This document shows, one piece after another, positions 1 through 64,000 of a stretch of DNA of 64,000 nucleotides. Within the stretch, counting starts at the first letter, position 1; each line of letters starts with the position of its first letter. A program made the position numbers and the translations under genes. Origin of the DNA: Neopestalotiopsis rosae (Eukaryota > Ascomycota > Sordariomycetes > Amphisphaeriales > Sporocadaceae); NCBI GenBank assembly GCA_023078685.1, contig JALGAS010000005.1:4898001-4962000 (forward strand). The letters are read 5' to 3'. Below the pieces are notes generated by a model, which was given only the letters and a program-made list of their open reading frames with translations, searched no databases and was not told where the DNA came from.

Positions 1-449
1 TCTTTTTTTCCCCAAGGACTTTTGTGATGATGGCCGTGAGGCAATGAAATGCGAATGATATTTGCCGGATTTCTTCACGCTGCTCCGTGGAAGCGCCTTC
101 TCCCTGCACGTTGCCATACTGCTGTCTTCTGCTCAGCGTAATGGTCATTTATATATAGAGCGCTTCGCTTGGGGTAAGTATTTACAGATACAAGGACCCG
201 AGCCATGCTCAGCCTCACAGTGATCATGTGCCGCCAAAGTACTAGGTAGGTGGCCAATCAACGACGCCAAAGTAAGGGAATATGCATAAGAGGGGTTCAG
301 CAACTGAGGCATCAGCCTGATCAAACAATTCTTCCTTCTTTTTAATCTGCTCGACACCTCAGACCTAAACAACTCAGCGCCGTTGATTCGTGGGCCTAGA
401 AACATAATGCCGTAAATTGCGGGAGTAGAATTTCATTCATGGTTGTTAA
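1..449. other. Intergenic, upstream of HET gene
   Basis: No gene is supported here. Short open frames exist on the minus strand but resemble no family and have no consistent codon pattern. The last part before position 450 presumably holds the promoter and 5' leader of the HET-domain gene; no convincing TATA box or other element was seen. Confidence 0.5.
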
Positions 450-2495
450 ATGCCAGTTCGAAATATCATGGCTTCACCCGTGAATGACTGCAAGAGCAGC
501 CCTCGCCCAATCTACAGCTATCGGAGCCTTCCTCTTCAATCCATCAGGCTGCTTCATCTTAAACCCGGGAGCTTCAATGACGATATTGCCATATGGCTCG
601 AGCCTGTTTGGTTCCGGCTTGACGAAGAATCTGACGAGAGAGAGCCACCATCAAATCAGTGGCCAGAGCACTCACAGTCTCCAGGAAGCCCCATCGAGTA
701 TGAAGCGCTCTCCTACGTCTGGGGTCCAAAGGAAAATCCCATGGTCATATCGATCGAGGACGAAGAGGGCTGCATAGCACACGTCACTCAGAATTTGTAC
801 ATCGCTCTCAAGCACCTTCGATACGAGGACCAAGCTCGTGTCCTATGGATCGATGCTCTGTGCATCGACCAGGCCAACAATGAAGAAAAGAGCGCCCAAG
901 TGACTATGATGGCCGATATATATCAATATGCCCATCGAGTGGTTGCTTGGCTTGGCTCGGAATCAGACAACAGCAATCGAGCCATGATGGCAATGCAGGA
1001 TCTGGGATCACAAATCCTTGTCAATTGGCCTGAAAGCAAAGACACTTCGCAGCTAGACTTTCATATCAGTACCGCTCAAGGGTTCGATGGTGTTGATTGG
1101 ATCCATGGTCGCGCTCTGATCCCACTTCAGACTCTAGAGCAGAATGCCATTCACCACTTGCTATCACGGCCTTGGTTCGAGCGACTTTGGATCAGACAGG
1201 AAATCCTCCTAGCCAATCGAGATGCTGTGATCACATGTGGCACACATCAGATTCTCTGGCTTCACTTCCGCCAGGCGATGGTGGCATTATATACGTATTC
1301 CAATCAGTTTGAATATGAATTGATGTTGCTCCTCAACAGGCTTTATGGTTTTATATTTACATATCTCGATGCTGGGTACGGAACATCTCGACTTAGTTTT
1401 GCCACCGCAACATGCGAAGATCCGAGGGATAAGCTATACGGCACGCTGAGACTCTCGTATAAGAGACGGAATGTCCTAGGCATCACTCCGGATTACACCA
1501 AGTCAGTAGGACAAGTTTACGCGGACGCGACCAAGCGCATCATTCAGTTCGAACAAAGCTTGAATATTTTAGAGCAGTGTGAACTGCACCCTGCGCTCCC
1601 TGGTCCCTCTTGGGCACCCGATTGGTCACGGCGTCCGATGTTCAAGCTTTACAATGAGGATTGTCGTGCCAGCTCATGCCTCTGGATGGAACCGGCCCAG
1701 TCAGACGGACGCATCCTACGGGTTGTAGGCAAACATACCACAGTCATCAACCGTTTGGAGAAGTTTGAGTACAATGACTTTGCGCCGAAGACCGAACTTG
1801 TCCATGCAATCCGGAAAATTGTGCGGACTGTACTTGAGGGAACATCTTTGAGCAGTGGTCAAATTCTCAAATCTTGCGCCGAAATGCTTCTGTGGTCATA
1901 TAATTCAGATCTTTATGAGCCGTCTCTAGAACTACATTATCCAACTCTTCGGCAGACGAAGTCTGCGATCACATACATACTTGCCGGATGTTCATTAGAA
2001 GAGATCGAAGATAAGCTTGGTCAAGAAACAATAGGGCGTATTTTGGAGTCGGTTGAGATGGTGATAGCAGGCCGGCAGCTATTCATCGGATCCAAGAACT
2101 TGTTCGGCATGACGACGATATTTGCGCAGCCTGGCGATCATATCTACGTACTAGTAGGTTGCGATGTACCGATTGCTTTGAGGCCCGTTCAAGGAAACCA
2201 ATACTTGGTGGTGGGAGCGTGCTGGGCGGACAGTATTATGCACGGCGAAGCCTTACTAGGCCCCTTTCCAGAGAGCATCTGTCCTGTGCTTCACAACCGC
2301 AAGTACGCCTTCAAAGACATCGTTTCTGGAAAAGTTGCACGGGAGGATCCGCGGCTCGTGAATTTGGGAGTCGACCTTCAGGGCTTTCGCGAGGAGCTCG
2401 AACAGGACCCGGATTATCGAGTGACACTCAACGTCGACGTCGATATACTGCATCGGGCCGGCGTGACAGACCTTCAAACAATTGAGCTCGCCTGA
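450..2495 (+). CDS. HET-domain (heterokaryon incompatibility) protein
   Basis: Single-exon 681-residue protein. The HET domain (PF06985 family) starts near residue 84 with YEALSYVWGP, continues with LYIALKHLR and LWIDALCIDQ (about 117-141), IYQYAHRVVAWLG (157-169) and the W-x-R-x-W-x-R-Q-E block RPWFERLWIRQE near residue 245. The C-terminal third has the usual HET-protein tail: a GDHIYVLVGCDVPIALRP segment and a MHGEAL motif. HET proteins act in self/non-self recognition and can trigger cell death when incompatible partners fuse; the allorecognition role of this one is inferred from the family. The ATG at 450 is followed by an in-frame ATG seven codons in, so the exact start is slightly uncertain. 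No NACHT, WD40 or ankyrin repeats are fused to it. The frame is intact, with no RIP-type stops. Confidence 0.93.
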   Translation: MPVRNIMASPVNDCKSSPRPIYSYRSLPLQSIRLLHLKPGSFNDDIAIWLEPVWFRLDEESDEREPPSNQWPEHSQSPGSPIEYEALSYVWGPKENPMVISIEDEEGCIAHVTQNLYIALKHLRYEDQARVLWIDALCIDQANNEEKSAQVTMMADIYQYAHRVVAWLGSESDNSNRAMMAMQDLGSQILVNWPESKDTSQLDFHISTAQGFDGVDWIHGRALIPLQTLEQNAIHHLLSRPWFERLWIRQEILLANRDAVITCGTHQILWLHFRQAMVALYTYSNQFEYELMLLLNRLYGFIFTYLDAGYGTSRLSFATATCEDPRDKLYGTLRLSYKRRNVLGITPDYTKSVGQVYADATKRIIQFEQSLNILEQCELHPALPGPSWAPDWSRRPMFKLYNEDCRASSCLWMEPAQSDGRILRVVGKHTTVINRLEKFEYNDFAPKTELVHAIRKIVRTVLEGTSLSSGQILKSCAEMLLWSYNSDLYEPSLELHYPTLRQTKSAITYILAGCSLEEIEDKLGQETIGRILESVEMVIAGRQLFIGSKNLFGMTTIFAQPGDHIYVLVGCDVPIALRPVQGNQYLVVGACWADSIMHGEALLGPFPESICPVLHNRKYAFKDIVSGKVAREDPRLVNLGVDLQGFREELEQDPDYRVTLNVDVDILHRAGVTDLQTIELA

Positions 2496-3252
2496 TCATA
2501 GTAAGCGTTGCAGTATTCTAGAAACGCGGACAGACGATGCCGAGCTGGGACGACCACCCATATCCCTGACCCTATATGCAGTAGCTCGAGATGTGCTCAG
2601 CAGCCGGAATCCACGGGAAACGAAATTGCAGAATCCTGCATAGGCTTGTCGACGGATCTGGTCGAAAGCGGTGGGGGGCCTTCCAGAGAAGACATATAGC
2701 TTTATAGAGGAATCCATACCTACCTAAGTATGCGGTGCGATAAGTCTTTTAGAAAGCTTATATTATACTCTATAACTAAGAATTCATTCGCGGCCAATAA
2801 CTCACTTTCCGTTCATCATTTGAATCTTGATTGAGTTCAACACTGTCAAATCGATAAGGAGCCATTCCCAAAGTTCTTATCCGGGAAGCCGGGTAGAGGA
2901 TCCTTCGGGACGGGAGATGCAGGGCTGCGGAAAGTGATGCAGCAAGGCGCTGATCAGAATAGCACAACTTGTCATTTTACCTGGTAATTTTCGGCGTGAC
3001 CGACATTGTTTCAAAAGCATGAGATGTCCAAGCCAAGGTGTGAGGACATAGTCCAGAACAGCACTTGAACATGGGAGCAAATGTGGATATCTGCCAAATG
3101 ATCTGAATGCTGACGGCATGATACATCGTGCCACGTAATTTGCATTCAAAGCTACATATTGTACTTGAAAAATAGCGTAACCAAAACAAGACTGACAACG
3201 CCTGCCCGGGATATGTCCTCTGTACCTGTGACCCAGTGACTCCCCGTAGTGC
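2496..3252. other. Intergenic between convergent genes
   Basis: Shared 3' flank of the HET gene (+) and the rhodopsin-like gene (-). Small open frames on both strands are not recognisable. No RNA gene or repeat seen apart from a CCTACCTAAG tract near 2721, one of several TAGGTA-type motifs scattered through the window. Confidence 0.5.
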
Positions 3253-4705
3253 TCAGAATTTCACATATTTTCTATAATCCTCCTTTGGCGAGTCCGCCAG
3301 GGCACTGGGCATCTCACGGTCATCCTTTTGTCGTAGGGGATCGACCTGGCGTAGGATGAAGGAGTCCCGGTAGTGTTTATTAGTGCTGTGGGTGTTGCGA
3401 TGGCCGCGACCACCGCCGCCGTCCTCCACATCCTCGACGATGCTGAGCTGGGAGCCGCTGCGGCGGGAGTGGTGGTGCATGGTGAGTGAGTCGCCGTCCT
3501 CATCAACGTACCGCGACTCGCTCGTGACTTTGACCTCCTGCGTGACAAAGATGCCGCTCCAGGTCGTGGCAAAGACGGGCCAAAAGATGGGCACGCTGGC
3601 GCAGATGCTGGCGGCGTTGACTTCGAGTGCTGCGAGGAGGATGGCCAGAGGTCCGTACCATGTTGGGTCGCGTGTCGGGTATGTGGCGACTTGATTCGAG
3701 ACCATTGCCTCGAGTCGCCATGCCGCAAGTATAAGGACGCTGTAACCAAGGCATATCATTAGTCTCATGCGCAACACACTGGAAGTAAATGAATAGGATC
3801 CTTGCTTACACGCAACCCATTGAGAGCAGACCAGCCAAGCGGACCCGACCTGCAGTTGTGGCACCGTCTTTCCACAACAGCGGTAAAGGGAGGACTAGTA
3901 TGACGGCATCTAATACCATATTGACTGCGGTATGGCTCTCGTACGTGCCGACAAATACCCTAGGATAATGGGATCCATATCCCCAACACCGGTCTCCAGA
4001 GCTCGACAAGTTCCAATACTCGGAAACAGGAGCACAGGGTATCCAGGCAATAATAGAATATGCCAGACCCCATAGCGCAGTGAAGATGGTGAGGGCGATA
4101 GTCAGCATGTATAGCCTGGTACCACGCTCAAATACTCGAAGGTATTGCAGCAACAAGGCGATCTTGATGAAGCAAGTCGAGCTGCAGTAGGTCGCGTTGG
4201 TTACGTAGAATATCTTGAGAAATGCTTCTACCGTCTCCACTGGTAAAAGCAGGACGTGCTGGCCCAAGCCGTTCTCTGTAGCTATAATGATGTCAGTCCC
4301 TGAGATTTGTCGAGGTATGGACTCGTCTGCGTACCGATGCATAATGATACACAACCAACCGTCATGGTCAACTACGATTATAATGTTCAGCATTCGTGGT
4401 CATACGATGAAGAAGTGTGTCCCACATACAAGATAGAGTACAACAAAGAAGTCATCCCAACCAGGCGCGCGGACGATCTTGAATCGCACCCATAGTCGCA
4501 TACTCACACAAACCCATGATGCGATCTGGTGGACGAGAGACAATGTCAGCTCAATATTTCAGCTGGAACCAAATGATTGTCATGATTCTGATATTACCAG
4601 AAATGTAATCACCCATCCTAAGAGTGTCGCTTTCTTGTTCGCCAATGGTTCGGGATCGTGTAGGTTGATGGTCGAGTATATGAATTTACCGTCTTCCGAC
4701 GACAT
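3253..4705 (-). CDS. Fungal rhodopsin-fold integral membrane protein (PTH11/SAT5-like)
   Basis: Five-exon gene: 4705-4598, 4525-4430, 4371-4335, 4281-3810, 3739-3253; the exons total 1200 nt, coding 399 residues. All junctions are GT..AG and phases agree. The N-terminal exons carry the family signature of a first membrane helix followed by VRFKIVRAPGWDDFFVVLYL (R-x-x-x-x-P-G-W-D-D). Further helices include LLLQYLRVFERGTRLYMLTI, ALWGLAYSIIAWIPCAPV with the conserved cysteine, and MVLDAVILVLPLPLLW. The Y-G-P-L-A-I-L-L helix near residue 295 and the following W-P-V-F segment are typical. The long hydrophilic tail has a Ser/His/Gly-rich cytosolic region. Members (Fung_rhodopsin, PF20684) are seven-helix membrane proteins, some acting as surface sensors such as Pth11. 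No CFEM cysteine domain is visible, so it is not a full Pth11-type receptor. Ligand unknown. Confidence 0.85.
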
Positions 4706-7700
4706 GACGCCTATCCAGCGCCCCGAGGCGATCCTTCATTCGTGATTCGTGAAGAACAAATTCGTCGTGTTTTCCAAATCTCTTTTCAAGCCGTTTTGTA
4801 TATCAATGTCAGCCGTGCCCGAAGTATATATGTATGGTACAATTCGAATCTGATGTCGACTAGACGGTGAAAGAGGCAGATAGAGTCATGATGAGAAATA
4901 ACAATAAAAGATTACAACGACCAAAATGCGCTCCAACATACAATACAGCGTATATCTAGAGGATCGAGAAAGGCAAGAAAGCAGGGCACCGTGATGCGTT
5001 TTGTCCATTCTTCCCGTAATGGAAATCATACCAGACTAAGGCGCCCTAGGGTGTGTGGGTTGTTCGCCTTAGCTGCAGTAATGTCAGCATCTGTTTCTGA
5101 TCCTTCAACTTTACCTTCCTGACTTTTTCCAGTGACAGTGAAATTGAGGCCCTTGATAGGATTCCAAGTCTGGTCCCGTTTCTAGGCTATGATGTGACGG
5201 GCGGTAACGTTATGCTGTACCTGTATTAGCGCGACGCAGGTGCAGCTCCTCTAGCGTGGCCGCCGGCCCTACGAAATAGCGCCCCAGCGCCCGCGATTCA
5301 GGACCACCACGAAATTTGTCCACCGAAAAGTCCACTGATCTGAGAGCCTAAGCCCTCTGAGTCCCCTAACGAGAGTTCACGGACCGTCGAGCAGCTTCTT
5401 GCTTGAGACAAGCTCCAAGATCGGCACTCAGAGTCGTCCCGAAGTTGGTTGACAGACAAAAGCTGAAAGGCTACCTATAGTAGTATGTAAAGATGGCATT
5501 TCTCCCCTTCATCGTAAGTGTGTTTGCCCTGAAAGCTGTCGGAATCGACTGGTTGTACTGGCGACCATATAGATCTATGGATATCCAATCCATCTTATAG
5601 CGTTCGTGATCTCTTCTCCAATTCAGCCTCAGACAAAGTGATATTCTCACTCATACTCATCTATACCTGACTGAATCTGTCGGATGCTGATAGCCGGAAA
5701 CCTACAATAAACATTGTTGATCGCAGCACCAATTCCACCACACACAGCACTAGTATAAAGCTTTCAAGCCAAAAAGTCCAAGAGTCCAAGACATTATAGG
5801 CTCATTAGACGCACGACGGCGACACCCAGCCAGCGGTACATGGTAGGTTTTACGCCACGCTAATCTCATGGTCTGACGCGCCAGAGGGAGTCCGTGAACC
5901 CCATTGATCTGCGCAGGGCCAGATCTAGGCAGATCGTACGCCAACTTATTCAGGTCTTGTTTTTCGGGACTTGGAGGGTTTCCCTCTTAGGTTCCTGAAA
6001 AGGCCCGGCGCGCATGCGAAGGGGGGCCCAATAATGGCCATGGCTTCCATTATTTCCGCTTACGGTTTACCACTCGAACTGCACTACCATTACATGCTAC
6101 TATACGCTTGCGACGTGCATACTCTTTCGGTATTGGTGGGATGCCATCCTTATAAGGTTCGACTGGCTGGACGCGCCAGAGGAGATTATCAGACGAATCA
6201 CAAACCCTCCTAGCACCCTTCTTAGACTCCCCGTCATGAGGGGTTTCCCTCTCTGCGAAGATTCAGTACAATAAACGGAGCAATGATGGGAGTCTAGGGA
6301 GGGTGCTAGTACCGCAAAGTATAGCTTCGCCCGATATTTCAGGTTTCTCGACATCGGATTGTGGTGAACCTGGGACGGCTAAAGTACCAGAAAAGCCATC
6401 TCGCGGTTACATTGAAGATCACACCAGTATAGCTAGTCATGATGATTCCGCAACAGACGGTCGTCGGCAGGCAAGACGTCAAAGTGAGGTAGGTATACGT
6501 TATCCTCCCTTGATCCAGATCGAAACACTCGGCCATGGCCCCAAGGAATCAACCATGACTCTGTAGCTATCTCTCTCTGCCTTCTATAATCAGAACAACT
6601 CATTGCTTGCGTCGTCTTTTGAAACGTGTGGGGGTCGTTGACGATATTGCCAAGCCAGAATGGGCTTTCTGGACGGCAAGACTACTGCTATGCCCTGCAC
6701 CATTTGAGCTACCCTAATGTATGCCATAGGATCTAGCTTTCCACCCTAAGTCGGTGATACTAGTTCAGTGGCCTGTGTTTCCCGTACTTTGGATGGGTAA
6801 TAACCCAGGGTAGCAGGGGACACTGCTTATTCTCCAGCGGATGTAGTATCTTGATATATGTCGATCTTGCTGCTATTCCTATCAAGAACCCGACCATGGA
6901 TGAATAATTGCTCCGCGTCGTGCAGTCTTGATCCTCGATTGAAATAGCAGGGCGTGAATGGCGCAAAATCGACCTTGCCGTCAATCTCCTTTGCGAGTCC
7001 GAATGATGCTCCTTCTAGAACATGACTCAACTTTTTGCGTCTGGGTTGGGTCTCTATAATCACGTATGAGACAGTGTCTCACTATGTCATCAAATTCGCC
7101 TCCCGATTGACGTGACTGACGTTGAATCAACTCTTCTTTTCTTTTCTGCTTCTTACTCAAGATCAAATATGTCGATTCGGTCGAAATGATTTGGGTATGC
7201 CATTTCCGATATTCATTATCGAAGAAGGGGGATCCACGAAATGGACCATGCTGAAGGTCAGCATTGCGTCTGTATAAATAGCTACAGTTTCTTGAGGTAG
7301 TACATCTAGTAATTGGTTAGATATGGGGGAAGTATTGCGTAGGCTGGGAAAAGAACCACGAATCTTGCTGTTTGAGAGAATAACATTGACGTCGCTGGCG
7401 CTTAAAACGTCGTCAAGTAGGCACACAAGGCCGTTTGGGTCGCTGTCTCTTGGGTGAACTACTTAATATTCCCTGATTCGTACAAACACAATTTTCACGC
7501 ATTGCACGGATGACTGGCAGCGGAAAATCCAAAGATCCTATCGTGACATCTTAGTCGGCCATTGCAACGCACGATTCTGGAACGAACCGTTGCCATTTGC
7601 GTGATCGAAGGACATATCCAGACTTCTTCGTTGCCCGTAATCGAGAAAAACTGCTTTGAGGGAGTCTCCGTCAATTTTTGCGACGCCGGCCGTCTGTCAA

Positions 7701-10700
7701 ATCAATCACATACTCCAAGTGGTTCGAAGGTTACAGCCAACGCGAGACCATGATATACGCCTGGGACAAAACAGTAGTCAATAGGCAGGTCGAGAGCACT
7801 TGTGTAAACAGGACAGCAGTCGCAACAAAGCTCAAGATGAACAACAGATTCAGCCTCCTAGCCAGAGTATCCAGACCATCTGCGGTGAAGCGGGCCACCA
7901 GTAGCAAGTCTACACGCACTCCGTTGCTCTGACATTAGGATCCAGTCCCATGACCACAGCAACAAAACCCAGCCTCCCCCCTTTTGCGCACTTTGAACTG
8001 CCGTTTGCGCGACCAGGAGGAAATTGAACCTTGAAGCAAACATATAAATGCCAACAAGCAACCTACTCTCGCCTTCGGGCATTAGAAAGGCGCAGTGGTT
8101 GAATGGTAGAAAGTCAAAGATAACCTCTTCAAACTTGAAGACCATGCGTTCAAATCTCAAAAAAATATTCGAATAACTTTTTGGGATTTCTTTTTTCTTT
8201 TTTGCTCCTGGTCAGCCTGTTGTTGTTGCTGTTGCTGTTGCAGGGAGCTGAAGTCATTCGGATCGACATGGGTCCGCCGGGATTTTGTGCGCCTCCAGCT
8301 TCTCGACTCGGTAGTATGCCTTTCTATGGCAGCAGTATCTGGTATTATTTATGGGTGAATAGGGTAGAGGAATGATGTGAGGAATCAGTAAGTCCAAGCC
8401 TGCCGTGCTCAGTCCGAAGGTCGCGGTGTAAGGAGTCGTTGTCTACGTAGCATCCGCCACCAAGACGCGCTATAGATCTGCGGTCTCTGATGAAGACTTG
8501 AACCACCAGGGTCGCAAAAAGGTATCTGGTGTTGGGCGTGTCGCGTCAATAAACATGCGCAATGTAGCAACACTCTCGTCACGGTGGTAGGGTAGAGTGG
8601 CAAAAGGCGATCTGACAGTACTGGCAGAGCAACTGACGACGTGAGGGACACTAGACAGCCGGGTCAAATGCTGCTCCTAAAAATAAATCGAGATTGCATC
8701 CTATTACAATCATAGTTGTCCTGAGTTCAAGATTTGGTTTCCTGATGCATGACTACCGGTGCTTCTTCGAATTCTGACGCACCATCTGGACCTGTATGGA
8801 ATCCTTTCTAGCGACCCAATCTGAGCTGCTCTCCGATCGACTTGTATAAGTACAAACCAAACCCATTTCACATCTTTATTGAGCGTCTTTGTCATTGATA
8901 CAGTTTCCATGCTGTAAACTAATTACGCGAGACCTGAGCAATCGAAGAGAAGTCTCCAAGCGACAGTCGAAGACAAGATAATCTATTAGGAATACGCGCT
9001 TGCTGGCTACGTTTCCCGCTACAGCTTTGAACAATTTACACGGAGGATCTCGGTACTTGATAATCATTCCCCTAAAGTTCGTTCCAAGTGGCAGGAAAGA
9101 CACACAATCAAGAAAAGAATGCCGCTCACTTCACGATAGACGATCCTTGAAAGCTTGTAACATTAAGCTCAAGGAATCTCGCATAATGTTGCTATATAAG
9201 CTCAATGGTGATGAGAATGTGCTGCAAGTCAAGTGGCTACATTTTGCCAGAATATATCGCATGAAAGTCATTATTAGTAATCTCTATACGCACTCGTACT
9301 CCTGGGTTCTGCGCTCGTTGCCGCAGGGGGCATGAGTGACCCATCAACCATGATTTCACTCTTCGAAATCAGCAGTCATTGTGAGCGATAGCGCGGATTC
9401 ATCGAATTTGGAATCATAGCAGTCAACTCCGGTTCGTCTTTCCTCCCCTCTTCATCCAATGATTACTTTGCATACGAGACAGTTGATCGGTCACCGGCCA
9501 GCGGTCGTGGACAGGTCAACATGAGACTTCGTCTTGTTTCCACGGAGTTCCCTGATCAGACCCAGAGATCGATTCAGGGAAGATGCTCAAGACCCAGAAT
9601 ACCCCTAGAAGGCATATGTTTTGTATGATAGAGTTATTCTTGCGTCTTGACGCAATCTCCCGTCTAGGACTGATGTATTGATCTAGAGCTGAAATCCTAC
9701 AAAATTGATTCGCCTCTTTGACTGCTGGCCCAGGACTTTACTACCATGTTGATATTCCTCGAACTCCATTGAGTTCTTGTCTTGATATGACGTGACGCTG
9801 TGGTGGGATTCGACAAAACGGTTGACCATATTGCCACCCGGGGTTGGACCGACCAACGTGATTGGCACCCCACGAAGGGGGTGCGGGCGGTGGAGAGGCC
9901 AGACTATACGATACGCCCATTCGGACTCCGAAAATGCCGGAAGATTCGGTCGTCAAATTCGGTCATCAGGATTCGGTCGTGCCCAAGAAGAGCGATGCAC
10001 GCCATTAATGGGCATGAAAGAGGTGTATGACGCTGTACGCACTTTTCGGCCATCATGCACCGAGTCAAGTCTACAATCAATGCCAGATAGAACTGATTAG
10101 AGCGATACGGTCAGCAAGAAGTGGCAAAGTGATCCCTTTGTTTCGCCCGGGCGCTGACGGCGCGTTCTTCCAAAGAGGTATGACGCCGGTGATCAGAATA
10201 GATTTACGTGAATTTTGTCGATACTTGCCCTGTAGTCGTAAATCAAATTATTTCATTCCTCTTTGCACTCGGTAATCTATACTGGAGGGGGGATCGTCCT
10301 AGCCATCGCCGGTCAATGAAACCAAGACGAGGGCCGGAAAAGTGATTACCTACCACGAAGATAATAGTCAATCGTCAACATCCGGGGTTCACTTTGACAG
10401 GTTGATTGTTTCGATACCATCCACCTACCTACATGGTGCAATGCAGGGTCGGGTGGTTCCACCTCGAAGGACAATCATACCACCCAAAAATGCTCCATAG
10501 TCGGCCAAGTGTAGTGGATCAACCGGTGCAGTTTGTGTGTATTCAACTTGCATTCTCAACCAACGGGACAAATTGATAAGGTCATGATTGTTGCAATGCC
10601 CGGGGAACGCGGTCTGGTCTAGGTACTTTGGCGTGGCTGATCGTCAGATGATGCTTGTTCGAGGGTGCGGTGGGACATGGGCTCATCGGTCAGTCATGGC

Positions 10701-12967
10701 AGAACGGGGGCCATGGGAGACAGTCCAGCATCATCAGCAGGCATCTCTATTCTTTTTTCTGAGATCCGAGTTCGGGCGTCCATGATAGGTAGGTAGGTAC
10801 CAGAATAGACACCCAGATAATCTAGATGATTAGATAACCAGGTAGGTAGATTAGGTTGGATCTACATTGCAATCAAAGAAAATCAGTGTATACCTGGGAT
10901 TATACAATGTAATCAGATTGCCTATGTTAGCTATCGATGAACCTATTCACTTGGCAGCGCTCAGCCCTCTTTGCATTCTAGAAGCAAAAGTTCTGGGCTT
11001 CCACGCGGCGACGTGTCAGATGATGGGGGAAGTGCCTGGCTGCCAAGCGGTTTGGCGGCTTGGTGAGTGCAAGTACGATACGGGGAGCACTTGTCCGGCA
11101 GCCGGCGGTCAGGTATGTCAGGTTCTTGGCCAGGATTGTCAGGGCGTCGCCATTTTGTTGACCTCGACCTAGGCCTATCATGGTCAAGTTATTGGCAACT
11201 GTTCAGGGGACGACCCCAGAATAGCGGGGTGTTTTGGCTCCAGTGGGCCATAGCTTCTCTTACCGTTCTGTTGTTCCAGTGAATTGGTCATTCTCAACGG
11301 ATTGCTGAGGGAGGGAGAGACACACGCACCTTGACACAGTGAGAGAGATCAGACAGGGCCCATCTGTATCTTGGCTTTTGTTTTGTCTGTGTTTGCTTGC
11401 TTTTGAGTTGCGACAGGCCTGAAGCCTGCCAAGAATTGATGGTCGGTGATCCCTTTCTTATTATCATCAGTTCAGCTACGGTACATATGTTATCCACTGT
11501 GCTGTAAAGTAGTGTCAGATCAAAGTACCAAACCACGATCGATGGCAGAATAGGTACTTTACCTGCCTATGCTCGTATACACTATGGCATATCTCACCAA
11601 AAGCCAACATGGTTGGCAATGACCATTTGTGCTTGACGTGTCCACGTTAATGCAAAACTGTCGATACTGCTCGCTGCCATAGGACAGCCACATACCAATA
11701 GCTTAAAGCGGCCTCGAGACGAGGGACCCAGCAGTCTGTACTGTGTAGGTCTTGTCAGCACGAGTAGATAGAAAACGTGGACAAGGTTGGTTACGGGAAG
11801 CGTCGAAACGTTTCTGCTGAGAAAGAGTCTCGTCTTTAGGCCAAGCCACGCGAATTGATGCGAGAGTTGTCTGCAACTTTCACTGACAAATCGAGCGAAA
11901 TCCGGAATATAAACTTTGAGCATTCCCACCCCGCGACCAATAAGACAGGCTGAGCAGCATGTTTCTAGTGTAGATAAGAGAAAAAGGTCTGCTGCTTGAT
12001 TGCTTACTTGACGCCCATGAAGAACTGCCATGCCATGCCATGCTTTCAAGGCGTGCATGAATTAAGCCAGCCGTTTATTCGTAGATGCGGTACCTGCTCT
12101 GCTCGAGTACACTCTAGCTTGTTGGTTTGTGCTACACTACCTTTTGACTGCTGCCCACGAATCACTACAGACACGGGCCATCCCATGCCATCCACCAATC
12201 CTCTCATGCATCTCCCGCAGCATAGCTTTTATTTAATGCACCATTCAGTTTTGGCGGGAAACCTAATATGACCGACTAGACCATTGATTTATCGGCAAAG
12301 TACCTGGCCCCGTAGGTGAGAGGGAACATTGATTTGGGTGAGATGGTCTAATAAAGCCAAGTCCTCCGGTACTCGCCATGGCCAGGTATGAGGGGCCGCT
12401 CAGTGGGCTGTGTACGGTACACTTTTTTACCTTGGGTAGCACAGTATGAAGTATGTACCTAACCTACCAAGCACGCCGCTGCTTTCTATGCTGGGTACTG
12501 GGCAGCTCTACTATGTGACCTACAGCTCTGTGTGCTATCTCCCACCTTCCCTCCAGTATATCCCCTTGCCCCCCTTCGCCCCAACCTGTCGTGTTACTGT
12601 ACTGTGAAGCCTGGGAAAAGCCTGGGAAGACTCCCAACTAGAGCTTCAATCCCGGTCTACCGGTCTTCCGCAGCCACCATAGACAGACCAGACACACTCT
12701 GACTGAACAATAATAAGACCATCAACCCGTCCCCCATCCCCCTCACGAGAATTCCCCTTCTCACCTCCTTTGTTCCCTCCTCTCTCTCTTGTCTCTCAAT
12801 ACTATACATAACACTTGCATCGAATAAAGCACCACAGCAAACAAACACCAACATCAAACTCTTGATTGCGTTGGCACATAACCCGTGAAATCCAACGCTC
12901 ATATACACTCCATACCGTTGCGGAGTATACCGACACTCTTAGCAGCTCAACCACCACCACCAAAAAA
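4706..12967. other. Gene-poor block, no supported gene
   Basis: About 8.3 kb with no gene I can support. Base composition is ordinary, unlike the RIP island near the right end. Minus-strand frames between about 6.8 and 7.9 kb look weakly protein-like (for example 7163-7426 and 6827-7063) but are in different frames, broken by stops and resemble no family I know; they could be a decayed gene. A tRNA-like string lies near 8095-8155. Several ACCTACC/TAGGTAGG tracts occur at about 10420, 10787, 10840 and 12460. From 12530 to 12960 the plus strand becomes C/T-rich, which fits the promoter and 5' leader of the gene starting at 12968. Confidence 0.5.
8218..8241. repeat. TTG/CTG trinucleotide microsatellite
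   Basis: Short run of TTG and CTG triplets in non-coding sequence, preceded by a T-rich stretch. Ordinary fungal simple repeat; not inside a supported gene. Confidence 0.8.
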
Positions 12968-13732
12968 ATGGCTGGCCCCAGACTCACCGGTCCGCGTCTT
13001 ACAGCTCCTGCTGCCAGACTCGCTCGTCACATCACCACAACTGCACACTCGAGTACTGCTCCCGCAACTCTCATCACATCCTCCAGGGCGTCGGCGCCCC
13101 TCTCCCACAAATATGCCGAACTTTTAAAAGAAAAGAACATGGATGGTGATGTATGTAGCTACATTCCCAAAGACACCCGCATACCGACTATACCTACCTA
13201 CTATCCATCCCACTTACCCACCTTGGGGGAAGCTCCCAGCTCAAAACATGCAGCTCACTAACACCAACCTTTTGAATTATAGCACTCCCGACACATCTAC
13301 ACCCGCTCGTCGAATCGCCCGCATCCTGCCCCCAGACGCATGCGATTGATGCAAACATTTACCTCCTCGGCGACTCGCCCCGCCCAGGTCGGCGGCATGG
13401 ACAAGCTGGTTCTCCCCGATATGCAAAACATTGAGTCGCACTCTGCATCGAGGCTCCGCGTTCCCATCCTGCCCGACAACTACGATGTGCACAACGCTCC
13501 GCTGCCGGCGGCCGAGCCTGTGCTCGCTGGTCAGATCAACGTCGTGGCTGCCGACCCCGAAAAGGTCTCCGTCTCGGCCTTGACCGAGGTCGAGGGCATG
13601 AACCTCGACGGCGTCGAGCTCAAGTTTGCCCACGAGGCTCCCAAGAAGCAGTCCGAGCCCGGCATGTTGAGGGATCTCTGGAAGGGTCTCGTGGATGATG
13701 TTTTGGGTGGTAAAGCCAAACCGGCCTTTTAA
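12968..13732 (+). CDS. Conserved-type hypothetical protein, probable mitochondrial import signal
   Basis: Two exons, 12968-13150 and 13283-13732 (132-nt intron, GTATGT..TATAG, phase 0), giving 210 residues. The N-terminus is rich in Arg, Thr, Ser and Ala and poor in acidic residues (MAGPRLTGPRLTAPAARLAR), as in mitochondrial presequences; the acidic C-terminal half contains LVLPDMQNIE and a final MLRDLWKGLVDDVLGG segment. Splicing restores a continuous frame from KYAELLKEKNMDGD into HSRHIYTRSS. An in-frame ATG at 13340 could serve as an alternative start but would lose the presequence. I do not recognise a named domain. The codon bias (G/C third positions) supports a real gene. Its job is unknown; mitochondrial location is inferred from the N-terminus only. 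A C/T-rich leader precedes it. Confidence 0.75.
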
Positions 13733-14655
13733 AGGACCATTAAAAAAAAAGAAACGAAGCAAAAACAAACAAAACATATGAGGTATCCCCGACGTTGATC
13801 TAAGCGATTTGCAAGCTGGACATTCATCACAATAGTCCAGACTTCTCTCTCACAAATTCCAAATTGGAATCTTTATTTCCTTAGCTGTCTATTTCTGGTG
13901 CTGCTTGAGCGGTTCTGGTGTGGTTCAGTCTCTAGGTGTTTCCTACTACTACAAATGTTGTAATTAGTTTCCTTCTACCTGCCCTGTACACATACGCCTA
14001 CACAAAGTAGGCTGGACGGCTAGGAAAAGGTCGAGTCGGGTTGTATCCTTAGCTCACGAATGATGAGAATTTATTTCAACAGTCGTTACATTTGCCAATA
14101 CCACGGCAGTACAAAACATATCTGAAAGCTACAATATCTCTGTGTAATCTATGTATCTAATCCATGTTGAATGGCCATGTTTGATTCTTTGTTGGCCGAG
14201 TATACTACCTCAGGTAATTAGTGGAGTCGAGTATACCGTCTACTGCCCCACGGACAGTTTGCCGACACCGGATTAGTTTGGTCTTTGGGTCTTATCAGAT
14301 TCTTTGGTACTACCTGCCTCGAAATGTAAACGACGTCCGCAAGAAATTACAAAAAAAAAGCCACTATTTAACTCATCAAGCTTGTGATAGTTATCTGTGC
14401 TCCTGATTGAAATCTTGAGTTCCACACAGTATCCGAGTTTATCCAACCTGGATCTGCGGGAGCAAGCAAGAAGCGAGAGATTGCCGCGGCGACATTACCC
14501 GTTCGCATCATGACCGGAACCTGAACCGAGTTTTTGCAACAGAGCTGAACCAGGGCAGGCAACCCCACGATCCTCTGCTGCACTCGCGCTGATCAACCAA
14601 ACGTTTCAGCCCTACTTATTTTCGTGTCGTTTCCACATGGTCCCAAGGGGAAACG
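13733..14655. other. Intergenic spacer
   Basis: 3' flank of the previous gene and upstream region of the hydrolase. No gene, RNA or repeat seen. An A-rich tract (13741-13776) directly follows the stop codon. Confidence 0.5.
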
Positions 14656-15757
14656 ATGGCGTCGGCACAAGAGTCTCGTCATGCCTCGGCTGTAGTAGAG
14701 ACGGTACCGATCCCTTGGCGCGACGGCGCCCCACTGACGGTCGAGATCCGGCGTGGCAGCGGCAAGCAGCATCACGATGATCATCATGATGGTGCCGAAG
14801 AAGCACAAACTCGAAAAACACCACCGGCTGCTGCTCCCGATATCGCTGTGGTCTTTGTCAATGGGCTCGGCAGGCCGAGGGCCGCCTGGCAAGGTGTCGC
14901 TGACCTTCTGCCCTCGAGCTACACGCTGCTGACCTACGACCGCTTTGGTCAGGGCGACACCCCTCACTTGCCTGACGATGTGCCGGCTTCGTGGCATAAT
15001 GGCGCCGCGGCTGCTCGTGATATCTACGAACTTCTATGTGAGATCAGCCGGAGGGGCGAGCCGGGGTTTGCTCCTCTAGAGACGGCGAAGATCGTGATTG
15101 TAGGACATAGCATCGGCGCCGCGATCGTAAGGCTTCTGCTTGCCAATTACCAGACCAAGGACCCGGAAGGGAGACCGCCCGCTCATGATCTGGATATTAC
15201 TGCCGCTTGCCGGGGCGTCCTGCTCCTCGACCCGAGCATCGTCAACTCGGACTTTGTCTCATTGTACCCGCCGCCGACAGAGGGCGAGCCGCCGGAGCTG
15301 ACGCGCACGCGCGAGGCTACCCGCCGTGTCTTCCATCCTTCGGTCCCTAACCCGGAGGGTTTTGATCGTGCGGCCTTTCTCCATCTACTACCCCTCGCCG
15401 AAGAGCCCGTCCTACCCGGGCATCCATATGTTACGGTTGTGGGTCATGATCCGACCGTCATCTTCGGGGAGGATGCCGAAAAGGTAAGTTTTTGTTCCAT
15501 GGTCTCATTATTCAAGAACTTTTTTGTGTCTTTGCTGAACACACATAAAGATGGGCATTAGTACCAAATACGCACGACAATATATTGAACCCTACTGGCA
15601 TGAGTATAATAAGAAGCTACTGCTGGCGGTACCTGAAGGCAGACGGAGAGGCCTGGTTGTGGCTGAACGATCCGACCACTTTATACAGCTGGACCGGCCT
15701 GATCTGGTAGCTGACGAGATCGTGCGCTTGGCTGATTTGATCTTATACAAGGAATGA
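14656..15757 (+). CDS. Alpha/beta hydrolase fold protein
   Basis: Two exons, 14656-15483 and 15551-15757 (67-nt intron, GTAAGT..AAAG), 344 residues. An alpha/beta hydrolase core begins near residue 63 (IAVVFVNGLG, the oxyanion-side strand and loop), then YDRFGQGDTP near 94 and the nucleophile elbow G-H-S-I-G with Ser152. A candidate acid is the Asp in LLLDPS (near 196) or VVGHDPT, and the base is the His of RSDHFIQLDRPD in exon 2 (about residue 319). It probably hydrolyses an ester, amide or epoxide-type substrate; the substrate cannot be told. A charged His/Asp-rich insertion (HHDDHHDG, near 39-46) separates the first beta strand from the core. No signal peptide, so intracellular. ATG at 14656 is the first in frame. 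Confidence 0.87.
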
Positions 15758-16446
15758 AATAGAGAAGTGGTTCACTCTCTGCAGCAAGCATACAGTTCAT
15801 GTGGGTCTTGTAACTTGGACAATTGGATGTGCCGGAACAATGTAAGAATGTGATACGAAGTCATGGTTGTAGTATTAACGATATCGACATGCCAAGAACA
15901 AAATCCGCAGAATCCACCATCAAAGCATCAGTTCTTGCTTGCTGGGAGCTGCTTCGATACATGCGTGGTGGAGTACTCACATTCAACCACCAAGTGTTAC
16001 GAGGTTGAGACACAAGCAAACACCATCTTGATCGCGCAAAGTGTAGAGTAGCCTTGTCCGGTCGCAGCCCCCGTGACTTGTTAAACCAGTCAGTGAACCA
16101 TTGTTCATGCGTTCGCACAGCTTGCATGGTTCTGAATTTCAATTTGATTCATGCTAATATACTAAGGTCGTCGTGTTTTCTCTTAATGCAAATGTATCTG
16201 CTTGGTAGTCGTGATGATCCCATACCAATTTTGCCATGCATTCCTCCATGCAGTTTTCGGATGAAGGCTCATTCCCATGAAGGTCATTTCTCATAATCGT
16301 AAAGTCGTCACAATGGTTCAAGGTGGCCCATACCATATACGCTGATAAGAAAGAAAGACAAGCGGGGGTAAAAGTAGACAAGAAGGACAAATGGAAAATA
16401 GGAAAATCCATTAACACACTCCAGTTGCTCTCAAAAAGGACCCAGA
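15758..16446. other. Intergenic between convergent genes
   Basis: Shared 3' flank of the hydrolase (+) and the CorA-like gene (-). Nothing recognisable on either strand. Confidence 0.5.
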
Positions 16447-18493
16447 TCAATTATTCTTCTCCTTCTTCAGATGATCTGGCAAGAAGCTTTTCACCCACCT
16501 CAGCACAGAAGGCTCCACTAAGAGAAAAGCGATGGCGCTGACCGGAATAGCTACCACAAAGTAGATCCAGATCGTCGTCGTAAGCTCACTCAATTGGGGC
16601 GCCATGCTGAAGAAACTGCTGATGAAGCTCAGGGGTGCGAAGATGACCGCCAGGTATGTCAGGCGACCTAGGGACCTGTTTTGATTCATGGCACTTCGGC
16701 TCTCCTCAATCGACGTCACAGCCGTGGCAACTGTGGCAATACGCTCCGTACGGTTCCAGAGCTCGACGAGCTCAGCTTCCACCACGTCAAAGTCCTTCTT
16801 CAATTTCGAGAGGCAGTCGTCGCTGAAGCCGCCACCAGAGACGTGACTGGGGAGATTATATTGCGGGCCGGTGATGAGCTCGCCAAATAGCCTTTCCTGA
16901 GTCTCTTTGATCATAGTCTTGTACAAGGGGAGGCGTCGACGCCAAGTATGCAGCTTGCTAAGGGAGGCGGCCACACTGGTGTTAGAGTTTGGGCGGAAAT
17001 CAGGTCGCTCGAGCTCCCACTCTATTTGCCCAAGACGGGCCGTTATATACCGTATGAGGATATTCCAGTCCGCGCAAATAATCTGGGCCATTCTGAATAT
17101 CATTGCTTTGGGGTTTCTGGATATACTTTTGACATCCTGTTCTGTCATATGTGTGATCCAAAAAAGTAAGTCTTGAAAGACGGACAACTCTTGTTGCCAC
17201 TCATACGTTTCTTGACGCTGACTGTAGGTTGGGGCATTCCAAAACGGACGATATCCTCCCCACAGAGCGTGACCTTTGGTGAGAGACGGGTCTATGAGGA
17301 GAACACCTACATGCTTGTCAGCCTACTGCAATCGCCCTCATATTATCTCATTTCATCTTACCAGTGAAACCACTTTCGTCGCCTTCCTTTCGTGGTTTGA
17401 TCCACAAGGATGCCTTACTTCTCAACAGGGCCACTCTGCCTTCTTTCGCGTCAAATACGGCCTTGTGATTGCCATCATCGTCCAATCTGCGAAGAACATT
17501 GAAGCGCCCTGTCTCCTCCTTGGCTCCTTGAAAACTGTGGTGATCCTTGAAGTACCGCGGCTGAACGTAGGATAAGCGGAAGAAATTGCGTTCCCTTGAC
17601 ACAATATCCAGATCTGGAAGCTCTACCCATGGGTCTAATATATTGTACCAGAGGTAGTCATTGATATGCTCTCTGAAGAACAACGGATCAATGTCTAGTT
17701 CTCTGCCCAGCTCCTCGATCATGTCTCGAGACAAATCCTCCACGACGTACAGCCGGCTGACATCTTCAGGTTGGGGTGTTTGCAGTGTCTCTAGAAGGGT
17801 ATCGCTGTGGTTGATTCTGTTCACAACTTTCGCTGTTCCATCCTTAGAGAAGTCGACAACAGCCACCTTTGTCCGAGCCGCACGTTCCGCCAGAAACATG
17901 TCCTTCTGGACACCGATGCTTTTCAACTGCTCCCACTTGATGGGTGACGTGGTGACTTCCATCCATTGTGCCAGAAATCGCAGGTGTGGCCATGATACAG
18001 ACAAATCTTTGATGTATTGCAGATACTTGTACTTGCCCTCTCTTCATACCGTCAGTGAGAATTCTTGGCAGAAAGGTTGCACCAGGGCAAGCTCACCTAT
18101 CAGGCACAAACCATTCCTCCTCAGCAGGCCAGTGACGGGCATACGCATCCCTCGTGTGCCTGTAGATATCTTCTGGGGCGAACCCAGCTTCCTTGGAGTG
18201 CGGTAACATGTCATTGAGATGCGTTGTGCCGGTGACTTCCTCGCTGGAACTCCGACGAAATGTACGTGCCAGCTTTCATCGTGATTGTCAGCAACTAGCT
18301 CATGTTCTGTCTCAGTGATCCTCTCGGCCACTATATCACTCATTCAGATGCCAGCCGGAGAGTATATACAGCCGAGGGTGCGAGAAGTGGTCGAGGCTGA
18401 GAACAGACTCACTAGGTTATTACTCGAAAACTGACGGTCCCAGAAAGGCGTTGGCCGTGGATGCCTAGACTTCTGGCTCATTGGCTTCTCCAT
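16447..18493 (-). CDS. CorA-like magnesium transporter family protein
   Basis: Four exons: 18493-18413, 18272-18097, 18041-17362, 17306-16447 (introns 140, 55 and 55 nt; the first has a TTGCTGAC branch point). Total 1797 nt, 598 residues. The N-terminal two thirds form a soluble domain with the fungal CorA-like features: LYVVEDLSRDMIEELGRELDID, FFREHINDYLWYN and SYVQPRYF. The C-terminal part has a long helix (SKLKKDFDVVEAELVELW) and two membrane helices, LTYLAVIFAPLSFISSFFSM and TTIWIYFVVAIPVSAIAFLL, as in the CorA/ZntB superfamily. Where CorA has Gly-Met-Asn after the first pore helix this protein reads Ser-Met-Ala, so ion choice is uncertain. Bacterial CorA moves Mg2+ as a pentamer; transport here is inferred. 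The start is the ATG at 18493; upstream sequence in that frame is not coding. Confidence 0.85.
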
Positions 18494-21190
18494 TTTCCAA
18501 CTGAAAACCAAAGGAAATGCTCACACGAAAGCAAACATGAAGCTACAACTTGAAGCAAGAGGATAGAGCAGAATACAAAGGAAATGCCTCCGATATTTGG
18601 GAAGGGAAATGTCGTTTATCAAGTCAGGCTGGGGTTATATCTGCGGCTGGGAGCCAAGTGTGCCCCACGGCAGGTGGCCGCATGGGCTGTGACCGATAGG
18701 CCAACACCAAAACGGCGTCAGCACACCTGAAGTCGCTAAATCTTGATGACAAGCCGATCAATTGATACTGTCCCTGATTGTGCTACTTGGGAATCCTGCC
18801 CTACTTTGGATCTGTAAAAGTTCTTCCCGTGAGAAGTGAATTTTTGACGAATTCTGGAGTGCTTCAGCATCACCAGAATCACAAAAATTGAGGAGAAGGC
18901 CCATTCAGACAACGCAGCGGGTGGATTTGGAAAGCGGAGGATGGCCAGGGTCTTTTCTCCAATTGATCAACCACATTTCCAAAGAGGAAGGCTCAGCCTG
19001 CATGTACGACGACGCCAAAAGGACCTCAAGGCGTTTCGCCGCTGCGCAGGCTTTTTTTTCATGCAGCCGCGGGCTCTGCAGGACAAGCGACCGAGTCTCT
19101 GCTCGAGAAACAAAGTGCATCGTCATTGTGTTGGCTGTTTCGTGCCAACACAGCGATGCAACATTGTAAATGACTGACAGCTGCATACAATCATCAATAT
19201 ACTCTGTCCGAAGGCAGCCGAGCCCTGAGTCCGGCTTGACAAAGCACCGAACTTTGGCTCAGGAACCTGTCCATGGAAAAAGTCTCTCCGGCTCTTTAAC
19301 GGACGCCGGGATCGGATTTCTGCAAGCGTCGTTATCCGAGATATGATCCGCAGTTCGATCATGTTTCACCGGTGACGGGCCGTAGCAGGAGATGCTATTA
19401 CAACGAAAGAAGAGGACGAAGAACTGTGCCAGTGCGTTCCTCAAGTTACTCATTTCTTGACGATACCCTATGAGATGTTAAACATCATCGAGGCTTGTTC
19501 ATACCAAGCCGCGGGATCGCATGAGACTAGAGCCAGGTAAGAAATGGCTGAATGCGCGGGAATTGGTGAATTTGGTGAGCTTGCACTGATTGAGAGCACC
19601 CCGCCTCCAAGGTGGTAAGCGCGATGCATGAGCGGCCGGTACCAATGTACGGTCTACATGGCATAGCCAGGTAAACGGAAGGTGCCGTGTGAAAACGTCG
19701 AGAAGGTAGAATGGGAAACTGACGGTATCAGAATCAGATGCAAAAGATGTCAATCCTATCATATATAATTCTTGTCTCGAATCTCATGTCTTTACCCTTG
19801 TCGGGAACGATGAAAGTGAGGCCGTAGTCGCATTCTTAAGTTCCAAGCTTGTGTCGTGCCCCTGCATGAACTGACGAACTGCGAGCACCCTCTTTGAACC
19901 TATCATTCTGCCAGCAAGCAATTGTAGGCGGACGCTTTGCGGAGGCTAAAATTGTAGCGAATAAATCAACAAGTGTTATTGGTGCCATCAATGACCACCA
20001 TAGCACGTAGCCTGCATGCTGCAGGACTACTCATTCTTCCTATTCTAAAGTTTTTCTATTTACACTACAGCTGGTGTTGCGGTGAACATGATGAAGCGAT
20101 GACGGCAAAGGATAGCCCAGATCTACAGGGAGCGTAGCTGCTAATCTCCACTGCTAGCTGCAAACTGATGTGGCTAGATCCGCAGTCTTAGCCTTTGGGC
20201 AGCACGGGACCTATTGTATGATTTCACATGCTTTTTTGGACTTTGTTCCGCACACAAAAATATGTGTGTACTTATCGTGCTGTATGTGTGCCTACCAACT
20301 GACCCAATTGCACATGACGGTCAAGTATCATGAGACACATTCACGGTAGTATCAAGGAAACAAACACAAAAAGACTATGATACGTGCAGGAACATTTATT
20401 ATCCAAAGTATGTATGCACTTTGGTTCATCTTGCATCTTGCAGCCACGTGTAGATAAGCGATAAAACGTATGTAGGTAATCAGGCCAGTTGAACACTTTA
20501 GGACCCCTGTAAACTGGAAGCTCAGAAACAAGGTCATTTGGCTAGGCCAGCGTAGATCAACTCGGTAGCTGGCAACCTAATCGTGCGAGAAGCCACCTCA
20601 GTTGGAAATCGCAGGTTTGTTTCTTGGAAGACGCCCAAGGCTAAGGAAGTCAGTTCCAGACTCGAGCTGCTCGAACCAGTCCACCGCCTGCCTAACTCAA
20701 AAAATTAATAATAATTCATTCTCCCCTTCCCCAGGGCATCCAGCACCTGTACAACCCCTCAGGAGTCAGGACACGAGGGCTTCTGAAGTGAACTGACCTT
20801 TTTTTTTTTTTTTATTCCTCTTTCCACCTGTCTGGCGATCTTTAAATCCATCCGACAACAGATCCTCCCGCAAGCTGTCGCAATCAACGTCCCTCCGCCC
20901 AACGACACGTGCTCGTTGCTATCTTGCGGCCCGCCTCCCGTTGATAACCCAAACCTCGGGACACCGACCAGCGAACGCCCTGACCTCTTCAGCCCAGCCG
21001 TCCGTTATCGTTCGTCTCAGCTCAAATAATTTTTGATCCTCCTTCCACCTGCACCGAACGACCGACTGACCAACCGAACGACCGACTGTCTGACCCCACA
21101 GACGTCTCAGCGTCCATATTGTTCAACTCGAGTCGATCCGGCCAGAAGCCTCGCTGATAAGGCGCGGTGGCAGCCACCCCAGACGCGCCG
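18494..21190. other. Intergenic, divergent promoters
   Basis: 2.7 kb between the divergent CorA-like gene and ICE2. No gene seen. A 15-base T run lies at 20799-20813, followed by a C-rich leader up to ICE2; tandem CCGAACGACCGACTG-like units near 21054-21092 form a short imperfect direct repeat in the ICE2 leader. Confidence 0.5.
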
Positions 21191-22549
21191 ATGTGGTGGT
21201 TCTTCCGCATCTTCACCAGCTCGATTTTCTTGCTCACCGTCGTCCTCTCGATTCCCATCTCCTTCGATGTAGGAGGTCGCGACAGTGGGCTGGCTTACAG
21301 CTTGTCCCTCTTCTCCTTCTACCTCATCTACAGCGCCTTCAAGCTTGCGACACCCGAAGAGTCGCGCTTTCGATGGAGTCTCACCAAGTTCATACAATCG
21401 GCGCAATGGGTTGTCATTCCTGCTCTGTTGATCTGGTCTCTCCACCGCTTTGCAGTTGACGCAAACAGCTCAGACTGGGTTTCGAGAACTGTTGGCGGTC
21501 TTGGCAAGAAGCACAATAACTGGACCGATTACTTCTTTGGCGACGGCGGCCTAGTCGAGAGCGTCGCGCTTGGAGGATGGGACAAGACGCTTAGCTACTC
21601 CAGCCCGGTGTTCCAGCTTCTTGAGGGCTTTTGCACCCTCTTGGTAATTCAGGCCGCCGGTCAAATCACGCGATGGCTCGTCAACAGGGGACGCAGCGAT
21701 ACTTGGGTGGTAAGTACTCATGGGAATCTGTATTGTGTAACATTGCGCTGACTCTCGTCTCAGCTTATTCTCCTCATCTTCTCTGCGTCCGTGATTGCGA
21801 GCGCCGTCTACTTTCTATGGCGCGTCGCCCTCTTCCCAACCATCAGTCACCTTGATGCGACACTGATCGGCGTGACGATGACATCGGCCGTATTCTTGTG
21901 CGCAATCGGCATTGGTTCAGGTCGTGGCAACCCCGTCGAGTCATCGCTCCTCTTCGCATACGTCGTCCTGTGCATATACCAAATCTTCACCGATTATGTC
22001 CAGTCACCAGAGGCTGTTGAGGCTGCCGAGAGGGAGGCTGCAAACCAGCCAGATTTCCCGCCCCTTCCTCCCATCATCATGGCCAGCTATTCCACCTTCC
22101 TGCATCTCTTGGGATCGCTGCCTTCCGCTGTCTACTCTTCGCTGAGCTTCCTTCATGCGGCATTCCAGACCATTGCGCCTTCGGTCATGATCTCTCTGAC
22201 ATACAGAACCATTGTCTTTTACTGTGCGACTCGTATCATTCCGGCGGTGCGCGAATCTGGTGCCAGAGCACTGCTTGAGGAAGCTTCTTGGGACGACTCC
22301 GATAACGCAAATCGCATCTTGGGCTTTCTTTCTTGGTTCTCACCATCAATCCTGATTGCTGTCTACACGAGTCTTTTGTTGCAGCATTTCTCTACGAATG
22401 GCGACGAAGGCTGGACGCTACGAGATGGCGACGCTGGGGGTAACACATGGCGGTGGATCAACGTGGTCATGACCATGGGTCTATACGGCATCGAACTATA
22501 CCTCGGCAACGACGACGATGTCTCAATGACACATTGGAAAACGGATTGA
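21191..22549 (+). CDS. ICE2: ICE2 family ER membrane protein
   Basis: Two exons, 21191-21709 and 21764-22549 (54-nt intron, GTAAGT..TCAG), 434 residues. The order of conserved blocks matches fungal ICE2 (PF08426): MWWFFRIFTSSIFLLTVVLS, SIPISFDVGGRDSGLAYSL, WVVIPALLIWSLHRFAVDA, GLVESVALGGWDKTL, FQLLEGFCTLLVIQAAGQI, CAIGIGSGRGNPVESSLLFA and YVVLCIYQIFTDYV. Many hydrophobic helices indicate a polytopic ER protein. In yeast Ice2 affects cortical ER inheritance, ER-plasma membrane contacts and lipid-droplet-to-ER lipid flow; the same role here is inferred. An upstream in-frame ATG at 21167 would add eight residues, but MWW is the family's usual start. Intact frame. Confidence 0.95.
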
Positions 22550-24184
22550 GGAAAGACTACAGTTAGTCTCACATCTGTTTTGGGAGGAATGGACAAGCAC
22601 AGGTCAGGCAGAGAAGGAACAGCAATTGTCAACAGACATGCTCAAGTCGAATGAACAACAATCAATCAAGGATACCCATAAGGAGAAGTGGCCGAGCGGC
22701 ACGGAGCAGGTCGTTCGAAGAAGGCAAGCACATATCTTTCGCCTTTCTGCGGCCGCTGTCAACAGAGTATGTGACAGCATGGTTGGGCAGGCGGAAAATC
22801 AAGTTACAGCAACTGGCGTTCAGGAGGGGTGGCAGAAAAAAATCATCGAGTACAAATTTGATTTCGTTTATTTATTCACTTTTGATTGTTTCCAAGCCCC
22901 CTGCACGAAATCTCAACAGGAGGAGACATTGCTGGAATATGCTGCACGATTTTGACTGGGGTTTGTTCATCTTATTGCCTACAGACACTGGGGAACATGT
23001 GATCCTTGACATGCCAGCTCAGGCCTGTGGAAATATTCCGGACGTCTTGTCAAACCGCCTCCCGTCCTGATTTTCTGCAAACGAGCAATACCGTCCCATA
23101 ACAACAGGCTATAGCCTGTCGCCCTCGCCAGTCTTTTCCCCGACCAGGATACAGCGAATCTGAATGGCGCCAAGGGGATAAGGGAAAATAGTTTCCAATG
23201 GACGGCCCGTCTAAGTGGCAGCTGGACCAACATGCCGTTTTTGCTCGGCACACGGAGAGATGCTGCTTGGAGCCGGAGCCGAGGCTAGAGGATGTGATGG
23301 TTCTGGAATAACGTATGTTGGCTGACGCGGAATCCGCGATACACGAAAACGCGGCACTATTGTAGTCAGTCATACTAACCTAGTTCTTTTCCATCACTAT
23401 GAAGCGCAACAGCAGTGGATCGGAACAGGTGGTGGAAGAATGAATTTGAAGCATAACTAGAGCCTGATTGGGGCACGCGCAGATCATGTGTCAACATGAC
23501 CTCTATCTAGTATAGCTAATCAAGATTATTGAGATCTGTTGGACCATTTCCTCAATCCCTGCATCGTGTTACTTCCAAAGCCTCCTGAAAATCGAGTCAT
23601 TCTATCCAAAGGGGCTTATAACGTCCGCCTGGAGGATCAGTGGGTGATTTTCTCCAAGGTGCCATCAACAACATGGAAAGTAGGTAAACGACTGGACCAT
23701 GACTCGAGTCAAGAGTCTCTCGCCTAGATTGAGAGAACTAGCGGTGTCTTGATGTTGGCGCTTTATAGTGTCTGTATACGATGTAATGGCAGACGGCTTA
23801 CTAATAAAGCAGGCAGACGCTATATGATTTAGTTTAAAGCCGATTAACTCCTCGTAAGCGACTTCAACGCTAACTCATGTCAAACTTCTGCCTTGTTGTC
23901 CTTGTTTATTTGTACCTGTCACAATTGCCGATATCATCTTGACGCATAGCTTAACTACGCATGCATTGTGTAGTCCGTGGAAACTTGTGATATCTTCGAT
24001 TTGCTACCTACGATCTCGCAAGTGTAAACTCATCGACAAGTGATCGTGGATTTATAGTGGTCGGCCATTTATTCGCAGCCAGGTGACTCGGCCATACCAA
24101 ACGAGACATGTAAGGGAAATCATTATCGACTTGCTATAAAGAGAGCTAGACGCGCTTTTGGGGGATCTTAGAAATTGATACACC
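22550..24184. other. Intergenic spacer
   Basis: No gene supported. A GTGGCCGAGCGG string near 22688 matches the D-arm/A-box of Ser/Leu tRNAs, but no anticodon arm or T-arm follows, so it is not called. The last 150 bases before 24185 are upstream sequence of the zinc-cluster gene. Confidence 0.5.
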
Positions 24185-25571
24185 ATGTCTGGCACTGGAG
24201 CACCAACTGGCCCTCGTCTGAGGAAATCGCGGACCGGTTGCGCAAGCTGTCGAGCCAGAAGTAAGTACTCTAGATCAAGGACACCCCTCGGACTTGATGA
24301 GGACTATCCATAAACATATCGAAATCAACAGAACGTTAACAGTTTTGGTTTAATCAGAGGTCAAATGTGATGAGAACAGGCCCATTTGCGGAAACTGTTC
24401 GAGGCGCTTTATGGATAACACGCAGCCATGTGAATACGCAGATGCGCCACCAAGACGGTCCTGTGCCGTCCCATCACGAAACCCGAGTCAAGCGCGGCAC
24501 CATGCTTTGACGCCGAGGACTCCAGCTCCCATAGTCAGTATCAACCCATTGATTCAGCCAGACTCGTTATCGTCCCAAGAAAGCCCCTGGAGGACCCTCG
24601 AGCTGCGTCTCATGCACTACTACGCCTCAGTGACCAGCAAGACCCTACCGGACTGCAACGGCAAAGCGGCCCAGGTCATGTGGCAGTGCATCATCCCCCA
24701 GCTGGCCTTTAACTCGGACGTGGTGCTGAACCCCTTGCTGGCGCTGACGGCGCTGCACCTGCACGGCCGCACGGGCGATCCCACGCTGCCGCTCGCTGTG
24801 TCGCGGTACCTGGGCCGCTCCCTGGCCGACCACCGCGCGGCGCTGCGGCGCTACCACGAGGGTTACGAGGGCGAGGGCGGGGGCGAAGATATCACGGAGC
24901 CCGTGTGGCTGTCGGCCGTGCTGCTTTCCGTCCTGTACTGGCTGCTCGCGCACCAGCGCCGTCCGGACGAGCCCTATGAGCTGCCGCTGCAGGCGTGGGC
25001 CATGCTCTCTGGGGTCACGACGCTCTATGTGCGCCGGCGGGCTGTGCTGTGCCGTATGGGGTACGAGTGGTATGGCCACCGGGTCGCGCCGCTGCGGATC
25101 GAGGACTTTGAGCTGCCGGACAAGTCGCGGTGTCGGCTTGAGATGTTGGAGGATGACCTCGTGGTCCTGTTTGCTAGGTTTGGCATTAGTAGCGAGGAAG
25201 GAGAAGAGCAGGACGAGGGGCAGGTTGCCTACCATGCGGCGCGTCGACATATTGTCTCGTACTACCGGGCCTACTTTTCGGGAATGGACGAGCGTAATAT
25301 TCGACTACTCATTTGCACCATGCCCGTCAATGTCCCGCCTAAGTTTCGCACGCTGCTCGATCGGCACGATCCGCTGGCCATGGCGCTTATTGCGCGGGTA
25401 CTGGTCCTTCTCGTGCCGATCGAGTCAGCCTGGTGGATGGATGGCGAAGGGGACTATGAGGTCTTGCATAGGGATATCAATGGAATTCAGCAGCTCATGC
25501 CAGACGAGCTGCGGTGGTGTATGGATTGGCCATGTCGAGTCCTCTCTGGCGAGATCTCGTTGGAGCTTTAA
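24185..25571 (+). CDS. Zn(II)2Cys6 fungal transcription factor
   Basis: Two exons, 24185-24260 and 24358-25571 (97-nt intron interrupting the zinc cluster), 429 residues. The spliced N-terminus (about residues 19-46) holds the six cysteines in C-x2-C-x6-C-x6-C-x2-C pattern followed by a final C in QPCEY, with the basic RARKVKC segment typical of GAL4-type DNA-binding domains. The middle region, starting near LELRLMHYYASVTSKTL, resembles the regulatory half of Upc2/sterol-uptake-control-like factors (fungal_trans_2 or DUF3468 type), with VMWQCIIPQLAFNSDVVLNPLLALTALHL as the recognisable block. It is presumably nuclear. Targets are unknown and no biosynthetic cluster lies beside it. The 24640-25150 stretch is unusually GC-rich for the window. 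The short first exon is supported by the consensus donor GTAAGT and by recovery of the cysteines. Confidence 0.9.
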
Positions 25572-26026
25572 TTATCAGATCACAATACCGGCAAGTCGTT
25601 CACTGGAAACATGCAAACTGACAAAGCAAAAGCGAGGATTATTTGCAGATCATGTCATTCGTGAATTAGTTGCCTTGTGAAGTCTTGTCTATCGTTACAA
25701 TTCGTATTTCCCATTATCATCCGTATCTTGCCAGATACTTTCCTCTATGCCTCTGATCTTGTGATGAGCACCCTCTGTCTAGCAAGAATGCTCTCTTCCA
25801 AACTGACCGAAAAGGCAAAAGGCCCCTCGATCAAACAACACAAAACCATAACGAGCAAAGCATTGCTCAAAGGATCATAAACACCAAAACTTTTGTACAA
25901 AGGGTTCAAGCGCCTAGAAGGGCGCATCCTCTAGTGCCATCCGTATCTTCTCGCAAATATGAACCCATAAATATGACCGGAATCTTTCTTCGGAGCGTCA
26001 AGTACAGGTCTTCTAAACGAGTAGCA
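25572..26026. other. Intergenic between convergent genes
   Basis: Shared 3' flank of the zinc-cluster gene and the HAD hydrolase. Nothing recognisable. Confidence 0.5.
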
Positions 26027-27376
26027 TCAGTTGCCACTGTTCTGATTGCCAGTGTCTTCTCCATTGCTGAAGCCAAGATTGGCCAGCTGGAAGTCAAGAT
26101 CGTCCAGTGCGTTGGGGTTGGTCTTAGCGAGAACCTTCATGACGGCATCCTTGACATCGCGAGCATACATGGTCGGCTCGTACGCTGGCTTGGTACCGGC
26201 CTGGTGAACACCCGTCTCGACCAGGATGCTTCGCCACTCGGCACCCATGTGCGACTCGAACTCATTTGCGCCGCGAATGTCGGACTCGGGATTATCTCCG
26301 ATCATATAGACCTTGCTGATCTTGCGCTCGCGCCCAAGCTCGATGTTGAGCGAGTCGTTGTATGTGGTGAGGACCTTTTCACCGTAGGTGTAGGTAGCCT
26401 TGGTCGGCTTACCGATGACTGTGTACTTCAGTTCGGCACGACCCTGCGTGGCGCTAGCCCAGATGCCCTTGAGAGCGGCGCGGAAAGCACCCTGAGCAAA
26501 GCGAGGGTGCTCGTGCTGGGTCTTCCATTCAAAGTCCGGGTTGCAGAAGAACAAGTGTGGCTGGTTCTCACTAAGAAAGCCATAGTTGGGCAGATGCTCC
26601 GAGTTGTTGAAGGCGGACTTCTTTCCAGGGTTGCCGTGGCTACCCAGAAGCAAGTCAGTGACGATCTGAAGGTCGAGGCACCAGTCTCGAGGGGAAGACC
26701 AGACGAGGATCGCAGCGACCTTGGGAGTTGTGCCAGTCGGTCTGCCGTGAGAAGAGTGGTGATCCTTTGTCATCTCAGGGAACGGGTGGATGTGCGGCCA
26801 CTCTGCCACAAGGTCGGATGATGTGATGACCTTGGAGAAGCCGTAGGCATGCGCCAGATCACGAATCTGGTCTCCATGACCACCGAGAACGAGGATAGTC
26901 TCGTCTTTGTACTTTGGAACAAGGTCGTAAAAGGGAGTATGTGACTGCACGAAATTGGCAGCGGTGAGGTTCAGATCCAATCGCTGTCCAAGCTGCTCAA
27001 CATGCTTCTCTTCTGTCTTGCCGCCACCATTCGTCAGGAAAATGAAGGGAATGTTCTTCTTCTGAAGCAGCTGGATAGTCTCGCGTGCACCAGGGACAGG
27101 CTCCTTGCCACGAATCAGGACGCCATCGATGTCAAAGGCAAAAGCGACGGTCTTAGCGCCAGCAGGAGCCTCATTATCGTGCTCGTCGAAGAATTTGTCA
27201 TCCTCGTCAACCAAAGTTCTGCTTGTGATGTTGCGAAATACTGTCGGACGGTCGAGACCAGCGCCAAGCAAGGCGTGATCGAACACGGGACCAGGAGTAG
27301 TGACGGTAATGCCGTTGAAATAGCCATCGGCCATCGTGTCAGGACCGGTAACGGTAATGCCGTCGAAGTAGGACAT
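26027..27376 (-). CDS. HAD-superfamily hydrolase, CECR5/YKR070W type
   Basis: Intronless, 449 residues from the ATG at 27376. HAD motifs are in order: FAFDIDGVLIRG with the catalytic Asp82 and Asp84, FLTNGGGKTEEKH (motif II Thr), the GKPTKATYTYGEKVL block (motif III Lys) and MIGDNPESDIRGANEF (motif IV acidic pair). The long cap insertion and the length fit the CECR5/TIGR01456 subfamily, whose yeast member YKR070W is mitochondrial. It probably acts on a small phosphorylated metabolite; substrate unknown. The open frame runs upstream to 27544 without an ATG; this Arg-rich extension resembles a targeting peptide and would need a non-AUG start. Odd: the N-terminus has a repeated unit, YFDGITVTGP and YFNGITVTTP, about 18 residues apart. 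The tail is Asn/Gly-rich. Confidence 0.92.
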   Translation of the reverse strand: MSYFDGITVTGPDTMADGYFNGITVTTPGPVFDHALLGAGLDRPTVFRNITSRTLVDEDDKFFDEHDNEAPAGAKTVAFAFDIDGVLIRGKEPVPGARETIQLLQKKNIPFIFLTNGGGKTEEKHVEQLGQRLDLNLTAANFVQSHTPFYDLVPKYKDETILVLGGHGDQIRDLAHAYGFSKVITSSDLVAEWPHIHPFPEMTKDHHSSHGRPTGTTPKVAAILVWSSPRDWCLDLQIVTDLLLGSHGNPGKKSAFNNSEHLPNYGFLSENQPHLFFCNPDFEWKTQHEHPRFAQGAFRAALKGIWASATQGRAELKYTVIGKPTKATYTYGEKVLTTYNDSLNIELGRERKISKVYMIGDNPESDIRGANEFESHMGAEWRSILVETGVHQAGTKPAYEPTMYARDVKDAVMKVLAKTNPNALDDLDFQLANLGFSNGEDTGNQNSGN

Positions 27377-29634
27377 TGTTGCGGCTGTTCGACGTAACTG
27401 ACGAAGAAGTAGGGATGAAGGCTGTAAGTAACACCAAGGCGCGGAGAGGACGAGCCTTTCGGGAGATGATCGAGCTGAGATGACTGTTGTCAATGGAGTA
27501 TTGACATTTGGAAGGGCGACAAGTAGGTAATGGGTAATCCTCAAAGATTTGAAGTTATCGCGATGCAGTCCTGTTCGGACAGAGAGACAAAGGCTGCAAA
27601 TGCAGAGGTTATGTAGATGCTTCAGTTGTCAAATAGGTGATCTGCGCCTGGAAGCTGTAATGTTGCTGACAACAAGACGCCTTTGCTTGTGAAGTGAAGA
27701 GCGTGAAATATTACGTCCAGTTGGAAAGACAGCAGGTTGTATCCTTACGTTTGCTTGGAAAAAGTTTCAACACTGAAAAATGGAATAATGTCGGGCTTCT
27801 CGCTAGCGAGAAAAGTTGCGACTGACAGTCACCCAATCTCTCAGACGCGCCTCTGGGATCGCGCCAGGGAAATCGGTTACCAGAGGAACACTTTTTGATG
27901 TGAAGAAAAATGCAAACGGCCTTGTCAATGTTGGGGGACGAAGTGCGGCCCATTGCACCAAAGTTTTGGTACAAGTACATGCAGCTCCTGCCATGTCTGT
28001 GACATTTATATACAACATGCTCCCTTTCGTGCACCCAGCAGGCGTGAAAGAGACCAGGGCAGTTTATGATATCTAATATCCTATTGATGACTAGTCAAAT
28101 GGGACAAGGTAATTGTGCAGGCAGTGCCGGATATACACATAGAAGAGACAAAGAAAACGGACAATCATCGAATCAACCCAACCTGTGAGCCCAACCACGC
28201 GCTCAAGGTAGACAAAGACTTTGTTTTACAGGATTTTTAGACCCCTTCGAGGGAATACAAGAGGCGCAATCAATCTTCTCGTGATCATCATGGTCATGCC
28301 TTGTGCGTAGATTCACGTAGCGCTCACTGTAGGAACTGCTAAGAGCAGATGAACAACTATTTTCTATTGTTAATACCTTGCTTCTGCATTGTCTCGACCA
28401 CTCGAGATCTGCTTCGCTGCCCTAGAAACCATGCAAGCAATTGCAGGCACAGGAAAGGCGCAAGCAACAAGAATTGTATAGAGATTTCAACTACGTGTCT
28501 GACATGACAACCACTCTCTAATATACGTTCTCGTGAATTTTGTTAGTCAAACCAACATGTGAAATTGTAAAACTCGGTTCCGCACAAGTGTGCGTGCGAA
28601 TCTTGGTAGCTGTCTTCGCCTGTGGCCATCACAAATGGAGGCTTACGACCTTCTGCAACACGCGAGAATTATGGAAAACATCCGGCCTAAGCCATCTTGC
28701 TCAAGATTGAATAGCTGACAATCAAGTGAACAAGACCTTGGGGAAATCACGTCAAGCATGGAACGCACGTTTTGACACCTTGTTATAAATGGGCCCCCCT
28801 AGGGAGCACCCGTCTAGGCGCGTCTTCAGTATAGACTTGGAGTCGCGTCCCGTTTTGGCGTTAATTAAAAGAGAACCAAGTTGTTGGTCGGCCAATCACA
28901 TGAGTCACGGTGAGACGAATCTATTCAAAAACTTATCACCTTTTGCAACAAAGGAATGGGTGCCACAATTGTCAAGTTCATCACCAACATGATGATCAAA
29001 ATTTAGTAAGGTTTGCACCTGTAGTTTATTCATCTGCCTGTCTAGTCTTGCTAGCTTCATGAGGGTATCGTGTCGTACCTCTGCGCATGATGGTATGGCT
29101 GAGCGAAAATCAAACGAGAGGGAAAAAACATTAACACCCGGATCCCTTGTCACTCTGGCCTCCCTGCGGCGGCTGATGAACAAAGGGTGGGAAAAAGGAA
29201 ACGATACAGTAAATGCAGCCCTGAGAACTCCTCGCGAAAACCATGACCAGCCTATCCGCCGGGGACGATGCCGTGTCGAATAAATGGGGGTATTTTCCGG
29301 AAATCTTTTCTTTTTCCTCTTCCACCGAACACCGAAATACCAGCGCGCACTGAAGATGCTGAACACCATTGTCGATGCATTCCGCCCTTGATGACTTCAG
29401 TTCATGAAAGTCACCCGATTGTCGTCGAGAACAACCCAGCGAGTATGGCGCTTGTACAAAAGGTACAAAGGCTACCGCGACCCTATCGCGTCTGTACAAA
29501 GAAAATATTACAAAGGAAAGGGAAAAGTAAAGTGGAGAGAAGAATATGAGTTTCATGGAAGGAGGAGTCCTGTGCGGTTCCAATCAGGCCGTTCTCTGAT
29601 TGCCATGTCTCCTTACGACGGCAGCACTTGTGCT
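27377..29634. other. Intergenic spacer
   Basis: 2.3 kb without a supported gene. The first 170 bases upstream of 27376 are open in the HAD frame. Open frames at 28905-29369 (-) and 29404-29892 (+) show no family resemblance, and the latter overlaps the ORP1-like gene antisense. Confidence 0.5.
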
Positions 29635-32600
29635 CTAACACATGTCACCCGAAGTGTTGCCCATTCGGGGGAACGGGAGCTGAGGTGTCGACTGATGCAC
29701 AGCCGAGGCGCTCTGATGACGGCCGTGACGAGGCATGGCGTATGGCGACTGCTGCGTCTCAGGGGCAGGGCCCCAGGCTTGCTGAGGAGCCCAGGAGCGC
29801 TGCTGATAAGGCACACTATCGTAGTAACCCGGAGGGCCGCCAACATTATTGTAGCTCGGTCCGGAGTACGGGTCGTAGGGGCTGTTGTTTGAAGTGTGGT
29901 ATGCAGCCTCAGAGGGGTAGGGCTGGTACGGCGAGCGGTAGGTGAACTGCGGGTGGGGGAACAGTCCGGCCTCTGATGATGCGCGCTGATGCATGACCTG
30001 TCGGCCCTCAAAGTAGCCTCGGTTGACCTCTGGCTGCTGGGTAGCTGTGGTCTGACCGAGTCTGGGAGGGCCGCCAACAGGCGGAAGAGGGCCGCCAAAG
30101 CTGTACGGGGAGCTACGGGGAACGCCACTATCATAGTAAGACTCATGGATTGTATTCTCGCGCATGCTGTTGTCGTACGTGTACGAAGCGGGACGGTGAG
30201 GCAGCATAGCATGCTGACCATGGCCCATGGTAGTAGGAACCATGCTCTCAGGAACCCGAGACAAGCTGGGCCGGTGGCTGTGGTTGATACCGGGTTGGCT
30301 GGTACGTCGCATCATTGGGGAGATGTCCTGAGCGTATCCCTGGCCGTAGCCGACTGAACGGGAACGCTTGTGGCTGCCAGTGCTTGCCTTGCGCTTCATC
30401 GGAGCCTTGGCCTTGCCATCGTCCGACGAGTCAATGTTGGGCAGGATCTCAATGTCGGGGATCTGCGTCAACTTTCCGGCGACGATCTCAGCACGGAGAG
30501 ACTTGACAATTTCCAGAATCTGTTCAGTGCTGTAGCCACTGCCACATTTCTTAAGCAGCCAGCCAGGCACAGCGGTACCAGTGGTGGGAGTTCGGTCAAT
30601 GACCTCGACATCCTCATCCTCCTCATCGTCGCTGTTGGCACCTGAGCGGCGTCTCTTCTGGCCAGCACCACCGCACTCATCTAGTCGCTTCTGTTCTCTC
30701 TTGCGCACAGAGAGAGACCAGTTGCGGACAACTCCCGACTTGCCAGCCTTGCTGTTGCCATCGCTCCAGACTTGGATACGTCGGATTTGCTTCAGGACGA
30801 GAAGTGCCTGCAACTTGTTGTATTCTTGGTTGTTGCGATAGCGAGTGCGCTGGTAGTGCTTGCGGCAAAAGTGCACCCAAACATGAGGAGGGATATTGCG
30901 AGTGCAAGTCTTGTTGCGACCAAAGATGTGAGAAATGGCCTTGCGGGGAGATGAGCCTGTGGAACATCTGGCGGCGTACATGCATTTGACGGGCTCGTCA
31001 GGCGCCGGCAGGTAGACGGGAGAATCCTCTTCAGAGTCGATCTCGTCCATGATGCAACCGGTACGATCTTCGCCTTGTTGTCGTGGTGTCCTGAGTTGAT
31101 GTGGCGGCGTTGTAGATCGCTGAAGAGTCGCAGCGGCGTTGGCGGCGGCAAAGTCAGGTGCGGAAACTGCTCTCTTGTGAGATTTAGGGATACCGGGAAG
31201 AGCCAAGAAGTTGCCGAAAGACTTTGAATCTGGACTATTGAACGGTCAGAACTGTGCGACGAGGAGAAGGAATCACTGGCGGATCTTCTAGGTTTGCGTG
31301 TGTGAATGAAAGTGAACGAGTAAATGAAATGCGAGTAGGGAGGTTGACTGGTTGAAAGAATGGCAGGAACGAAAATGGACAGACAAACGACCAGAAGAAT
31401 CAGAGCTTGGGAGGAGCTTGGACCGATTATTCTCTCCGCTGCTGTTAAGCTAATCCAAAGAATTTGCATGCAGCGAACGTGAACATCCGAAGGCAAGCAG
31501 AGACTAACTGCTTCCGATCTCTTGACTTTGATTGAAGCCGTAAGAACAGGTGACGAGAGGGCAAGAACAGGATTGCAGGGCTTCGGAAGGCAGATCCTCA
31601 GCTCGTACCAGATGACAGATCCTGATCAGACTTGGAAGCTTGATGGTCGGCGTCAAATAGTGAGAGCTGCAGAGCTGCAAGTTTACGAGAGAAACAGTCG
31701 AGGAAATAGATACCTGTTTGGGTGTCTGAAGCTTGCGCTGCTGATATCCCAAGTATGATTGGCACCAGACGTGGTTGTTATGTTGTGAATAGTCTGGCGT
31801 GTAGTCTGTCCGAATTGGGAATTTATAGGTGTGGGAACGGGCAGAATAGACAAGAGATAGCAGGTACTCGTCGCCGTTCTTGCTTGAAATTTGATAGGAG
31901 GTGTGAATGAGCAGGAACGTCGGATTGACGACCGTGAAGCAATGCTACTGAATCACCACTTGGGAAGAACCAGGAAAGCATGCCAAGCTTAAACAATGCC
32001 CATAAGTGTGAATTGTCCAATCCACGCACTAGCACAGAAATTCTTTCGAGAAATTGGAATAGGTAAGGGGTGTGAATCACAGATTATTGATCCAAGTGCC
32101 ACATGATCTTGTCATCCATCAGTGAGTGAGTGAAAACTTACTTGGTCAAATCTTGAGGGCTCATCCGCTCTGAGCTCTGAAGGTCCCTCCGTATCAACAT
32201 AGCGTCAGATGGCGAGCCAGGTCTATCGTAGTCGCCCAAGTCAGGCTCCTCCGCAATTGTAGTTGGCGAGACACCTCCCTCCATTCTCGGTAACTTTCCA
32301 GGAAGCCACTCGGGCATGGACGAAAGACTGACTGCTGAGTCAAGGTTGTCACAAGACCTCGACTCCAGTGCTGTCAGAGCTGATAGAGCGATCGGATCCG
32401 TGATCAGAGCTCCAGTTGTTTGGTTGAAACCACCGACAGTCGAGACAGAGGAGAAGCGAGAGTGAGGATTGCTATGTAATGGCGAATTATAAGAAGATAT
32501 TGTGCTCTGGCTGTCGGAGCACTTGTGTCTTGGCGACTTTGGCGGACTTGCCGAGTCAATGGGCGACGAGCCATAGAATGACGGGCGTACGCTTGTTTGA

Positions 32601-32821
32601 GTAACCGACTTTGTGTCCAAGGTAAGAGGCATGGAATAGCCGTCCGCATTCCATGGTGTCCTTGTGCCTCTGGAGGCTCTAGACTCGCTCGTCCTTCTGG
32701 ACGACGTCCCCCACTCTGTAGATGATGGCCAGCCTGATGTCCTGTGCGTTACTGTTGTCGATTGGGATTGCTCGCCGGCATCCCTCTTTGCCCCCGCGTT
32801 CAACATTGTTGTCAGATCCAT
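29635..32821 (-). CDS. ORP1-like large regulatory-type protein
   Basis: Two exons, 32821-32142 and 31234-29635, separated by a 907-nt intron (donor GTAAGT, acceptor CAATAG with CTGAC 11 bases upstream; phase 2 fits), 759 residues. The N-terminus MDLTTMLNAGAKR is typical of fungal regulators. Central block: KCMYAARCSTGSSPRKAISHI, FGRNKTCTRNIPPHVWVHFC, RKHYQRTRYRNNQEYNKLQ and IRRIQVWSDGN, a Cys/His- and Arg-rich fold that I associate with proteins annotated as ORP1-like in Sordariomycetes; Magnaporthe ORP1 was reported from a transposon-tagging screen as needed for plant penetration (recalled, not checked). A basic KRRR segment plus the KRKASTGSHKRSRS run suggest nuclear import; a Pro/Tyr/Gln-rich disordered tail follows. 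Alternative: two genes, since exon 1 reads into a TAA at the donor and exon 2 has an internal ATG, but the phase match favours one. Confidence 0.72.
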
Positions 32822-34236
32822 TGTCGATTGCTGGGAAGCTTTATATAACAGGAAGTGAGTCTGGCTCAACCAGTTTTCTCACTCGGTCCAACGTATTTGT
32901 TATCTGTTATACCTCGAGAGGACAACCTGAGCGCAGCCAGGACTTTTCGAGAATGTAAAGTTTGTTGGAACACTTTACATGCCTGACTCTAATGTCGTAC
33001 GAAAAGGGAAGTCTTTTGAATAATACCTGCGCACCAGCACAGGGAGGCGTCGAGGTTTATGTTGTTGCCCTTCTGACTCCAAGTTGTAGTGGGCGCCGAG
33101 GCGTATATGACAAGAAGATGGAAGAAGAGAGTCACAGGGGGGAGTTCGTCTCGTCCGGGGCAGGGCTGAGCAAATATGATTATCAGATCTGTCGAGAAGA
33201 TCGACGTTAGAGAACCGCACTGACAGGCCTTGGTCGATTGAAACAGCCGAAACCGCTACCGATGGAAATGCGCCAGTCGTCCGGGCACGGTATTTCGAAG
33301 GCAGCCAGTGCCTATCAGAGGATAGTCGATGAGCGACGAAGGAATGTCGGGGTGCGGGAGTGAAGAAACCTTTCTCGACTGAAGAATTGGCCTTTCTTGA
33401 GACGAAGAATGGTATTCAAGTCTTTTCAGAGCAGCGCTTTCTTAAGACGAAGACCAGTATACAAGCCTCTTGACCATTCACGCTTACGGAAGGTCTTTCA
33501 GATGAGATCTCCCTGGGGGCGTTGCAAGACGTTCGCTTGGTTTTCGCAACAGAAGAAGATGAAACCTGGTAACTAATATAGGCAGGGGATCAGATGTACA
33601 TAAACAGAGCTATAGCGTGCAAGCATCCCAAAAGGGGCAAGGCGGCGTATCTCAATGTTATGATGGGACCAAGTACCGGCGACTAAAAGGTAAAACCCAA
33701 ATCACTCCCAGGGGGCGTATAGTATGAAGAACCAATTGGGGGGTGCAGCTCAAGGAGACGGTCCAGACCAAAGCCCATATCACACTCTCGGGTGTATGAT
33801 GTCCTGTATTGAGGTAAGCCAATACTCAACGGCGTCTATTAACAAGTAAAACCTCCAAAATGTGGCTTGAAAAAGTACAGGAGAAGGGGAATTAAACCAG
33901 ATTTGGTGGATACGGGCAGCAAAAAAGGATGGCTGCAGTCGCAATGGGTAGGCAACGTACGGATGTGATGGTGGACGAGGGCTGTGCTGACTGGTGCATG
34001 AATATGAGGCTACCTCTGAAGACAATAGCTGTTTGAGAGTTTGTTCTAAGTGTTCTCGACTAGGGTATCCACTGTACCAAAGGAAAGAAACAGAACGGCC
34101 AGAACGGAGACAGCTAAAGAACATACGGTACAAGACGTCAGGTCTGCTAGAGAAGAAATCCCCCGCGAGGCAAGACTTTGTCTGTTCTCGTCGTCCGAGG
34201 ACCCAGGAAAAGGACAGAGGGTGAAGAAAACGTCAC

Positions 34237-34252
34237 AACGACGACGACGACA
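34237..34252. repeat. ACG trinucleotide microsatellite
   Basis: Five tandem ACG units in non-coding DNA. Confidence 0.75.
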
Positions 34253-37200
34253 TTGGACATAGCTTGCGAGTGCGCGGATACAGGCGATGCCCCGTGTACA
34301 ATGGTGGGTATATGACAGATGACGGGCAGGGGAAAGGATGGGCATGCTTGCGGGCAATTGGCAAAGTCGACAGCGGTTACCTACTTTACTTACAACATAC
34401 TGAGCGACAATTTACAGGTAAAAGTCGCCGACGTTGAGGTACAATAGCACCTGTTCACAAAAGCACGTCCTGTCCATAGTACGTGCTACAGCTTGCTAGG
34501 ACGACGGTGTCCTTCCTTGCTAATTTCCCCCAGGCGTGAGGCACGTGCTGGATAGTGACAGGCGTTCTAGTCTGTCTGGGTGGGCGAGGGCAGAGAGGTA
34601 AAGTTTGGTACCTACCTACATTACCTAGGTAGGTTAGGTACAGACATAGCGCACAACTTGAACTTTACAGGAAGATGGAGACCATCATGCAACAAGAAGT
34701 ACAACAACAAAAGAGGTCTGCGGGCGGATCATGGCGTCAAGTGCTCGTCTGAACCATGATCTTCACCAGGGTATGAACCAAGCCAGGGTGGGGGTGGATC
34801 TCGTAGTGATTGTATTGAGGTGTTCCAGAAGAGGCGGGAACGAAAGGGGACCTGGCTACCTGGCTAGCTGGCTACCTCGACTAGGGCACCGCGTAGAGCA
34901 AAGCCCTGCACATTATGGAGATATGCAGCAGAACGGGCAATGAACATGTGCGATTGCTTGAATAGCATTGAAGAGAAAAAAGAAGGACGTTGAAGCGTTG
35001 AGGCGCAGCAGGCAAGAGAGTGTATAGATGATCTGCAAGCTGAGACCCGGCATTGGGGTTGAAACCTCGCAAGAGAAGGCGCTTCTGTTTGATGCCAGAA
35101 CGCCAGACGCTCAGGGACCGGTCGAGGGACACACCTGGAGCAGATCCTGAGGCTGGGCGATCTGTGACCGGATTGGCATCTGACCGGTGGATAACTTGGT
35201 CAAGTAAACCTATCAAAACAAATATTAGGGGGGAAGAATACCAATTGATGTCTGTGTGTGTAAGTAAGGAGAATGATTGACCAAGTTGGAACATGCTGGA
35301 AGACAGCGAACGGGCAGCTGCAATCGAGCGCAACAATTAGCACACCTGCATGAGAAATCAACTGTAAATTCTCTTGGGTCAAGTCAGTGCCCACGATTGG
35401 GTACCTTTTAGTTAGTTGAGCCTCTCGGGAGCTACCGAGTCTGATCAGCCTCTGGCCTCGGCTCCATTGATGGTCTTTGTTTTCCTCCACTATCGGTCGG
35501 TCGGTTGGTTGGCGCCGCATAAGTTTATATATACCCTCGTCCACTGTACCTTTCAGAGTGCCGCCATTCTAAGGGATAGTACCATATAACATGGCGGGAT
35601 ATTGGCGGGTTAATTATCCATGAGTTCGTGGCTGGTGACATCGTTCGAAATCAAAAATAGTTTTTTTGTGTACCTTGGCTTCTAGCCGGCGGTGGAAGCG
35701 GCAGGGCACGGGAAACAGGGCAGGGGCGATGCTATGGGGATACCATATCTCAATCACTCAGCTAAGCTTGGTCAAGAGCTGTACTGTAGTACTCAGTTCA
35801 ACGTAGTTTAGATACATTGATGGATCTACATGACCGTAATGGGTTTTATTCTCACTTTGTTTGTGACTTGCCCATGACCGTTACTAACCAAAGTCGCGTA
35901 AATAAATAAATTTGGTCACATTCAAGGGGCTCAATTCACAATATGGAAACCCAAACTGATGCCCTGCAGTTGGAAAGCCTGTACTTAGAGTATGTACTTA
36001 TGGAACCAGGTGGTTTGGGCGCACTTGACGTGTGCAGACTGCGTATAGCTGAGCTGCGCGCGACGGGGCTCACGCGTAATTTCCAGAGAAGAGTGCCTGC
36101 ATGTGTACTATGGTATGATGTGTTTGAGGGAAGTTTGGACCAAGTACCCAAAGTACGATCATAATATGGTTTCTTTTCCCCCCATCTATGACCCTTTTCG
36201 CTGGATGACAACTGTGTGATTCGTAGGGGTTATGGTGCTTTGAAGTACTTGCATGTGGGGTGGACTGGAAGTAATATTCTGCAGGGCGCTTTCCATGCGG
36301 TTCGTATTCTGTAACACCCGCGCCTGTCCGGTCACCACGCGAATAACCACGCTAACAGCTTTGAGGATGCCTTTTTTTTTCCCCCCTCCCCCTCGTGAGT
36401 ACACTTGCACAGCTCACGGAATTTATTTCTATTTTGTTCCTTGATATTTCCTTGCAGCTGTTTTCTAAACAATGTTTACCCCACTCAGATGGCGAAGAAA
36501 GTACGACAAGTAGGGAAAGCCACGGTATCATGAAACTTAAAATCAAAAGACAGTATTTCGTCTCGACCAAGGAATGCCGCAATTGCATCTTTGACAGATG
36601 TCGCGATACTGGCACTTGCCTGCCATATGTAGCCAGTGACGACGACGCTCTTGATGACGACAGACTTACACAATAGACATCCGTCTGCCAAATCCATGAC
36701 CATCCTTGAGCAAGCGCGGACATACAGCCCCAGGATACACCATGACCAGATCAGATTGTCAGCCCCATCAGTCGTCAACTCCTTTTGCCTCTTCTGTTCA
36801 ATTTTTCAGATGCCGATGGGCGACGAGCGGCCAGCGGGACTGGCGATCATACTCGAGCGCGCCCCCGGATATCATGTGCCTGGGCCAAAAGGGACAAGGG
36901 ACCATGGAAACTAAACAGACATGGCAGACATGTGAGTGAGAAGAAACTGTGTTCCGCTACACAAACATTTGCTCTCTATTGTTTGGGACCGCAATGGGAA
37001 GAAACGGTGCAATGCGATTGGTTCATCACGGACGCTTCAACTGTCAGATAGTCGAGATCCCGGACTTCTGATGGCCTGATGAAGAACCGTACGAAAGGAC
37101 GAAAGGCCTGAAGGTTACTTGCTCCCTTGCATGTCACTTCCACCTGGGTCCATTGCCTAGTCCCATTGCTGGGTAGCCTGAAACTGCATCCCAGTCTGGC

Positions 37201-38671
37201 ATCAGTTCCCGCATTCCCCAGTTGAATCGATCGTCGACAGGCGGTACAGATCAGATTGTGCCCTTATCGCGAGTTCACGAAATTTGACAGAAGTTTGAGG
37301 CTATTGTATGATCGTTTTCATCGACAAAAGGAATCACGACAGCTACGACAAAAAGCAATACAACGCTGCGCAAATTAACAGTCTGTCGTGCTTGAGGCAG
37401 ATTGGGAGACGACCCCAGGGCTCCAACATGAGACGGCGGCCTGTCTGTTTCAGTACCCCCAATATGGATACCCTTCTGTTCAAAATTCATGCGCTACGGC
37501 TCAGCGACGGCGATAGGCGCAAACCATGGGCAGGTGCTTAGTGGATGTGGGCTGCTGCTAACTTCTACTGTAGTAGGCTGGTAGGGCTCACAGAATCTCC
37601 AGCGCCAGAATCGGCCCCCTTGCTCCGCCGAGCCTTGACTACCCCATAACAGCATCACCCCTTGTCTATATGAGGCTCAATCTTGTCCAGGCCATCAAAG
37701 TTTGAATGCTACCTGTCAGGGCTCTGCAAGTCGAAAGGGACGAAAGTTTAAAGGAAAAATTAAGGAATATCTCGGTAAATGAATTCGAGATCGTCGTCGG
37801 TTCCTTCGCAGACAACGGCTACCAGGCGCGCCATTCCGGGTCAGCTTGTCCTTGTACCAGGCTACGTGCACAAGTTTACAAGATTATAGTGAAAGGTCGA
37901 AAAGATCGACAGCTGCTAAGCTGAACTAGTCCTGCTTGCACTCTATTCTGGAGAAATCAACCACCCAGTTCAGGTCGTCATTCATTCAATTCGACACAAG
38001 CAGACGTACACTCTATATATTTTCGGCCACGTAATGTGCACATTTCCTCCCTCGGCGTGGGATCTTGCATTAGACCACGGAGCACAATGCTGTCTAGAGA
38101 ACGGGGCCGCCCAAAACCTCTTGATTGACCCTCTGCATAAGGCAATCGCCTCGCCTAGTCGTCCTCTGACAGGCCAGCCTCATAGCTACGTAACCCTCTT
38201 CCGTGTATTATACTCCTGGGTAGCGAGGTATATACATACACGTGCAAACCTGGCTGACTGAGTGATTGATGTACCTAGCTACCGTCTGCCACTCCGCAGT
38301 CACCACAAAATTTATCTGTCAACAGCCATGGCTGCAGTGGTAGAAAAGCCTCTTCCATGAACTCCATCTCTGCATTATGATTCCAGCTGCTAAAAGCCCC
38401 TCAAAGTCGCCTGGGGGGCGGAGGAACCTGTAAACCCTAGACTAGTGGGCGGGAGGCCTGAAAGGCAGGGAAAATTGACGCCCGTCCGCCCATCCGCCTG
38501 CCCCTCCTCCGCCTCCCACCTCACGCAAGTTGGTTCATCAACTTTTAATCTGCCTACTGGTGCGGCGCCGTATCATCCACATCCCCCTTCGTTTGCTCGG
38601 TCGCATCCGAGAGTTTATTCACTACATAGACATAGACTCGAAAGAATCGTCGGCTAGAGGCAAGACAAATC

Positions 38672-38712
38672 ACCATCCATCCATCCATTCATTCAACCCA
38701 TCCCATCCCATC
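38672..38712. repeat. CATC/CATT tetranucleotide-type repeat
   Basis: CATCCATCCATCCATTCATT followed by imperfect CCCATCCCATCC units, non-coding. Confidence 0.75.
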
Positions 38713-41700
38713 TGTGTGTTCGGCAGGTCGGCAGATGGCTGTCACCTTGACCCGAGCTCTCCGACGGGCATGATACATGGTGCTAGTCACCCCTGCGCGG
38801 ATCCCGAGCGGCTCTTAGGGGACTCACTGCAAAAAGTCGACATTTCTGACGGGAAGCAGGTTTCATCTCATTATAAGGCGTGGGCATGGTTCGACGGTCC
38901 CGAATTCACGTTGATCGCTAACCTGGGGCTTCAACATACCTGAGCGCGGCGGCCTGCCTTGCCTTGGGCCTGATCGTGCAATCGGATCAGCCTGATGCGC
39001 ACTTGGGAGGAGTACCTAACAAGCCCAAGACTGTCTGTGCTATTGCAAGTACCCTTTTCAACCAAAGCTACGAAGTATACCACTATACAATCACTCTCCT
39101 GGCACGAGATCCTTTGTGAAGTCTGCGCCATGGCAACCCCCTAAAGGGAAATGTGCATTACTGTTGGCCCGGTTCCAATAGAGTTTTAAGGTTCTCGTCT
39201 CCAAGAACCATGCCCAAGCGCATCACCATGTTTTGAAAAATGTCAATGTCGTCAACCGAGGTGCAAGTGCCCGGGTTCTGATTCCGGTCGTCTCTAATCC
39301 GTCCAATTCAGCTCGGCGCCAGGTGAGGCAGGTCAAGTACGCACAGCATCCATGCGCTGGCTCAGCTTGCTGCAGCCTGTGCAATGCAAACTTGTGTGAT
39401 TCCCTCTGCGATATCCGGAGCCAAAAGGCCTATATGATTTTGCTCCTTGATCACAAGCACTGCGAGACCCCGTCGGACCACGGCACCTCAAGACACTCAC
39501 ACTTGTGTTGATATGAAACGGACTATAGAAATTTTCTCTTTCTCGCGTTGAGCAGGATTGCATAGTCTACAAAGGATAGTCAGAGAGGAAACCCACTGGC
39601 TATGTTAACTCCAAGACACAGCTACATATGTATCCATCATTTGCAGTTTTGCCCAGCAGCGAGGAATAAAGAATATACACGGAGAATTTACTAGATCTGG
39701 TGTGGTTCCATGGACGGCACTTGTCCGCGGTAGTCGCAATATGAGCCACTCTCTCCATCTGTTATCAGATGGCGTTGAGCCCAATCCGTGCCAAGGGTGC
39801 TCGTACATGGACGAAGAGACTGGACGACCTTCATATGCCAGAGGAGAAGATAGCGAGTCTCTTTCCCGATGTAGTACTGAGACCGGTGCAACTGAGGTGT
39901 CATGGCAGTGATGTGCCTTAATACACATCGGTATATTTGATGATAGGCTTTACTCATTCTGATGATGACGCCTCAAGAGTCGACTCTGTTCTCGTTGGGG
40001 GGCAGCCCGATAACGGCCAGTGGATTCGATCCCACGCAGCTATATCAAATCATTATTTCGTGTCATATGTCGCTGCATCGGGTCGAGCCCTGCCCAAATC
40101 GGAAGACGAGTCCAAGAGTGATCAAGTACGGCGGCGATGAAAGGGGGGTGGAGCGAGATACAAGCATGGTCACGCGCAGGAAGTAGTGACTGTTCGTATA
40201 CTTGATGTGCATCATGATCGGGTTTCGCTCGAACTCACGCGTTGGAATAGGCGCCCATCATTGCCTGCATGAGCCGGCAAAGAACTTGTTTGTGTGCGTG
40301 TGTGTGTATTTGTTGGGTTCTTCTCATGGAAACGGATCACCGCGTCAACACCCAACTACCGGCAGGAAATAGCTGGCAGGTTCACATTCAACCGGTCAAC
40401 ATGGAAAGTTGAGCTTTTGGTCTGTTCCCTTTCACTCTGCAACCTCAACTCCCGAGTGCTCTATTGACCAGCAGCACTTATATTCCGCATCACACCTTCC
40501 AGCATCCGAATTATAGATGACTTCTCCCCATTTGATTATAGTGCAGCAGGTGAGACATGCCTTGCAGCGGTCGATCGCATAGGAAATGCGATATTGACAA
40601 CCGGGAAAAGAAAAGCCTGCAATGGGACTCCCAGGGTGAGTGAAGATCCAAGAAGTGGTTTCCTGCATGACAAGCCGGACACTACTGCGTGGCTTGATGC
40701 AATGCAAATTCGGTATAGAACATGACCACATCATGATCATACAACGGACATGCAACGGTTGCAAGTATGCAGAATTGATTTCTCTGCTTTTTCCTAATTT
40801 TACCATCGTCTTATTTTAATGTATGTCGTGGAAACAAGTGGCATCCTGTCTACACTTGTCCTATGCTATTGTCCGAGGACTCGGTATAGATGCTTCTCTG
40901 GCGGTAGCTTGTGCCATTGTCCGTGGCTTGTCATCTAGGTAGATGTCATGCTGCTACCCTCAATTGGAATGGGAACATACGATAACATATGGGCGGTTCA
41001 TGATCAAGTATTCATGCTTCGCAAACACCGGGCAGGCATTTTATTAAATTACCCACATATGCTGTCATTCTCACAACTCAGCTTTCTATCGACATGAATA
41101 TTATCATACGAGTCACGAGATGACATTGAACCAGGTGGTCAGTTATATGAATTCTAAGCTGGAGAAATAACTCCACGATATTTTACAAATCACTGCGAAA
41201 AAAAGCCGATTGTCCCAACACACGCCATGAAGGTTACACATTGCCAGTGATACACAGCATACGTAAAATTTTCCGATGCTTGCTGCTCTTATTTTTTCCC
41301 TCCTCCTCGCCAGGCACGCACGCGAGTTTGCCATGAGACAATCAAGGAAGCACGACATTGTTGTACTTCTGCCAACCCGTCCGGACTTTTTCTCTCTCGT
41401 CGAACCGCTGGTGTTCAGACACGTCATCCGATCCTCGGTGAGAGGGGGAGTGTTTTCCCTCCTTGAGGAAGTGTGAGAGCATCTCGAACGAGGCTCAAAA
41501 TTAGTTGAAATCAACAAGCGGTCTGCGTGTTCGGGTTGCTTGTTTGTACTATGGACCTCTCTGCCTCTGCTGAAAGACCGCTCATCACGCCTGGACCAAT
41601 AATTCACTCTCAAGATAACAAAATTCAAACTAGAAAATGGAATGGGATCAAGATGGTCTCTTCCACTACGACCAAAGAGCTCAAGAGTCCGAAACAAGCT

Positions 41701-42380
41701 CAACCAAGGGACATTATGAGAGACGCCAACCCTCCATTATCTCCGAGACTATTGTCGGTCTTCCCCCCGTTCGGAGCAGTGACAGCATGGCCATGGGTTC
41801 CACCAAAAGCAAGATGCAGTTGCTGCAGCGAGCCTTTACGGAGATATAGTAGCCACGGCGGGTTTCCTCCCGGGCAGTGGATGGCGACAGGTGATGTATG
41901 TGAGTATCCGGCGGTGTTCCTTGGCGCGCGCTCTCTCTCCTTTCTGTCTTTCTTCCTGTTATCGGACCTGGAGCCAAAGGCTTGTACCCGCACCGCCAGT
42001 TCATCGAATCTTTTACATTTTCGCACTATTCCATGACCATTTCCGATCCTGCCTGGACGCATGGAAAGGTATCGTGGGTCTCTTTCGAAAGTCTTTGTGC
42101 TACGTGGTTGAATCGTTCCCATGAAGTTATGGTATCCTTGTTTGTCACTACGTTTTCACATTATGATGAACGGTCAGATATGGATGGATATGGTTATCCA
42201 CAATGTGAGAATACTCAAACAGTGTGGTGAAGAAAGCACTTGTAGAAACACCAGCCATGATCATGACATGAAATCAAGGATACTATTATTACATCCGAAC
42301 TCGTCATATTGCTGTAGACTAGAGCTGTGAGATACACCAATATTCCAAATCTGCCAGAACCTCAATCAAGATTCCCTTTT

Positions 42381-45323
42381 TCAAGCCTTCAACTTCAGTA
42401 TCCTCTCGGCGGCGTACTCTGAAGCAGCCACAATCATGGCCGAGGGATTACCCGTAGACATGCCCGGGAAGATGGACGCGTCGACCACAAAGATGTTGTC
42501 CGTGCCGTACACCTTGGTGTTTAGGTCGACCACGGCCGTTCCATTCGTGACGCGGCCGTCGTCGAGCCCCATCTTGGCCGTACCTATTTTTGGAGGTCAG
42601 AAAATGTTTCATCAAGATATGTACAGACAGGTAGATGAGGGGGAAATGAATAAAGTGAATGATCTCTTACCCATCCAGTGGTTGGATCTTCTCGCATTGG
42701 CAGTGACGACGAGGGAGTCGACGTAGTTCTCGGTGGTCTGGTTCGCCAGGGGCAGCGCCCAGGTGAGGTTCTTGACGGGGCTCAGCGCGGCCCGCAGGTT
42801 GTCCAGGCTCTTGAGCACGGCCTCCTTGTCGCCGGCGGTGCGCAGGAACGGGTGCTCGGCCACGACGGTGCTGAGCTGCGCCGTGATGGCCATGCGGCCT
42901 CGCGACGTGGAGCCCCGGCCTAGGTACTGGCTCATGATCATGGTGTCTAAGACGGCGTTGTCAATACAATGGTAGCCCTGGTTACGGTGAAGGATCGGTA
43001 TGCGCGAGACTTACTGTTTGAGTCGGTCTTGTCCGCACCCTCGACGCGAGCTGTGTATTGCATTTGGCGAACTTTTCCGTCAGACGACGTGACTTGGTCC
43101 CAGAACTTTGGCAGTCGTGTTAGCTATTGCCCAGATATTGATTCTCTTAGCGACTTACCATCGGTCCAATGTTGGGTGCAGATTGAGTAAAGATGCCCGT
43201 TCGGTTCGCTAATTATGTGTGAGCTCTTACATCACGAGAAATTGTACGAGGCATCATACTTAGGTAGCGATCCTTATCTGAGGGGTTGGGAGTGGTCCAA
43301 GCCTCGTAAAAGTCGTAGAACACAACGTCAGGGTGCGTCACATAGACATCAGTCTGGTAAGGTCAGCATTTATCAGCCAAATTTGTCAGAGATACACATA
43401 CGTTGAGATGGTCTATGAGGTTGGATCCAACTGGCAAGTTGATCCAAGACTCTTTTGCGATCATCGTCGGCCCATCGGTAGAGTTGGCCACAATAGCCAG
43501 CTGATCGACAGGACCGATACCACCTATAGGCATATTAGCTTCGCTCGTGGGATATATAACCAAAAAGGGGAAAAATGAAACATGGAAAGAGAAGCGAAAG
43601 GAAACATACTTCGCAGCAATAGCTTGGCTGATCCAAAGGTACCCGCTGCCAGAATGACTCGCCCCGTCTTAGGGGTCAAGTTGATGGTTCCGGCCATGCC
43701 TCCATCGCCGTTACACTCGAGCTCCACGCCCGAAGCATGAGCACCGTCTCGAACCACCCTCTTGACCGCCGTGTTCATGTAGAGTCCAAAGTTGGGCCGC
43801 TTGAGCGCCGTCTGCAGATACGTGGCCAGCGGGCCGCCGCGCTCGCCGTGGTCAAACATGTAGGTCGTGCGGCCGTACGTGTGGTTCTTCTCCGTGGGCT
43901 GCTGGTTGGGCGTCACCTCCTTCCACCCGGCCTGCTTGAAGCCGGCCGAGAGCACGTCGAAGCCCTGGCGCTGGTAGAGGACGCCGTCGGCCGAGGGGTT
44001 GGTCGTCCCGGGGATGCGGGCAAACGCCCGGTCCTCTGCGAACTTGACGTCGCTGTGGTGCCATCCGGCAGGGAAGTTCTCGTCCCAGTCGAGGGGGTTG
44101 GGCTACTTATCGTCAGTCCCCGAATAAATCTTCCACCGATACTCATATAATGAACAATGACTTACCCTCCACCAGAGACCAGCATTCACGGCAGTACCGC
44201 CGCCAAGGACACAGCCAGCCATCTGGTCTGTATCAGTACAGGCTACTCCAGCCGAGTCGACCCAGATCTGGTTGCATAGTCCGGGGACATCAAAGCGTGT
44301 CAAGTTGGTGCCCTCAAGCCAACCTGGCTTCATAGTTCCATTGTAACGGCCTGAAGACGGCGGGCCCTTTTCAATAAGGAGTACCTTGTGGCCAGCGTCG
44401 CTTAGTCGATCTGCAATGGGAATACCTCCGGCACCGGCACCCACAATGACATAGTCGTACGTATCCGATGACGGGGCAGCGCAAGTGGGCGTGGCAGTCG
44501 GCACGGCAGTAGTAGTCGGGACCGTCGATGTGGTCGTTGTCGTTGTCGAGGTACTGCTGCTGCCACAGGCGCCATTGGTAGTCTTGGTAGCGAGGGCGGC
44601 CCACGTAGGATAGGCCGTGTTTGTAGCGGCGCTGAGCTGGCCTCCATACTGTCCAAAAGCATCATGCTGATTAAAGGAGGAATCCGGGCAGCTGGGATTC
44701 GCGACGACGGCTTGCGCTTGTGCGTACCCAAGGACAAACAATCCGCTGCTGCTAGCCACCGAACCAGTGGCGCCATTTTGGTTCCATGAGTAACAATTTT
44801 CGCATCTATAGATGATCTCAAAAGAGGTGCCATTGACGGAAGAGGAAATCTGTGTCAGCTTTGCGTCGCCAGAGTAGACCGTGGGCAAGTTGTAGCCGGT
44901 GGCGTAGCGGAAGGACGTGACGACCTGGTCCTGATATGGCCACGCCACGAGCAGCAAGGCTCCTGTCATCTGCCCCGACTCTCCATGAGATAGACCACAC
45001 CATCCGGCCGTGCATCTCTATTGAATGTGTCAGAAACGATCATCCGTGCGAGGTGAAGTGCTCACCAGGAGACCGATGTATTCGGTGGCATCCTTTGTCA
45101 AGGCATCTCCGGGAAGCGCGACACCATACGTATAGCCACCCTTTTGCGTCCACGTAGAAAATTGAATCCCCGTCTTGGGGTCAGTGTATGCCGTCTGGGC
45201 AAGACACGATTGAATAGCTTCAGCTTGTCAGCGAGTTGACGTGTCTACATTGGACTACCATGGGCGCCACTTACACGCAGCAGCTGCGACAAACGCGGAC
45301 GCGACACGAGTGAACCCCTTCAT
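42381..45323 (-). CDS. Cellobiose dehydrogenase (AA8 cytochrome plus AA3_1 flavoprotein)
   Basis: Ten exons: 45323-45275, 45217-45066, 45017-44166, 44102-43610, 43523-43402, 43353-43260, 43208-43159, 43105-43015, 42946-42671, 42583-42381; 2382 nt, 793 residues, all junctions GT..AG. Signal peptide about 1-23, predicted mature start Gln24 (SCLA/QTAY). The cytochrome b domain has heme ligands Met84 (HGESGQM) and His185 (FNQHDAFG). A Ser/Thr-rich linker (about 218-245) leads to the GMC flavin domain: FAD motif GAGAGG (260-265), GGGTAVNAGLWW, and active-site His724 (SNHWMG) and Asn772 (TGNPSAM). It oxidises cellobiose and cello-oligosaccharides and passes electrons through the heme to LPMOs; secreted. 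No CBM1 follows the flavin domain. The AA9 gene diverges from it 2.6 kb away. A SYGGRG (CreA-type) site lies 73 bases upstream of the ATG. Confidence 0.93.
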
Positions 45324-45395
45324 CTTGGACACAGGAACGAATGAGAACCACACTACCAAGAAACACCAAGTTTCCTGTTCCTGAATTCAAATTGT

Positions 45396-45401
45396 CTGGG
45401 G
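45396..45401 (+). promoter_or_regulatory. CreA/CRE1-type SYGGRG match
   Basis: CTGGGG, 73 bases upstream of the CDH start codon. It fits the carbon-catabolite repressor consensus; a single site, so weak evidence. Confidence 0.3.
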
Positions 45402-47400
45402 CTCGTTCTTCTACATATGTCAGCGCCGGGCATGAGGGACGGAGGCGAATCTGGAAGTCACCATGCTGATCCATTTGTGAGCATATTGCCGTTATTGCGC
45501 ACATGACCTTTGTAACCTGGCCTTTACTACTGACCTAGGCTGTTTTGTCAGGTATTATCCGGTGATTTGTGAATCATCTTGAGAACTGTGGTCATTTGGA
45601 AGAGACGCCACTTTGGCGGCACCCTGTCAATATACAGGCGGTTGCAATCTACTCGGGTCAAGGTCGCCTCAAAGCGGAACGACGGTGAAAGGGTCCTGGT
45701 CGGTACCCATATGGCGCGGAAGGCTACAAATGCAGCTAGATTGCAGCCAAGATCGTCTACGTCCAACACGGCCCGTCTTGTATGCATAGATGATCGGTTC
45801 TCTCAAGATCTTGTAACCTAGAATTTCACCGTTGAATGGGCTTTTCTTGTCATGGATTGAATGCCATTCTAATCTATCCATCACCTCTCGCTCGATTAGG
45901 ACAATAGGGGGTATCCGACTTTTGGTCAATTGAGGAGTACATGGGCTCTGTGTGTTACCCTCTATGACCAAGCACTTGCCAAGCTATTGGTCAGTTTTGA
46001 GTTTAGATCATTTTTATGTTACTGGTATTGAATCTCGGTTCTCGGGAATTTTTGGATGGCATTGTAAAAGAAACCTTGGGAATCGGAATATTGCCGAGAG
46101 ACCGCCAGTGCGTTGCAAAGTTCAATGCAAGGAGTTCGGCAATGGCGAGTAACGAGCCGCCTGAATACGCCCCTCCTTCAACCAAATCCAGCGTGTAGGT
46201 AAGTCCTTGGTAAGCCTCCAAGCGCCAGTGTAACCATATCAACGTTTGCTAACGGGGAGACTTCCGGCCCTGGGATTGTCGCCACCGGGGTACACTTTAA
46301 ATCAACGTAGGACCAAGGCGTCTATTAAATTGATTCGGGTCTGGGTAAAAGCCGTAGTGGCTGTTGAAGCTTGATTGCACATAGATTGCCAACCAGGCCA
46401 GCGGAACTTGGAATCCTTGGACCCCGCAGGACATGTTATAGCCTGTCGGCCTATATCAGATCTCGCCTCATCGGAGAGGCTTGCGATCCTTGCTCATGCA
46501 TTATTCTTATGGCTGATGTGGCTTGTATATGCTTATTAGCAGTTCAACCACAATCCACTTATATATCATTTACATATTCATTGACGCTTTCTTCGACCAT
46601 CCCGAATTGTGGCTCCAACCAGATCTGAGGGATTGAAAATCAATACGATGGTTGTGGTCGAGCACCAAATAGCCGCGATGATCACCGGGGCTACTTCTAT
46701 GACCGTGACCATATGTCTGACTACTTCCAACAGTGTCTTTGCCTACTTGGATTCCAGAATCGGGCGACAAGTCCAAGTCACCAACTGAGCCAGAATACAG
46801 TTATATTGCGATCAGTATTATTTAGGTCTAAATCTCTTGAAATGCTGCAGCTGCTCTTGCCCTGGGTAATAACCATGACTTTTCATGCTCTGGCTGATTG
46901 CAGTAGCACATGTAGAATGGAGTTGACCTCAAAGATTTCAAAGAATGAGACCGTTGCCAGTGTGCGGCCTTTCACGCGCGATTTTTGGTTAATACTTGAA
47001 AATAGGCCATGTCATAAGAAAGAAAAAGAAAAAAGAAAAAAGAAGTTATCAGAGGCAGTGGTCTGTAGCGGTATATCACAATGGTCTAGTCAACATTCCC
47101 TTTCCCCTTCTTTATTCTCGGTGCCAAGCTGAGATCCGCTCACTTATTGATAAGTTCACTCGAATAATTCAACGACATGTGATGATGCTGACCATCCAAT
47201 TGCTACCATTGCAGGTTCCAGAAGCTGTCACGAGATCCGGCCAAAATAACCGTCATTCCGTGCTCGCAGCTCCTTGGGGCCACTTTATTTAACCACTCAT
47301 TCCAAACAATTCTGCAATGGTCCAACGAATTTCATGGCCTCGATTTCCACTTTCGGAATCTCGCCAGCCGAACCAGGACTGAGATTGGCACCAGCCAAGG

Positions 47401-47410
47401 GGCTTTAGCC
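47401..47410 (+). promoter_or_regulatory. Possible Xyr1/XlnR-type site upstream of LPMO
   Basis: GGCTTTAGCC, a near palindrome containing TTAGCC, about 480 bases upstream of the LPMO start. Chance occurrence cannot be excluded. Confidence 0.3.
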
Positions 47411-47812
47411 GGTAGATGACTTGGCAAAGCAACAAGAATTCGATCACACGTGGTAGCCAAATCGTTCTTGGTGACTCTCGGGTAAAGTGCTCTTCACCGT
47501 ATTATATATTGAGCGAGCAGGTTTCCCCACTTTCTATTTGCTGCACCGGCCAAGTCATGCCGCTTATGTTGTTCTTTGCCGTTCATCAATACTGAACACC
47601 ATGACACGGCACGTTGGATCGGAGATAGAGTTGCGCTGTTTCGTAGAAAGGGTTGCTATCAAATCGTCAATGGCGTCACCCGAACAGGTATAACCATCGT
47701 TCCTTGAGTAAGCCAAGAAGTGATCCACATGAGAGCCATATTTGAGTAGCTTGCTCGCTTCTTCCGTTGGAAAACATCCATCCTGCAGACTGTGCCCGTA
47801 AAATCTTTGCTT

Positions 47813-47818
47813 TATAAT
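47813..47818 (+). promoter_or_regulatory. TATA-like box of LPMO gene
   Basis: TATAAT 74 bases upstream of the LPMO ATG, a plausible distance for a strong inducible fungal promoter. Confidence 0.4.
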
Positions 47819-47891
47819 TCAGCCTCGAATCCTTCAGAGTAATACTGCCATCATTCTGCATAACATCGTGCATCTTCGAAAACTACCGAAT

Positions 47892-48842
47892 ATGAAGACC
47901 TTTGCCGGGATCATTGTCGCTGCCTTGGCCGCACAGGGTGCATCGGCGCACTATATTTTCACAACTTTCTCGCCTGGAACGACCAAGGCGGCCGCCTACG
48001 AGTATGTTCGTCGCAACACGAACAACAACTCTCCCGTTCTTGACTTGGCCTCGAACGATCTTCGATGCAATGTAGGAGGAGCCACGGGCGCCAACACCAC
48101 GACCATCGAGGTGGCAGCCGGTTCTCCCTTTACCTTCACACTTGACCAGGTATGTCTCTTGCATGATATTTCCGAATCAACTCCCAATGTACTGAACAAT
48201 GGTGTGTACAGGCCGTATACCACCAAGGTCCAATCTCCCTGTACATGTCCAAGGCACCAAGCACGGCCGCCGAGTATGACGGCAGCGGTGACTGGTTCAA
48301 GACCTTTGACTGGTGAGTAACCATGAAACCAACACCGGATAACTAGACAGCCAGAATCGTCTCTAACATCATCTCTTTTCTCTTTTCAAGGGGTCCCAAG
48401 TTCTCCAACGGCCAGGCAAGCTGGACCATGTCGGGCTCCTATTCGAGCACGATCCCCACGTGCATCCCGGCGGGCGAGTACCTCCTCCGCATCCAGTCCC
48501 TCGCCATCCACAACCCGGGCAGCACACCGCAGTTCTACATCTCCTGCGCCCAGGTCAAGGTGACGGGCGGCGGCTCGACCACGCCCTCGACGACGGCCAA
48601 GATCCCCGGCTTCGTCAAGGCCACCGACCCTGGCTACACGGCTAATGTAAGGAAAAGGGCATACAATGGTTTTTTTTTTTTTTCCAGGACTTGCTTGGCT
48701 GACTCAATCGCGCCCTGCGCTTACAGATCTATAACAACTTCAACTCGTACACTGTTCCCGGACCGGCAGTTGTAAGTGCTGTATAACATCTTGATGAATA
48801 GTATCGTGATTATGCTAACTAGGAGACCAGTTTACCTGCTAA
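47892..48842 (+). CDS. AA9 lytic polysaccharide monooxygenase
   Basis: Five exons: 47892-48149, 48212-48312, 48391-48646, 48727-48771, 48831-48842; 223 residues. The last exon codes only three residues plus stop, restoring the classic AA9 end PGPAVFTC. Signal peptide 1-19 (ends ASA) exposes His20 as mature His1 for the copper histidine brace; the second brace ligand is His90 (AVYHQGPI), and the axial Tyr plus nearby Gln lie in QFYISCAQ. Cysteines at [16 protein letters not shown] and ISCAQ fit AA9 disulfides. It cleaves cellulose or hemicellulose chains oxidatively outside the cell, driven by CDH electrons or phenols. No CBM1; a Thr/Ser-rich segment follows the core. It diverges from the CDH gene and converges on the NLP gene 247 bases downstream. 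Confidence 0.93.
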
Positions 48843-49089
48843 GTCTCATGCTTCGGTGTTGGATATTATGTTTGTGAAATTCAACATTAATTAGCTACTT
48901 GTCTTGGGATTCTCTTTACATCATAATCTTGTAGCGAAGAACAATATACTCCTTACGTATCAGCCTGCTTCGCCGTAGCCTTTCCCCACCCATATTGAAT
49001 GCTCATGTCCATCTTCCGTAAAGTCATCGTCCAGTCGATCTTGTGCGTATCGCATCTTCTCATACATGAGGGTCCGCCAATCTGGACGT

Positions 49090-49952
49090 TCAAGGCGGCG
49101 GCAGTCGGCCGAGGTACACTTCAATCGACCACTCCCTGAGGGGCATCTCCAGGCCTCTCCAGTGGTGGTCCAACAGCTTGTCGCGGACCTCGAGCGAGGG
49201 AAACCCCTTGTCGTAGTCGACGAGGGCGCCGGCGTACCACTCGCGGAGGTGGTTCTCGGGCTGCTCCCAGAACCGGGCGGGGCGGAAGCTGTGCGTGCCC
49301 CCGCCCAGCTTGTGGTAGACGACCTTGGCGTGGGTGTTGTTCACGGCGGGGAACGTGCCGTCCGGGTAGAGGGCGGCCCCGTGGGGGCGGTTGTTGCTCA
49401 TGACGATGTGGTTCAGGTCCCCCCGGTGGGTGACGACGGCGACGAACTCCCAGTCGTGGCGGTGGCCGATCAGGTCGACGGCGTGCTCGACGCCCACGTC
49501 CTTTTCAAAGTAGTAGGCGTACATGTACCCGCACCAGCCGCCGCCCCTGTCGGTGCAGCTGCTGCGCACGTAGACGTTGTTGTTCTCCAGGTAGGATGAG
49601 TCTCGGCATGTGTCTGTCATTCATCATGGATCAGCAAACTTGGGTTCAGACCTTTCAGCAAAAAGTTGTCGAGGCCAATTCATCATCTAGTGGATTCGAA
49701 CGATGGCTGGAAGAACCTACCGGCGGCCCCCACGTTCTGATGTCCGAAGCCGGGGTTCAGGTTCCCCTGTGCATCAATAGCGACGGAATTATAACAGCTG
49801 TCTCTGTCAAAGTCGAGGTATGGCTGGAATTTGATCTGGTCTAGGGTCGCGTTTTGGGGGAGTGCTCGGGGGGGCTCCTGAGGCACATCGAAACGGCCAG
49901 GAAAGAAAGTTTTCAAAAAGGTGGTGGTTAGAGGGAGAAACCCGGTCTGCAT
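49090..49952 (-). CDS. NLP (NPP1-family necrosis- and ethylene-inducing-like protein)
   Basis: Two exons, 49952-49721 and 49613-49090 (107-nt intron, GTAGGT..ACAG, phase 1), 251 residues. The NPP1 domain (PF05630) is identified by the heptapeptide GHRHDWE at about residues 127-133, by KFQPYL with AIDAQGNLNPGF upstream and by a W-C-G-Y-M-Y strand before it. In active members the heptapeptide lies near the cation site needed for binding plant sphingolipids; many fungal NLPs are not cytolytic, so activity is not claimed. At least four cysteines occur, more than the two of the simplest (type I) class. The start is uncertain: the ATG at 49952 gives only a weak signal peptide, and an ATG at 50032 in another frame could be an unseen first exon. 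The domain frame shows no internal break. Confidence 0.85.
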
Positions 49953-50552
49953 GTTGACGGAGAAGTTGTCTGTTACGCGCAAGTATACGAGAGACTATTG
50001 ACGAGAACGTCAAGATAGAAAGAGGTCGTCATGTGGAATGCCTCCTGGATGAGAAAGTGCCAAGCCCATGAGCGGTTATGAACACGGCCTTTTATGCTCC
50101 AAAGACTGTTTCTCCGAATCTGATGCGTCTCCCCTCAGCCATTCTCCGATATGCACGGTACACGCGGCTGTGGCTCGCATGTCCATCACCCTATTTCTCC
50201 ATCGTAACAGCCAGGGCAAGATTGTAACCTTTTGAGTTGGCCAGCCTTGGTGGAAATCTGCCACTCACGGCGTTTGGAAGCCTTTCATTCGGCGGATCAG
50301 GCTTCACAAGCTGGCAGGTACCAACCTTGTGCTCTATTCCGGCAGATCACTACGAGCCCAAAGTATGCATAATATACAGCTAGACTTGAGTGTATGTGGG
50401 TGAAGACACCCTGAAATCAGTTTGTTTGGAGATGGGGTTTTAGACTTGAGTCTGGAATATTCATAAACGTTTACCACGATGATTGCACTCACTCTCATGT
50501 GATCTTCATTCTTGGGAACATTCAAATAATTATGTTGTGCTTAGCTTTGGTG
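49953..50552. other. Intergenic spacer
   Basis: Upstream region of the NLP gene and 3' flank of the SRAP gene. May contain a missed first NLP exon near 50032. Nothing else seen. Confidence 0.45.
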
Positions 50553-51957
50553 TCATGAGCTATTACCAAAGAATTTTGTGATTTTCTGGGTCCCCGCCTG
50601 TTTCGTATTCTTTTGCGGCGATTTCGTGCCATTGCTGGTGGCACTAATCTTTGGCCTGCTCTGATTAAGGTTCTTCTGCGGCGAGGGCGACTTCTTGACC
50701 GGATCGCTGGATCGCAACGTCTTCTTTGGCGGGGGCGCGTCCTCTGCTGGGCCGTCGTCGTCGTCGTTTGCCTCGCGCTTTACGCCGCTCAGCTTGGACA
50801 AACTCTCACCCACGTTTTGAGCAATCTTGTCTTTGGCATCTTCTTCCTTAACGTCTTGTTCTACAAACCCAGTTTCCTTCTTCACCTCAATCTCCGGCTG
50901 CTGCTCGAGTTTGTTCGTTTTCGGCTTCTGAGGGCTGGTGGTTGGCTTGGCCGCGCCGGCGGAAGCACCTTTGGCGAAGAAATTGGCAATGTTGGACTTG
51001 TTCTCCTTGCTATCCAAAGGCACGATAAATGTTGGCGAGTTGTTGCCGACCTTTCCAACGTCCTTGCTGACTGGGTAAACTTCGAGCTCACCGTCAAAAG
51101 GTTTGAGAAGGCTCTGGAGCTCATTGGTCCACTCGTGGCGCGCGGGATCGAGCCACGTCCGCAATGCCTCGGAGCCGTTGTTCAGGATAACGGGCATGCG
51201 GTCGTGGAGGAAGCGGAGCTGCGCGTTCGAGTCCGTCGTGATGATGGTGTAAGTGTAGTGCTTTTGCTTCTCTCGTTTCGTATCTTGTTGCTCGCCACCA
51301 TCACCATCACCATCGCCCTCGCCCTCGTACTGCACACAGTCCCAGAGGCCGGCAAAGCACATGAGATGTCCATCCTTGCGCTTTACAAAGTGCGGCATCT
51401 TGTCCTTGCTGCCGTCCTTTTTCAGCCACTCGTAAAAGCCCTGCGCAACCACAATGCAGCGCTTTCTGGCCTTCATTGTGTTCCACATTCCGCCGCTCTG
51501 CGCTAATGAATCATCTCGGCAGTTGATAGTCTTCATCATGCTCCCATAATCCGGGTTGCGCTTCGTCCAGAATGGAATCAGACCCCATTTCATCGACTGC
51601 AGCTTGTAATGAGTCTCTTTTGAGATATCATTACTCTGTTCTGTCGGAAGCGACTCCGTGTTATCTGTGTCTGTGGCTTCAGCGTGGTTGCCTTGACGGC
51701 GGGGTCCGGCACCATAGTCGGGTACATCAGCGCGATAGACAACGCCATGATAGCCCGGGGCAAAGTTATAGGATTGGCGCGGCGCTCCGTCACCTTCATC
51801 ATCTGGTGCTTCATCTACAGGCATGTTTTGGTCCTCCAGCATCTGGCGTATTTGCGCCGGGCGCTGTGCGAACGAATGAATCATTAGCAATCTTGACCTG
51901 AGAGGGAAAGTATACGATGCATGATCATACCAAATGCAAAGCGTATCGACCACACAT
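50553..51957 (-). CDS. SRAP-domain protein (HMCES/YedK type, abasic-site DNA-protein crosslinker) with PIP box
   Basis: Two exons, 51957-51931 and 51863-50553 (67-nt intron), 445 residues. The nine-residue first exon starts MCGRYALHL, placing the catalytic Cys2 at the mature N-terminus after Met removal. Other SRAP active-site residues: Asn123 (INCRDD), Glu154 (GFYEW) and His229 (LHDRMP); KWGLIPFW (101-108) is also conserved. The family binds single-stranded DNA and forms a covalent thiazolidine link to abasic sites during replication. The tail is long, Lys/Ser-rich and disordered, with KRE and KKTLR basic patches, and ends in QKITKFF (435-441), a canonical PCNA-interaction motif; a second PIP-like element SNIANFF lies at 299-305. 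Bacterial YedK lacks such a tail. An acidic insert (EGEGDGDGDGG, 189-199) interrupts the core. Confidence 0.93.
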
Positions 51958-52187
51958 GCTGGCCACGAATGATCAAATTGATGCCTTCAAATTGCGATTG
52001 AATACAAAAGGGATGCGCAATAGACGGAAAAATGGCCGCGCTGCGTTCTGAAGATGCCTAAAGGTTTCATGACGAAATGATTAAACGCGGAATAACGCCA
52101 AAGCACGTGACGTCAATTAAAGCGCAATCATAATTGTTGAATAAGGAGTAGCTTTCCTGTTGGAGTTTAAACTGGTCTGATATTGGG
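51958..52187. other. Boundary between genic DNA and repeat island
   Basis: Short SRAP upstream region. Composition shifts to strongly A/T-rich shortly after 52187, where the relic LTR begins. Confidence 0.6.
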
Positions 52188-52370
52188 TGTTAATTGTGGT
52201 ATTATATTAATCTATGCTGCGCGCCTTTAGATTTGACGAAGTGCACGCTTATTTGGGTGGCCCCGGCTAATCCCCGGGAGTCCCCATATATTTATTTAAA
52301 TATTATAATATTAATTAATGTGCTTAAGCACACCCTGGTGTATAGGTTTTATAATCTATTATTTGATACA
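52188..52370 (-). mobile_element. Probable 3' LTR of RIP-degraded Ty1/copia element
   Basis: 183-bp block with TGT..ACA ends, next to a C-rich tract (52371-52375) that on the minus strand is the polypurine tract AAGGGGG directly before the LTR. It lies downstream, in the minus-strand sense, of the copia reverse-transcriptase relic, as a 3' LTR should. It contains the palindrome TGTGCTTAAGCACA near 52319. The partner LTR was not found, so the boundary is inferred from the ends and the PPT. Confidence 0.55.
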
Positions 52371-53404
52371 CCCCCTTAAATCCCCGATTTATCGTGGATT
52401 TAGCCACGCTTAGTTTAAAGCCGCTAATTAGCAAGATATGGCTTTTTTAGGGTTTATTTGTTTTAATTACGATAGGCAATTTCTAGTTTTATTTATTATA
52501 GAAAATTCTGCTATTTGCTAATTGGCAAACTTTTCGTTAATTTATTTATTATTATTTTATTCGACGCCTTATAAATAATTTTAATCCTTTTTTATTAGAC
52601 TTTTTAACGCAGCTAGTAATTATAAATATCTATATAACGGAGTTTTATTTTTAATAACGCAATTTCGGCGTTAATTAAATTAATCGTTTATTTATTATTA
52701 TACTCGATAATAATAATATTATTATTTAAGTATATCGATAATTCGTTTAGTAGTCGATTAACGAATAATATTTTTTTGGCGGCTTATGCTAGCGCAAATA
52801 ATTTAGCTTTTATAATCGAAATAATAATTATATTTTATTTATTTAATCGCTAATTAATTAATTTTCCGAATAGCTTTATTGCGAATATTTGGGTGTTTTT
52901 GCGGTCGATATTATTATCCGCAAATAATGCGTCGCTAATAATTATTAGGTTTAAAAATCCTTTTATTTTAAATAAAAATTCCTTGGTGTTAATTAAATAA
53001 ATTAGAGCTCGATTAGCAGCATTTTAATGCGCTTAGCTTAAATTATTAAAGAATTGAGCTAATTTAGCGGTTATAAAGGCGATATCTAATTTTATAAAAA
53101 CCGTAGCGAATAGCAATAATCCGATTTTTTTCTAATATTTTTATATTTCGTGCGGGAGCGTTATAATTAATCGAGATAATAATTTTTTAAAACTTATCGG
53201 CGTTAAATAAACCTTTTTTTTATTTATAAGCTTAGCGATTTTCTTAAAATAGGCCTTTTAGGAAAGCTAAATTATCCGAAATTTGCGATTTTTAATTATT
53301 TTTATTCCGAGGAACTATTATATAGGCTCGCTATTATTAATTTTATATTTTTTTTTTAAATATTAGGTTAATTAATTAATAGCTTTCGTATTTTTATTTT
53401 TATG

Positions 53405-53757
53405 CGCGATAATTATATCGTCGACGTAAAAAAAAACTAGTATTTTTTTCTTAATAAATGTATAAAGTTTATATAATATTTGCGTATAGCTAATCTCGGC
53501 TAAAATTTTTATAAATTCTTTTTATTATAATAACGGTAATATCCGTAATTTATAAAATGCCTTATTTAGCAATAATATAATATTTTTCTTTCGGTATTTA
53601 TTAGGTATTTTTATAAATATATTTTAATTAATAAGAGCGTATATAAACGCATTTATTACGTCGTATTAAATTAATTTAAGGTCGAATCTCGCTACGATCG
53701 CGATTAATATGCGGAACGATTTTTTAGCTAATATTGCCGCGTAAATTTCCTAATTTT
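53405..53757 (-). pseudogene. Reverse transcriptase remnant (Ty1/copia)
   Basis: Minus-strand conceptual reading gives two hallmark copia RT blocks despite stops. At about 53757-53640: AAILAKKSFRILIAIVARFD, then a stop where the family has Gln, then YDVINAF. At about 53580-53405: KAFYKLRILPLL, then a stop where the family has Trp, then KEFIKILAE and finally ILVFFYVDDIIIA, the YVDD catalytic motif. The Gln-to-stop and Trp-to-stop changes are C-to-T (or G-to-A) transitions typical of RIP. Certainly inactive. Confidence 0.88.
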
Positions 53758-54574
53758 AGGATTTCGCTTATTAATTACCGCGAACGACGAGTTTTGCTTT
53801 ATATTTCTAGAATTTTCCGTATTTATCGAATTTATATACGTATACCTATATATAATTAAGGATTTATTTGCCTTTTATTCGTAGATCCTTTTTATTAATT
53901 TTAATTTACGATTATATATTTTTATAATTTTATAAATAATTAGTTTTTGCTTAAAGGAATAATTTGCTAAATAAATAATAATATAATTTATAGTGCTATT
54001 TAAGGGGAGTGGGAATTTCCGCTTTATGAATTTTTACCCTTTAACGAAAGGAGCGTTTTAGCTTCGCTTTATCGTTTTAATTATTGCTTTATTTTATTTT
54101 AGGAATAGCTTTATAATTAATTAGGAAAATTGCTTGCTATAGGATTATTTTAGGTCTTTTTTTTAATAGCGCTTTATTTTTAATTATAATCGCTTTTATA
54201 TTATATATTAATAAGGCTAATAAAAATATTTATAATAAAGTTTAAAAAGCAAATTTCGCGGTAATAAAGGGGTATAATTTATCCCTTTTATTTAGCGTTG
54301 CTTCCTCGCTTTTTTAAATATTATTTTTATTTTAATTATTTTAATTTTCGCCTAATAGGATATTTTTTGCGGCGGTATTTTTATTTTTTAGCTTTTATAA
54401 AATCTCGTTATTAGATATTAAGTAGTTTATTACGAAATCGGCGATAAGCTAGGTATTAGCATTTAGGAGCTCGTCCTTAAATATATCCTATTTTCCGTCG
54501 CATAATTTTTTTTCGTTTATAATTATATTTTTCGTATTAATTATTTTATTCTAATTAGGAATTTAAATCTTATA

Positions 54575-54579
54575 AATAT
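54575..54579. repeat. Target-site duplication AATAT (left)
   Basis: Direct 5-bp duplication matching 60346-60350, abutting the TG..CA ends of the copia LTRs. Confidence 0.9.
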
Positions 54580-55051
54580 TGTTCTAAGGTCTGATTGGGT
54601 AATCATATACCTTAGGCACAGGGAAGCGTTCAACTATAGGATTCGTAGAATCGTCTGGTATAGGCTGAAAAACGTGGTTTTATTGAAGCTTAAGGACAGA
54701 AAGAAAGTAAACTAATTACAGGTAGAATAACTCCCTTTTATACCTATAAAACCAACCAATAAGAACATTCTGGAATATATTATTAATTAAGTTGATTTAT
54801 AATCAAGTTAATTAATAATACGGTTGATTTATAATCAAGGAAAGTGGTGGAATACTATAGAAGGTATTTGGGTGGGGCTACCCTATAGTGTTGCCACCGC
54901 AATGGCCACTACTTAGTGGGGCTTTACCGAACGTTAAAGATATCGTTAATAACCGATATCTTTACAGCCTTTATAGCTATTATAACGATTTATATATCGT
55001 TATAATGCTAATTTTATGCACTATTCGATGCTGTATAACATCCGTGCAACA
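54580..55051 (-). repeat. 3' LTR of young copia element
   Basis: 472 bp; begins TGTTCTAAGG and ends CCGTGCAACA on the plus strand, so sense-strand ends are TGTTGCACGG and CCTTAGAACA. Nearly identical to 59875-60345. Contains an imperfect direct repeat of a TTGATTTATAATCAAG unit. Confidence 0.95.
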
Positions 55052-55061
55052 CTCCCCCTGT
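55052..55061 (-). promoter_or_regulatory. Polypurine tract of young copia element
   Basis: Sense-strand ACAGGGGGAG directly before the 3' LTR (TGTTGCAC), the usual plus-strand primer position. It overlaps the end of the polyprotein frame by one base. Confidence 0.85.
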
Positions 55062-58000
55062 TAAACAGTATCGGTCAAGTTTAACAGTTTTACGAACTTT
55101 TGGAATTTATCCCTGGGAAGTGGTTTCGTAAGGCCGTCTGCTGGAATATCATTCGTCGATATATATTCGATACGAATATTTTGATTTTCGACTTCTTGGC
55201 GGACGTAATAATACCGTATAGCAGTATGTTTCGTCCTTTGATGATATTCGGGGTTATAAGCCAAATTAATGGCTCCCGTATTATCTCCTTTAATTAATAC
55301 GGTATTAATATTAATACCGATTTCTTCGAGGAGATTTTTCAACCAAATAGCCTCCCGGGTAGCCTGCTCTAGCCCGTTAAACTCGGCTTCGGTGGTTGAT
55401 AAGGAAATCGTTGACTGTCTTTTGGATTTCCAACTTATCGGTCCGTTATTTAAGGTAAATAAATAACCGGACGTAGATTTACGGGTTTCGTAATCCCCAG
55501 CAAAGTCGGCATCGGAATATCCTATTAATCCGGGTTTTATAGTCCCGTTATAGGTGATTCCAAGGTGGAAATGGGATTTTATATAGTTAAAAACCCTTAT
55601 TACCCCTTTTATCGAAGTATTCGATGGGTTTTGCATGAATCTGGCTAAAAACGATACGGGGTAAGCCAGATCGGGCCTGGTTTGTACCATAGCGTACATT
55701 AATCCACCTAATAAGTGCTGGTATCGGTGGATAAATTCCGAAGAAGCCGGTTTTTCGTTGGTTTTATTAGTATACAACGATTTCGGAAAACCAGGACTTA
55801 GCGGTATACTGGATGGTTTTATATCGGAAAAACCGTTAATTTCCAGTAGGCGTTTGAGGTAAGTTGACTGGTTGATGCGAATGGTTTTCTTTTCCCGGTT
55901 TCTTTCAATTTGTATACCGAGAAAATACGAAACTGGTCCCAGGTCTTTTATTTCGAAATCTTTCGAAATATCCTGTTTTAATTGGTTGATTTTTCGTAAA
56001 TCAGGACCAAAAATCAGGAAATCATCCACGTAAGTAATAATAAAGATATTAGAATCTTTATTATAATACGCTGATTCGTCTGAAATAAGTGGATTAAATC
56101 CGAGCTTTTTCAAGGCGTTTTTCAGTGTGATTTGCCATTGACGTGGACTTTGTTTAAGGCCGTATAGTGCCTTTTTCAACAATATAGCCTGGGTATTATC
56201 GTCTTTCCATCCGAAATTATTTAATTCCGGATTTTCGGCAAGGAAGTCGGATAATCCGGTTATCGGGGTAATAAATACTTCTTCGTTTAATTCCCCGTTT
56301 AAGAAAGCACCGATTATATCGATTTGTTCGATTTCCCAGTCGTAGTATGCAGAGAGAGCTAATAAAAGCCTCCAGGTAGTGGATTTTGTTCCCGTAGCGA
56401 AGGTTTCGAAATAATCGATACCGTATCGTTGTTCGAATCCACGTACCACCAGTCTTGCCTTATACCGCTCAATATTACCGTTTTTATCGGTTTTTTCTTT
56501 TAAAAACCCATTTAACGGTAAGTGGGTATTTACCGGCTTTTTGGATTTCATCACGATCGATTGCCTGAAAAGTCCCTTTTCGTATAAGTTGCCGAAGTTC
56601 TTCGTGGGCAGCTTGCAGCCAATTTTCCTTTTCCGGCGTTTTTAACGCTTGTTTAAGCGTTTTCGGTTCAGTATAGCCGTTATCGATCGTGGAATAATAC
56701 GAGATATCAGCGAATAATTCGTCGTATTTAACGAATTTATCTCGTTCTTCTTCCGTAAGTTTCGGAAGGACTACTTCGATATTCGATCTCGGAATATTCG
56801 AAATGGTATCGGATTCGGTGTTCCCGGGTAAGTTCGGTCGTTCGCTGATACCGGGTAGGTTCGGTCGGTCGATATCCATGGCCGTGCATTCTTCCCTTGA
56901 CCGGAGGTTATAAGGGCTATTAATCCCTTGACTTTCGTTCTCAAATGAACCGATGGTTAAGTTATCCGACTTAGCGTAACGGTTAATATTTGCGGCTTCT
57001 GCCGTGGGGTTCGAGGTTCGATTCCCCGGAACGGTGGTTCGAAAGTCATTAGAATGCTGTGAATTCTCCGAATTGTGTAAATTCTGAAGATTATCCGAAT
57101 CCTGTGAATTCTCCCCCTCTTTTCGATCTTCCGGTAATAATCGAATATGGGAGGTCCGTATAATTCGTGATTTATACGGTCGATCAGCAATATAGACGTA
57201 GTAAATTTTATTACCACTATAGCCGATTATCTTTCCGTTTTCGGTAATATTACCGAATTTATCGGAAGTGACCCGATTTTCTTTTGATTTATATACCAAA
57301 ACAGGCGTTCCAAGGGCATGGATGGTAGATACGTCAGGCTTATTATCCCGTTGTGGCCAGAAATAATCGTAAAATTCCTGGTAAGGGGTAAGCTGACCGG
57401 ACGATGTAGCCGTAATATTTACTAAGTAAACAACGGCTTTTACAACGAATTCCCAGAGGTTTTTCGGGAGTTGTAAATCGATAAAAACCGTACGGGTTTT
57501 TTCGATAATAATTCGATTCGTCCTTTCGGCAATACCGTTTTGTTCCGGTGTATACGGAGTAGTGGGTTCGAAAATAATCCCTTTTCCGGTTAAATAATCG
57601 TTTAATTTAACCGGGGAAAACTCCCTGCCGTTATCCATGCGAATCACATTCGGGTATCGACCGAATTGTGTTTTATAATATTCGATTTTCTTGGTAACGA
57701 TATCGAATATTTCAGACTTTTCCTTGGAAAACTCCACGTCACGGAAGCCGGTTTTATCATCGGTAAAGCCGGTTATATAATTATAACCGGAATAGCTGGA
57801 TGGGGTAATATATACCGTATCGATGCAAATTCGATATAGTGGTATATCTGCCCGATTAGGATTAATACGGGCTTGGTTACGGGTAATTTTACCCGAAAGG
57901 CAAGATTCGCAATGGAAATCTTCCTTTTTTATTTCCCCCTTCGGTATACCAGCAGTTATTTTAGCTGTTTTAGCTAAAATATCGAAGCTAGGGTGGCCAA

Positions 58001-59428
58001 GGACCTTATGCCATCGTTCCGTAGCTGTGAGGAAATTCGAATTATTATTTAATAATTCGACTTCTTCGAAATCCGTAAAATTATCGGATTTCTTTACCGA
58101 TTCCGGTTCCGGGTAAGCCACGTCGAGTATACGGGCTTTTTCCACTGTTTTTAGTGGATTTATGGCTAAGTAAGCCATATCGGGTTCCGATTTATTTGCT
58201 ACGTGAAGAAAAGAAACCACGTTTTCCTTGATTTAACGTAGCAAACGGACGATTCTTAGAATCGCAAAGTTTATTCCCGCTTATAATACCACCTTTCTGG
58301 TAGTGAAGCTGGCCGGACATAATATTTAGCGGAAATTCCGGAATGTAGAGTACGTTTAATAACGTAATTTTACGTATTTCCCGGTTAATTTGGAATGGAA
58401 GAACGATTTTTCCTATTCCTTTTGGAAATACTTTTCCACCCACCCGTAATAACCGGTGGTAAACCGGTTTTTTCGGTGAATTCGACGAATAATTTCTTAT
58501 TATTCGCAATATGCTTCGAAGAACCAGTATCGTATAGCCACCAGTCTCGTGGAACGGTATTGAATTTCCGATTATTCGGAATATCCGAAAAAGAATAAAA
58601 TGATTCTTCTTCGGTGGTTTCTTCGGAATCACGTGGTGGTTTTCCTCGATTTTGTGACTTATTCGAGGAACGGGTGGATGAAGTCGAAGTATTCGGCTTA
58701 TTCGACTTATTCGAATTATTCGAATTATTCGATTTATTCGAATTCCACCGTTTCTTTCCGCTTTTGGATTCCCATCGATTTTGATTGGTCCGGGAATTTC
58801 GGGACTTATTCTTATTACCCGTAAAATAAGAATTTCCCATTACCGAATCTGGATCCCGTCGGTTTTCGTCTAATATATCGGTTATTAGACTTTCCAAATC
58901 AGGGGGTGTAAGTGACCGTAAGGCACTTCTTTGACGATCTGCCTATATAGGGTAGGCTGACTGGAGGGCGGCTATAAAGATCGTCTTTTGATCGATATCG
59001 TCGATCTTTGCCCCAACGTTTAAAAGCTTGGATAAATAGCTTTTAAAACTGGAAATAAACTCGTTTAACGAGTTATAATTCTCGAATTTTATAGTATGGA
59101 ATTCGAGGTATAGCTGCTGTCGAAGGACGGGACCGGTGCCTTGATAGGCTGATTGTAAAGTCGATAGAGCCTTATACGGATCAAGTTCATCGAAAATCAA
59201 ACTTAACGGTTCGTTCGTTAAGTTTTGACGAATCAGAAGCAACGCTTGGGCTTTTTGTATCTCGGTTATACCGATATACGTTTCAGGTTTTTCGAAAAAA
59301 CCGTCTATACCCAGCAGCTTCATATATAACTGTATAGTGGATTTCCACGTATTCCAGTTATCCGAACCAGAGAGTTTCTGTTTCTCCGGCATTTGGCAAC
59401 CGGATAAGGCACGTATAGTGCCATCCAT
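55061..59428 (-). pseudogene. Copia Gag-Pol polyprotein with one stop and three frameshifts
   Basis: Starts at the ATG 59428. Domains in order: Gag (NWNTWKSTIQLYMKLLG, UBN2-type), a basic Asn/Ser-rich segment with no CCHC knuckle seen, aspartic protease DTGSS, pre-integrase H-H-C-C (RWHKVLGHPS, CESCLSG), integrase D-D-E core (CIDTVYI, RMDNGREF, QNGIAERTNR), reverse transcriptase (YVDDFLIFG) and RNase H (GYSDADFAGDY, LSTTEAEF, HTAIRYYYVR), stop at 55061. Breaks: an in-frame TAG at 58945-58943 (CAG-to-TAG would be RIP-like) and three single-base frame changes at a G-rich repeat near 58437-58445, a T run near 58206-58216 and an A run near 56491-56496. Each is explained by one extra base. The pol domains otherwise look well conserved. 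Confidence 0.92.
58691..58745. repeat. Imperfect 9-bp tandem repeat in gag
   Basis: Repeated TTCGAATTA / TTCGACTTA units in the plus strand, coding on the minus strand for the Asn-Ser-Asn-Lys-rich linker of the copia Gag. Confidence 0.75.
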
Positions 59429-59860
59429 TTTGCCTGAATTTTCCCGTTATAACGATATACAAATCGTTACAGACGGTAAAGGATTCGTCGAAATAAAGGT
59501 AAAGACCTTTAAGTATACGATAAAGTATCGTATAAGTGATCCGTAAAACGGGTAACGCTGCTTTCCTAATGCAGCAATCGGCCACTATAGCGGAATTCCG
59601 AAGTCTACACTAAGTGACTTATAGCTCGTTCGGGAGAGCGGCTATAGTTTTCGATTTATACCTTTTATTAAGGTATACAGCCTATAATGCAGTATAATGC
59701 AGTATACTGCCTATAATCGGCCACTATAACGCGTTTCCGAGACTTAAAAGTTAACCTTTTAGCCGTTATGTGGCTGTAACGGGTAAGGATAACCGTTTCG
59801 GGCGTGGTTTATAGTTTTTCGATTATAAAGTCCGGTATCCAGGTATGGTATTATACCGGA

Positions 59861-59874
59861 CCGGGCTCATAACC
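59861..59874 (-). promoter_or_regulatory. Primer-binding site, initiator tRNA-Met half-molecule type
   Basis: Sense strand reads GGTTATGAGCCCGG immediately after the 5' LTR. It is complementary to GGGCTCATAACC, the anticodon-loop region of initiator tRNA-Met (CAT anticodon included), not to a tRNA 3' CCA end. Drosophila copia is known to prime from such an internal tRNA-iMet fragment. Confidence 0.8.
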
Positions 59875-60345
59875 TGTTCTAAGGTCTGATTGGGTAATCA
59901 TATACCTTAGGCACAGGGAAGCGTTCAACTATAGGATTCGTAGAATCGTCTGGTATAGGCTGAAAAACGTGGTTTTATTGAAGCTTAAGGACAGAAAGAA
60001 AGTAAACTAATTACAGGTAGAATAACTCCCTTTTATACCTATAAAACCAACCAATAAGAACATTCTGGAATATATTATTAATTAAGTTGATTTATAATCA
60101 AGTTAATTAATAATACGGTTGATTATAATCAAGGAAAGTGGTGGAATACTATAGAAGGTATTTGGGTGGGGCTACCCTATAGTGTTGCCACCGCAATGGC
60201 CACCACTTAGTGGGGCTTTACCGAACGTTAAAGATATCGTTAATAACCGATATCTTTACAGCCTTTATAGCTATTATAACGATTTATATATCGTTATAAT
60301 GCTAATTTTATGCACTATTCGATGCTGTATAACATCCGTGCAACA
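59875..60345 (-). repeat. 5' LTR of young copia element
   Basis: 471 bp, same ends as the other LTR, one base shorter through loss of a T in the TTGATTTATAATC unit. In the sense direction it would carry the promoter for the element. Confidence 0.95.
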
Positions 60346-60350
60346 AATAT
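60346..60350. repeat. Target-site duplication AATAT (right)
   Basis: Right copy of the 5-bp duplication made when the young copia element inserted. Confidence 0.9.
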
Positions 60351-61720
60351 TAAACGCTTTATATTTAATAAAATATCCTATTTAGGCCTTAAATGCTAAT
60401 CGTTATAAGCGGTTAAATTTCTATTATGCCGTTAGCGTTATTGCGTACGCTTTATATTTAAACGATTTAAAATAAATTTAATTAGGCTTATAGCTTAAGT
60501 TTAGAACTCTTTTCGCTTTCGCAATTGCTTTATAAAATCTAATATATAATATTCGCTATCGGGAACCGTAATTCGGCGTGCGGTTATATAGGTATATTAT
60601 TATTTTGCCGATTTTAAGCCAAAGTTAATAAAGGAGTTTTGCGCTAATGCGCATTATTCGTTTTTTTTTTTTAATTATACCCTTTAAACGTTTAATAGCT
60701 TTATTTTAGGCTTATATATATAGTGCTAAAGGCTCGAGCTTAATATATTTATTTTTAAAATATTTTCCGATTATTTATTTAATTTTTATAATTTCGTTAT
60801 TATATTCGATAATTTTAATTTAGATATAATATTAGGTTTTTATTATGCCTAGGAATAACCGGAAGGTATTAATTAATATAATAGCAATCCGTTCGGTAAA
60901 ATAATAATCCTACGTATATCTAATCTGCCGATATATAATTAGTATTTAGGAAATATAATCGTCGATTCCTTTAATATAATTATGGAAATTTATAGCTAGT
61001 CGTTCGTCGTAATCCTCGTTAATTACCCGCGGCATTCGCCGTGGTTAGCGTATAATTTTTGCTAAAGCGCAGGCTTCGTACTTTATTATAATTAGTCCTT
61101 TAATTTTTACCCTTTAAAATAAATAAATAAAGTATTCGAAAGCTACCGGGCCTAGATATCCTATTTTATAATGCTATCGTATAGCTTTACTAATTAATAG
61201 CGGTTTTTTTATTTATATTATATATTTTTTTTTATAAATAGCGAATAATATTAAAGGTAATTCGTAAGGTCGGTATTTAAAAACGTATTATCCGCATCGA
61301 TTTTAAAATATGCTAATTAATAACTTATTTTTTCGGCGTAATATTATAAAGTCGTTTTTATTATCCTAATAATATCCTCGGCCTCGCAATTAACGGAATA
61401 ATACTAATATAATTAGCAATTTGGGATAATAAGCTATATCGTTTAATAATAATATTTTAAATCCGAATTGCACGGTTATCGTGCCGTATTTATAAATAAA
61501 TAGCTTTCGGTCGCCGGATTAAACGAAATCCTAATTAAAAGCTTGCCTATAATTTATAAGCCTGGTTTCCGCGTTAGTAATTAAAATCGTTATTATTGGA
61601 TCTAAAATAACTAAATAGCGTAAAAGATAATTTTTTATAAACGCGGCAAAGCTGCTTTATACGTTTGCCACTAGTCGTCCGTCCTATTAATTTATATTAA
61701 TCGGGAGCGATTCTTCCTTA
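60351..61720 (-). mobile_element. RIP-degraded copia element, 5' half (integrase side)
   Basis: TA-rich continuation of the old element interrupted at 54579/60351. Minus-strand integrase fragments precede the RT fragments found at 53.4-53.8 kb, so order and orientation agree with one original element. Confidence 0.8.
60550..61080 (-). pseudogene. Pre-integrase and integrase remnants (Ty1/copia)
   Basis: On the minus strand near 61080-60970 a CEACALAK-like block reads KYEACALAKIIR, then a stop, PRRMPRVINEDYDERLAINF and YIKGIDDYIS, resembling the pre-integrase zinc segment and start of the integrase core of fungal copia elements. Near 60610-60550 the block IIIYLYNRTPNYGSR matches the conserved VYLYNRTP segment late in the integrase. 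Many TAA/TAG stops fit RIP. Inactive. Confidence 0.8.
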
Positions 61721-61927
61721 TGTGACAGGACCTACGGTTCTGTAAGAGCAATCCACTTGACGTAGCTTAGATAAGCCCATTTGGGGCTGGAGTAGTATAT
61801 AGCAGTGTATATCTGCCCATTTCATTTGTAGAAATCAGACTTCTATCACTCACTTTTCGAACCCCATGCTTTCGTTCCCATCTGGTGATTCTATACCCAT
61901 ATGTCAAATGCTCCTCTAACTGTCACA
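61721..61927. mobile_element. Solo LTR or small non-autonomous element, 207 bp
   Basis: Island of normal composition inside the RIP relic. It starts TGTGACAG and ends CTGTCACA (perfect 8-bp terminal inverted repeat, TG..CA ends) and is flanked by the direct repeat CCTTA (61716-61720 and 61928-61932). This is what a solo LTR, or a short LTR-type non-autonomous element, leaves. Its lack of RIP scars says it arrived after the surrounding element was mutated. No coding capacity. Confidence 0.65.
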
Positions 61928-62640
61928 CCTTAATTATTCGCGGTATGCTAATTCTGCTATTCCTTATCTTTTTTAAGCCACGGATTTATCCCTATAAATT
62001 AGTATTTTTATCGAGAGCCTTGCTTACGCGAATAATAATATTTTTATAAGGGACGAAGCTAGAGGGTGCCTTTTCGAGGAATATATAAAAGCATTTTTTT
62101 AGGGCGTAAAAAAGGTTGCAGGCTGGATATTTATTATCCTTTTGCCTATTTTGCGTGGCTTTTCCACCCCTTCCTTTACGTAAACCTGCCGCATTTAATC
62201 GAAAAGGTACGTTATCTTTAACGGGGCGAGTTTCCTCGTTTTAATTCCCGTTTTAGGGCTAATTATTAGCCTTTTTAGCGTATATTATAAAAGCTCCTTT
62301 TTTAATTTTTGCCTTTATAGGCTATTAAATAGCTATATTTTTACGGAAATCGTTACTTATTTCCCGATATTTTAAGCTCTTATCGGAAATATTTTATTTT
62401 TTATAAATTTAATAAAAGGCTGCCTATTATAGCATAATTAAGGTAATTATATTTAGGAAATTTATAAATTATGCCGAATTATCCTATGCTTTAACGATTT
62501 ATTTCGCCTGGGTTTTTGCTATTATTATTTCTTATTTATTAACCTAATTAGCGGCTTTTTTTAAAGTTTTTAAAGCTTTAATAGCCTCTTTATATTGTTT
62601 TTTAGCTTTTTTTTTCTCGTCCGTAGCTATTATGCCGTAA
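61928..62640 (-). mobile_element. RIP-degraded repeat, remainder
   Basis: TA-rich DNA continuing the old element up to the gypsy insertion at 62641. No readable motif was recovered; it may be the gag side of the copia relic. The composition changes abruptly at 62640/62641. Confidence 0.6.
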
Positions 62641-62920
62641 TGTAACGACTATACTACGGGTTTCTAGAATAAACCTGAGTATAAGAGGTGTTGGGGGTTT
62701 ATGCTAACAGGGAACGCTAGCCAAGATACTGAACTGAGCAATGAGTAACTGAAGATGGTGGTCCTGAAATGATTCACAAGTGTAGTCGTCAAAGCGTATT
62801 GAATGCTTCACCTATGGGTAAGATAGATGCTTAGATTGATCACTGAGGTAATGACTGTCTATGTAACCGTAGGAAATCCCTCCCTAATATATCCATTCAT
62901 TCCCTCACTGATGTTTGCTT

Positions 62921-63020
62921 GGATCATACCAACAAGTATGATCCCCTTTGTTCTTGGATCTTATGGATCACAATGATCCTTGTGATCCATGCCAATGGAT
63001 CATTGCCAAGGCCATGATCC
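62921..63020. repeat. Cluster of GGATCAT/ATGATCC motifs inside gypsy LTR
   Basis: Nine GATC-centred words in 100 bases, in both orientations (GGATCAT, ATGATCC, GGATCTT, GGATCAC, TGATCCA and repeats), able to form alternative hairpins. Located in the LTR, so possibly part of its promoter or terminator. Confidence 0.75.
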
Positions 63021-63038
63021 TGTCAACACTTGTTGACA
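63021..63038. repeat. Perfect inverted repeat TGTCAACA-CT-TGTTGACA
   Basis: 8-bp arms with a 2-bp spacer, immediately after the GATC-rich cluster inside the gypsy LTR. May be a hairpin or a dimeric protein-binding site. Confidence 0.75.
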
Positions 63039-63288
63039 GCTGGCGGGGGTGGCTGGGTCTTTTGGCCAGGGCCGTGGTCACTGCCCCGCAGCATACCTTC
63101 TTAAGCGCCAACACAGTTGTTTGTCCTTCTGCAAGGGTGCATGTTCGTAACATCAGCTCCCTTCTCCATGTCTTTTGTCCTCGAAAGACTTAGGCCGCAT
63201 AAGTAGGTCGCGTCCCCATCTGTGCCGTGTCCCTTAAGTTCCCTTCCATATCCTTCCCTTCTTGCTTTCCTTGTGATGGGTGCTCATC

Positions 63289-63789
63289 ATGTCAGATCCT
63301 TCAGTCCCTGCTCGTAAAACACTCGAGCGCTTAAACCTTTTGGAATTTGTGAAAAAGAACGGTCGTGCTGCCGATATGCCTTGCACGCCTTGCTGGAAAA
63401 ATAAGACGACTTGCGTCATGTCGGAGGAAAGGTCGAATCGATGTCTGGAGTGCATCCGTCATCCGACTCGGAAGTGCGATGGTGTTCTGGTAGCGTCTTC
63501 TCTCCGAAAGGTGTTGGATCAGCAACAGAAGTTGGAGAAGGAGGAAGAGGAAGCTAGTGATGATCTGCTGGCTCTTCACGAGAAGATGGCAGAACTTCAG
63601 TCTTCTTTAGCCGCTGCTGCTGGTCGGTTATCTCGTATCCGAAAGATCCGTGCTCGTGCGAAGGCGAAGGGGTCCGAGTTGTTCCAGCGAGGAATGGAGG
63701 AGCTGGACAAGGAGGATGGTCTGTTGCCTGCCTTGGATAGCCACGAGCACTTCGTGGTGGAGGACCTTCAGTCTTATGGGGGTTTCTAA
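63289..63789 (+). CDS. Antisense ORF in gypsy element, Zn2Cys6-like cysteine cluster plus coiled coil
   Basis: 166 residues from the ATG at 63289; the frame is open slightly further upstream from a GTG at 63280. It lies on the strand opposite to the gypsy pol, between the chromodomain stop and the 3' LTR, and its TAA overlaps the pol TAG (63786-63789). Residues 32-63 have six cysteines spaced C-x2-C-x6-C-x9-C-x2-C-x7-C (C32, C35, C42, C52, C55, C63), the spacing of GAL4-type binuclear zinc clusters, although the loop CWKNKTTC is less basic than usual. Residues about 72-118 form a Glu/Lys/Leu-rich predicted coiled coil (VLDQQQKLEKEEEEASDDLL), then a basic RIRKIRARAKAKG stretch and an acidic tail. 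The intact frame in a mobile element suggests selection or recency. DNA binding is inferred from spacing only. Confidence 0.7.
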   Translation: MSDPSVPARKTLERLNLLEFVKKNGRAADMPCTPCWKNKTTCVMSEERSNRCLECIRHPTRKCDGVLVASSLRKVLDQQQKLEKEEEEASDDLLALHEKMAELQSSLAAAAGRLSRIRKIRARAKAKGSELFQRGMEELDKEDGLLPALDSHEHFVVEDLQSYGGF

Positions 63790-64000
63790 CGAGGTGGATT
63801 GGTCTTCACTTGGTTTCGGAAGTGATTTTGTAGATCTTGGTCCTCTTGTTGAGACCGGAGATACTGGTCAAGAGCGGCGCAGCCCTCAACATGCTTCCTA
63901 GGTTCCCAAGTGTTTTCCTCAGGTGGGTAGTCTTTCCATTTAACGTGGAATTGGTATCCCCGTCCGACTTTCTTATGGTCGATGATTTCCTCAACGACGT
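63786..64000 (-). CDS. Ty3/gypsy (chromovirus) Pol, C-terminal chromodomain, partial
   Basis: Enters from the right edge and ends at TAG 63788-63786. The minus-strand frame reads VVEEIIDHKKVGRGYQFHVK, then WKDYPPEENTWEPRKHVEG and CAALDQYL: a chromodomain with the aromatic positions and W-x-x-Y / T-W-E-P signature. Chromodomains at the end of integrase mark chromoviruses and are thought to guide integration to heterochromatin, which fits its landing in a RIP island. Integrase, RT and Gag lie beyond the window. The frame is intact within the visible part. Confidence 0.9.
   Translation of the reverse strand, partial: VVEEIIDHKKVGRGYQFHVKWKDYPPEENTWEPRKHVEGCAALDQYLRSQQEDQDLQNHFRNQVKTNPPR

Follow-up and report, generated by a model that had tools for sequence, protein, structure and literature searches.

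The window, i.e., the whole stretch of 64,000 nucleotides analyzed here, ends inside a retrotransposon, of which it covers no more than the 3' LTR, an antisense gene and the terminal portion of pol (Table 1). The complete element (locus L031) is 7676 bp long; blastn places its LTR within this locus at 641-1152 and 7805-8316, both at 100%, and the 5-bp target duplication CGTAA flanks the element on both sides. Between the LTRs lie two frames without stops: gag with 837 codons, encoding a Ty3 capsid and a zinc knuckle, and pol with 1188 codons, hosting a chromodomain at residues 1118-1165 (Chromo PF00385, E 5e-16). Profiles above cut-off were Ty3_capsid, zf-CCHC, gag-asp_proteas, RVT_1, RT_RNaseH, Integrase_H2C2, SH3_Tf2-1, and Chromo, with rve (26.5 vs. 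32.6 bits) and Integrase_p58_C (21.7 vs. 27 bits) below it. With its components from capsid through chromodomain enclosed by LTRs, this is a Ty3/gypsy chromodomain element. Antisense to pol, between its stop and the 3' LTR, runs an intact, ATG-initiated frame of 166 codons, the stop of which (63787-63789) overlaps that of pol (63786-63788, minus strand), bearing out the first-pass annotation of this locus.

Elsewhere in the window, AT-rich, RIP-like DNA surrounds a solo LTR of 207 bp that belongs to another element (TGTGACAG...CTGTCACA, 61721-61927) and has CCTTA on both sides. The Copia-type pol listed in Table 1 has its integrase core below cut-off and is accompanied by further short frames up to 59428.

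Table 1. Positions of the features in the window (a dot marks features without strand assignment)
Feature	Position	Strand	Remarks and basis
Copia-type pol, two overlapping frames	55061-58220	-	RVT_2 1.7e-49, GAG-pre-integrase 5e-9
3' LTR, 512 bp	62641-63152	-	TG...CA; identical to the 5' LTR beyond the window (blastn)
TATA-like stretch, putative sense promoter	62885-62891	-	~30 bp downstream of the dyads in pol sense; from sequence
Three GGATCA-N12-TGATCC dyads, candidate operator array	62921-62944, 62965-62988, 62997-63020	.	exact matches
Further inverted repeat CTGTCAACA/TGTTGACAG	63020-63039	.	beside the dyad array
Spacer between LTR and antisense gene	63153-63288	.	identical in 30 copies read
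Purine-rich stretch, presumed polypurine tract	within 63153-63288		at the LTR edge, pol sense
Pyrimidine-rich tract and CATAAGTA, presumed antisense promoter	~63230-63273 (tract)	+	from sequence
Antisense gene, shortened form of 166 codons	63289-63789	+	ATG start
Zn2Cys6-type cluster	63382-63477	+	residues 32-63
Single long helix, presumed coiled-coil dimerization region	63481-63714	+	residues 65-142; AlphaFold model of P0001
Region that encodes the acidic/aromatic tail of full-length copies	63776-63901	+	out of frame in the window copy
3' end of pol	63786-64000	-	stop 63786-63788; chromodomain from 63858 on; continues past the window

Copies, length forms and coding conservation

A translated search of the 53.8-Mb genome, performed irrespective of stops, returned 47 matches to the antisense protein: six were identical to the window copy, 32 reached 99% and had a longer frame, and nine were weaker. 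Among the 38 near-identical copies of the frame, six end after 166 amino acids and 32 are longer. Reading of 30 copies revealed the first 480 bases of the frame to be identical in all of them and the LTR to be without mismatch in 28 (ungapped comparison), and 27 different flanks were counted. As the copies are near-identical yet differ in their flanks, the element represents a very recent burst of copies. Fifteen of the 38 copies are located within 20 kb of a contig end, and several contig ends carry telomere repeats, which may reflect a subtelomeric preference or contigs broken at repeats. The antisense position beside pol is the same in the RIP-mutated copies L033, L034, and L035 (L033 being an older copy, L034 and L035 appearing RIP-mutated by eye) and in the diverged element L036, weakly so in L037, and in L032 the antisense gene adjoins a pol remnant.

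Two length forms, set apart by a frame shift just before the stop of pol, occur in the 30 copies read: 203 aa in 24 of them and 166 aa in six. The last ~37 codons of the 203-aa form run antisense to the end of pol, with the end of this tail opposite the end of the chromodomain; residues 163-203 of the family member P0001 match L031 1776-1898 at 100% in another frame, defining the tail stretch in the window. The full-length tail has a net charge of -5 over 39 residues and contains aromatic residues, and would thus fit an activation surface. Since 32 of the 49 relatives with a stretch before the first cysteine (from 130 proteins fetched) measure 189-226 aa, the 203-aa form can be considered the family norm. 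The frame as first annotated therefore stands in its coordinates and turns out to be a shortened minority form in its length. The short form (L001-L006) is found at six different sites with six different flanks; consequently, the tail is either dispensable in cis for transposition or supplied in trans. The 166-aa protein would be a tail-less version, perhaps dominant-negative, perhaps neutral.

Frame length alone is weak evidence of a gene: when the 637-bp stretch from the LTR to the pol stop (52% G+C) was subjected to 2000 dinucleotide shuffles, 18 of them held a frame of at least 160 codons. The coding status rests on conservation. Three protein searches retrieved relatives from Xylariaceae, Pseudomassariella, Fusarium, Hapsidospora, Colletotrichum, Trichoderma, Metarhizium, Sarocladium, Cordyceps, Akanthomyces, Microdochium, Parathielavia, Camillea, and many metagenome contigs, mostly 45-65% identical; the named taxa are Sordariomycetes. 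Because entries reach a protein database by virtue of being open frames, the openness of these frames is no evidence by itself. L032 (contig C4), a copy in a different, diverged element, was found by the translated search irrespective of stops. Comparison with the window family over 134 aligned codons, almost wholly outside pol, showed differences at 57, 40, and 86 sites in codon positions 1, 2, and 3 (43, 30, and 64%), only 48 of the 183 differences being of RIP type and saturation amounting to 0.72-0.74 of sites. The frame of L032 is open throughout the aligned part and ends early beyond it, within the tail. Neutral simulations matched for total divergence produced a mean of 5.8 stops, with 10 of 5000 free of stops and none of 5000 reaching the codon-position bias of L032. 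This comparison, comprising one pair and a protein-similarity alignment that favors matches at positions 1 and 2, shows at the sequence level that the antisense frame of this one diverged copy has been under coding constraint. Taken as a whole, the antisense frame is a real, coding, conserved accessory gene of a Ty3/gypsy chromodomain element.

Cysteine cluster and predicted fold

The cysteines of the window protein are spaced C32-x2-C35-x6-C42-x9-C52-x2-C55-x7-C63, exactly as the first-pass annotation had it. The general Zn2Cys6 pattern is C-x2-C-x6-C-x5-12-C-x2-C-x6-8-C, and the protein conforms to what we take to be the corresponding PROSITE pattern. Neither this form nor a looser one was matched by any of 200,000 residue shuffles, which puts the six-cysteine pattern beyond chance expectation. 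In an alignment of 111 relatives, 81 span the cysteine region, 66 of them with residues at all six positions and 15 with gaps there. All six cysteines are kept in 56 of the 66, and all 16 replacements in the other ten are tyrosines, an exchange that a single G-to-A change of the kind made by RIP would produce. Two of the observations named beforehand as speaking against the annotated gene, i.e., unconserved cysteines and a frame broken at random in other copies, were thus not encountered among copies free of RIP mutation.

The strict PROSITE form is matched by two of the 111 relatives, the first loop comprising 7 or 8 residues in some of them and the residue after the second cysteine being different. 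In respect to Pfam, the best score for Zn_clus (PF00172) was 17.9 bits (P0018) against the curated cut-off of 21 bits; matches at E ≤1 occurred at the same place in 13 of 38 members, all below the cut-off, and the profile search of the window protein gave no PF00172 match. As a consequence, we name the protein Zn2Cys6-type on the basis of motif and predicted fold, not as a PF00172 member, and regard this assignment as very likely correct. One family member from Fusarium oxysporum f. sp. albedinis (P0038) is listed in a database as Secreted in xylem 9, a label that was probably given to a retrotransposon gene by mistake.

AlphaFold2 models were evaluated for P0001 (mean pLDDT 76.9, pTM 0.36), which shares 97% identity with the window protein, and for the relative P0018 (81.5 and 0.47). 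Both models predict a short helix after each CxxC, then one helix of ~80 residues and then a shorter one, the pLDDT for P0001 being ~95 over residues 81-130. Foldseek searches against 350,542 PDB chains (E ≤10) returned for P0018 exclusively Zn2Cys6 domains (16 of 16 matches; Put3, Hap1, Leu3, Pho7, Ppr1, Gal4, AlcR), each of them weak (E 0.3 to 2.2). For P0001, the top five of 13 matches were Zn2Cys6 domains (Pho7, Leu3), the sixth a chain of the CBF3 kinetochore complex, and the rest unrelated. VIA, which re-examines only the candidates delivered by Foldseek, assigned Zn2Cys6 to 17 of 17 listed matches for P0018 and to 10 of 13 for P0001. The cluster alone superimposes with an rmsd of 1.9-2.2 over 33-39 residues on Lac9 and Hap1, and VIA alignments including the helix with 5-11. 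In the models, the two CxxC helices are accordingly packed as in a binuclear cluster fold. The predicted fold agrees with the proposed order of a Zn2Cys6-like domain followed by a long helix; of the coiled coil annotated in the first pass, the single long helix is predicted, and the coiling itself is presumed.

Many relatives may possess an intron between cluster and helix, as suggested by their translations, not by DNA. A junction after a VASS motif is visible in 66 of the 130 proteins fetched: 44 continue with L and 22 do not, the latter including some gene models with other choices. In 17 of these 22, R or C comes next, and in six of the 17 it is RE, which is what translation running into a donor C/GTGAG would yield. 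Numerous relatives that comprise only the helix begin directly after the junction, in some cases with MTD, a possible translation of a branch-point-like ACTGAC, and P0089 and P0012 lie on equally long contigs (2364) holding the two halves. Signs of an intron at one conserved cluster/helix position were noticed in P0011, P0032, P0089/P0012, P0093, P0096, P0107, and others. The window family has no intron. An intron in relatives would survive retrotransposition only thanks to the orientation of the gene, as the genomic RNA runs antisense to it and does not splice the intron out.

Inverted repeats in the LTR

In the arms of the three LTR dyads, perfect pairing extends over 9, 11, and 7 pairs. If one mismatch is tolerated, the pattern, which was chosen after seeing the sequence, matches five times in the 64-kb window, four times in the LTR array, compared with a mean of 0.19 expected. 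Perfect inverted repeats with arms of at least 9 number three in the LTR, namely two of the dyads and CTGTCAACA/TGTTGACAG; shuffles hold a mean of 0.025 and none of 2000 reached three. Genome-wide, 277 exact dyads were counted and none of the reversed control pattern. Among the dyad sites listed (50 of 277, on contigs C1 and C2), all have spacers that equal those of this LTR or differ little from them. A diverged LTR (L043), changed at 77 of 503 positions, retains two of the three dyads exactly, its half-sites being no better conserved than the rest of the LTR (8 of 36 vs. 77 of 503 positions changed); in L044, 1 of 24 half-site positions and 30 of 385 LTR positions are changed. CGG triplets are missing from the LTR dyads. 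A dyad of fixed spacing is what a zinc-cluster dimer binds, and on account of the dyads we prefer the LTR as the target of a putative regulator.

Precedents and possible function

An antisense gene, brtn, was reportedly described by Zhao et al. in 2011 (Virology 417:248-252) from Boty-like elements of Botrytis cinerea, and antisense extra ORFs of LTR retrotransposons form the class aORF-3R. Excerpts of PMC7264820, PMC8365987, and PMC4227169 present brtn as an extra antisense gene of a fungal chromodomain gypsy element, located between pol and the 3' LTR. The excerpts of these three and of PMC5987419 do not call BRTN a zinc-cluster protein, and the latter mentions a Monilinia transcript resembling truncated Pol and BRTN. 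The earlier statement that no described fungal element codes such a gene at this site is, with brtn of Boty published, not supported as written. Compared by the description in these excerpts, brtn shares with the window gene the antisense orientation, the chromodomain gypsy host and the place between pol and the 3' LTR, and may well belong to the same gene family. Excerpts of a survey of fungal LTR elements (PMC3248453) mention no such antisense gene.

In plants, antisense ORFs of gypsy elements (Grande gene23, RIRE2, Retand ORF4, PvRetro13 ORF2) occupy the same place in the same orientation according to PMC7264820, which also reports some of their products to be nuclear and a regulatory role to be proposed. 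They are set apart by description, as the excerpts of PMC7264820 mention no zinc-cluster protein and the word zinc occurs 0 times in the paper; it states the functions of antisense extra genes of LTR retrotransposons to be yet unknown. Our literature search found no description of a zinc-cluster protein at this antisense place or of the dyads. As far as these searches go, the domain assignment, the wide family and the LTR dyads are new, whereas the kind of location is not.

HBZ of HTLV-1 suppresses viral transcription from the HTLV-1 LTR. It, too, is encoded in antisense on the side of the 3' LTR, and it belongs to the DNA-binding proteins that dimerize through a helical zipper. Unlike the window protein, it is a bZIP and not a Zn2Cys6 protein, belongs to a human retrovirus and acts through ATF/CREB and CBP/p300; no homology is expected, and HBZ-like repression of the own LTR would be an analogy only. 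In comparison to Put3, Hap1, Leu3, Gal4, Ppr1, and Pho7, the antisense protein shares the predicted cluster fold and the order of cluster then helix, but it scores below the Pfam cut-off, comprises ~200 aa in total, has a longer helix, and its candidate sites are without CGG triplets.

Based on these data, we see an even chance that the element controls its own LTR through a dimeric zinc-cluster protein which it encodes itself, in analogy to HBZ. Transcribed in antisense from a promoter that would lie in the 3' LTR or the spacer, the gene would encode a small nuclear regulator with an N-terminal Zn2Cys6-type DNA-binding cluster and a long dimerizing helix, to which full-length copies would add the acidic/aromatic tail as a possible activation or co-factor surface. 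The dimer would bind the three LTR dyads just upstream of the TATA-like box of the sense promoter and thereby tune the transcription of the element, as HBZ does on the HTLV-1 LTR. In this scheme, we infer the antisense transcript, the nuclear location, the binding of zinc and DNA, the dimer and the dyads as its target; the sign of the regulation would likewise be an extrapolation, damping being our guess.

Alternatively, the protein could be real and serve the retrotransposition cycle, a nuclear DNA-binding dimer escorting the cDNA/integrase complex or picking integration sites, with the dyads left to a host factor. The co-occurrence of the antisense gene with pol and chromodomain would suit such a role, and plant antisense proteins at this position, partly nuclear, have been proposed as retrotransposition helpers (excerpts of PMC7264820). 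However, six distinct sites were reached by the 166-aa form, which lacks the tail, although complementation in trans is possible, and dyads of one fixed spacing fit a dimeric binder; we regard a cycle role as unlikely. Somewhat more doubtful still appears an action on host genes, by which a captured fungal transcription factor would bind host promoters or compete with host zinc-cluster factors. Zn2Cys6 factors form a large class of fungal regulators, and the simplest source of the domain would be a fungal gene, but the listed dyad sites (50 of 277) all resemble this LTR in their spacers, which, at least for this motif, speaks for the element itself.

The antisense RNA rather than the protein might also matter by pairing with sense RNA and feeding silencing, a possibility discussed for such antisense transcripts in the excerpts of PMC7264820; constraint at the amino-acid level and conserved cysteines, which require a protein, render this improbable. 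A chance frame kept open by base composition could draw on the shuffles yielding frames of similar length. Against it stand relatives of mostly 45-65% identity with conserved cysteines, the codon-position bias of L032 and the Zn2Cys6-like fold; this counter-evidence was regarded as sufficient to reject an explanation that is extremely improbable.

For the self-regulation reading, the generalization is more tentative, falling somewhat short of an even chance: in many ascomycetes, Ty3 elements would carry a feedback regulator, an antisense-encoded Zn2Cys6 dimer with an LTR operator array of fixed spacing. It would be a counterpart of HBZ that arose independently, on the basis of a transcription-factor fold common in the host, and its antisense orientation would permit an intron in many of the elements. 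The family offers a defined domain, a candidate LTR target of fixed geometry and natural variants with and without the tail, and the function of antisense extra genes thereby becomes testable. If the proposed regulation is true, retroelements and retroviruses would have evolved antisense self-regulators independently.
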